Shown: positions 1 to 57,434 of the stretch, piece by piece
Numbering within the stretch: position 1 is the first letter of the stretch
Layout of the letters: the number at the start of each line of letters is the position of its first letter
Position numbers and translations under genes: made by a program
Assembly: GCF_000003605.2 (NCBI RefSeq)
Contig: NW_003148769.1
Coordinates: 918,122-975,555 of the forward strand
Source: Saccoglossus kowalevskii
Lineage: Eukaryota; Hemichordata; Enteropneusta; Harrimaniidae
Direction: 5' to 3'
Length of the DNA stretch: 57,434 bases
Notes under the pieces: model-generated
What the model was told of the DNA's origin: nothing
The model's database searches: none
The model's input: the letters and a program-made list of their open reading frames with translations, nothing else

Positions 1-586
1 GCAAGTCGCGCAGGTCAAACCTCATATTGTGATTTCCATTTGAAGAACGCATTGAAATTGTGGGAAAATCAATGTTTATCAACACAAATGTCGCACATGC
101 GTAGCGCGGCGACTACCGCGCTTTAATGTTTACATCTGCAATATGTCTGTCATTTTGTGTCAATATGCCGAGTTTCAAATGATTATGTCAACATTTACGT
201 AATATATAATTAGCGAGCGTGTTAATGTTCGGTCTATTTTAGCCACAGTTGCGAATTTTGGAACATGATAAAATAAAGGAGAAATACTTCGAGACAAAAT
301 TAACGCAATCAAAGGCATCGACCGCATACTTTGCAAATATTCCAATGCAACAAATAATAAATAAAGTCGCGTTTTCCATTTTCATTTTCCATGTAAATAC
401 CCTTGCACGAAATATCTTTAATCTACCGATCATCCAAACTAGGAACAAAACCAATGACCCAAGTTAAAAAAATTCAAACTGAAAATTTGTCAACTGTCAG
501 GGAAGGATTGAGACTGTAAACCGGGGTGGTGTAAAGCGGAGATCTTTATTCGGAGTCGTGACATCAGATAAGTACAAAAGTTGTAT
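1..586. other. AT-rich sequence, no gene seen
   Basis: Open frames of about 70 codons on both strands around 240-467 overlap each other and resemble no protein I know. A - strand AATAAAG and a TG...CA-like border near 516 made me consider a solo LTR, but no partner LTR or target duplication was found. Confidence 0.6.
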
Positions 587-615
587 CTGGGCGTTGGCCC
601 AACGGCCAAGCCCAG
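587..615. repeat. Hairpin, GC-rich inverted repeat
   Basis: CTGGGC at the left is matched by GCCCAG at the right. Inside, CGTTGG and CCAACG face each other across a single base. The result is an interrupted GC-rich stem of about 29 bp in an AT-rich background. No U-tract or gene context suggests a terminator, and its function is unknown. Confidence 0.5.
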
Positions 616-2197
616 AGAGCAAACACGTGGATTAGGTCCGGTGTGTCTCCCTGAGGTTATATCTGTGTCTCTCTAAGTCTAGAGTAACATGTCTTTTTAT
701 AAGCTAAATTACGTGGTCCAAATTGACACGTTACATGACTCAAAACACCTTTTATGATAGGACAGTGATTCAATACACCCGCATAAGTTTCCCGAAATAA
801 AATACATTGAATAAAAAATACAAAAGTGATTTTAGCACCTCCACATCGTGGGTAATTACTTTACAGGCTGATTTATCGCAGGTGATAATGTTTTCGAATT
901 GTATTATTACAAGTGGTGCCTTACACTGTCAGCTGCCCATATACCACATACTTGCTAAAAGCAATACGGATACTAGTATTGTTTTAGAAACCATGCCTAT
1001 TGATAGTAATGTGAAGATACGCTTGATATTGTTTCAATACAAGCGTCATCCGTGGGAATCCTGACAAAGTCCATGACGGGTGTCCGTACGAACGATATGA
1101 CACAACCATGTTCTTTTTTTGTATTTTCAATCACGAAGAAGGCATAATAAAAACAGACACCGCAAATTGTGTGAAGTTGGATATTTGAACCTGTTATTTT
1201 GGTTTATTCTAACTGTCCAGTAATCAGACACAACACGAACAAATACTTATATAGTAGTACACCGAACTATATATTTAGTCAATCACATACTTATTAGTGA
1301 ACAACACTCGAAACAGGCCTTCTGAAAAAATACATTGAATGCATTGTTATAAGCTTATTTGGATTCTAAACCAGAGCCGGAATAACAATAAAGTTAATTT
1401 GCGATAACTACAAATACTAGGAAGAACGACAGAAGGGTATGTTGAGCGTCAATTAACTTTTTCCGCAGGCTGATTTGATCACAATAGCATTTAAAGACTA
1501 CTTTACAATATCATGCGAAACGTACACCTTTTCATGACCACAGACCAATGTCGTGTTCATTACAAATGACACCGGCGGCATTCGATAAACACAAACAACG
1601 TGATTTGTGGAGTGGAAATATCCGAAAACAACACAGCAATTAATATATTTTCCAAGAAGATATCATTAGTCACAGTAGTAGAACAAACCGCTCGCTGTCT
1701 TGACTATCAGTTAATAGGGTTTTGTAATATGACCAGAGGGTACGTAAAGAGTTATCGATTTCATCGAAAGGTTAATTCGTTTCTTTTGTCGAACTGATAC
1801 AGTGAATGACAGTAACCTGGAAACGTTATATATGTAAAATGATAAAACAAAATGGCTTTTGAATTTCAAATTGTCCAATTCAGAAATGGTATTGTGACAT
1901 CATCGTGATTTGAAATTAATATTAATAAGGCAGTTCAACATTGATTCATTTTTTAATGAATGAGTGGTAGCAATTGCTATGTCAAATAAGGGCATACTTA
2001 TGCATTATGGGTATTTTGCATAACACCTGGATTAAAAAGGATTATATTGGTAGGACATAGTAAATACAAACAAACAAAGAGACAAATATTACAGCATAAA
2101 ATACAGGATTCAAACGCACGATCACGACAATCGCCTAGTCATTGTCGCGCTACGTATGCCTGCCAGGTCACACTTACATGCGCCAACGTTAGAAACG
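616..2197. other. AT-rich sequence, no gene seen
   Basis: The stretch contains short open frames only (85 and 65 codons at 807-1064 and 1600-1797), with no recognisable domain. Both contain CAG|GT-like borders, but the flanking splice signals are weak. I see no repeat or mobile-element hallmark. Confidence 0.5.
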
Positions 2198-2492
2198 ACG
2201 TCTAGTAAAGACCTCCTCCACACTTACGTACGGACGTAATAAACAACGTATATAGCTATGTAGTCAAGGTTCGAATGAACTTTACTTAGTTACAATTGAC
2301 TTCGCAGACGCAGTCAGTGAACACCTCCCCACGGGGACTAGTCGAATCTCGCACGTCACAAACAATGTATATAACTGTATACTCAAAGTTCGAATGAACT
2401 TTAGACGTCTAGTGATCGCGCCTTAAGCTACTAATGCACAAGTCGAGTTTCAGACGTCACAGACAAAGTATATATATCTTCATTCTCCGACC
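2198..2492. repeat. Diverged tandem repeat of about 100-117 bp, three partial copies
   Basis: A block reading approximately ACGTCACAAACAATGTATAT, then AAGTTCGAATGAACTTTA, occurs at about 2234-2286 and again at 2352-2404. Its first half recurs at 2451-2492. GACGTCTAGT also repeats at 2198 and 2404. Each full copy carries a small hairpin, AAAGTTC-GAAT-GAACTTT in the second copy. The array abuts the LINE fragment that follows, so it could be part of that element or older host sequence. The copies are diverged, so this is an old duplication. Confidence 0.6.
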
Positions 2493-3079
2493 ACCTGGTT
2501 TAATAATAATAATGATATGAAGATCAATCCTAACAAATTTAGAATTATGATTTTTCGATTTGCAGATGTAACTCGCGATAATATCACAATAATAAACGTC
2601 AAAAACAACCCTTTTTAGATAGTAAACTAATATTTGACCAATATGTATCCAATGTTTTTACAACAAAGAATTGACTGGTGTGTGGCGACTAAGATGCTTC
2701 ATTCTCATAGATCTCACACTGAATTTGTATTCCCTATATACTCTGAAAATATTATTCCATGTATATTGCAGCACAGTCGTAACTGAGATTTTAGAAAAAA
2801 TAAATTAAAGAGCACTCTGATACGAATCACTACAACAAATATCAGTCTTTTCAAAGACAACTTATGCAAGGTGGTGTATATGACGTTGTATATTAACGCT
2901 CCCATTTACATTGAATATATGATTTTTCAAAAACAACCCATTATGAATCAGAGAGGTTTTAAGAACGCAAATTTACCATCTGTTAATACTACTAAATATG
3001 GCCTGCATTCATTTACATATTTCACTATATATTGTGAAATCAGCTTGATGTGGCAGCTTCATCCAAACTATTTGAAAAG

Positions 3080-3099
3080 ATATATATATATATATATAA
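3080..3099. repeat. (TA)n microsatellite
   Basis: This is about ten TA dinucleotides inside the C-terminal coding remnant of the LINE. It probably expanded after insertion, and it interrupts the ancestral reading frame. Confidence 0.85.
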
Positions 3100-3300
3100 T
3101 GTCGCTTGCTTGAATTGCAATTGTAAATTTTGTCCAGTGTGAATGTTTTTTTTATGTGGTTTTATTTATTTTCTTTTTTTGTTTCATGATTTCTTGTGTA
3201 ATCCGCTTTTTAAATTGATGTACACATTTTAATCAGTACATTTTGATCGGCTGTAATCGCACCCTGTGTGCTACTTCTACGTTTCTTGATGTTAAATAAA

Positions 3301-3330
3301 GTGATTGATTGATTGATTGAGTGATTGATG
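3301..3330 (+). repeat. (ATTG)n tail of LINE
   Basis: Tandem GATT/ATTG units follow AATAAAG directly. A short microsatellite in this place is typical of the 3' terminus of CR1/L2-type LINEs, where it takes the place of a poly(A) tail. Confidence 0.8.
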
Positions 3331-6300
3331 ATTATTTGTCTGCAACATTCAGACACGTTCACAAGATTGTAATTGCTTCATACGATTGTTTTTTTTCCTA
3401 TCTGTTTGACCTTTATATCTAATACCACGCTATCATCGTACTAGCAGGTTGGTATATTGAACCAGACTGTGACCGTTTTTGAGATATTGCTGCATCGTGA
3501 AAATTAAACATTATAGTACGCTACTCGTCGCTGGATTTGTTCACACTACGTTGCGTTTTGTCTGTCAAGGTTTTATTCAATCTATCTCCCTGGAAATTTC
3601 TCGAAACTATTTATCACATATTATTAGGTCAAATATGCAGGTTATTGTCATTACCGTACAACGATCTCAGCTCGAATAAAAACAACTTAACATAGAGCGT
3701 AATGGGAAGGATCCTTTGCAACAAGAGATTTCAATATACACCAACAACGAGTAAATAGTCTCTAAGGGCATTGGGTTAATTGGTTTGAACATTCGAGAAC
3801 GATCTCATATCGCTTCTCGCACAAAGCCTCCAAACGAAAACGTCATCAGCAACGAGTAGCGCCTCGAGCCGCAACCGGATTCGTTTTCAGGTTCGTCTAT
3901 AGTCGGAGGTATCACTGCACACTCAGCGTATGCTGGTAAACGATCCAATTACAGCAGTAGTCTTTTTTCCATAAAATGAATATTTATTTCAAAAGAGGCA
4001 TGCAACGCGAATATTTTTCGTTGACGATTTTCGTTTTCGGCATTCTTATGCGAACATTGTTCAGATGCCGACGTTGGTGATACTGGTATTAAGCATGGAG
4101 CAGAATTTAATTGTAGCTTACTCTACGTGATATAGCCACAATGCCTATAGGCGCTTTGATAATCATGCAACGATCAAGACTACGGGATCTGAAGCCAGAT
4201 ACACTGTATAAACAGCGAAGGGTGCCTCACAAAGCTTCTCATTAGAATACATCACTGAGCGTATTTATGTACACTGTTTTCGTTGTGTGTTTCCTAAAAA
4301 TTACTAAAATTGAAATGATCAATCGTACTAAAGCTAATGCCACTACATTATTTACCAAACCCACAATGCTTTGCATCTGAAATGTTACATTATTAAGGTG
4401 GAATCTGGAGTTTAAAAGCGAAATTCCGTGACAGTCAAAACATATCGTATGTCACAATCACTTGTATTTTTCAGGCGACTGATTTCCCTTGTTTCAAGGC
4501 ACCGATTTTACTGGATCAATTTTGATCGTCTGTGTGTTTAGCATTAAATTATCACCGACAGTCTGTCTGAACCATAGAACGACCGGATAAGCTATTAATC
4601 TCGGATACAAGAAATGACTCTATTTGACTTCGTACGAGTACAACAAGGCTAATACCTCATCTATTAAATCCACTTAATTGGGAATAGAGTGAACAACCCG
4701 ACAAATGCATCTACAGCCATTTCAATCGCTGTCGTTTTTGTCGTTTTTTTTGTCTTCAATGAGTTCTACTCAGCCATCCCTGTCGCTGAATGGTATCGTC
4801 TTGCCCCCTCATCACCTGTGGATTTTCGACTCAATCTTATTTTGCTGTTTCACTGTATTTGCTATGCAGATGTTCTTGCGACCATCCGCAAGGAAATTAC
4901 TGCTTCAATCATCACTGCGTTCATCTACAGGTAGGTCAAAGCTGTTTTTTATTTGGCTTCATAGTGTTTCGCGATCTCGTCTCTATAGTTCAATTGTCAT
5001 GTCCCAAGCAGCCATGCCAGTTAAATGGTGTAAATACAACTCAGTGTTATCGAAAAGATTCATTGGTATGGGTTTAAGCATGACTAGTCAAATAGCCGTT
5101 TAAAAGCTATGCCATAACGTTATTTAACATGCCAGTATAAGAGAAAAGTAATAATGTGCGTAGAATATCAAAATGTTATTATAATGTGTTTCAACCGCCG
5201 TAATCGACTCCAATTTAAACTGATTAATGAACTATTTATGTCATCGCTATCATGTCTCTGAGTTAAATTAAAAATTGGTGGATGCTTCCGATTCGGGGAG
5301 TCTATCTGTGTGAGGAAAAGTACTGTGATATTAAATATATACACGTATATTAGTGAACAGAGGTAATTCTAAATATTGTTAATTCCATTTTCATTTCATT
5401 TTCATTTGTCGAAATGTCAATCTTTCCACGAATATTTGCGTGTGAATTGTATACAGTAAAAACATATTCTTTTGCAACTGGATTAATATTTTTTTACCGT
5501 GTATATATATTTTGATTCAATTGCATAATTATAGGTACCATTTCCCCGATGAATTTTATTTGACTAAAATCAAAATCAGACTTGTAATTAGTATCACTTT
5601 GGAACCTGTGCAGGCTGATGGATGAACATTCCGTAAAATCCCGCCCTCAAATGTTCGTGCGTCGATGAAAAGTAGTCTTCACAGATTTGTTATCTCTTAA
5701 TGATCAGCAACTACACAACCAAACGGAGTTGTTCAGTTGAATGACGTTGCTTACAACCATCTACGCCATTTTGGCGTCACAAAAAACGCTTCGTCGCTTG
5801 CGGGCGCCATTTAAAGAAGTGGATATTTACATCAAAATGTTCAAAGCTCGAAGGAAGATTGAACAAACTCATCTGGCTATCAATGATTATACAAAACCTT
5901 ACGCAATAGGTTAATATAGCAAGGAAGCATTTCATTTAAAAGTAATAAATCACACCGTTTACAGAGTTCGACCTTCAAATTCAGGCAAGTTTTTGTTTTA
6001 ATTGAATCTTCAGACTGGCGTAACGGATTGCAGTGACGTTGATCAATCACTTCAGGTGAGAGAACTGGCTCGCTTGAAGATATACTTGTTGTGAAACATG
6101 ATTATATTTACAGAGTGCTCTCACGCGAATCGTACTGTATTTGAGGAAGTATTTGTATTCTAGCAGCCCAGGAAATGACGATCTGAACTGTGAGTAATTA
6201 GGAGTGGCAGGTATTGAGACAGGTAATTTACGTGCATTCTTTTGCCTCTGGCGAAATTCTCGTACCATTATGTCATTCATCATTACATAGTTGCCGCGTC

Positions 6301-6835
6301 TCGCACAAATTGGCGATTTGCAGGTGCCTTGTCACGAACAATTAGTTAGATGATTTCAGGTTTACTCTCCAGAATATGTTTTTGGTACTCGCTTATAATA
6401 ATTTGCAAATAAGTGCATAATAATAGGACGCTTTGCATATAATATTTGTGACCCATGACATTAACCAGTCAGAGCCGATTATATTTCCCGCCACTTTCTG
6501 AAGATAGATCGTTGTTTACATTATTAGATATTATTTCATGTTAAACCTATGTTTTGCAAAAGTTGTTTTGGGTTCCCACACAACTGGGTGTGCCTGTTTT
6601 GGAGAATGTCGTCGAACTAATTCAAAAAAAGTTGTAAGCGAAATCGGAGCATGTACCCTTTATGCACCTTGAAAAATATTCCCTGTCCCATTAAAAAAAA
6701 AATCACTTGTGTTTCGTATTTTTTTTATAATCAACAAGTAATATTCTAAAACAAAATACTGAATATGACACTATTACACAGAATTTTGTAATATGAAAAT
6801 TTAGTCTCGGTGTGTACTAGTGTGTATTGCATTAC
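3331..6835. other. AT-rich sequence, no firm gene
   Basis: Apart from the pyrimidine-rich open frame at 4689-4930, which is listed separately, I see only short unconvincing frames. An attractive CAG...CAG|GTGAGA interval at 6014-6055 is too short to weigh. No mobile-element termini were noticed. Confidence 0.5.
4689..4930 (+). CDS. Possible coding exon, hydrophobic N-terminus (weak)
   Basis: An open frame starting at ATG 4689 runs into CTACAG|GTAGGT at 4930/4931, a good donor match. The predicted start, MNNPTNASTAISIAVVFVVF, would be a hydrophobic signal or anchor segment. Against it, the region is T/C-rich, so two other frames are also open (4705-5103 and 4790-5077), and a TTTTTGTCGTTTTTTTT run creates the hydrophobicity by itself. 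I recognise no family and no upstream promoter. This is probably chance, and is recorded because it is the most open stretch in the first 10 kb. Confidence 0.12.
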
Positions 6836-6927
6836 CATGCTGAGAATGGCGCCGAGCCAAGTTGTTCGGTGAAATCGCTTCAGAGCTTGCGCAATGGACC
6901 CTCTGGCTAAGAGGTCGCCGACGATGT
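6836..6927 (-). CDS. Candidate internal exon, unknown product
   Basis: On the - strand, GGATTTCAG|ACATCG (acceptor) and CTCAGCATG|GTAATG (donor) bound 92 nt that are clearly more GC-rich than the surroundings. The frame is open and reads DIVGDLLARGSIAQALKRFH, a balanced protein-like composition. I do not recognise a domain. It lies in a 96-codon open frame whose other parts look non-coding. The acceptor has a poor pyrimidine tract. The call rests only on composition and splice-like borders. Confidence 0.17.
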
Positions 6928-9897
6928 CTGAAATCCTAACATCCACACAAGCACAGCGTGCAGTCAATAAAAGTGATTGGTGTAATCTTCTACAAATGCA
7001 GATTCTCTTGGTTAATCGATAACCCCTTCTGACCACAATTTCCTTATAAATGAAATCATTTCAAATGTCAACCCGCTATGTCATCAGTTGGGAAGACTAT
7101 TAATAACCATAGATATTCACTAAATGTCAAATGGGTAAAGACTGTGCCGCCCTCGTATTTGTAAACGTACCCATTTCTATGTTTGTTTTTAAACCGCCCC
7201 AAAACCATAATACAGTTTTGTAATTATATGTAATCAAACGTTCTGGTTAAAGGTACTGATTACTCGCGAAAAATTTAAATGGCACTCATTTCTACCTTAA
7301 TCTATTATAAATGTAATTTAAACTCCATTGTGCGCGCACACAGACGATGTATATTTTAGTTAACCATAACATTTGTCGCAATTACAAGACCTTACTAGAC
7401 ATGGAAATGACGTACACACAGAACGTAATACAGAGCGTAAAACAGGTCGAATGTTGACAACTTACAAGTTCAACAACGACTGCCAACATTCTCTGAATGT
7501 GCGAACGGTACCAAAATAAGACAGAATACATAATAATACTTGATAAACGTTTGCGTATGTTGCAATTACGGAATGTTGCTAAAAACATAGAACTGATGTA
7601 ATTGCAACCATTAATGAAACGAGGTCAAAGGTCATTGGTTACGGCCATGTTTTCATCTCTAAGATTATTACCTGCTATATTCACATGAAACAATACATTA
7701 TTACCATCACAAGCACTACACATTACCGGAATGCATGCATGAAACTTCTCCACTGGCTGCTGTGTCCTGGTGACAGGTACTTAAATTTTACAAGTTAACA
7801 AAAATTACAAAACAATTAATTCTATGGAGATTATTTACAGAAATATAAGTTGTTTTCCTCATTTACATATGTTGCATTGAATGGCTTAATTATGTTTAAG
7901 AAAATTGTATATGTTCAAATTTCGCCGTGTTAGCACATATATGTTGTTTATCAGACATTCTTGATAGGAATTTGTAAATGGAATTGTCATTTCAATAATT
8001 ATAATCTTCTCTTTTTATCCCCGCGATAAAGCTAATATACATTTCCAACTTGCCGCAAATTGAATACCTGCCACAGAATGTGTATATTGTCGTAATTTGG
8101 AACCTCACATAACTCAAAACAAGGAAATCACACGAATTGTTATTACCTGTGCGATATTAAAAATAAAATTAGTTTGTAACAATATCGAGGTTGTGAATTT
8201 AAACTAATACTGTTTGCAAAATGGGACAGCAAATATCAGACTGCCGCAGGTTGTTAACATGGCGATAACAGCCCACAGCAATAGTATGATATGCGACAAT
8301 GATCCTGCTATTGAGAGAATTGACGTCAGTATCCTATTTTTTTTTTGTATTTTAGTAAGCTTTATCGTTTAATTGGAGAAAAGTGCTGTACAATATCGCT
8401 TGTAATTAGGTCTGCCACAGAAGCGTGGTACATTAAGTGGAACCGTTATTCGAATCACATGTTTTATGATGGAAATTTGAACGCTTGAGTTCCAATTTTG
8501 AATTTCCTGTGAGTTATATATTAGACCAGGTATGGTCGTAGCCATCTAGCATATATGTTTAACATTGATGGCATATCTCACTTTTCGGATTTTGAATTTA
8601 TTCACTCTTCAATGCTTCTGATATTGAATTACGGGATTGAAAGGTCTCGTAAATAATGTATCCATCAATGGATCTTGCAATTAACGTTCATTACTTTGAG
8701 TGCGCCCCTCTCAAAATTCGTTCTGACCCATTTAGTGGAATACTTTACATAAGCATTACAAATTGGCCTGGAATGTAATCTGAGCCCAGGCTAAAAACAT
8801 CGCGTAACATCGCATTATTATGCTCTAAACGTTGTAAGATTACATGATATAATTGTATGCATATTACCAACATATAACAAACGTAACACAGGGATTCGAA
8901 ATCATAATTACGTCAAAGCGATTCGCGGCTACGCCAAAATGCGTCAGACGGAGACAGCTCGTGCTAGCGTGCAGATGACGCGCAAGCCAAATCACTGTCC
9001 CCATAGTCAACTCTATACGTACAAGGCAAATTAAATTCATAGTCAGAAAGACCAAACCAGTTACATTTGTCAATAATATCTACTGTTATGTATACTCGGA
9101 GTAACAAACATCACACCACATGATACACTCAAACTCAAAACCATGACAAAACGCTTTGCCACTGTAAGGCAACGTACCCCCACTACGTTATACTGACTCT
9201 CCGTCCAAAAAAGACGATTAAACTACATGTAGTGTATTTCATATGATATCATTTAGCTTTACTGAAAAATTATACAATATTCATTATTCACAGTGCAGAC
9301 TAGCAATTTCCAGGAAATATAGTAGAATCTTCTGGATTAGTCAAATTGCGTTTAATGCGTAGTACACGCTAATGAGACATACTTACAAACGCCCGTAGAA
9401 CATAAATATGGGCGCCTGTTGTTAAATATTACATGTGAGCATATGTCAAACATACTTAATTTATTCGTTTTTTTTAAATTGTACATAGGTGAGCGACTAT
9501 AATCCCCGTCTCGTGTATCACATGAACTCAGTGTTATTAAATGTACTCCGACACATCGCAGACAAGCACCTACAATCTCAATTGTGTACTTAATCACTTT
9601 GGTATTTTAACCTGACCAACCTCGTGGATGAGGTCAACGAAATTACGATAATTCATCAGCCTACTGAACCTCAAAGTAGAACATGCTTGTGCCCCACTGG
9701 TCTCCTTTATTAACATCTGTCCGCGTAACTGTTGCCCCCGTCTTATTTAATACTCAGATTCGCCAATTTGAGTCGCACATTTGTCACGTTCGATATACTT
9801 AGTTATTGCTTCTAATCACGCTCGCATTGCACTTTTTAGTTCGCATTCAACTCAACCATGCAAATTCTACATTTTATTGCATCTTTTTTCTCTACAG
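6928..9897. other. AT-rich sequence, no gene seen
   Basis: No LINE, LTR or TIR hallmark was seen. The perfect CRE-like octamer TGACGTCA at 8321-8328 is the only regulatory-looking site, and it has no gene context. Confidence 0.5.
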
Positions 9898-9957
9898 AAA
9901 ATAATTACAAAATCTCTAGATCCGATGCGAAATGATCCACAAGACTTTAGCGAGTAT
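9898..9957 (+). CDS. Candidate 60-nt mini-exon, unknown product
   Basis: The left border has a strong acceptor: a long T/C tract (CATCTTTTTTCTCTACAG) ending at 9897. The right border is GAGTAT|GTAAGT, a strong donor. The interval is exactly 20 codons in an open frame and reads KIITKSLDPMRNDPQDFSEY, a polar and plausible sequence. Both ends would be phase 0, so skipping or including it would keep the frame, as in alternatively spliced micro-exons. No family is recognised. Short intervals like this do arise by chance in 57 kb, so confidence is low, but the pair of splice sites is among the best in the window. Confidence 0.22.
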
Positions 9958-9963
9958 GTAAGT

Positions 9964-11180
9964 TAAAGCTAAATAAGCGTAAGAGATGGGAAGGTTAGAA
10001 CTGCGCGACTCGAATACCATCAGTGGGCGACGCGCTGTTTTTTTCAAACAAAAATGTTTTCTCTATAATGTCCCCATAAACTGAAATCCCCATGTTTGAG
10101 CTTTAAAATAAACCTATAAAATTATATCAACCCGATTGTTTTAATTTGAAATTCGCCCCGTTCAAATCGATGTTGATAAGATATTCATTTTCAAATTTTA
10201 ATTTGATATATTGTATACGAACAACTAAGACACACAGAATAAGGAATAATTTGATACAAACACAGAGTGAAAATCGAAAGTTGGACAATCTGCTACACAC
10301 GAACATTTGGTTTACCTTGTTGCTATGTCAATACATTTAAGTGTCATGTTCACAGGTGTATTTCCTCTTTTTGATTGAACAAATGTTTTTAACCACTGAC
10401 CTTGCTTTTGGAGCAAATAGTGAGTAACATAATTTTATTTAGTGACTTCCCTCACCTAGATTTTGGTAGATGTTTGCAACGTTGTCTGATTTGGTGGGAT
10501 GTGGGTATTTGTTATCACTGAGTAATCGACCCAGATGTAATTCGTGTTATTTCATCACATATTCTAATCGGATTTTTAGTACCAGGGCGATGTTATTCCC
10601 AATAGTAAATAAACTCGAATTACCATTAATGTTGTTCATTTCATTTTCTGTGAAAATGGTAAAACTGGGGCTGTGAGATCATTTTGCTGAACATCTATGA
10701 TGCACTGCGGCCCCCTCCGCTTTAAATCAAGGGGGATGACTGTTCATTAACTCCGATTCGTTGAGGAGAAAATATTGTTCCACCTTGGAACTATAGAACC
10801 ACATTGAAATAACAGACTGTTGAACCTTTGAGGTTGTCCGAACTTGATTATGCGAATTGGGGCGACCCGATAAAAAGTAAGAAGGAACGCACTTGAATTA
10901 AACGGGCGGATGTACACGTATCTATAATCTCTCAATCAGGGCGTCCTATTCGTTCGGGACAGATCTGGCACCCGTTATTGGGTCTCCCGGGCCGCCAGTA
11001 TATGCGTTAATCAGGTTCGGTTCTAATTACTTTGAACCCGTGTCACATGCTACCAGATAAGGGCCCACAAATTGCCTACTATATCGATACTTCAAGGATG
11101 TATCTTTCTATCAGTTACTCAATATATTTTGCATGGCAAATAGTTGCCTGGTCAAAAGTGTCTCGGATATTTCTCCTCAG
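9964..11180. other. AT-rich sequence, no gene seen
   Basis: The stretch holds short open frames only. Small GC-richer patches near 10.7 and 10.97 kb carry no recognisable element. Confidence 0.5.
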
Positions 11181-11225
11181 TTACCTCTCAGCTCGACGAC
11201 CACCCGTAGGTCGTCTCGGCAACTG
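11181..11225 (+). CDS. Possible 45- or 34-nt mini-exon with hairpin (weak)
   Basis: Two acceptor-like sites in series (TTTCTCCTCAG and TTACCTCTCAG) precede a strong donor, CTG|GTAAGT, at 11226. The 45-nt version is open and in phase (LPLSSTTTRRSSRQL). It contains a perfect 7-bp hairpin, GACGACC/GGTCGTC, at 11195-11215, which would fold over the second acceptor's exon. No protein family is recognised. It could simply be a chance cluster of splice-like words. Confidence 0.13.
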
Positions 11226-12896
11226 GTAAGTCATCATGTAGCAACCCTCAAAGGGCTATTCTGTCCCTTTTTCTACAGATATTAAAGAAATAAATCTAAC
11301 ACTGGATTAGATGTATGTCAGTTTAACCTTATTACGTCATGTCACTTTGATATGCAGGCTGAGTCGATATATCAATTGAAAGATAAAGAACTCTGTGAAA
11401 GTCTGCCGTCTTGTACAATCTGATCTATCGTGGATTAAAAAGGTCACTAAAGTGTTACGTCTGAAAGCTTTGCGTTCAATATTTTCAATGCGTTTTACCC
11501 TTCCTGGGAAAGTATGTTTTTAACAGAATACGTTTAGTAAAGAGTAAAGAGCTATTTTGTTAAAATAAACTCTAGAGTGTTTGTCTGTGTGCCGCGTGAT
11601 GTGTCGAACCGTAGAAACGTCTTTCGTTTATTTTGTCTTTGTTCCGAGACTGTTTTAAAATAATCATAACATATATCCCTATTATATCCATTCACTATGT
11701 GGTACAGTTTTAAAAGGTAAATTTCCACTTGAAAACAATGCGTGAGACCTACAAACTGTATTGAATTGAATTGAAGTCTTTGGGTACGGACAATGGTTGC
11801 TACGAGCAGATAATGATGCATAGTGTGAATTAACATAAATCGAAGTTACCAAGACCAGTAACGTAATCCAACCGAAAGTCACGCACACCTCAAACAAACA
11901 AAAGCGAATAACACCGCAATTATTAGGAATATGTGATTAACTCAAACACTCAAAGGTAGGTTTTCCACCAAACGCTAAGCATACTCATGGGAAATCAGTA
12001 ATGGTATTTTACCATCTATGACACTTATGATAAAACAAAATCCACGGATTTACAATTTGTACAATTTCCAAATGTACGTTTTGGAGATGTGGTGTGGATT
12101 TAGAAAGGCGAAGATGTTGTTGCGAGTTACAAACTTTATTCAAACGAGAAAATTTTGTCAAAGCATGACAACAGCATTTTTGTTTCATTTGATATATCTG
12201 TGTCACATGCAGTCATTTTATCAAACGATAAACAGCAGTTTTATGTGCAAACAGACGAAAAATATTGTGTTTGAATCCGAAATACCGATTATTCTTTCCT
12301 ATATTTGTGTTGGTCTTTTAATCAACAATGTCACGATTCTTCCACGTAAAAAAATCATTTTCGTCTAACAATTTACCTGTAGACGTGTTTCCCATATTGT
12401 TTGCAAATGTTTTTCAATTGAAATACAACCAATAATCTTACACCAATTTGGAGTAATATAATTGAAAAAAAAACGTCGTATCGTCCATTATCGCGTGATA
12501 ACATAAATAATAGGTTCAGTAGCGTCTCGCCTTTGCACTGTTACAATACATAGTTTCACAGAGAATTTGTCAAGGAGCGTTCCAGAATTTCCGGGTTATA
12601 TTGAGAAACCCCAATTACGACATACTATATTCGATCAAAGTACCGACAACTTAGATTATGCAACAAATTGACTAATTATTCATCTTTCCGCATTCACAGC
12701 GGCAAGTTGCTGAGCCGAAACTCCACAATTCGCCACAGCTGTAGTACGAATTATTTTAATCATGTTCGCGGCTCCTCGCTCGATGTTTATACACAGTAAC
12801 CATCACGTGACACTGGTTTAAAGAGTACTTAAACATGATTGTGTGGAAATTATCAAGACGAATAACCACCAACTGAGACTAGAACACCTCGATGGA
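11226..12896. other. AT-rich sequence, no gene seen
   Basis: An (ATTGA)3 run at about 11755-11772 and a 116-codon open frame at 12018-12368 were examined. The frame has low-complexity hydrophobic/AT-driven composition and no recognisable motif. Nothing else was identified. Confidence 0.5.
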
Positions 12897-12930
12897 ATTC
12901 TAGAAATTCCGGAGAGAGTTCTAGAAATCC
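12897..12930. repeat. Two TTCTAGAAAT boxes 21 bp apart
   Basis: ATTCTAGAAAT and GTTCTAGAAAT repeat directly with a 21-bp (two helical turns) spacing. Each contains TTC..GAA, the core of a heat-shock-factor site. No TATA box plus gene start was found downstream, so a regulatory role is only a guess. Confidence 0.3.
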
Positions 12931-13365
12931 CCTTTTATAATAAATGAATTGTAATGGAGATTCAGACAGGAAGTATTGAAATGGGTCGGGCAATTCCTGA
13001 ATAGCAATATCGTGGCATCGTCTATTTCGTTGAAAAGTGTGCGATACAAAACTAGTTCAGCAATTGAAAACACTCTGGGAGCAAATGAAATAATAATCGC
13101 ATGCGACCAGAAATTCCACAGTGTCGGTGATTCTCTATTATATAATGAACAGTGTATTTTTAGTTCCTACGCATTGTTTTGGATGTCTTTTGTCATAATT
13201 AAGAAACAGTGACGACTGCAATTTTATTCTGATTTTCTCCCGTCATTGCATTCACACCCTTTGTAGATCTTATGTCTGCATATCTATGGCCGGGAACGTG
13301 TTTGTTAACTGTATGACATTGCGATTTGACCTTGGAATTTAACCTGGTCTTGTGAGTAGCATGGG

Positions 13366-13400
13366 GAATATGCATTTATAGTTTAGAATATGCATTTATA
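13366..13400. repeat. 20-bp direct repeat, two copies
   Basis: GAATATGCATTTATA occurs at 13366-13380 and 13386-13400, identical in both. ATGCAT plus ATTTATA resemble octamer/homeodomain-type AT-rich sites. No gene is adjacent. Confidence 0.6.
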
Positions 13401-14273
13401 ATATTAGAGACGCTGGCTATTTTCTTCTTGGAGCTCTATTGTGAAGATTAACTGACATTAACTTTGACCTATTGTGCTTAAAATTTAGGTATTGCGAAAT
13501 ACAAGAAGATCAATTTTAACGGCACTGGATGATTTTGCCTTGTAGATATACTGTATAATGTAAATTTGACATATGCCGTTTTGTACTGAAAACACATCAC
13601 ACATGTAAATGTAAATTGCACAGTGAACACGTGTGTCAAGTTTGAAGGCACTGTACTTGTATTGTATATTGTAAAACATGAACTCATGTCATGTTATCAA
13701 TCTTGTGGATCACGGATAAGTCTATATGTTCACATTATTGTCATTTCCGCCATACTCAGATCTTCCACTTACACATGTTATTTAATTTCCGGAAAGTACT
13801 ACACGTTTAACTTAATAATCATCAATATTAGCCGCAGCGAAATTCAATTCGTATACACAATGCAGGGTTCCATTTAATATCATGACGTGGCTGTAAAAAA
13901 CGACATTGACTTATATACCAGTAATATTCCAGATACTCTAACTTGAGTATGGCGAAACACACAACAACCAATAAATGGTTCACCCGACATCACACAAAGG
14001 GGGTCGAACTTTATCAATGTACTTTACAACGAATGAGCATTTAGCTTGTAAAACGAAATAAATTAAGTACATAAAATTGGGTAAAATCACACATGACAGC
14101 GAATAAAAATAAGTCTAAATCCAAAAAGTCTTTTTTACAATCAATCATATTATTTATGGTTTTATATCGTTCCATTTCATTCTGCGAGGAGTTCACTTAT
14201 TAATATTTATGACTATGTGTGAATTAATAACCAGGGCAAATTTGTTCACAGAAATACACCTGATACGACATTC

Positions 14274-14296
14274 CTATGTCATTGTTAATGACATAG
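14274..14296. repeat. Perfect hairpin, 10-bp arms
   Basis: CTATGTCATT and AATGACATAG are exact reverse complements separated by GTT. A further inverted pair, ACATTCC and GGAATGT, lies just outside it to the right. There is no T-tract and no RNA gene context. Confidence 0.7.
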
Positions 14297-15672
14297 TCCC
14301 CGTTGCAATTAGGGGAATGTTATTCCTGTTTAAGATAAAGTAATGTGGCCTAGAAGCAAAATGACTACAATCTGTCGTCTTTTATCTGATCTGAAATTGA
14401 ATGGACGTGTATTGCCACATGCATAATATATGCAATTAAATTTGACATGATAATCACTGGATATGGGACCAAAAACACTTTGTTTCTGGATGAATTTGTT
14501 GTGTATGCTCAGTAATTGAGAGTGAATATTACATTTTTATATTTCTATTTGCTATTTCTCATATTTATGCATTTTTTGTATCTAATTTCAAGTAAAGTGC
14601 ATGTCTCTAGTATCGTAAGCGTGTACCAGCTTATTTGTTATACCGTTACTCAGTGATAACTTCTCTAACAATGTGTTCGTGTTGGGAGATTAAGGAACTT
14701 AAGTCAAACATTAACGTGAACGGAGTGACTAAAATAAATTGCACTATAGAGTGTATACGACTTGGAATTTTCACGAAATGTTTACTCATAATCGCAGTGC
14801 GCGTTACACGTTATTATACATCTCAAGAAGTTAACTGAATTTATTTGCAACCACCCTTCTCTCGTCTTACATTAAATACTTTATGATTTTTTTCTATTTA
14901 TTTATTGATTTTATGAATATTAAATACTATCTTTGAAAGATATTATGTATTATTGTGTATTATGATGAATTTGACAAAACATATTCTACACCGGTGTCAT
15001 ATATATATATTACTATGGCCAAATTAGCCATTACTAACATGGACCATCTTTGATCCTATCATAAAACAAATCAACATGTACATTTATTATTACAAGCCAT
15101 ACGGCAATATTTGATCAAATCACAAAATGAAAGTGTCAATTTATTATACATGTGAAAAATATCAATGAAAATGGTTCATAGGTGAACGAGATATTATAGT
15201 AGTATAGTATAGTAGTACATGTAGTATACTAGCATGTATATTTTGAAGATAGAAACAAAAAGCATTTCAAAGATATATTTTCAAAAAACCAATATGGCCT
15301 CTAGTCACTACGAACTTCCATATTATCAAAAACAAGATGGCTGCAAGTTAGCTATTTTTGATCTGATTATGAAATGGAGATATAGTAGTATGGTCAAAAA
15401 GCAAGATGGCAGTCGATTTGTAATGAATATTACAAAGTGTACCTATTAGGTGTTATTTTATCTCGCAGCTGGACAGGAACACTGGCGAGAACACTGCGAG
15501 AGATGAATGCACTATAAATTGATATATATATCGATCCATGGTATAAAGTCTATCGATCACGCTGTTCCGTAATAGAAAGCGCTGTTAGTATTCATAAGCA
15601 GTCTGAAAAAAAAGAAAACGTTGCAGAATTTATCGTTAATTGAAATCTCCGTGCTGAATAGCTATATAATAT
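14297..15672. other. AT-rich sequence, no gene seen
   Basis: A short direct repeat of the type TCAAAAA.CAAGATGGC occurs near 15325 and 15393 within a CAAGATGGC-rich stretch. Dense TAGTA/GTACATG words occur at 15190-15240. There is nothing gene-like. Confidence 0.45.
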
Positions 15673-15758
15673 GATGTTATTGTAGAGTACGGGGTAAGAG
15701 TAATTTACATACCACGATGTTAGTATAATGTACGGGGTAAGAGTAATTTGCATACAAC
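15673..15758. repeat. 43-bp tandem duplication
   Basis: GATGTTAKTRTA followed by GTACGGGGTAAGAGTAATTT and RCATAC occurs twice head to tail, with only a few differences between copies. It ends immediately before the stop codon of the - strand candidate exon at 15761. Confidence 0.75.
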
Positions 15759-15760
15759 GG

Positions 15761-15934
15761 TTAGTGTGTAAATATATCTTCGAATACCAATGGGCCTTTG
15801 TATTTTTCTCTCTCACAAAACAAGACATCAAATCGGGTTTTGGTGAGGTCATTATCCTGTATTATAGTTTGTGTGATACAATCAGCGTGAATGAGTATTG
15901 GTAGCATATACTTTCCTCGGACTAGTTTTGAAGG
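15761..15934 (-). CDS. Candidate 3'-terminal coding exon, unknown product
   Basis: On the - strand, after an acceptor-like GTGCAG at 15935-15937, 57 codons are open to a TAA. The sequence is well mixed and protein-like: it begins PSKLVRGKYMLPILIHADCI and ends KGPLVFEDIFTH. The open frame extends further upstream (to 16033). I recognise no family. The acceptor has a modest pyrimidine tract, and no poly(A) signal was confirmed beyond the stop, where a 43-bp tandem duplication begins. Frames of this length are expected by chance, so the composition is the only real argument. Confidence 0.2.
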   Translation of the reverse strand, partial: PSKLVRGKYMLPILIHADCITQTIIQDNDLTKTRFDVLFCEREKYKGPLVFEDIFTH

Positions 15935-16500
15935 CTGCACGGTTACCATAAACGGATATGAATTAATAATTGCGATGGAACACGAAGTAACACAATCGTG
16001 TGTATTTCGTCTGAATTGATTAGAAACAAACAAGAGATGCCTTAAAAGCTTTTAGACTGACTCTGAAAGGGGATCTGGTTTACAATTGACATTCAGTTCA
16101 ATCCTCTGTGGTATAACAAGTGCATGTTTTTGATGTGCCAACATTTTTTTGTTACGCTCTTGTTGAAAAAAAAAAACTGATGAATAAATATCTACAGGAA
16201 CTTTATCATTGCTAGGCTAAGAAGCCCTCGTACATAAAACCGAGATTCAAATAAATGCCGAAATCTCGTGAGTGTTCCATCTTCTCGTCATCGTACTGAG
16301 CCAATTACCATTGTCACAAGTAGACGCAATGATGGACAAATTCAAATTTCGTGGCCCTCTCACAGTCATTTAGAACTCGGCGCCTATTTAAGGTCTATTT
16401 TCATGGTGTGCTTTTTCATAACTATGTTGGAGCTTTTTATTATTTCAATTTGATCGTCAAATATGTGCTTTTGAATCTAACCCACATTATGTAAAGTCTC

Positions 16501-16518
16501 TGAACTGAACTGAACTGA
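16501..16518. repeat. (TGAAC)n pentanucleotide run
   Basis: Three to four TGAAC units follow TAAAGTCTC. This could be the tail of a worn-out retroposon, but no body was recognised upstream. Confidence 0.7.
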
Positions 16519-16987
16519 AGTGAAAAAGATACGATCCAGTCTTGTTAGTGACGTAACATACCATCGTCGAAAATTTAGCTTTCCCAATACAATCGTCGCG
16601 TACATACATTTCATTACTTTGCACATGCTTCAATGAACAATCTTCCCCCTTAGGATAGGAATGATTTAGAACAATCGGTTGGTCTATTTGTCGAAAACTA
16701 CTTTGACGGATTGTACGACATGACTCAGGAAACTCGACTGACAGGCGAGAATGTGAATAAAATCACTCTAGCTGAGTCGCGTTTAATCCATGTCGGTAAT
16801 AACGGACATGCTTAACAACTATTTAGACGCTCGTTCAAATCCCTCTTTTCATTTACAGATGCTTTTTTACTTAGAAATAGCCACATACTTTACGGGCTGA
16901 ATAATTTAAAAAAAGGAGTCTAGTTTCGTTGATGAATACCAACGTACATTCCCTATGTGTTTTGTTGGTGAAAAAGTCCATTGAAAT

Positions 16988-17026
16988 TCACTTTATATAA
17001 AGGTCACTTTATATAAAGTTCACTAT
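16988..17026. repeat. 16-bp tandem repeat with palindromic core
   Basis: TCACTTTATATAAAGG, TCACTTTATATAAAGT and a partial TCACTATATGG are head to tail. Each full unit contains the perfect palindrome CTTTATATAAAG, so the stretch can also fold back on itself. Confidence 0.8.
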
Positions 17027-20000
17027 ATGGTTGTGGTAATATACGTGATAACTGAGTGAGTTCTGTAAATACGGCTTAGAAACACAATAAAAACCATGAC
17101 ACAATCAATAACAATGAAAAAAAAACACTATTACAAATCTGCAGACATTAGAATCTTTTCAAGTAATACAATTTCTACCAGTGCGTGGTTCGAGAACGTT
17201 TGAAGCCTAAATCAGCAATAAATGTCTCAGATGAAATTTAACTGTAGTTCTTCTATGCCGTTATAGACAAATAAAACTCCCCTTAAACAGTATTTATTTG
17301 GTAACCTGAAACATGGCATTTTTATCGAAAATACACACATTTATAGTTACAATAAACACACTTACATGTGCTCACTTTTCTCAACAAATTCCATTCGAGA
17401 TTGAATTACATATATTTTTTTCACTGCTCGAATCACATTCTGTGTGCATATGCACCACGCATGCAAAGAACTTCCTGGCATTCCTCGATTTTGTTAATGG
17501 AAGCACGTACTGAAATTTATATGGTAATAATCCCATATCACTGGCTTATGTAACTGGTTTGGTAAATACGACTGACGTCATGACCTGTATTATCCGGTTC
17601 CTTGCATTGAAAAAAAAATGTAAATAGTAGTATACAGTAACCCATATCTCTCAGGAAATAAATAAAATGTACCGTGATGTAAGAAAAAACCCGATACCTC
17701 TCGAACAATCGCATATGCTCAATTGCCGGATTTTTTCTACACTAAATCTTATATTTCAAGTCTTAAAAAGTGTTCTAGAACTTTTCATTCAAAAATTTTT
17801 GATAGGGCTTTGTTCTCATCAGAAGTGTTTTGAGACTTCAATGAAAAAACACCGGCAAGATTTTTTTCTATGTTAGAAGAAAGTATCCACGCAAATTAGG
17901 TTCGAACTCGGTGGTAACACAACGGCGGTCTTGGGTCGGACTTTATATCTCAGAATAGTCCTTTTACCCGGGCTTAATCCATTACTAAAAAAACTGCATA
18001 ATTTAATGGATTACTGAGGATTACGTACGGCTGTCATTTGTGACGTTAAGTACGTCGGATTCCATATTTGATGACGACGCCGAATGTCGACGATCAGGAG
18101 TGTCATCGTCCTCATTTAAAAGCGACCCCATTTAAAAGCAGACGAACAGTTTGTGTCATTGCGAGTCAATTCAGTACATGTTGCTGTTCAGTTTAATAAA
18201 ACACAGCAAAGTCACGCCGTTCGAACACGCACACAGTTTAATAATGGGAATGGTTGTCACGTCATTCACCTTGTTACGATACTAAAATGAGAACACACGT
18301 TTTAATCTATGCTGCATGGAGAAACAATTTAGTTTCACTTTTTGATCGATGAATATTTTTGGTGGTGCCTGAGCGTATTATGTGATGGACACCATTTTTA
18401 TATACTGTAAGTAAAATGCGACCCAAACTCGTTAGATGCATCCAGTAATGCTCTTCTTTGGCTTTATCTATATTTTTCTAACGGTGCCCTTAATGTCGTT
18501 CAGCATTTACTGGGAAAGTACCCTTTCTTAGTTCCAAACAATACTCGTTTACTAGTTTCTCGGTTCTAGTAAACGTTCAACACCAAGACAGATTTTAACT
18601 ATAAGTAAATCGACAGCACCAAACTATTGACGCACAATCATTTCATGAACCTCGACTTACTTTGCGATAGATGATGCGAATCAGTGAAATTCATAAACAT
18701 GTACGAAAACATTTATTCCAATAACCCAGTTTTCAACAACATTAAGTGTTGTTCACGCTGACCACGATACTATGGTATAAGCTTGGTTGGCACAGCATGT
18801 CTCAGTGCCGCGAGAAACACTGACATCAAGAACATTTACGTAACAATGACAACTCGACATGTTGCACTAGCTGTGCAGTTTTCTTTGATGTTCACCGACG
18901 GTTGTCCGTGCTATTTAGGTTGTGCAAAACAAACTGACGGAAAACACGTGTCACACTGCGATGCAGACGCTGTTATATTGAACTGGACACCCATAATAAA
19001 CGCTGTCAGAGACGACACGTAGTCGTGAGTCTCTTTTGATCTTTATCGTAATATATCTTCACCAAAAATCCATTATGGAAGTATGTCGTAATTGCAAGTG
19101 AAACATTGTACTCACTTGTAAACACGCCTTGTTGATTTTAAATATCCCACTCCAGATTTCAAACATTGACCCTAGCATGTTTATGCGAGTGCTGTGTTCA
19201 TTATGGAAACTTGTGTTTTTGCGTTCGAAATGTTATTCACCAAATTTTAATATCTTGTACGTTTTTGACTTGGTAATGAAACCCAAGAGTATAGACATCC
19301 ACTTCTAAAACTGTATCAAGTGAGATTAATACATGGTTGACGAGTCCATACCCGATAATTGTCCGTTTCATTGGGAGCAGTCCGTAGCGTCAATGCGCCT
19401 TAAACGCGGGAATGCAACTGTGTGTGCCAATTCATAATATAAAATTACATATCCTATAATCGCTATTTGTATTGACCGAATGCCGATCAAAACAATATCC
19501 TTATGAAGCCACTAGTTCAACCATTTCCCTCACAGAAGGGTTTCGTCGCTAGATAGCGTAAACCAGAGTGCAATTTCTCTCCTTGTTATCTAATATCGCT
19601 GTTCGAACGTAAATTTTAACAATTCAAAAATAAATTGAAAAAAAATAATTACAATTGCGACACACAAATGAGAATACTGTTTGACATTACTTTGAAAACT
19701 TCAAAATAATTGTATCAATTAGTATCGTGTATATCAAGGCACATAACTATAGCTATTTATACTTAATGTAGCTCATCGTTAAATAACATATCATATAATA
19801 ACATAGCATATCATAGAATCTGTCTCTTATTTATGTATAACATCATGTGATCACGTAACCTCATACATAGTGTGTTTTACATAACGACTTCAGAAAGTAT
19901 GTCAGAGAAATGGAACAATATATATGTTAGAACATTGCGTACGCATTTCAAAATTATACAAATATGGAATCGCGAAGGGAATGTAAAAAAAAACTATTTG

Positions 20001-20808
20001 AATCAATGTATTTCCATTCATGAGATAGTATGTGAAATACAGCCTAAATAACAATAGTATGTACACAGTCTTTCTATTAGCGCATATGGTATTTATCGAT
20101 ATCAAAAATATGTGCATATGTTGACCATACTGCTCATTATTCAGAGTTGTGTCGTTAGGCGTGAAATATCGCTACTAAAGTGATACGGTAATACGGTGCT
20201 ACGTCATAATATTCACTTTACACGTCATTATTTCATGTGTTTCCATAGCCCGCGGAGGAAAATAAATCGCGCGGGCGACGACACCTTTTTAATCACCACG
20301 ATATGAGAATTTCAGACTCCCATGATGCAATAACATTTCTGCCCATTATACTAAATCACTGTCGAAACGCGCGTCCACGGAGTTAGTCACGGTTTATTTG
20401 ACAATATAAATTTATTGGTTAAAGCCACTTGTATATTCAATTTATGGGCTTCTTTTTCCTACTAGAGACCTTAAATGTTTTAGAACAAACCATACAATAA
20501 TTAACACTCTCCAAGATAGTAAGGCATCACCTATATTTTGTCATGATTTCAGCTTATATGCAAACAGAAGTGTTTTTCTTTTTTTTACTTAAGAATCCTC
20601 CTGATCTTAATCCAACATGGCTTAAAATTATGATTCGCACACTGGGGTGAACATTCATCGATCGAAATGTGAATGTATATATTGATACATGCAAATGTCA
20701 AGCACAAAAACATGACTGAATTAGGCAAAACAAGGTGCAATCTGATAACTGATTTCTCTACATTTTCTTATATAACTAGAATACCTTTCATTGTGAATGA
20801 ATAATAAA

Positions 20809-21479
20809 GGCCCCGTCACACCATAACGTTTTGGTCAGCGTTCTCTGAACGTTCCAATCGTCCAATTTCCGAGCGTTCTGGAACGAGGTAGACACATCCA
20901 GCGTTCGATTAACGAGTGCCTAAACGTATGACTAGCGTGTTCCTAACGCACGAGGAGCTTGTAATGAGCGACCAAGTAAGATACCCCTGGAAATCATTTA
21001 CGTGTGCTAATGTGTCACTAGCGCGCGACGAACGATTTTTAAACGTTAAGTGGGCGTGTTGAGCGTGTATCTAACGTTAGGTCGTTAATTTGACGTTAGT
21101 CGCACGCTTTATGTGCGATATGGGTACGTTCAGCGGTCGTTGACAGGTCGCTAGTGATTTGTTCACTGCAAAGCGAGCAATTGGTAACAACTAAGTAACG
21201 CTAGAGCAAAACGATCGAAGAACGTTATTTAACGTTTAACAGCGTTTAAAAACTAAACGTTGAAGAACGCTGGTCTCAAATGAGAATTTTTGTGCATGTT
21301 CAAAAATTTTTTTTTGGATCAGCGTTCTCCTCCGATTCCCGACGATCAGCAACGATTACCGACGTTCATTAGCGTTCTCACGGCGCTCTTCTGGCGCTGT
21401 CCCAGCGACTTTGGACGACTACCAACGTTTCCTCAAACGCCAGAGAACGCTAGCCAGAACGTCATGGTGTGACGGGCCC
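20809..21479. mobile_element. Non-autonomous TIR DNA transposon (MITE-like), about 671 bp
   Basis: The left end reads GGCCCCGTCACACCATAACG and continues TTTTGGTCAGCGTTCTCTG. The reverse complement of the right end reads GGGCCCGTCACACCATGACG and continues TTCTGGCTAGCGTTCTCTG. That gives imperfect terminal inverted repeats of about 38 bp with roughly four differences. The interior has no transposase frame. It is filled with AACGTT, GCGTTC, AACGCT and TAACG words in both orientations, like the subterminal repeats that some transposases bind. A possible 4-bp flank ATAA is present on both sides, but one terminal base is ambiguous. I cannot assign a superfamily. A 60-codon frame at 21290-21472 is a by-product of the repeats. 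Confidence 0.8.
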
Positions 21480-23109
21480 ATAAGGGACATTGTAAATATT
21501 AATATATCTAATGAATATAAAGTGTGAGACTATACTGATTCTCTGTGTACCATGTCACTAAAATATCTTGACGTTTGAGGAATATGCTCGGCAAAAGTCA
21601 TTTTACCATCATATAAATGTCCAATAATATGTTTAATAATATTTTGTTGTCGTTAAATTTCAGTAAGTCTTTTATATGTAAGATGTGTGCGCCACATTGA
21701 TAATTTGATTTGTATAGGCGTGATGTTTTGATGAATTATCAAATATATTTACACTTCAAATTATATTGACGTAAGTTATATTATATCGTAGATGTTTTGG
21801 GAAGATTTTCATTGTCACTGATATTAAAGCTATTTTGATTTATGTTGATTAGATATTTTTGAAATTTTAATGAAAATCCAACATGTAGGAATATCCTCAA
21901 ACTAATTAAATATTGTTAGCCTTTTAACCGAGGGAGCCAATGATCTCGTAGATTATTCTAAAATATGTATTTGGTCGTATAATTATCAACATGAATGTAA
22001 ATACATATATGGGCGTTATTACTTGAATTATAATTCATATTAACTGATGTAATTTGACTCCTCCAAATGGTTATCAGGATACTGATTAGATTAGACCGGA
22101 ACACATTTCTGAAAAAATACACAGCCCTATCCAATGATATCACATACCAAGTTATTATCAAATATTCTCATGGACTAACTTTTTTTCACTTTCTTGCAAT
22201 AATATCATAATATAAAACGAAAGGGTAAGTGTTTGATATTCATATTTGATTTAAGAAAAAGTACAATGGACTTGACTGTGAACTCTAAATGTGACTCTGT
22301 TTCTGTAGCATGTAGTACGTTTGTTTCAAATATACGAGCACCTTTATGGCTTCAAATACCTATTACCTTTATCTATTACTTTTTGTGGCGAAAGTAGATA
22401 TTCCAAATTCTCAATTGATTAATACAATCTACCGTTTCCTTATTTCGAATTCCAGTGCTGACCAAATTGGATAATAAGCAAATCTAAATTTTAGTATTGA
22501 ACATACTTTCTGCATTAACGATACGTGAATATTGATCCGGGAATGAACTACTAAAAGCATGGTCGGATATAACACGTATCAAATTTCAAGTAATGACGTA
22601 AACCCAACGGTATCATTCACATATAAAAAGGCACATATGTATTTGAGAACTCAGAATTCTATACCTCAAGGCCATGGTATTGGATATCTAACAGTGGAAG
22701 TGTGAGCAATCTTATGTCAAACCTTTGGGTGTGGAACTCTTTTTCCCACCACAACACAATATACAATATATGATTATTTCATCAGAAAAAAAAATGAAAA
22801 TACAAGTAGTTAAGTAGATAAAAAAAATAAAAAAACTGATGAGAACTGTGAAAATAGTTCTACTGAACTAGTCTAGTCCACAGCCCTGCCATTGTAGTAA
22901 ACTAACGTGTATAGGTCATTGACAGACAGAAACTATTTATAATTCTAAATCTGTGTTAGGAAAAACAAATAGATGAAAATACAATTCATCAATAACTATT
23001 TATCAAAAAAATAATAACCAAGCAACCAGTTGATATAATAATTAATTAATTAATATAACTAAAATACTAATAATAGTCAAGAAAGATGGATATGCCAGTT
23101 AACTACTTA
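21480..23109. other. Very AT-rich sequence, no gene seen
   Basis: The stretch includes poly(A)-rich patches near 22.8 kb and an (AATT)n run near 23.04 kb. The latter probably belongs to the 3' untranslated tail of the - strand LINE that ends here. Confidence 0.5.
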
Positions 23110-23490
23110 TGAGATGGGTCTTTAAATCTGATTTAAATTGATTTCTATTATGTGAACTTTTTAATAAAACTGTGAGGGAGTTCCAATGTGTAACAGCTGC
23201 ATATTTAAAATTATGCTGGGAAATGGACAAATATAATTTAGGAATTGACAGGTTTCCTTCAGTTGTTGCTTTAGTATGGTAGCTATGTGACGGATTGCTT
23301 GCATAATACCTAGGACTTCGGGCAAAACGGAGAGTTTGTGAATATCGAGAATTGCAAGTTGGCGAAAAAGGGGAGCAGAGTGGGCATGAAAGTCGGAAAA
23401 AGTGATAAGTCGAACTACCTTTTTTTTGTAGACAAAGAATTGGCTCAAGTAAAGTTGGGTAAGTGTTTCCCCAACGATGTGTTATGAAGA
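23110..23490 (-). mobile_element. LINE (non-LTR retrotransposon) ORF2 C-terminus, broken
   Basis: Read on the - strand, the blocks come in the order expected for LINE ORF2 after the reverse transcriptase. First is WGNTYPTLLEPILCLQKK, matching 'WGNTY.T.L.PI..LQK..'. Then comes KVVRLITFSDFHAHSAPLF, matching 'R.ITF...HS.PLF..L.IL'. The end reads FKYAAVTHWNSL, matching 'F.Y....WN.LP', and continues to KSDLKTHLISS and a stop. At least two frameshifts separate these blocks. Only the 3' part is present, as in a 5'-truncated copy. The clade is probably in the CR1/L2/Rex-like range, by inference. It is a different family or copy from the LINE at 2.5-3.3 kb. Confidence 0.75.
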
Positions 23491-24341
23491 AAAACGCTTT
23501 CCCCGGGGATACAGTGGAGATTGCACCAGTCTCATGATTGGTAGACCCGAATCCGACTATAGATTGAACACGAAAAATGATCTACTCTTATGCCCGACGA
23601 TTGTGTCAAATACTCAATGAAATGGATAAGCATGTGTTCTTATGTCCTTATGTCCCACAGCGACATTCAATGTCCTGAACTGCACAAAATATCGTATAAA
23701 AAACTTAGGTTAAATGATCCGTGTTAAATATTAATTGTCTCGCACCACATGTGGTCCTCTACTTCAGACATAATGATTGTTTACTTTCGTAATTATGTAA
23801 ACGGTATACTTCTATTGTAAATCCTACTCGCATGTCTGATAGATCGAAATTATAATATGTAAAGATTAACATTAAGATTAGCTGTACATTCATATTATAT
23901 AAACAACGTTTAGAAAGGCAAATCTAACATATATTAATTGAATTTAAGCTTTGACGTCCCTCCTGAATTTATCAAAAACAGAATTTGAAGAGCGTTTTTT
24001 TGTTGGTGATATTATTATTATTTGTCTAGCTCGCTTCTCTCCACAGTTGAATATGACCTAATTACTATTTTTCTGTTCTTACCTTCTTATGCAATTTAAT
24101 ATTGGGATAGCAAATATCGTTTCTAATACTGGATTGCTGAGATGTTATCGGAAAAATGTCAAATGATCAGAACTGAAAGATATTTAATGTTTGTGACATT
24201 TTAAAAGTGCCATCAGCAATAATAATAAGTATCATCTTCAATATGTAGAACAGACAAAGCTAATACTTAGTCAAAATAAGCATATACATCTGTCGTTTGT
24301 CTGTCTGTTTGAAAATATTAGTACTATTACTAATATAATTA
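23491..24341. other. AT-rich sequence, no gene seen
   Basis: The part next to the LINE (23491-23600) may still belong to it, but I recognise no further protein block. Nothing else was identified. Confidence 0.5.
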
Positions 24342-24611
24342 TTATTATTATACATCGGTCACCGTAACGCCATAAGTTACAGCGTGCCGTAATTTGGCGG
24401 TATTTCACGGGGTATTTTTTATCCTACCATATAAGGAAATGCGAATTCCAAATATGGAATGATAAGCGTCCACCAATAATAAAAACGAACATGGCTGTCA
24501 CCAGGGTTTGACCGGACTCCACACAAAGAAGTTTGCTGATTCGGTTCTACACGTTTTGAATTTCAGCATTCCCATGATGTATCCCTGAAAGGAAAAGATG
24601 TATAATAATAA
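24342..24611. mobile_element. MITE-like repeat, copy A, 15-bp TIRs
   Basis: TTATTATTATACATC at 24342-24356 is the exact reverse complement of GATGTATAATAATAA at 24597-24611. Between them lies about 240 bp with no coding capacity, including CACCGTAACGCCATAAGTTA and GGGTTTGACCGGACT. The same body, in the same orientation and with the same termini, recurs at 33019-33294, which shows a dispersed family. No superfamily is recognised. It is followed without a gap by a second repeat that is also shared with the other copy. Confidence 0.75.
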
Positions 24612-24741
24612 GGTTATTACGAGGATATATACAAGTATGCACTCAGACAGTACGCCGTCGCATTTATCTCCGCTGCGCGTCGGTCTATAATTCCGCTGTA
24701 ATGTCTTCGTGTATACTTTGAGGTATCCTCGTAATAACCTC
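24612..24741. repeat. Inverted-repeat module adjoining copy A
   Basis: GGTTATTACGAGGATA at the left is matched on the opposite strand by TATCCTCGTAATAACC at the right, enclosing about 100 bp with CTCAGACAGTACGCCGTCGC. The left half also follows copy B at 33295. There the corresponding right arm is absent or diverged, so the unit may be larger and composite. Confidence 0.65.
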
Positions 24742-25932
24742 AAATTCATTTCTGTTATTAGCATACATTGTATTTTTATGGAAATTTTACTCTAGTCTCT
24801 GACGTCTTATGAATTTCATGTGAACGGCGTGCTTAGGCAGAACGTATCATGCTTGTAAACCGTTGAATGATAAATTATCTTTTGTCACTTCTCTCGTATC
24901 TCTTTTTACCTTTATATGTTGTATATCCATTGACTGAAAAATTGTTCATCTCGACAAATGTCACTATATGTTCAATAGATCCTTTATAATAATAAACTAG
25001 AAATGTTGATTTATCAGTGAACTGAACACATTTGATAAAAGGGAGTCAATTGTTCACTGCGTTATCACATACAATTGTTTTCCGTGACGCAAATTTACCA
25101 GTTATATGCATGGATGGGGATTTACTGTACTTTAAATAATAACATAAGTTGCACACAAGAAGTCTTTGTGTTTTGTTTTGAAAAGAAATCCAATGTGACA
25201 TTCTCTATGCCTATAATGCCTATATACATTTAGCTACAACAAAAAACACCACATCGTCCATTGCTTGTTTAAAAACAGGCAAATTACGTTTAAGAAGACA
25301 TATTGACGAAATCAACACTAAATAATCTCGTAGTCTTTATTGCGTCCATAATAATTCTCTTGTAATGAAGAAATCATTAGTTAAATGCCACAAACCTATG
25401 TAAAATCTGAGGTAAAGGCATTTTAAGCAGACTATTCTGCTCTAGTTATAATAATTATACTTTTCGCACATACCGAATAGCAATTATTCTGCATGCCAAA
25501 AAACTCAATTATCTGAATTAATACGCATACCGTAGAAAAAACAGGCAAAGTGAGAGAATCAATATTGTAAAACAATCTGCCCACACGTGGAGTAATCCCG
25601 TTACGATGTTTACATTAATGAAAAACCAGCCATAAATATTATTCTGCATTAGATTACTGCCAAGGTGTGTGTATTATATGACTTTCCACATATAAATATC
25701 AGACAAATTCATTTCGATTCATTCGCAGTTCCAACAACGTGTATCTCATCTTACATTTGACCTACATTATATGCAAGGATTTGAAATCGAGCTAGACAAA
25801 AACAAACATTTATTTTAACCCCCATAACGAAACATGCCAATATTGAGCGATCTATGTGTGTTTAGGGATTGACAAATGTGCGCATATTATACATACAGCG
25901 TACATATCAGAGACAAGGTTTCAACAGTATAG

Positions 25933-26541
25933 TAGTGGCGTTCATGCCCTTTAGCATGGGCTAAGAGGACAAACACATTAGCCCGTGCTAGAAAAAAGTG
26001 CGCGCACAGGCTAAGAAATACGTATTAAGTACGGATTAAATCTGGCCCGTTCTTAAGACCCGGTCCAGAACCTTAGTACGAGATAACGAATTGTGTGTGA
26101 ACTCTTAGCTTGGGCTAATCGCCCAAAATGACATTGTTTTCAATCTATCCATTTGGAATATTTACTATTATATTCATAACTATTCATTTCGGCATGCCAT
26201 TTCAGGCAGGACATTCAAAACGAGCACTCATAGAGATATTTTTCTCTGGAAAAATGAACTGATGATCAGATTCTTTGCTACTTCCTGTCATTCTGCATAT
26301 CTGAATTTGCTTTGGTATTGCTTTATAACCGTATAACTAACAAGTATACTTTCCTAGTTACTTTACTAGTTAAATTGTTAAAACCTTTTTGTATATTCTT
26401 AACAAGTTAGGACGTTCCTTAGCCCGTGCTAACTACTGTAAGTTTCCTCCCGTGCGCGGATGCATTTGGGTCTATCCAATATGCAAACATATGATAATAA
26501 CTTACATCTTAGCCCGTACTACGTGTAGTGTGAACACTACA
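25933..26541. mobile_element. Candidate TIR element with six TTAGCCC-type motifs
   Basis: The motif TTAGCCCRTGCTAA, or close variants, occurs six times in about 570 bp and in both orientations: near 25951, 25978, 26003, 26105, 26419 and 26509. The ends are loosely inverted. The left reads GTAGTGGCGTTCA followed by TAGCATGGGCTAAGA. The reverse-complemented right reads GTAGTGTTCACAC followed by TAGTACGGGCTAAGA. The interior is non-coding. The arrangement fits a small non-autonomous DNA transposon with subterminal repeats. Ends and target duplication are not certain. Confidence 0.55.
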
Positions 26542-27444
26542 AGTGTGTCCAGAAAGGTGTATATTCGAACTGACTAAATTAAACTATATGATATTATCGC
26601 ACCTTCAATCGTTAAACACATTCGAATGAAAGTTTCGGGAATTAAACATATTTAACTGATATACGCTTAATACTGACTGTTTTGCTGACAGTAATGGTGG
26701 CTCATATGACGTATCCTCTCAGCGGCCAATGTCGTGGAAGTTGCGTTCTCGAAATGCTTGAGGTGACGTTGCAAACAAATAAGCCTGGGAAGTTGATGAT
26801 GTATAAACATGAGCTATTTAACATAAATGTATGTCAATTCCTGCTGCCGAAAAAACTCAAGGTTCAATGGGGAATGTCACCGTCTAGCGTATCCCCGTCC
26901 TTACCATTAATTGCTATCGTAAAACATTCGATACTGGCCAATGAATATAACTGAGCTTAGATTGCCTTATCGTCAATCGTCAATCGGGATTGCAATTTCG
27001 GCTCAATGTAACGGAGATAATTGTCGAATATTTAAAGATGGTGTAATATAACTTGTTAGAAACTAAACACCAGATACGCAATGATAGAAACGTACGGTGT
27101 GATTGTCGTGTATTACGTAAATTCATGGTTCGGTAAGGGGATTTATCACCCATAAAAAGTGACTATCAGTTTGTATTGCATTTCATATAACCGCGAATGT
27201 GTTATTAGGGGGGTTGTGTCCTTGGGCAATATTTTATTACTGCAAATTCCTATGTTGTTTCTATACCGGAGTAAATAAAAATCTGTCTAGACAGTATGTT
27301 AGTTAGCTCATGTACGTATGTAATTAAGTTTGGCTTATTTATTTTCTCCAGGGTGAAAGTCGATTTCAATAATTATAGTCAAGGCACTGAAGTAATAACG
27401 TCCGTCAATTTTAGTGTAACTTGAAAAAAACTTATACAGCATTA

Positions 27445-27651
27445 TTATTTTTCTGCACGTTTGACTGCTAGACATAATAATATATCAGCAAGTACCGTTA
27501 CTATGTAACCAGCAAAAATTACGACAGTCTGATTCTTAACTTCAAACCATCCGTCTAGCCGATAATGTCTGCGTAGCTGGTATGTCGCCGATACTGTGAT
27601 TATGCTAACACCCATTCTACCTGGTGGATATCTACACACATAACAAATCAT
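27445..27651 (-). CDS. Possible terminal exon with one membrane segment (weak)
   Basis: A 68-codon - strand frame ends in TAA. It contains a polar stretch (TYQLRRHYRLDGWFEV) followed by a convincing hydrophobic helix (TVVIFAGYIVTVLADILLCL) and a short basic end (KRAEK), the look of a last transmembrane segment with a cytoplasmic tail. An acceptor-like ATCACAG lies inside the frame near 27597. No family is recognised. The length is within chance expectation. Confidence 0.17.
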   Translation of the reverse strand: MICYVCRYPPGRMGVSIITVSATYQLRRHYRLDGWFEVKNQTVVIFAGYIVTVLADILLCLAVKRAEK

Positions 27652-28333
27652 TGCAGATATTGTTCTTTCAGATGTTACGGTAATAAATATATTGACTAGA
27701 AATATCTAGCATCTGTTATCAAGCATGATATCAACGATTTTGTTATTTAAAGGTATTTAACCTATGTTACCTTTTAACAATGACTCGACTATGGTTACAC
27801 TCATCGTCTGATTCATTATGGCATTTCTAAACTTTCTAAAACTGTCATTGCAGCACGATACAATGTACCATGTACGCTAAAAATTGAGCGTTTAGCAAAA
27901 TGTTTCAATTAATATAGTGGCGGACACATCACAATGTGTAATGTATAAACAAACTTACTTAGAGACTACACGTTTCTGTGTTTATATAGCTGATACAACG
28001 AACATGTATGTGTCCATTACAGTTAGCACTCGTTACCAACAATCCACACATGAAGGGAATACTAATTATATGGTACACCGATCATTTGATGTGTGATTAC
28101 CTAAGGTTTTAACAGCCGACAAATCTAAATGTATATAATAATATAGTCTGTTTGGAATCATCCATCGGGGACACCAATGGAATCAAAATCGAACACACAC
28201 TTAATCGTTGCCCTTTGCATCAAAATCTCATTGTGGTCACTATGAACTAGGTTTTATGAATTCCATTTTGAGCTTACATACTGGGAATTTATACTCACTA
28301 TGGGCGACCTATATCGTGAGTAAATTGGTATGT

Positions 28334-28343
28334 CCCCCCCCCC
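28334..28343. repeat. C10 homopolymer before a GC-rich patch
   Basis: Ten C are followed by GGAGCTCCGCGGGTACCGC, an isolated GC-rich island in AT-rich DNA. The island happens to contain SacI, SacII and KpnI recognition words. Confidence 0.9.
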
Positions 28344-29088
28344 GGAGCTCCGCGGGTACCGCTGGTTTGATTTTGATCACCTCCCTAAAAAGTGTCATTC
28401 ATACAACGTAATATTGTCTACCGTACATTTCACATGAATCCAAAAGCTTGATATCACGATATTAAAACACGTGACGATAAAACAGAGCATTTATCATACC
28501 ACAATCGTATTTTAATTAAGTTTAGACAAATAATGTGTTCCGCATATTTTTTGTCCGTTCAGCATTCTGAAATCCGCAAAAAAAGCCTTATCCTTATTTT
28601 CCCTATTGTGAACACATTAGAATAATATTCGTAAATGACATATCTATTTTATTAGTGTTAAAATCATTAAGTCTGAGGTTCTACTCACGATGTAGAAACG
28701 GGGACACAAAGTGCATAAAGTGACACGGTAGTCGTCAATATGATCAGAAAATTAAAACAACATGTGTTCTAATACGTTCCCCATAATGAATACACAAATA
28801 AGGACATAAATAAAATGATACTTTTTGCTTAAAAGCAAGATATAGTACGAAGATTGTTGGAATGTACTAGAACGTGTTTGGCACATTTCTTTAAGCTTCA
28901 ATAAGTGATGTCTTGTATTGCTTTTTTTTATTAAAGAACAATTGCACATCATTAGCCTGGGTAATCAGTAGTTTTTACTTCAACAAATGTTTAATAGTTC
29001 AAGACATGACCATTACATCCCAGAGACTTCACAGTGTCATTAAAACCCCGTGCTATACATCAATGGAACATAGTCAACATTATGTGGT

Positions 29089-29122
29089 AAATGTGTCATA
29101 CAATTACAAATGTGTCATACAA
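29089..29122. repeat. 19-bp direct repeat, two copies
   Basis: AAATGTGTCATACAA occurs at 29089-29103 and 29108-29122, identical in both, with a short spacer. Confidence 0.8.
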
Positions 29123-29493
29123 ATTAATAAAGATATCACAGGTATTAACTATATATATACTATGAACGTAATTGAACTGAACCCACGCGCACGAACATCC
29201 AGCAAACGGTATTCACCAACTACCTGCATATTTGATTGGTGGCGCTGTCAACTGTAATGACGATGTTTTTGCCCAAATTCAAGCTAGAAAATAATTAGTC
29301 TGACATTTATCACCACAGCGATTTGGATTTCACATAAACATCAATTTATACTAGTCTATAGTTTGGTGAACGCAGCGCTGAACCACTTTCCGCCAGACTG
29401 AGCGTTTTGAGATGGGGCTTCAATGTGATTATTTGTCTCCGCTTGGCAAATCTCCAAAACGTAAGACTGAAATACTAAGCTAAAAACTGAGAT

Positions 29494-29727
29494 ACGAAAT
29501 ACGATATAAAAACCACGTCGTTGTTTAATTTGTTTTTTAAACGAACTTTCGTATTTCGTTATAACGAGGCAGTTATTTTTTTCCTAAAACGACAATCAGT
29601 TTTCTGTTCAAAAGTACTGATTTGGGTTTTTGGTCGAAGCATATCGGACAACGGGGAAGAGGAAAGCGGGTTTTGATTCGAATCAAAACTATTCGATGTA
29701 TAATGATAATGTATGGTGTACATTATC
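29494..29727. repeat. Cluster of perfect inverted repeats
   Basis: ACGAAATACGA (29494-29504) pairs with TCGTATTTCGT (29549-29559). GTTTTGATTCGAATCAAAAC (29670-29689) is a perfect 20-bp palindrome. GATAATGTA (29705-29713) pairs with TACATTATC (29719-29727) across five bases. A CGTTATAACG palindrome lies at about 29557-29566. No gene, RNA or transposon end explains the cluster. Confidence 0.75.
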
Positions 29728-32700
29728 TTTCAGGGGAATGGAACACACCAAACAACGCCCAATCTACTTAAAATAATATTGTGGTCATAAGCTGTATTTT
29801 ATACTATGTACTTTGCCGACTTTTTTACATCTTACCAATCAGTTATTTGTATTTAAACGGAATACGATCGACAAAAACCGATAAACAACACGAATGTGCA
29901 CGTTAAAAGGCCTATCACATCGAACTGTCGAATGGGCGAGCATTTTAATTCGCTAGAACAAGCTTTTGTGTATTCCTCAAAAGTGGTCTGTCTTGAACGA
30001 CCCCAGCGTGAAGTATCCGTAAAAGACAGCGTGGGATGCTGTTGAGGTACGGTGTCATTCGTCTGACACTGCATGACGTTAAATGACCCGAGGGCCCAGG
30101 AAAAAACAAACTGAAAAGTAATAGATTACAGTAAGAGATCACAGTTACAGACATCAACAGAAGTGGGTCGACCATTCATTTATATCTCCTGTATTTAATA
30201 TGCTGAAAGTTGAATATACTTAATTGAAATATCGGTAGGTGACATTTCCTTTTCTATTTAGACTTATACGGAGAGATTTTAAATTCGATCTTCGGTCTAT
30301 TTCGTCCTACATTGTGGCACGACTAGGATAACTGGTAAATTGTGTGATATTTCTGTCCAATGTTTATTCATGAGATACCTTATCCCTATAACGTATATCT
30401 AATACGGACATCAGAGTTTTACACTGTTCCATGATTCCTTCGTGTATTATCAGATACGCAGCGTATTCATGATAAACTGTCGGAGAAACATCACATTTTT
30501 TGATATAACATAACACTAAAAAAATAACCAAGGACAAGACAATGTTGTTTGTCAGGTATCTTATCTCACGTTGGTCATTTGCTTGGTAATTATTCGTCTT
30601 GAATCGTGAAACAACATTATTCATGTATTATTCGTAACATCTGTCTCGGTAAAATTCCCCATCACATTAATACCCTTGTTTTATTTGGTCATGACCAACT
30701 GAGTCAGACATCACCTCAATGTGCCATAATAACGTTTGGCTGAGTAAATATTAGATGCTCGGTCGTCTTTTTGCATAAAATATCATTTTGTGATCCATGT
30801 TGTTTTCCCCGTGCTGGTACAACAGTGTGTTGTATATTATGTGTATGTTATGTACTGTCGCTATGCAACCGTGCGTATTGCATTTAACAACATTGGCACA
30901 CGCATAATGACCATGGCAGCTCTCATTGGTTATGGTTTTGTGCACAATATTTCTTGTTATTGTTATAGGTAGAATAACTGTCACACGGGAACTATTTTTG
31001 AACAATTGAAGTGATATTAAAGTAGAACAGTAAGCGACTAACACAACAGGTCATGTTAAAAAACCAACACAAATCACTCGGTAACAACAGCACAACACAT
31101 TTTACCCATCAGATTCCAACGGATCTCACTACTTTCTGATTCTGTCAACATTTGACATTTTTTTCCCATGCCTTGGGAATTATGTAAAAAAATGATTTTG
31201 GAATGTCTTAATTGAATTTACAAATTTACTAAAACTAAAATTGACATATGGGAAAGAAAGGGTGTAACGCTTACATATATATTAAATCGCCGGTCAAATA
31301 TGATTTTTTTAATGACTTGATCATGTAATACAATATAATTATAAGTCGTTTGTCCGTTCTTATATATTTCTGTAATTTGATTTGATACATTTTTTAAGAA
31401 GTAATGCACTAACACCGAACTCATTGATATAGAAATATTACTTTCAGATGACCGATTGAAGTGTAAAATCACATTCGTATATTTTTTTAATGATTCATTC
31501 ATAGCATGTGAGAACATAATAATATTTGTTTTAAGAAAAATACATATTTAGACCTAAAATTTCATATTTCTGAATGATCGTACCATGATGCATTACATGT
31601 ACACTCTCATTTAATATGCATGGTTAATTTCCAGTGAAGCGTGTACTAACCTGGTGTGCATTGACCTGAATCGCTCACGTGCTTTGAAGATGACAGATCG
31701 ATTGTATGCTACTATGCGTTTAATTGGATCTTATGACGTGTCGCCAACCACCAATAAATAACGCATCCTAGCATAGACTGTAAAAAAAGATAGACCAGTA
31801 ACTACTCGGGCATTTATTTTGGTTGTAATACTTAATGCAAATACCAGTGTAAATGAGCCTGATTATAAATTCAGTCTGACTGACTACCTGTCCCAAATAA
31901 GATCTAAAGCAAGTGAAAGCAAACTGAGTTTCATGAAAGTAATGAGTTGACATCAGTAGGAAATTGTTCACACACTTACATATTTCGTACTAGTCCGTAG
32001 AGAACCATATTATGGGATTTCAGTGTCAAATATAAATTATTATATGTATTCTGTAGTTTGACCGAAAGCTGTTTTCATGCAATATTTTATTTATTTAGCG
32101 GGAGACGAAATAAAGAAAAATATAATACAGTTCAAGACTATCTGCTCCGATCCCGTGATGTGCGTGATGTTCTATTGTTTTCAGAAGCTAATCCAATTAT
32201 GAATCTACTGTTTCTAGGCAGATTTGCACAAAACTGACACTGATTTAACCAAAGTTGCATTTCTTTCTTCAACGCAGTCTATGATGAATGTGTTATTTGT
32301 ATTAGACGAATAGTATTAGAATGAAATGTTTGTTTTCCTGACATTTAAAGATCTGACATCTTACATATGACCTTACTCTAACATTAAATCTTAGCTTTAA
32401 TCTAGGGCTTGTAAAATATCCCCAGCATTAAATGCATTTCAGTCCGCTGGAGTTGTTGTACCTAGAGTGTAAGTATCATCCCCGGCTTTACGACGGGCTA
32501 GTTTGTACTCTCTGATGCGCCGATCATTAGAAAACACCTGCAAGGTTCTGCACTGATTAGAAATGTTGTAGTCCAGCGGATACGGTAATTTCGAAATGGG
32601 TTCACAGGTTTCTATATGTCAACCCCGGATAATTAAATGGCATGCCTTCGGCGCCCGCACACGAGAGTGTTTTTGTCAATTTTGTGTGTCTCAGCCCGGG

Positions 32701-33018
32701 GCGCTTGTGTCAGTACCTTGTCCAATGCCACCACTGAATCATTTCAACAAGATCGGCAAAATTTAAAAATAAATATCCTTTCACACTTCTTCTATAGGCT
32801 TTCTCAAAAGTTATTTCGAGGTGCATTTTGTACGTTAGACACTAAATGTGTAGACCCTGTTACTTGATCCCCGCTAGATCGAACAGAAGCGCTGTATTGA
32901 AGTTACAAGAACACGATTGAATTGTGCCGAATTGATTGATTCATTAAACATATCATCATGATACCGCATAATTTAATTACCACCTTGTTCTGACTTTATT
33001 CGCATTGGCGAATACATT
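29728..33018. other. AT-rich sequence, no gene seen
   Basis: Open frames up to 99 codons (31218-31517, - strand) occur, but they are AT-driven. A short inverted pair, TCCGCTGGA/TCCAGCGGA, occurs near 32450 and 32573. No domain or mobile-element hallmark was seen. Confidence 0.5.
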
Positions 33019-33294
33019 TTGTTATTATACATCTGTCACCGTAACGCCATAAGTTACAGCTTGCCGAAATGTTGCTGCATTGCTCTGGGTATTTCCATCC
33101 TGCCATATTTGGAAACGCGAATCCCAAATAAGAAACGATTACGCGCATAAGCGTTCTCGAATAAAGAAAAACATGGCTGCCCCCAGGGTTTGACCGGACT
33201 TCACACAAAAAAAGTTCGCTGATTCTGTTCCAAACATTTTGGATTTCGGCATTCCAAGGATGTGTCTTTGGAAGGAAGAGATGTATAATAATAA
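33019..33294. mobile_element. MITE-like repeat, copy B
   Basis: This is the second copy of the family at 24342, in the same orientation. It begins TTGTTATTATACATC and ends GATGTATAATAATAA (33280-33294), so the TIRs differ at one base. It shares the internal blocks CACCGTAACGCCATAAGTTA, CAGGGTTTGACCGGACT and GGTTATTACGAGGATA just outside. By eye the copies differ at many positions and by small indels, so neither is recent. Confidence 0.75.
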
Positions 33295-33385
33295 GGTTAT
33301 TACGAGGATACCTCAAAGTATGTACTCAGACAGTACGTCATCGCACCGACCTCGGTGCGCGTCGGTCGATACTGCCGCTGTACTG
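33295..33385. repeat. Module adjoining copy B, with hairpin
   Basis: It continues the similarity to copy A's neighbour: GGTTATTACGAGGATA, CTCAGACAGTACG, GCGCGTCGGTC, CCGCTGTA. It adds a near-palindromic GCACCGACCTCGGTGC. The closing inverted arm seen in copy A is missing. Confidence 0.65.
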
Positions 33386-36236
33386 TATTATTTCCCTGGT
33401 TATATACGCACATGTGATATTATATGTATCAGTTGCTGGTAAAATTAAAGACGTTTGTGAATCAGATTCAAATAGATTGTATTTCATGAAAATGTCCGTG
33501 TCATTGCGTTGTAGTGAAAGTAATTTCGATAAAGCAAGGTATTACAATTAAACAAATATGACTGGAACTAACGAAACAACAATAACACAAGTAGTCACTC
33601 ATAATACGAGTGGAATAAAGCCTTTTCTCACTTCGAGTACATTTAACTGAGGAAAAACACTTTCATATCCACTAATTAAATCATCGCTAACGAAATTAAA
33701 CTTTACTCTGCTGTCTACTTAAATAGTCATCCATTGGTAATTTTGTGAATAAATTTTTAAATGTTTCTGAATGAAATAAAACTATCGTCACGGTGTGATA
33801 CGGACATCACTAATATATACACACTGGGTGTCCACAAGTTGCTTATATGATGAAAAAACAGGCATATACAAAAGTTAAAAATCTTTTTATAACAAGTACG
33901 ATAGGCAGACATACTTGTTACCTAATCGAATAAATATATTATAACGGCATACGGGTTTTTTGTTCTGAATTACAAAATTAACAGTGATTGTATTCCCTAT
34001 GTTGCGATATTTTTCACTCAAGTCCCAGAATTGTTTTATTGTGTTAAGTGTGTCAATTTCACAATGTTAATACAGAGAATAATGTCCTCAATACAGCTTA
34101 ACTTAAGGGACATATAAAATAATTGAAAATGTTGTACTCTATGTCATGCCAAAATATAAACATTAGTATAATATGCTATATTGCTCTACTTGCCTCAACG
34201 AAACACAATTTATGTATGACGGCTAAAAACAAATTTGTTAAGGTATTATCAATTTCTTCTAATTACAACGTACATACAGTTTATGTATGTTTCATTTGCT
34301 TTACGGCCTCACCAGGTCTCGTGATCGACTTGTATTACACCGACTGCAAAATTCCCTGTTTCCTGTTAATGTTTTCCAATTTTGGTGAATTTAATTTCTG
34401 CAATCTGTCGCTATTTCATCAATTTTGCACAGTAACTCCCATTCATGACGATAAATAATTGTTTACGTCAGGCTCAATTCTGACATCATATTGACATTAT
34501 TTGTTACGTTGTAAGGTATAATATAACGAATGGGGGGGGGGGGTTCATTTGCACAAATAAACATCCGATATTACTTTCGACATACCTGCCTTTCGGTTTA
34601 TCGCACCTATAGTTCACAATACAAAATAGATTGCGTATATTTTACCAGTCACTGCTCTCTGAACCGAACCGTGATGGTGAGACTAAGACTTAATTGACTT
34701 ACTTCTGCTATGTATCCATGGCAACCACCCTATAATGTTACATTCAATACACCAAACACGCAATCAATCACCTTCAGTTAATTGCACACATATTATCAAA
34801 TACCGATCTCGTGATAAAGTGGAATTATCCAATTATAACACATGGCTTATTTCATACAAGGAAATCGCAACGTACATCGAGCATGTAGCATCTCCTCTCC
34901 AGAGATTGTACGAAGCTTAGTCTTCAGAAGATGAACTTTGTGTAAAAACCGCAAGTAGTTATTATTTGAGGTACGCGTCGATGACAATATTAACGTGTGC
35001 GACGTGTTGTTCTGTTGCATATTATGAAATATATACATACTTATTTGGCCATCGGTTTTCATTTTGATATTCGAATTCCATTATAAATATTGCACTTGCG
35101 TAGCTTCGTGCGTCTTACTAAGCGATTAGCTTTTTCCTATTACGCAATAAACCTATATCGAACACGGCGCAAATAAGGCAAACGACACACGCAATATATT
35201 AGTCGATATTTGAAGAAATTAAAATAAGAATACACATTATGGAATTAATCTCGTGTTCGCAATAAAAGAAATAAGTTTGATGGTGTTTTAATGGGCATTG
35301 TTAACAATGAAAGAATGTTGGTTATAGCTGTAATCTGAATAATCGTGAGTCAATTGGCTGGTGCGTATTTAACGAACGTTTGGCTAGGAGATGTGATTAT
35401 GTTTGTAGCGATGGCTCTTTCTCATAATCCCAGTTTTCCGGACCGTGTAGTATCCCGAAAGTAGCAACCACGCTGACCTAGAATACCGTGAACAAACACG
35501 CGTGTTCTACATCACACGATAGAATCAAATGCATGATTAATAAGGTGTTATTTTTATTGTTATGTTTACGAAGTTATAGTATATATAACTTAAAATGCTG
35601 GTCACGTTTTCGCAAATGCCATGTAGAATAGCATTCCCATTATCTGATCCATTCGTCGATGTTATTACATCTAGTGTGTTTTACTGTTCGTACATCAGCA
35701 TCGATGCTTACACGATTCAATTCAGGGTATTGTGCTATTATATGTGTTATTTGGTTACGAGAATTGTCTGGATTACAGACGCATACATTTGTAACAGAGC
35801 GATAAAGATTTGTCGAAATTGTGGAATTCTTTCATTTGTAATTTTATTATATTATTTAATTATATAGAGTGAATTGTAGATTATTATAATGTTAATACCT
35901 CAGCAATCTTTACAACATGTGTTTATACTCGACAAAAATAAACATAACTTCACCTAATATAAAACAGCAAAGTGACCGTAATCTACGCCTTTTTTCCGTG
36001 TTAGTGAATAAACCCCGTTAGTGTAAATACATAAAATAAAATTAATTTAAATCGTAAATACACTAGTAATTGACTAGTGTGCACGGAAAATTATTCTCTC
36101 GGGCGTTGACATAGCAACTATAATGTTATATCGTAAATTGCAACCGTTACTTACTACAACATGATTGGTGATTAAAATGTCATCTTAAATCTGTCGCGAT
36201 TGAAGCTACCTCTAAACTGCTTTATCACCCCCATAG
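33386..36236. other. AT-rich sequence, no gene seen
   Basis: There is a G12 run at 34532-34543. Frames at 34123-34458 and 35595-35867 are hydrophobic and AT-driven, without recognisable motifs. Confidence 0.5.
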
Positions 36237-36348
36237 CGCCAGGTGTACGCTGGGAATGAATTGGGTCTACAACACAGATCGGCTGTCACGCAATCTTCGT
36301 CAAGATACATCGGCGCATTTACCGGGTGAAAGTTCAAAGTTTAAACAG
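36237..36348 (+). CDS. Candidate exon, unknown product
   Basis: The interval is richer in GC than its surroundings. It follows TTTATCACCCCCATAG and ends in AAACAG|GTACGT, a strong donor. The open frame includes an ATG at 36256, from which 31 codons run exactly to the donor in phase 0. It begins MNWVYNTDRLSRNLRQDTSA and ends ESSKFKQ, and the frame is also open upstream of the ATG. Composition is polar and varied, unlike the AT-driven frames around it. It could be a first coding exon (ATG used) or an internal one (acceptor used). No family is recognised. The next in-phase exon could not be found, so the call stays tentative. Confidence 0.25.
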
Positions 36349-37078
36349 GTACGTGTATGTGCTAGCTAAAATAAGGTTTCATCTCATGTTATGTGTACGC
36401 CATATCCCATGTTGCTGTTGTCCATAACACAGAACCTTAATTATAATCTAATTTGGGAATACTATTTTCTAACACGGAATGTGACGTGAGAAACCTTCGA
36501 TGGTACACTGCAATAGAGTGTAATGTATATAAGTTAATATACATATTAATGAAATTTTACAATCTCAATAACATAGAATCGCAATATCTGAGACCGGGAG
36601 TAATTAGGCATCGAAGTAATACGAGTAACTCAAAATTGTGTATCAGTCACCAAGGCAGGCATTTTTTACCAGCAACGACAGAAAAGGTAGCAGTCCTACA
36701 AGATTGATGTATGTACCAAGAGACCTAGACAACGTCCACAGCGTTTTGGATGTTGGAATGTCTGTGGTAATCGTTTCCTTATAGGTCTATTAAAGCGGGA
36801 ATCTAATGCGCCAAATACCCATAAACGTATACTGTTTTGCATAAATAGCGCGTTCTTTGTTTTACGATTTATTTATCAGCTTTTGATGAAATAACTGCGT
36901 TCAACCTCATAATTGTAGCAAACCATAATACCAACAACAAACTGATTGTATAAAACATATACACTAACTTTACACAACTTGAGTCACAGCGGTACACGTA
37001 TGCTATATTTATTGTTATGAAGTAGCAACTATATATATTTCTAAAAGTATGCTTTCAAAAGTAATACTGTGAGAAAGC
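36349..37078. other. AT-rich sequence, no gene seen
   Basis: An 84-codon frame at 36453-36707 shows no recognisable domain. No target-site duplication partner for the LTR element was seen here. Confidence 0.5.
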
Positions 37079-37262
37079 TGTAATGTAATGAGTTTGCCCG
37101 TGTGCATTGAATGCTGGGTATAACCTCGCTGTGGCTGCTGTGAGTTCAGTAAATATATATATTCCCTCTAAACACAGATTTAGTTATGATTTGAGTCTTA
37201 TAATTTATAGTATTAAGAGTGACGACCAGTGATATTACAGAGCCTAAGAGTCATATGTTACA
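37079..37262 (+). repeat. 5' LTR
   Basis: It starts TGTAATG and ends GTTACA. It shares ATAACCTCGYTGTRGYTGYT, ATTTGAGTC and flanking sequence with the 3' LTR, with many differences. Its AATATATATATA stretch could have been the promoter. Confidence 0.75.
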
Positions 37263-37263
37263 C

Positions 37264-37276
37264 TGGCAACGAGGAT
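37264..37276 (+). other. Primer-binding site
   Basis: TGGCAACGAGGAT lies directly after the 5' LTR, where the tRNA primer would anneal. The word resembles the TGGCGACGAGGAT found at this place in many invertebrate gypsy elements. The matching tRNA was not determined. Confidence 0.6.
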
Positions 37277-37329
37277 ATTCTACCAATAAATAGTGATATA
37301 AATATGAGAAAAAAACACTATACACAGTT

Positions 37330-37782
37330 TTGATTGCTGTGCCGAACCATCTACGTTTGGGGTCTTGCTATTCATGATGGTTGTCGTCAACTGTGCGATT
37401 ATGAGAAAAGACAGATTGTGAATGAGCACATGGAAAGGCAGTTAAAGAGAGGCGACGGGAATTACTATTACATTTACCGAGCATAGTGTACAGGACATCG
37501 CGTGTTTACAAAAAACAGTCAGAGATTGTAATTATGCTGCTTATAATGACAATCAATCAGGGACGTTGTACTGGGTAAATGTACTTCCGATTAAGACAGA
37601 AATTGTCCGGGAGGGCAAGGTTTAACTTTAGCACGCACACCCATAATAACGAGAAAGTTGAAGCCCATATGACAGCGCTCAGCACTGCCGGAGGAGAGCT
37701 AACCATGAACAGAGGAGAGCTAACCATGAGAAGCGATAACCAAGAAAAGGGCCAACATGATAACAAAATCATATTGTATTAA
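37330..37782 (+). pseudogene. gag-like remnant
   Basis: Short blocks recall Mag-type gag. EHSVQDIACLQ near 37475 resembles 'G.EVQDIF', and YFRLRQKLSGRARFNF near 37580 resembles 'F....Q..GE....F...LR'. The blocks lie in different frames with stops between. No CCHC zinc knuckle or protease motif was found. Similarity is weak, and position between LTR and pol is the main support. Confidence 0.4.
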
Positions 37783-37789
37783 TATAGTA

Positions 37790-38245
37790 CTGTGAAGCGA
37801 TTACATGGATGCCGGCTAACATTGAATCCTGACAAATGTCTTATCCAACACGGATACGTTAGTCCCACGGAAAACAGAGACACTGTGAGACCTTATGAAC
37901 ACTCGCCATTCACATAAGGTTCTGAACAGAAAACTGCATTTCAAGCGTTGACAAAGATCCTTGTCAGGGCATGCTCACTTACCTATTTTTCTAAGAATGC
38001 GCCTACACCGTGATAGCACATGCTAGTTCCGTTGGATTGGGAGCAGTGTTGGTGCAAGTAAAAGGATGTTGTGTGTGTTATGCAAGCCGTAGACGGACAT
38101 ATTATAAATGCCGCCGAAATTATCAGACAAAACGTGATGTATTAGAATTTGTATGGGCATGCGAAAGATGCACTGCACTAGTACTTGGCATAAACTTTGA
38201 AACAGATCATCGTCCATTAGAAACAATATCCAAGATTTAAACCAT
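37790..38245 (+). pseudogene. pol remnant: RT end and RNase H
   Basis: RLHGCRLTLNPDKCLIQH near 37798 matches the thumb-side RT block 'L...GL.LNP.KC'. Near 37930 AFQALTKILV matches the connection block before RNase H. From 38010 the frame is open and reads VIAHASSVGLGAVLVQ, CYASR, VWACERC and TDHRPLE, the classic gypsy RNase H blocks. The first catalytic Asp of 'DAS..G.GAVL' is His here, so the enzyme would be dead even without the breaks. The RT palm with its YxDD motif is absent. Confidence 0.85.
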
Positions 38246-38424
38246 GCCTTGATTTAAACTGATGACGAGATGACAGAGCTGAGGAAGACTTTGGAAGTGT
38301 ATATGGTAACATATATATATAATTGGAATTGCTTGGATCATCTCAAAATGTTATTTCATACTAGTTGATACTGTGATAGAGAAATGGTTTGACAGCTTAG
38401 AAGAAATCCTCAGTCGACATAGAC

Positions 38425-38972
38425 TTTCAAAAAGCATCTGGTTCACATTTTAACTCTGATGAATGGGCCCAAGCAATTGGATATGTTGAACATCAAAACA
38501 AGTCACTGATGAAGATAATCTGTATTGCAAAAGCAGAACAGTTAGATTGGATGAAAGAGCTCCTAAAGCATCTAACCAAATACAGATGCATTGACTATGC
38601 TACTGTAGATGGAATTCGCCTGCTGAGATGTTGTTCAATCGTAAAATCAGAGGCGAGCTACCAGATTTCAAAATGTATAATGGTAACTATTTGGAAGTGC
38701 TGATCCAGGAGCTGAGCAGAAAAGGCCAAGTCAAATTATATGTAGATGGTTGTCAAAATGCCCGATGTTCTAATGTTTCACTCAAACAGGAGAAAGGAAT
38801 CAAGTTCTCAACACAGTTCAGCAAAGTACCTCACATAGTTATCAGTGAATCAGGCAATAGTATCATTGTTGAATCACCCGACGGTGCTTTGTATTTTAGA
38901 AATACCACACATGCTAGAAAATATATATCTGTTGATACCAGTTTGAACGGGAAAGGTGTGATTGATAGCTAG
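38425..38972 (+). pseudogene. pol remnant: integrase, C-terminal half
   Basis: Blocks match gypsy integrase: GSHFNSDE, then directly WAQAIGYVEHQNKSLMK (usually tens of residues apart, so an internal deletion), then DWMKELLKHLTKYR, MLFNRKIRGELPDF, and a tail with GALYFRNTTHARKYI. The Glu of the 'G.VE.QN' block is kept, but the DNG-type Asp before GSHF is lost. A frameshift lies near 38625. The last frame runs about 16 bases into the 3' LTR. Confidence 0.85.
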
Positions 38973-39123
38973 CAGAATCCGAAATAGTAATGTTCAGGTT
39001 CCTTGGATATAACCTCGTTGTAGTTGTTGTGAGAATAAAGTTTCCATTCACGCACATATTTGATTCTGATTTGAGTCGTCTAATTTAAAGTAGTAAACTT
39101 ACTACACGGATACTAAACTTACA
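38957..39123 (+). repeat. 3' LTR
   Basis: It begins TGTGATTG right after GGGAAAGG and ends near CTTACA. It shares TATAACCTCGTTGTAGTTGT and GATTTGAGTC with the 5' LTR. It contains AATAAAG, a poly(A) signal. Length is about 167 bp against 184 bp for the 5' LTR. Confidence 0.7.
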
Positions 39124-40936
39124 TTACGGATATACCACAGAAGCGACACTCACTAGATCAATAACTCAAAATATTAAATATGGGTCACTGACGGATAAAT
39201 TGTGGCCAATTACATATGATAAAATGGAATACTCCAAATGAATGTCTTGGAAGAAAGTACTTGTAAACATACTTTCAGATTAAAATTAACAAATTCCGTT
39301 ATGAAACTATATACAACATTTCACCACATTGGATATGACGTTTTCAACTCTGCATCAAGTGCGCCCTCCAGCTTTTATGCAGTTTCTACATTGTACGTCA
39401 TGTGGACGCTGTTGCGCAGAATATAGGCGCAGTATATTATTCAAGACTAATACGGTTAATTTCATCAACTCCGCGTTAGATTTCCACATACATTCCAGAC
39501 ATAAGCTCAAGTCCACCCTTTTCCGAATTTGTAACTGATCTCGTAGATACAGTACCGTTGAAGTTGCTAACCGCATCTATTGGCCTGCACCATTTCAGCT
39601 TCTAGTAAATTCCTAATTCCATGATCGCACCTCAATTTGGTGAACTGGTAATGCAACTAAATAACACCTTTTTCAAGTAGTTATCAGCTTCTTGGAAAAT
39701 GCGTTTTAAAATTAACAAGATATATTATGAATATATGTAAGTCTATTTTAAAGTATGATTTATATAATGAGTCAACATGCTTGAAATATAATATAAATCC
39801 AAAGCAGAACGAGTCCTCCTGATTTAACCTTCCATTCAATAATAAAGGACATGTTATCGACTGTGGTGGTATTATTGTTTTTCTATTTACAATTGCCTTG
39901 ATAGACAGCAGCAATATAGCAATATGGACTCTCTCCGTCCGGGTTATCTGTGTTATGCAACACGCGTCCATCTGTTACTCTGTTTTAGTGAGAATAACAA
40001 TAAAGTGATTGTACACAGTAATTGTAACTGGTTTATTTTTATTCCTTTAGTTTCATAGTATAGCAACATATGTCGCTAAGTGAAAAAAAACAAAAAAAAA
40101 ACCCTTGGGCAAAGGCAGTCATGCGGCAATAGATATCCAGACACAAATTTACTATTGAACTATTTTATTGGTCAGCAGTTCGGATAATGGTTAAACTCAG
40201 CGTTTTCCTTTTATCTTTCTCATTGAATGAAAATGAGACACAGGTGGACGCGTTGTGCTACGGAATAACATAGACATTATGTATAGTATTTACTAAACAT
40301 ACATTATTAGGTTTCAAATTAATGTTATGGATAATTGTACAAACTTGTAAAAAGAATAAAGAAACGGATTTTTTTAAAAATCCATGATAAACACGTGAAC
40401 CACGGTTTAAAACTAATCTCATGCCATCTTACAAATTACCCATTTGGCATTGTGTACACATAACCTATTAATTTGAACGCTTACACTCGACGTGAATCTA
40501 CTTAATAAAACGACTGGCCATACAGTTCTAGTAAACGTGTCACTGTAACAAAAGACGTGTCGGAACAGCCACTGCACACCCATATACGCACACGCCGTCT
40601 GTAAACGTTATTAGTTAATATTGAGTGAGTTAAATGTAGAGCACTACGAACCCGATCTCATGTGGCATCTGAAAGCCATTTGTATACTAAAAAAGGATTC
40701 ACATTAATACTATCCTGTCTGAGACGTTCTCAATGTATCAATTTACCGACATTGTGTTTCTTTTTCCGATATAATCCTTGGTTACTTACTCGATAGAAAC
40801 CCCTGGCACCAACGTTTACCCGCAATTTAGACTTGTGTGGATATTCACAACACATCTCGTGTGTTGTATAGAAAGTATATTTAAATTGATACGTGATATT
40901 CCATCGTAGATCAATGCGCCCTCTATCCATTTGCAG
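39124..40936. other. AT-rich sequence, no gene seen
   Basis: Short poly(A) interruptions occur near 40.08 kb. No recognisable protein, repeat or RNA was found. Confidence 0.5.
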
Positions 40937-41016
40937 GTATTCGTCCTTCATAGATGAACTGATGTACGTCAATGAGCTTCGGTATTTGCTGCCCTACTTT
41001 GAGAAAGTACTGAACG
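40937..41016 (+). CDS. Candidate internal exon, unknown product
   Basis: A good acceptor, CCCTCTATCCATTTGCAG, ends at 40936, and AACG|GTAACC supplies a moderate donor. The 80-nt interval is open and reads YSSFIDELMYVNELRYLLPY followed by FEKVLN, an amphipathic, helix-like sequence with typical amino-acid usage. No family is recognised. The flanking frame (40893-41117) looks less protein-like than the interval, which supports exon borders here. It remains a composition-based guess. Confidence 0.25.
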
Positions 41017-41651
41017 GTAACCGACATCACCTTTCAAACGTAGTCTGCGTACATTTCGCGTCTGCGCATGTGGATTACTCTACTGCAAATGAAGTGGTCG
41101 ATATCTCAAACATCTAACAAGGTATCAAATTTCGAACGTTTGATGTGCAATGCATTTCAATGTCTTCTTAGATGTGTATTACAGTGGAATGAATAGACAC
41201 AGACTATAGTTTGTTATACATATGTATTAGGTGTTTGAAGAGTTTTTGCAGAATTGACAATCAGCGAAAAAAACAGTCAAATAAGAAAAATATTTGAGGT
41301 AAGATTAAATTCACGTAACAGAGTATAAACAAACTTTTTTGAAGATTGTCAATTTGTGTCTTTCGTCTGAATCTATAAGCCTATCATAATTAATTTTTGC
41401 TTAATGTTTTGGATGGACGAAACTAAAATTATTATTCAAGCAATGGTTACTGCAAAAAAGCATACATTGTCGTGCTCGTGAATAAATCACAGCAAGACGC
41501 TTTCATTATGCGTGTACTTGAACGCAGTTTATCGGCGCGTGTTCATTCAAAGACACTCTTCATTGAATCGCAAGCAGCATTTCCATGTTAATTTTGAATC
41601 CAGCCGATTAGATACATATTTCATTGCTACAGATATAATTAGTATGCTGTG
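41017..41651. other. AT-rich sequence up to the gap
   Basis: No feature was recognised. Long frames reported across the gap are artefacts of the undefined bases. Confidence 0.6.
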
Positions 41652-42439
41652 NNNNNNNNNNNNNNNNNNNNNNNNNNNNNNNNNNNNNNNNNNNNNNNNN
41701 NNNNNNNNNNNNNNNNNNNNNNNNNNNNNNNNNNNNNNNNNNNNNNNNNNNNNNNNNNNNNNNNNNNNNNNNNNNNNNNNNNNNNNNNNNNNNNNNNNNN
41801 NNNNNNNNNNNNNNNNNNNNNNNNNNNNNNNNNNNNNNNNNNNNNNNNNNNNNNNNNNNNNNNNNNNNNNNNNNNNNNNNNNNNNNNNNNNNNNNNNNNN
41901 NNNNNNNNNNNNNNNNNNNNNNNNNNNNNNNNNNNNNNNNNNNNNNNNNNNNNNNNNNNNNNNNNNNNNNNNNNNNNNNNNNNNNNNNNNNNNNNNNNNN
42001 NNNNNNNNNNNNNNNNNNNNNNNNNNNNNNNNNNNNNNNNNNNNNNNNNNNNNNNNNNNNNNNNNNNNNNNNNNNNNNNNNNNNNNNNNNNNNNNNNNNN
42101 NNNNNNNNNNNNNNNNNNNNNNNNNNNNNNNNNNNNNNNNNNNNNNNNNNNNNNNNNNNNNNNNNNNNNNNNNNNNNNNNNNNNNNNNNNNNNNNNNNNN
42201 NNNNNNNNNNNNNNNNNNNNNNNNNNNNNNNNNNNNNNNNNNNNNNNNNNNNNNNNNNNNNNNNNNNNNNNNNNNNNNNNNNNNNNNNNNNNNNNNNNNN
42301 NNNNNNNNNNNNNNNNNNNNNNNNNNNNNNNNNNNNNNNNNNNNNNNNNNNNNNNNNNNNNNNNNNNNNNNNNNNNNNNNNNNNNNNNNNNNNNNNNNNN
42401 NNNNNNNNNNNNNNNNNNNNNNNNNNNNNNNNNNNNNNN
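41652..42439. other. Assembly gap (788 N)
   Basis: A run of undetermined bases. The sequence on its right side is repetitive, so the gap probably spans a tandem repeat that could not be assembled. Confidence 1.
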
Positions 42440-42600
42440 CCCAACTTAACATTAATTACTGAAACAACAGCATAGCGGCCCCCAACCGCAACTGACGCAA
42501 TACATTCCACCCTTCAAAACACCCCTCGCAACACAATACATAGCAACCGTAACATAATTACATAGCGACCGCAACATAACGCTACACAGCCATAACATAC
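42440..42600. repeat. Nearly G-free, degenerate tandem repeat beside the gap
   Basis: The + strand is made almost only of A, C and T. A unit close to ACATAGCRACCGYAACATAA recurs with drift: CATAGCGGCC.CCAACCGCAA, ACATAGCAACCGTAACATAA, ACATAGCGACCGCAACATAA, ACACAGCCATAACAT. It reads as the edge of a minisatellite that continues into the gap. Confidence 0.65.
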
Positions 42601-43486
42601 TAGATAAATGTTAGCCCATCAACCTTTGGGAGACGTATGTAATAATTGTAATCTTATAGTCTAAGGATGATAGGATGTCATTTCAGATAAAAAGAAAAAT
42701 ACATGCAATATTCACACCTTTCTAGTGAAAATAATACTTTAACGTAGATTCATTCGCGAGGTCTTGTTTCTGACTACAGACAATATATATTCAATACTAT
42801 CCTCAGCTGGGTAGAACACCCATGCCGCTCGAAGGCTTAACGGAAGCAATATCTTTTACCACACCGGGGACATGTCATGTTGAAATATGGTTGTGATTCA
42901 TCACGGAAAGTCGTGTTTCACCGGTTGCATTTGTCTTCTCTGTACTTTGTTAAATAAGCACAAGGTTAACTGTAATCTATTGATTCGAACTATGGACCTA
43001 TTGCTCACTCTTTGTATTGATGCGATGACAAGTTTTCAAATTTGCACCCACGCTAAAGATAGCAAATCTGTTCACATATTTTTGATAGGGGCTTGTTGCA
43101 GATTCAGTGAGACGACTTCCTCTACTAGATTTTAGTCGCGTATAATTCTCGATGTCAACAGTATGTTTACCTTAGTTATCCATAGCAATGGGTCAAGTTG
43201 AGGCTCGATACATTGTGGCAACCCACACTAACGCACTAAGTACGTGTCAGTCAATAGTACTACTAATAACATACATGGCTATACTGGTCACCGGTCCAAA
43301 TAGACATGGCAAATAATTGTGTAATATAGATATTATTGGTTTCTCGTGAGACCTGGCGTTTCGTGTAGTAACGCATATCATGCGAGATTTCACAAGATCA
43401 CGGTATAGGGCTCATCTCGCGAAAAAATATTCACGGGAACTCCGTTTGCATTCTGTACAGACAAAGCAGATATATAGTCTGTATCT
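42601..43486. other. AT-rich sequence, no gene seen
   Basis: The 82-codon frame at 42887-43135 is cysteine-rich by chance composition, and no domain is recognised. Confidence 0.5.
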
Positions 43487-43517
43487 AAAATAAATAAATA
43501 AATAAATAAATAAATAA
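43487..43517. repeat. (TAAA)n microsatellite
   Basis: About seven AAAT/TAAA units. They could be the tail of a retroposon on the + strand, but no body was recognised upstream. Confidence 0.9.
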
Positions 43518-44975
43518 CGCTTGTTTAGAAATGTGGTGGGCGTTATTTTTCAAGGATCAAAACAACTGGCTTTCAATATTAACATTTGAGTTTTTCCAAT
43601 TTTAACAGGCATTTACTTACGTATCTCTATCGAGAGAGCACGTGACACTTACGTATGCGTAAACATGCATGAGAGAAGGTACGTGATTGGTCGATATATC
43701 TTTATAGAAGCAGCATTGCGGATATTTCTCCGGTATACTCTCCCACGTGGGTAGACAGATTGGATATAGAGCCATACATGAGTAGACCCCATAGGGCCAG
43801 GGGTACATAGGGTTACTCACTTATGAGAATATGTCACCGAAAGATATATATTTATTCATTAAACTCGGATTGAACAAATACATATGTAAAATTCCGATCG
43901 ACATGGCAAATCAGAAGAGTCGGTTGGACATCTATGGTAATTCCCCAACACGATGTTGAGGGGAACACATGCGAGGGCGCTGTATAACACCACCACAAAT
44001 ACGCAATTTTCACAGCTAATTTGCGTGTCGACGTCTCTTTCAAAGAAAGTCTGCGAATCAATTTGACGGACCGGGATGGCTAAGATCGCGAGTTGTTATC
44101 GCAGTATCTTATTTTCAAGCACATATTAGACTATTTATTATAGACTACAACGAGAAACTCTTATAATGAGACATGGGGGACAGGCTTAATTGCCAACGCA
44201 ATTATATTGGTTGCAATTGGTACGGCATGGCACATTATAAATACAAACGGATTCTAACAAACTATAGACAGCATGTCTTACGTATTATTTGGAATGAAAA
44301 CACCAATGCCAACGACCTCATTATTCGACATGCATGATTCTCCGCCAATTGTGCTAAACACGGAGCCCCGAAATTGAAAACCCGTTGCGCCCTCAACAGA
44401 TTAGGCCCAGATCGCTTGCACATTCATTTTGATTCAATGTGTCTTTGCTCGCATCAATTACCAATTATGCCAGTACCAGCCTTGACCGTAACCTATGATT
44501 GTATCGATCACTCACTTAATGACTGGTGTATTTTTTCTTGCTCCTGTGCGAATTGTTTTTTTTTCTTCCTGGCGGTACGAAGATACAGATGTTACCGTTG
44601 ATTCAAACGATACGCACCAATGTTTGTCCTGTCATTTCGTACTTTGGTCAAGGCCAGGGCACGCGGCAAATATCTTTAATTTTGGATCTCCACTCAGGTA
44701 CTGGTAATCTACAAAATGAATCAACAATTTAATAACACGCGACATATGTCTTATACGATTTGTTAAAATCGGAGGTCGAGTGTCATAATTGTTAAATGAA
44801 ATATTTCAATAGTGTGAATTGAGAGGTATTTTGTCTGACTGGCGGGGAGATTTTGAGAGACATACTAAATGGATTTCTACTTAAAGTGATTGACAGACTA
44901 ATAATGTCGGATCATAACATACAGCATTGGTTTCTAGCAACAATTCCGTCATTATCAATCGGCATCAACACGACG
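43518..44975. other. No firm gene
   Basis: The stretch is moderately less AT-rich. A 69-codon - strand frame at 43852-44061 and three overlapping + frames at 44374-44732 were examined, and none resembles a known domain. Confidence 0.45.
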
Positions 44976-45159
44976 TTACACTGTTTGATTCGTACAGGAA
45001 TTTGAGCGTCTGAATGTTTCCTCTATCAGTTTGGATACAGAAAAATCTCGTCTTTGATACAAAATGTTAGCCAAACCATTAAATTGTTCCATATAGTCCG
45101 CATAATGTTGAAACACCATAAAATCCAGTAAAAGTTGCATAAAAATCGTTATTTGTCTA
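44976..45159 (-). CDS. Candidate 3'-terminal exon, unknown product
   Basis: On the - strand, a strong acceptor (TTTATGTGTTTATTTCTCAG) ends at 45160. After it 60 codons are open to a TAA, including FMVFQHYADYMEQFNGLANI and ILYQRRDFSVSKLIEETFRR. Composition is protein-like, with balanced charges and aromatic residues, and predicted mostly helical. It has the flavour of a transposase or receptor-like helical domain, but I cannot name a family. A CAGT|GTAACG at the end could alternatively act as a donor. This is among the best exon candidates in the window. Confidence 0.27.
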
Positions 45160-46989
45160 CTGAGAAATAAACACATAAAACTGTGACATAACATGCCCAC
45201 CTACGTGTCTCGTTTTACTTAAGCGACCAGTAACGTGACGTAAGATACACGTTTCCTACCATGTATTTTGTTTTTCACCGGTGCGTACTAACACAGTACT
45301 ATATTCTTGCTGTATTATTAGGGGTATTATTAGGGGTGCTGAACTTTCTACATTAAATCTCACGAAAGTGTGTTTTGAATTCAGTCTATCGGTGTACTGC
45401 GGTTTCATGTTCATTGAAAGATGTGATGCAGGAGGCATGTCGTTAATGTGACGTTGTGGTACATTGTGTTTCCACTGCGCAATAAGACGATAACTCATGA
45501 CGTTATTTCTGGTGATCCCAATTTGTTCAGAGACCACCAAGATTGGAAATCGCGAGCAACTTTAATCGGAATAGCATCTATTGCTATCAATCGCGCAGTC
45601 GACAGATCAACGGTAAACGCATCCGAGTTTGCGTCACCTGCGGGAGGTCATGTGACCTCTCCATTATATGAAGTAAACAATATCATCAGCTGTGTGTCAG
45701 ATTTCCAAACGACTACTTTCCCCAGAAAACGCTAAATGCTGCACTAGTTGACCTTTTAACTGCACCGCAAAGTAGAGAAGTAATTTGGGAATTGCTCGTT
45801 TACCTTGCAATCACCGTGTTCTATATGCATTATTCATTTGTGTTAAATTCGTCACAGTGTAACGAAAGAGAAAAATAAAATTTGATGCGGGATGTAATCT
45901 GCCATCTTATTTGCAAACTGTAAGGTTGGTAATGATACCACTCTAGTCGCTAACGAACCAATAACAACACTAAACGAAAAAGAGGGAATGTAATTTAAGT
46001 CAATAATTGAATTATTGGTCGAATAAAGACAAAATAAATAACATTGATTGTTTTTCAATGTTTGTGATTATGTATGTATGACATTATACATGTTTTACAA
46101 ATCTGAGAAAGCAGAACGAATTTAACATATCGAGGTCAATAGCAAAATAAAAACCTTGTGAATGAATGGCGAGTATACAGTACTTGTACTGTTATTCTTG
46201 ATGAGTCGATTTAGAGTGAAATGTTTTCTGTTTCTGTCACCCACAGCCACAAACAAAGCTGATACGCGTTGTAACAAAAATGAATACTGGCCCAAATCCT
46301 GGCTCAAGATACAATTATTTTTGAAACAATATTGTCACCATTTTGAATTTTGATTGGGATATAATAATATTCAAATTGGACATTATTTAAAAATAATAAT
46401 AATGCTAAGTTGTAACTAAAATATCGAGATTTTGATAAACCAAATTTTAAGATTAAATTCCCCACTGGGCAATTTGATATATAATAGAATGATATTTGCG
46501 TTACTGGTATATAGCCCCGATACTCTAACAATACTCTACTTACAGGTTCAAAGAATATTGCCGCTTTTCCTTAGCCCTGCGAATTGGATTTTATACGATT
46601 ATGTAATTTCCGACTTGATTACGAACAGTATCGTGTGACGATGTAGCACGCAAATTGTACCAATGATTCAGCAGTGACGTTAGTGATATCACAACGAGTA
46701 AAATAAATATAACGACTGTCGTTTTCCACGAGAAACAATATTATTACAAAATGTGTTCTAGTCTGTATTAAAATAGAATTTGTGTGGCGTTGATATTGGA
46801 ATATTCTACAGCAAGTCCACAACAAACGCTCACCCCATATTGACATTTGGATGACAATTTAATGAAGACACAGAATAATACCACTTAATAATGTGAACGT
46901 AAATAAATAAATTTAATTATGAATAGTATCTATTTAATTGACTGTCCGCTGGGGGGAATTCTACTTCCAGTTTTTTCTCTGTTGAAAAC
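45160..46989. other. ORF-dense stretch, no recognised gene
   Basis: Frames of about 95 codons overlap on both strands at 45256-45735, in a stretch less AT-rich than average. The + frame contains NLFRDHQDWKSRATLIGIAS and the - frame VSEQIGITRNNVMSYRLIAQ, and both look mixed. Neither gives a family match that I know. A tandem TATTAGGGG pair lies at about 45313-45338. Confidence 0.35.
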
Positions 46990-47225
46990 GGCGTTCGGTA
47001 ATCTAGCATTATATCGCCTTTACTTTTCAACGTGTATATTGATGACCTCAATTTTGTATAAAGTCATCTAAAGTGAGTGAGTTAGTTATCAACCATCTGA
47101 TGTATGCCGATGACTTGGTTATCCTTAGCCCGCTCATCTTTAATGCTTGCTAGAAATATGGCTCGGTGTTTGATATTATCTATCATTCTAAGACTGAAGT
47201 ATGAATGTATGTATTTTATTCCGCG
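46990..47225 (+). mobile_element. LINE reverse-transcriptase fragment, broken
   Basis: GVR followed by SPLLFNVYIDDLNF (46990-47055) matches the RT block 'GVRQGC.LSP.LFN.Y..DL'. After a frameshift, VINHLMYADDLVILSPL (47085-47135) carries the catalytic YADD box at 47103-47114, then KYGSVFDIIYHSKTEV matches the following block. Stops interrupt all frames. It belongs to the CR1/L2/Rex-like range by inference. The copy stops abruptly at an (ATGA)n run, so neither end of the element is present. Confidence 0.8.
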
Positions 47226-47248
47226 GAGGAGTGCTCTTAGAGCAGTGT

Positions 47249-47270
47249 AATGAATGAATGAATGAATGAA
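47249..47270. repeat. (AATG)n microsatellite
   Basis: About five TGAA units directly after the RT fragment. The units are the reverse complement of those in the array at 47314. Confidence 0.9.
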
Positions 47271-47313
47271 CTGTCCGACCGAGCGCACGTCCATCCATCA
47301 CTAACCGATCGTC

Positions 47314-47406
47314 GTTCATTCGTTCATTCATTCATTCATTCATTCATCCATTCATTCATTCATTCATTCGTTCATTCATCCATTCATCCATTCATTCATT
47401 CATTCA
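47314..47406. repeat. (CATT)n microsatellite with CATC/CGTT variants
   Basis: About 93 bp of CATT units with scattered CCATT and CGTT variants. Together with the shorter AATG array 44 bp upstream it forms an inverted pair that can fold into a hairpin. Confidence 0.95.
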
Positions 47407-49468
47407 TGGCCATCGAAATGCCATGATGTTATACACAGTACAGTGCGGTCTTGGTTATATGATACGGTGGGTTTCCGGGTAATACTACTTCATGATATAA
47501 TTTGATATGATGACATACTTATACTATGAAAGCCATCGCAGAAACAAAGACATATCTTCTGTTTACCTCATCACTTGACTTATTTTCTGTATTCTAATTA
47601 AATCAAAATGCTGGAAGCTCCTGTATCCGAAAACGCATGCGTCTGCGAATGAATAGAAAATAAGCAAAAGTAGTTTGGCTGATATAATAAGCTTGTGAGT
47701 AAATATGATAGCACTTTTACACAGACAAACTCAAATGACATCAATGACCGTTGTCTGGTGTAGATATCAGGTTTCTTACAGAAATCATTTGATTATGACT
47801 AGGCTTTGATGTATGGCAGGTGTTATGCGTAGATCGAAACACCTGACATAAATTCATGTATATCATATAGTTCATGTATATTTCCCCTACTGAATTGACT
47901 ATGTACTGCGGTTTAGCTTTCGGATTTTCGTTTTTATGGAGTGTATTTTAATTCATGAAATTGCCACAATGATGAACATGTCGATTGTCTGTATATGGTT
48001 TGTTATATTTTCTTAGACTTTTAAATTCTCTTTAATAATTATAAAATTAAATATAGGTTGAGAATGTTTTTTTTTGTAATTGCCAAGAATCATAAGTTAT
48101 ATAACAGAAATAACAGAATTTGCATATTATAATGTAAATCGCCTTAGGGAAACACAAACTTACCAAACAAAAAAAATATACAAAAAACAATCACCTAAAA
48201 TTGAAGGACAATACGGTATATGTAAAACCAATAATATGAACCACAGATCACTAATACTAACATGTCATCGAAAACGTTCAACCCATATAATGCATGCACA
48301 TTATTTGAAACTTAATCTCCACGTGTTTTCTAACGTCAACTTCGTACTGGTAATTTTGTCATGTATTTTGGGTCATTTAAGAACAATGAGCTTAAACACC
48401 ACGTGGGATTACTTGAATGGTGCGCCTCATATGCACTTGGCATGATTGGTTCTTCATCGCCTTACACCACAGTCGTTTACACAATTATCAAATATTGTTA
48501 TATTGCAAAGGTCATACACACCGAGTAGTCACAGAAGCGACATGACAAAATGACGTAGTACTTGTTATTACGTTACGTAAATTAAGGTTCTTCTGTGAAC
48601 AACCTATTCCAATAGTTTTCAAGCAAGTCACCAAGACGATTAGCTCGATGACTTTAACAAATGAAGTTTTAAGTGTTGAGTTTTCATGACGTTGAATAAC
48701 AAAGGATCTATTCTGTGAGCACTACGGGCTAACGCATTACGTCATATATTACCCAGGCCTACGTTGACGCCAGAGCTCCTGTGATTCAGTGCCATCGTTA
48801 ACAGACCGGAGTTGAACTCCACATTCGCATTCCGATGATGATTACTACAAATAATCATGTTTGTAAATTTAATCATTCTGCTTATAAACACCATCTAAAA
48901 TTTATTAGCAACTTGAATGTAGCCGATGAAAATGACATGGCATTTTTGTGCTACGCAGACAGCGACAAAGAGGGTCAAAGCTACGTTTGTTTAGTTGTAT
49001 CGTAAATTAACTTGATTGATATGAAGTAAATGACTTTGATTTATAAAACGTAGACTATAACACAGCGGACATTTAATCTGCCAGCGATCCACGTTGTTTA
49101 TTTATAATGCACAGTGATATGTAAGGTCATGTTTGGGCGCCATTGCCAACTTTTAACACCACCACCTACAAATTGATTTTTTACACCCCCCCCCTCACGT
49201 TAAATGTTGGTAACAATTTACATTCTTTTTAATCAAAAACTAAATACAGTATTTGAACTTGCCCACATGATCCAAAATGATGAAGAAATTTGACAAAATG
49301 GTGAAAAGATGAGTACTGAATTTTGAGCGGGGGCACTAGCAAGGTTAGAGGGGAAATCAACATAATCATCTTCACCCGACCACTTTACACGTTGATCCTA
49401 TTACACAAGTCTCATGCGAATACCTACTCTGTTAGTAAACCCAATAACGTGAATTGTATAATCCAAAG
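47407..49468. other. AT-rich sequence, no gene seen
   Basis: The 121-codon frame at 48080-48445 is the second longest gap-free one in the window, but it looks like AT-driven noise. A C9 run lies at 49186-49194. Confidence 0.5.
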
Positions 49469-49690
49469 TGAAATATAGGGAAAAAAACATTCTCTATAAC
49501 CCCTCTAGTGAATCAATATGACCTTTTTACGCAGTTTAATGTTTTGATCAGAGTTGGATAAGTGTATGTAGTATAACATATTGTTTTTAAATCCGGTAAT
49601 ACGATTTGTACAATACAGTGATATACAGGGTCAAGCCTGGAAGAGATATAATCCCATAATTCCTTCTAGTTAATCAATATGGCGTGTGTT
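49469..49690. repeat. Diverged direct duplication, unit about 150-165 bp
   Basis: GTGAAATATAGGG followed by TCTAGTGAATCAATATG (near 49469-49521) recurs as GTGATATACAGGG followed by TCTAGTTAATCAATATG (near 49618-49682). A weaker third echo, TTCTAAAGTATCAATTTTC, lies near 49824. Similarity is modest. Confidence 0.4.
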
Positions 49691-50803
49691 GGTCTACCTT
49701 TTTACTCCCAAAGTTTAGTGTAGCTTTCAGGCATGTACAGTTTGTACTGTTCACTGTGACAGAGAATTTTAATATATGATAGAAGTATACAATATTTAGA
49801 AGAGGAATAATCACCGGAACATCTTCTAAAGTATCAATTTTCAGTGAAACCAGTTTTGATAATTATTGATTTAATGCATATAATGCACTAACGAAGAAAT
49901 TACACGGATGTAACCAAAATGATAAAACGCGTTAAACTCAAAATTATATAATGTTTCGTGTCTTCATCGTTTCTATTTGGTGTGTAATTATAATATGAGC
50001 TTATGTTGAGTATCTATTCAATCGGTTTCTAATTATTGAGACATATTAGAATATCGTTGAGAAATACGTGATTTTTGCTATTATCGGTGTATGTTGTAAT
50101 TTTGCTGTTATCGGAAGTTTGTTTCATGCAACGCGCATCGCACGACAGTTCTCATATCCAAGTAATATTGTAGTATATACGTTTGGCGCCACATCGCCAT
50201 ACGCAACTGTGTAATACTAATTCTCGTAATCATATTGTTGACCTTTTAAACAAATTATTGTTATAATAGCGATACGATTTATTTGAGTTATTTGCAAGAA
50301 CTATTAATTTAATTTGACTGTGTTTGCTTCCAGTGTCCTACTGTTTTGCTCTTCTTTCGTCAATAACGTTAACGATATAACAATGCTTTATGGGTATGCG
50401 CAGTAGATTGTCGCGCATTCCAAGCGGGATGCCGTGGGGTTACAGCCACTTCAGAATATTTACACATTCAGTAAGGAGAGACACATTCGCTCACTAGAGA
50501 CGGTGATAGCTCCAATATGGTGGAATTCATAATATTTACAATAGAAAGTGATCCGCAGACGAATGAATAAACACTTTCGCGTGCCACATAAATTTGAAAC
50601 CCCGCCATGACTTACCCTAAGTCGAATGGTTTGTTCCTTTAGGGACATTCATTTATGCCAACCAAATTATTAGAATCGGTATTCAGCTAAACAGGGTTAC
50701 ATCTCAGTGTTGCGCAAGTTTCACGGTTCCCGCAGACAGCATATTCATCACCACGTGGTTGTAGAAGTAACACCCCCCTGCTAATGAATATTAAGTCGTT
50801 TTG
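49691..50803. other. AT-rich sequence, no gene seen
   Basis: No recognisable protein, RNA or repeat. Confidence 0.5.
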
Positions 50804-50819
50804 TAATGACCGGTCATTA
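50804..50819. repeat. Perfect 16-bp palindrome
   Basis: TAATGACCGGTCATTA is exactly self-complementary and lies between two G. The TGACC/GGTCA halves are back-to-back nuclear-receptor-like half-sites. With no gene near, a binding role is only a suggestion. Confidence 0.6.
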
Positions 50820-53768
50820 GACGTGTTCCTCGACTAGAATATACAGCGGAAAGACGAGTTCGCCTGCTAATAATCACGCTTCATATGACACACACCAGAC
50901 GGTCTCCACTTATGTAAAAATGTTTTATTGATTCTCCACTGGCAGTTAAAACAACTTGACCGCTTTCATAACCGACTCATTCGGGAAGAATTCCTAAGTG
51001 GCGATAGATTTAGGTGAGTAGTTATAATCATAATTTGATTTTACTGTTAATCGGGAAATTTTGGAGTGAGATTAGTAACATTTGGGAATATAGAAATCGA
51101 TGGTAAGTTAGCCATATATAATTTATTTATATTTGATTATAAATTTAATTTGCTAATTCAAATTAAATTAACTCAATCTCAGACCGCGCTCCGGATTTGC
51201 GTTCAATTTGCAATTGAAATTGTTTGCCAACGGTGCACACCTTTACCCCACTGTACGTTTCTCAGTGCACAGTAAAAACAATATGGAAACAACTGTCTTG
51301 CTCATGTTTTGCTGTACTAGTAAAATATATATTTGTATAATGCATAATCAAAACTTGCTATTTTATAAACACGATGTTACGAAAACCTGGACACATGAGT
51401 CTAACTAAAGCAGCCATCTTGTTGCGTGATCAGGGGAGTTCAACCGATCACACAATTTCTTAAATACTGTACATATGAAATACTCCCACAAAACCTCGGC
51501 GGAATGCTATGCGGTGGCATATAGAATAAATACAATTTATATCGAAAACCAACTCAAAATCAAATTTACGTGTTAGTTTGCATGTGTGCGTTTTACTTTG
51601 AATATAAAACAAATCTGAGCTTACAGTAAACTATGTAGGGGTTAGCTCCCTCGTGTATGGGACAGAATTATTGAAATATTGAAATTATTTTCCCATGAAA
51701 CGCAATACTCCGTGTTTATCTAATTTTGGATGTGTAAGCGTAGCATGTGTTTTATTCATTGCAACGTGTTAACGACATAACCAAGTCATTTGGGGTCGAT
51801 TTATTTGACGTATTCACTACATCATCCTCGGCATATGACCCGAGTAAATACATCATATAATGATTACAATACGAAGGACCTATACATCTTACTTCAAATC
51901 AACCAGACCCTCTCGGCGAGATGAAAGATGAGAAAAAGTATTCAATATTTTTTTCCCGCGGTTATTGTGACGTTCTCAATAATACCCTTATCATGTTTTT
52001 TTTTGTGTGTCAAAACTAGTCTCACAATACCCATGGCAATTGAAGCGACTAGTATGTAACAATTCATACCACTTAGATCTTATGTTTTCAGTGTGCCGAG
52101 AGTGTAAATCACGGTCGGTAACACGAGCATAACATGCCGGATACGATAAAATGAATTAAACGAAGTGTTTATTTGACGGAAGTGTCTAGTGTGCTGCCAT
52201 TTTAAATGGTTAAAAGCCTCGGCACGATATATTATAAATGTTTCAGTCTCACGCCGCATTAAACTACCAACAACCGATAATGTGACATAATTAGCCCCAA
52301 TTTACAAATAAAAGCGATGTTTTATTTTAAACCGAATAAATTGCATCGCCACAGTACCAAATTTAATAGAAACTGTGCATAAAAATAACTCATCTTAGTT
52401 TTCAATTTAAATCGGATCTTCAATTTTGAAACGCGGTGTCTGGTGATCATACAATCGGGGTTTCTTACATTCATGTTTATTGCAAACGAGCTTATAAGGC
52501 GCATGTGGTCCCTAGCAAAAAGTATTTTCAAAAGTAGGGTACCTTCCTGACTCTGTATGACCTATTGCCTGTGAGCACATATTATGATTGTATTTAAACC
52601 ATGGATTTTACTAGTGGGAAATGCGTTGTGGCTAAAATTTCCTCATACACAAGTTACCAGAGTCTTGATCTTGATATGAAATGCCATTCCGACATGCACT
52701 GTACGATTTCGTACCTCCGGAACCCACTACTGTGACACTGTATCCTTCGAAAATCTTAGTCTATATTTACAGTACTAGCCGCAAATGAAGGTAATCACGC
52801 GTAACGGTTAGTTACTAGTCATCGGTACCCGGACAGTGCGGATTTCAACATTTAATTTAGCAATTCATTGCACTTCGTTAATCACATAGCGCAAACATTA
52901 ACTCCCATTGTGCGTGTGTGTCTGGGTGTACACGGGTGTATACTCCTATAAAACAACATTCTTTTCATATTTACCAAAACTTTATCGTATTTGTTTTAAT
53001 TGTCAATAAAAAATAATGTATTGCCAATTCGTGCCTGAAAACAACCTGATCGAGCTGGCTACATCGACTGCGAACTGAAAACACACTTCCTCTCGACCCC
53101 CCCCCCCAAAAAAAAACTATTTCCAATATTACCACGATGCGTTATGCGATTTAATTTCACGGACCACGATCCAGCAAAAGCAATAATTAAACAAAAGATA
53201 TATACTTGCTAGGTAGTCTGTGGGAATGGACAATACTAATATAATAGCTAAGTTACGTGAGCATGGTCGATTTCATTTTCTTAGTATACCCTTGTTTGTG
53301 TCGTCTTCAATTGTCCATTGCGGCTCAAGGATTACAATTGAACTGTCATGTCACATCGGAAGACGAATCAAACATGACGTCACGTTGCTATTTAGGTTTG
53401 GGTCATTATTTCTACCCGGCGTGGTGAAATTAGAGAGAAAAACAAATGCGTCGCTGGGAAAATATGAGCAGCGCTCAAGCTTGTCTGCATAATAAATTGC
53501 ACTTTACTCACCAAACGAAGATAACAGTCTAAAGTAGCCACCCACCCAAGTTAAGGACAACTGTTTTATTAATACTGAGAGTGCAGTACAACGTAGCGGT
53601 GGAACATACGGGCGCGGCCCTCTGTTGGGGAAGCTTGAGCAATAACATTGATATATCATTTACATAAAATTCAACGCCGATATATGACGGGGTCCTACAT
53701 TTTAGATTTTCATAAAACTTAAACTTGACGCTGCTCATGACACCCAATGGAACACGTGGGCGTAACAC
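50820..53768. other. AT-rich sequence, no firm gene
   Basis: There is a C11A9 run at 53097-53116 and a perfect TGACGTCA at 53375-53382. Frames of about 90 codons at 53220-53492 (+) and 53529-53795 (-) have mixed composition but no recognised domain. The second runs into the left end of the foldback element. Confidence 0.45.
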
Positions 53769-53802
53769 TGCATTACAGCAACCGAGGTAGCCCACGTTAT
53801 GA
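53769..53802 (+). repeat. Left TIR of foldback element
   Basis: 34 bp with GCAACCGAGGT and CACGTTATGA as the conserved cores. Similarity to the other TIR stops sharply on the outer side, which defines the element's end. Confidence 0.8.
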
Positions 53803-53810
53803 TATTAATA

Positions 53811-54124
53811 TTATATTATAAATATTTTAATTTCTATTTTCATTTTAAAATCAAATTTCATTTCAATATCCATTTTCAAATCAAATTTTATTTTCAAAAC
53901 CATTTTTGTTTTAAAATCGAATTTCATCTTCAAATCTGTTTTCGTTTTTAAATCCATTTTCGTTTTAAAATTCATTTCAATTTTCGTTCTCAAATTGATT
54001 TTCGTTTTAAAATACGTTTTCATTTCCAAAACCATTTTCGTTTTAAAACCATTTTCATCTTGTTTCCATTTTCATAATCCTTTTAAAACTATTTTCATTT
54101 TCATATTGTTTTCATTTTTAATCC
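53811..54124 (-). repeat. Left minisatellite arm
   Basis: Degenerate units which, read on the - strand, approximate AAAATGGATTTTAAAACG (18 bp, with 12- and 24-bp variants). In one - strand frame the units are open and spell K/D-rich six-residue repeats such as DLKTKM and DFKTKM, because the period is a multiple of three. Confidence 0.85.
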
Positions 54125-54290
54125 TTTAGCCTATGACCCCAGTCACGTGATCTACCATTATCCAGTCATTTCTTGGCGGTTGCAATTTTCTACATAGAAC
54201 TTTGGCTAGTACACTTGCTTCTGTTGTAGTGTATACATTTATTTGGTAAGTGTCTTCTTAGAATTTAGATTAAAGGTCAACGGACAAAAA
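54125..54290. other. Unique centre (loop) of foldback element
   Basis: Ordinary mixed sequence without the 18-bp unit. No open frame of note, no similarity to a transposase. It would form the loop of the fold. Confidence 0.7.
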
Positions 54291-54735
54291 TTAAAATGGT
54301 TTGGAAAATGAACTTCAAACCGAAAATGGAAACAAAGTGAAAATGAAAATGGGTTTAAAACGAAAATGGTTTTAAAAAATGAAAATGCATTTAAAAAGTA
54401 AATGGTTTTGAAAATACAAATGGACTTCAAAACGAAAATAGAAATGGTAATTAATTTTAAAAAGAAAATAGATTTGAAAATAAAAAAACGAAAGCTAAAA
54501 GTGAGGATGGATTTAAAAACTAAAATTAATTTAAAAACCAAAAATGGATTTAAAACGAAAATGACATTTGATTCGAAAACAAAAACGGATTTGAAAATGA
54601 AAACGAAATTTAACTTAAAAACGAAATGGATTTGTAATTGAAAATGAAATTCGATTAAAAAAACAAAAATGTATTAAGTAAAAGTACAATGAAAATGGTT
54701 TTTAAAATGAAATAAAAATCAATATTTAAATATGT
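54291..54735 (+). repeat. Right minisatellite arm
   Basis: The same unit in the opposite orientation (AAAATGGATTTTAAAACG on the + strand). A frame at 54402-54641 stays open and reads MDFKTKIEM, INLKTKNGFKTKM, TDLKMKTKFNLKTK. The arm is longer than the left one and the units differ, so the arms have not been recently homogenised. Confidence 0.85.
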
Positions 54736-54752
54736 TTTTCTTCTTCTTAAAG

Positions 54753-54786
54753 TCATAACGTGAGCGACCTCGGTTGCCGTACTGCA
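54753..54786 (-). repeat. Right TIR of foldback element
   Basis: It starts TCATAACGTGAGCGACCTCG and ends TGCCGTACTGCA. It pairs with the left TIR with four mismatches. Confidence 0.8.
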
Positions 54787-56860
54787 TTGGTGTAGTGGAG
54801 TATAGTGAATAGTTACGCGTTACTTATTAACACGGCCCAAATTTGCATACGGCTTATTTGCATATTCGCAGTTGTCACGAACTACACGTCCCTAGTGGGT
54901 GATACATAACAAGTTGTTCTGTCGCTTTTAATACTTTTAATAACATGTTTCACGCCCTGAATATCACTGAAATGTTCAGTTAATTCTATTAAAGATGTAT
55001 TAATTTGATTAAAAAATAGCTTGTTCATTAATGTCAAGGCATGAGTTTAATATATAATAGTGTTAAAAAACAGATTAAGTTTGCATTCTGAAGTTTTTTT
55101 TAATTTTAATCTTTTCTAGGCAGAATTATTATCAAGATTTCATCAGAAAACGCATGAGTAAAACAAGTTTAATATTGTAATATTGTCCTCGGCATTAATG
55201 CATATCGTGTGCTATTTATACCAGTAACCTCACTCAATCGCAACATTGCCCTCCTCAAGGAAAATGTCTATATTTACAAGTATATAACGTGTTTTGGTTG
55301 CGAAAACCACTTTTCTTGGAAACAACTTAAAGCAATGACTCGAGAAAGTAGGAAGAATTATCACATACTTCGTAGCTACTTTGTAAAATCGAAATTAGAA
55401 GGACAGCCAAACACAAAGCCATGTACGATTATAACCGCGTGACGCACCGAATCAGGAACGTATTTCGAGAATTAGCATACCAATACAGGAAGCGTAATAA
55501 CGACTTGTTTAAATCCCAGTACAACTGACACCTGTAAACACGTGCTACATATGAAGGCTTTTAATGGTGATTATATTGAGGCATTTTAAATTGAACAATA
55601 TTTGACTGTGCACGACAAGAGCGTGACGGTGATTCGAAATTAGATATTAACCTTACGAGTAAACACTAACGCTGTGTTTGCAACATAACTTAATCTACAC
55701 CTCCAGACCGTATCGTGAATGAATAAGTTTCCGCGAGTGTTACATTTGTAAACGACGCTACTCAAATGTCTCTTCCAAACCGTACGAAAATCTTGCTTAG
55801 GCAAAAGCAGTACATCTTCGACATCCAAGTATCGACAAAACATGGTAAAAACAAATTTGGTCCCTTATAACTGGGAGTGCACATTTTAGTAATAACTTAC
55901 CTGATTGTGTCAACGTTAGTACTTAAAATTGTCATTCTAAGTCCACCCGAGGTATTAATTGGTAAGATTTAATTTCGGAGCGGAGGCCATTGGGTGAATT
56001 AAGAATGTTTATTTACTCACCAGTTACTGTAGCTGAATGTGCCCGCGGGCTAGTGGTATAGTTTCGGACTGCAATGCATACCGCAATACATGTACTCATG
56101 TAGAAACAACCGTTATTTTAAACTTACCTTCAGTGACATAAACATGAATATAATAAAATATTCATCACTACTTGCCACAAAATTAGTCCTATAATTCTTT
56201 TATGTTCTATCTTTGCCTATTAAAAGTTCGGTTCTCACCACTGACACTAAGAACTGTGCACGGGAATCTGGTATCAGTTGACCAGCTGGTAGATAGGATG
56301 AGTGGCTCGACATTGATATCGTTCACGATTTCTTTCCTTCCTATTGAAAACGTGTGTTGGTTATAGCGCTGGGTGTGACGGAACGGATAACCTATACAGG
56401 AAACTAAGTCATATCAGTAATGGATTCAATCCGAATTCAACAGAAACACGTGCACACTTGCGCCAATTAGAGAATAAATGACGACGCCAGCCCATTACAT
56501 GGCAGTTACATTTATGCACTCATTATATATAACCTTGTTTCAACGCCCGCAGGTAACAAGATTTGAGGAGGCCACAAACAAACCTATACGCACCCCATTC
56601 AGAACCATTTGAGGGCAGTATCCAAACTTTTCATTTTATTCGTCTTTTGTTTTTCTCAAGTGAATTTAGATTATTTGAACTAAATACAATTTAACTAATT
56701 AAATTTGAAATGTTTTTGTATAGAGGATTGAATTTAATTTAATTAACGCAATTAATTAATCTCCCGTTTTACTCTGGAAATTGTAAGCCGCAGTATTTCA
56801 TTTAAACAGTAAGGCCCAAGGCAAGTAAATCTGCAAATAAGTTTTATTGGTATCCAACTA
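54787..56860. other. AT-rich sequence, no gene seen
   Basis: A 77-codon frame at 55209-55442 contains a fairly protein-like KQLKAMTRESRKNYHILRSY but has no recognised domain. A tRNA-like GGGCTAGTGGTATAGTTTCG at 56046 was examined and rejected. Confidence 0.45.
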
Positions 56861-57434
56861 CAGTAAAACCTGTCAAAACCGACCCCTGGATAAACCGACC
56901 TACTGTCAGAACCGACCGATTTATGTAGTCCCGAAATTTCTCCATAGACGTCTATGTTAAAACAACCTGTGAAATCCGACCACTGTCTACTCCGAACACT
57001 GACCGCATTGATCGGCCCCAAGTCCAATATTCACACTGAATACATCGACCATCCGACCAGTTGCACCACGTCCGCTGTCTAGTAATCCGGTCTGCCCGAC
57101 CTAAAAAGTGTGCATTGTGTTGAATTTACCGTGAACGTCACAGAAACAATATCAAATCTCACACTACAAGTAACGTCCCGTGTAAAACAATAGCAACTGA
57201 TTAAGTTTTTCACACCACACGCCATCGCATCGCGTGATGTCTGGACAGTGTAATGACCCCGGATATAAACAAATGATCGGGGTCATCAACTTCAATTGCG
57301 GTGAAGCACACTGCATTATCACTTCTTCAACGATCAAAACATTGAGTTTTCTTCTTTCCATAACGATTCTGATCGACAATTTTGTGCTTTCGAATGTTTC
57401 CGTAAAGGGGGCTTCAAGATTGAAATTTATGATG
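56861..57434. mobile_element. pogo/Tigger-like DNA transposon end, runs off the window
   Basis: CAGTAAAACCTGTCAAAACC follows a TA dinucleotide (56859-56860), the target site used by Tc1/mariner-pogo elements. The sequence matches the CAGTAAAACCT...AAACCGAC style of pogo/Tigger termini (from memory). ACCGAC/CCGACC words then repeat about ten times over 200 bp, as in subterminal repeats. No second terminus is visible before the window ends. A - strand frame at 57164-57379 (71 codons) lies where a transposase 3' end could be, but it shows no DDE or CENPB motif that I can recognise. Confidence 0.65.

Follow-up and report, generated by a model that had tools for sequence, protein, structure and literature searches.

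The transposable element described here lies in a window of 57,434 nucleotides (the whole stretch of Saccoglossus kowalevskii DNA that was analysed, on contig C3895 of the 572-Mb assembly), and it is a member of a dispersed family of non-autonomous foldback elements that transposes, or has done so, as evidenced by the occurrence of its ends throughout the genome, the 6-bp duplications that flank them, a preference for particular targets, and flanks that are unrelated to one another. The element probably belongs to the IS3EU superfamily, having kept the end, the arm, and a promoter-like or first-exon region of a larger transposon and lost its coding interior.

The first-pass annotation placed a foldback element at 53769-54786, and an element is indeed situated there, although these limits run five bases too far into each target duplication and the true ones are 53774-54781, a length of 1008 bp (Table 1). 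The inverted ends, the opposed degenerate 18-bp arrays, and the unique centre that were described with it are all confirmed. Local alignment of the inverted arms scores 165, compared to a mean of 32 (sd 4, maximum 51) for 200 dinucleotide-shuffled pairs, and autocorrelation peaks at a lag of 18 in either arm (0.62 in the left, 0.53 in the right). A unique centre is likewise present, but its size is nearer to 150 bp than to the 165 bp first proposed. The element thus has the feature that typifies the foldback class, namely a unique centre enclosed by long inverted arms that consist of tandem repeats. Comparison of its two ends gives 26 matches in the first 29 positions and 30 in the first 35, and the left end begins with TACAG, one base removed from TACGG. 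Folding prediction for the single strand yields a single long hairpin, imperfectly paired, of -170.9 kcal/mol, a value computed without a shuffle control. Rfam at its gathering scores gave no match across the window, and no tandem arrays other than the element's own were seen in these 57 kb. Elsewhere in the window there are retroelement-like fragments at 37995-38969 and 23102-23581, recognized by eye from RNase H-like and LINE-like peptides, and a run of N (X in the translations) at about 41650-42450.

Table 1. Features of the window element and of its target site
Feature	Position	Strand	Remarks
Left target-site duplication	53768-53773	.	CTGCAT, exact 6 bp
Left terminal inverted repeat, TACAGCAACCGAGGTAGCCCACGTTATGA..	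53774-53808	+	Identity to the window-type end consensus 85.7% (35 positions)
Left arm	53809-54119	+	Degenerate 18-bp minisatellite, T-rich orientation, unit approximately TTTTAAAATCCATTTTCG
Centre	54120-54265	+	Homologous to the promoter-like region with first non-coding exon on contig C88; roles putative
CACGTG within the centre	54144-54149		
Splice-donor-like GGTAAGTG within the centre	54245-54252		
Right arm	54266-54746	-	Minisatellite of the left arm in opposite orientation, A-rich
Right terminal inverted repeat, TACGGCAACCGAGGTCGCTCACGTTATGACTTTAA (minus strand)	54747-54781	-	Identity to the window-type end consensus 94.7% (38 positions)
Right target-site duplication	54782-54787	.	CTGCAT

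Searching the genome with the element's DNA identified at least 134 matches, a lower bound in that 40 of the 79 candidates were scored. A 22-base core of the end, allowing two mismatches at most, occurs 88 times (53 on the plus strand and 35 on the minus strand) on 73 contigs, whereas a reversed-pattern control gave no matches. Neighbouring ends within 10 kb form 14 pairs, every one of them inward-facing and enclosing between 356 and 2233 bp, compared to the approximately 0.04 pairs under 3 kb expected from random placement. We examined 38 regions, the window itself and 37 others fetched at sites of DNA-search matches, and at the thresholds used both ends are found in 12 (with up to six errors), one end in 23, and neither in three. 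Among the 12 two-ended copies the target duplication is an exact 6 bp in eight, matches at five of six positions in three, and at four of six in one; the fit permitted a shift of up to three bases per end, and the unshifted position was the best in 11 of the 12. L040 is the copy whose duplication reaches five of six positions only when its ends are shifted by three and two bases. The 250-bp flanks of the 12 elements have no match among one another, which rules out segmental duplication as the means of their spread. One flank of L040 lies within a 264-bp tandem repeat that is also present in L009 and L048, and a 34-bp piece occurs elsewhere in L026; the repeat occupies 2365-2994 of L048, and three or more of the fetched regions contain its units (L048, L009, and L040 among them).

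The target sites are themselves distinctive. Taking one end per locus at 33 loci, the numbers with G or C at positions one to six of the target are 25, 0, 23, 24, 1, and 31, a symmetric strong-weak-strong-strong-weak-strong consensus to which eight of the 33 conform at all six positions, against 0.2 expected. The proposal that the element belongs to a mobile and dispersed family, with several loci sharing its ends but differing in length and bearing short target duplications, is therefore upheld; its end core is neither peculiar to this locus nor restricted to a single segmental duplication. Of the 12 two-ended copies, 10 carry arrays on each side, and L018 and L044 on one side only. Of 18 one-ended copies checked, seven have a run of N within the fetched stretch and one more is cut by the end of its contig, and with assembly gaps lying just inside many arms, families of this type are readily overlooked. 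The flanks of L026 are unique, and a genome search did not recover an empty copy of its site.

The family is not uniform. Ends with four or fewer substitutions number 46, all but one of which have TA as their first bases, and their consensus is TACGGCAACCGAGG. Six of these are window-type ends, which contain CACGTTATGAC and are associated with the 18-bp unit; the other 40, pooled as a second type, contain CACAACATGGCATTTTATAAAACC and are associated with a 19-bp unit. In this second subfamily 29 of 39 end matches have an identity of 95% or more to the end consensus, and the arm units listed have approximately 73-86% identity to the consensus of their own array. The arm has a recognizable inner limit, a GTTGAC edge, which is seen in C88, in L012, and in the window's right arm (where it reads CCGTTGACCTTTAAT on the arm's own strand), is altered in L009 and L011, and is missing from the window's left arm. 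The window element may be an inverted dimer of a 5' end, although by eye the GTTGAC edge closes both arms of L014 and L027 inward, as would be expected of ordinary long inverted repeats. At those two loci the inner edge of the second-subfamily arm (approximately 2385-2430 of L014 and 3515-3560 of L027) is TTGACCTGTGACCTCGCCCTCTGACCT, with TGACCT repeats that we take to resemble nuclear-receptor half-sites and that are possibly part of a promoter.

The superfamily assignment begins with the termini. Fungal IS3EU families are described as having a 6-bp target duplication, terminal inverted repeats longer than 30 bp, and ends of the form TAYGG..CCRTA (PMC12730594), and a further account gives TA..TA ends and a duplication that is usually 6 bp, and presents a single tree that includes IS3EU together with IS481EU, IS3, and integrases (PMC10045372). 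The present family has the same 6-bp duplication, terminal inverted repeats of over 30 bp, and TACGG..CCGTA ends, with TA..TA at the extremities. A possible second likeness is found on the linked contig C88, where an integrase-core transposase is opposed by an alpha-kinase exon, an arrangement also described for the TET+ fungal IS3EU families, in which an alpha-kinase gene is opposed to the transposase (PMC12730594). The window copy departs from IS3EU in that it is non-coding and in that its arms are a minisatellite in a foldback layout. We note that the assignment is by termini, target duplication, domain, and gene pairing.

Contig C88 has an exact window-type end core at base 6 and an arm at 64-632, and the region past the arm is common to L009, L011, and L012. 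Within this shared region the CACGTG is absent from L011, a CCAAT motif is absent from the window, and, as for the splice donor, the window, C88, and L012 have intact copies and L009 and L011 altered ones; we interpret the region as a putative promoter with a first non-coding exon. Open exons with canonical splice sites extend from approximately 3130 to 7000, downstream of the promoter-like region and in the right orientation. The exon with GPNWFWHLDGYDKL matches Pfam rva_4, which we take to be a candidate IS3EU domain, above the Pfam cut-off (39.9 bits, E 4.8e-10), and the exon with LLYVYMPLLEDELN scores just under the cut-off of 26 (24.4 bits, E 2.7e-5); an exon with the third and last catalytic acidic residue was not found on C88. 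A search of the genome with rva_4 that made no use of the ends returned 59 matches, and C88:4784-4975 is among them (39 bits, E 2.2e-7). With the transposase as query, no relative was confirmed in IMG/VR (two pattern matches, neither a relative). The exact end pattern had zero matches there, and the four chains returned by a sequence search of the PDB, at E 0.54-0.93, are not meaningful.

The alpha-kinase exon opposed to the transposase is at C88 13081-13296 (E 6.1e-17). An alpha-kinase profile has 12 matches in the genome, and C88 is the only contig with both an rva_4 and an alpha-kinase match, which weighs against a general pairing of the two genes in this genome. The kinase sequence of C88 was seen again only on C2097, with 100% identity over 950 bases (among the 40 of 863 candidates scored), and judging from this identity it may be one host locus represented on two contigs. 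On C532 an end core with two mismatches lies 6.3 kb from an alpha-kinase match reading inward from that end, and no array was seen in the approximately 120 bp read inside it. We therefore regard the gene pair on C88 as supporting the IS3EU assignment and not as proving it. A second end within six substitutions was not found on C88, the 3' end falling outside the contig, which stops 50 bp past a dispersed repeat of approximately 170 bp. This repeat (C88:13414-13581 and 38 further matches) has copies that are about 90% identical, and it lies near the point at which C88 and C2097 diverge.

An alternative is that the foldback family is moved by some other, unseen superfamily with 6-bp duplications (GingerRoot-like, hAT6, IS481-like, or another), and that C88 is a chance neighbour. 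C88 is the single contig on which this end type is tied to a transposase, no complete autonomous copy is available, and suitable superfamilies exist; GingerRoot has 6-bp duplications and ends that are mostly TA..TA, and the account consulted draws no separation between it and IS3EU (PMC10045372), and there is a hAT6 with 6-bp duplications (PMC12730594). However, the terminal TACGG fits the TAYGG of fungal IS3EU, and C88, L009, L011, and L012 have in common not only an end but also an arm and the promoter-like region, which on C88 precedes IS3EU-type exons in the right orientation, and we consider the alternative unlikely.

The first-pass annotation likened the element to FB and Galileo, and the architecture is indeed similar. 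FB of Drosophila melanogaster has short tandem units in its inverted arms, but it has a 9-bp target duplication and a different unit and termini. Galileo, a P superfamily element of Drosophila, has long inverted arms in a Foldback-like build, many defective copies, and a palindromic target preference, but its target duplications are 7 or 8 bp (as far as described in PMC4168063), and its transposase is of the THAP/P type, compared to 6 bp and rva_4 here. Tetris of D. virilis, a proposed Mutator element, is a non-autonomous foldback with tandem repeats within its inverted arms, but the units are approximately 220 bp and the duplications 8-10 bp (as far as described in PMC4079207). That the family is a true FB- or Galileo-type foldback, of the Mutator or P superfamily, is thus very improbable in spite of the shared build with its long, internally repetitive inverted arms, as the termini differ, the TACGG..CCGTA ends and 6-bp duplications being an IS3EU signature, and the linked transposase is rva_4 and not THAP/P or Mutator; the length of the target duplication in itself rules out membership. 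We give equally little weight to a reading without transposition, in which the stretch is a static inverted minisatellite or belongs to a segmental duplication. Slippage alone could grow arrays, and many loci have one end or none, but the exact 6-bp duplications at unrelated sites and the target preference refute this reading in practice, the 14 inward pairs also speak against it, and an N run accompanies seven of the 18 one-ended copies checked.

Within the favored reading of the window element as a non-autonomous IS3EU foldback, derivation by internal deletion is the simplest account. The centre of the window element can be aligned with the C88 region as far as some 20 bp downstream of the splice donor, and piecemeal with L009; its right arm matches the end and arm of L009 and of C88 colinearly, at 76-77%; and it is shorter than an IS3EU-type transposase gene. 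No IS3EU-type peptide was found in the foldback copies, the matches in a tblastn search of L009-L049 with IS3EU-type proteins (E <=0.01) being confined to C88 and to a relic of a different IS3EU element next to L021. This relic, at 10-1409 of L021 on the minus strand, is a broken IS3EU-type transposase situated just outside the foldback copy.

We propose that internal deletion of a long-armed, transposase-bearing IS3EU element would have produced the window copy, which would then be moved in trans. In the complete element, splicing would proceed from the arm promoter, using the donor GTAAGTG, to the ATGGATGATATC exon. An integrase-core rva_4 transposase made elsewhere would bind the conserved outer 20-60 bp, excise the element, and join it to the target strands with a 6-bp stagger. 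Movement by the transposase of another element had been suggested at first pass, and this is supported. Arm length could change through slippage or through unequal exchange between units, and the opposed arms could putatively be extruded as a hairpin or offer extra binding sites.

Foldback elements are mostly thought to be Mutator elements, with exceptions (according to PMC4079207), of which Galileo in the P superfamily is one (PMC4168063). If the IS3EU assignment is correct, the family would add an integrase-core transposase to the enzymes that make foldbacks, would support a repeated origin of the foldback build from different enzymes, and would provide a concrete path from transposon ends to dispersed minisatellites. 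Foldback elements apparently arising from the little-studied IS3EU group have no earlier description in the literature searched, in which no paper was found that joins IS3EU with foldback or minisatellite arms; four genome papers contain both of the words IS3EU and minisatellite, and in the available portions of the oyster satellitome study IS3EU labels two satellites and foldback appears in a reference only (PMC8268682).

Minisatellites are found at other IS3EU-type loci in the genome. At the loci fetched around the 10 best of the 59 rva_4 matches, arrays of at least 100 bp are present in seven, with six different units, and the unit lengths at L050-L059 include 21, 22, 26, and 30 bp. Three of the seven (L056-L058) are one family, and inspection by eye shows L057 and L058 diverging no more than two bases from TATAACTATTATATTCTGATCA, with a 21-bp array of that tip beginning beyond this point. 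IS3EU-type families with a terminal array are thus two only, the window family and that of L056-L058. A small control for arrays gave one of 264-bp period in the 9.9 kb of L048 and none in the window beyond those of the element. We raise tentatively, as a possibility somewhat short of an even chance, that IS3EU-type transposons in this genome generally carry minisatellite arms, each family having its own unit beside its terminal sequence, and in one case derived from it, and that foldback derivatives and new minisatellites have arisen from them repeatedly. Examples of IS3EU-type transposase genes, from several families, with arrays next to them are 2125-3431 of L055, 1-712 and 2610-3090 of L056, and 181-637 of L058.
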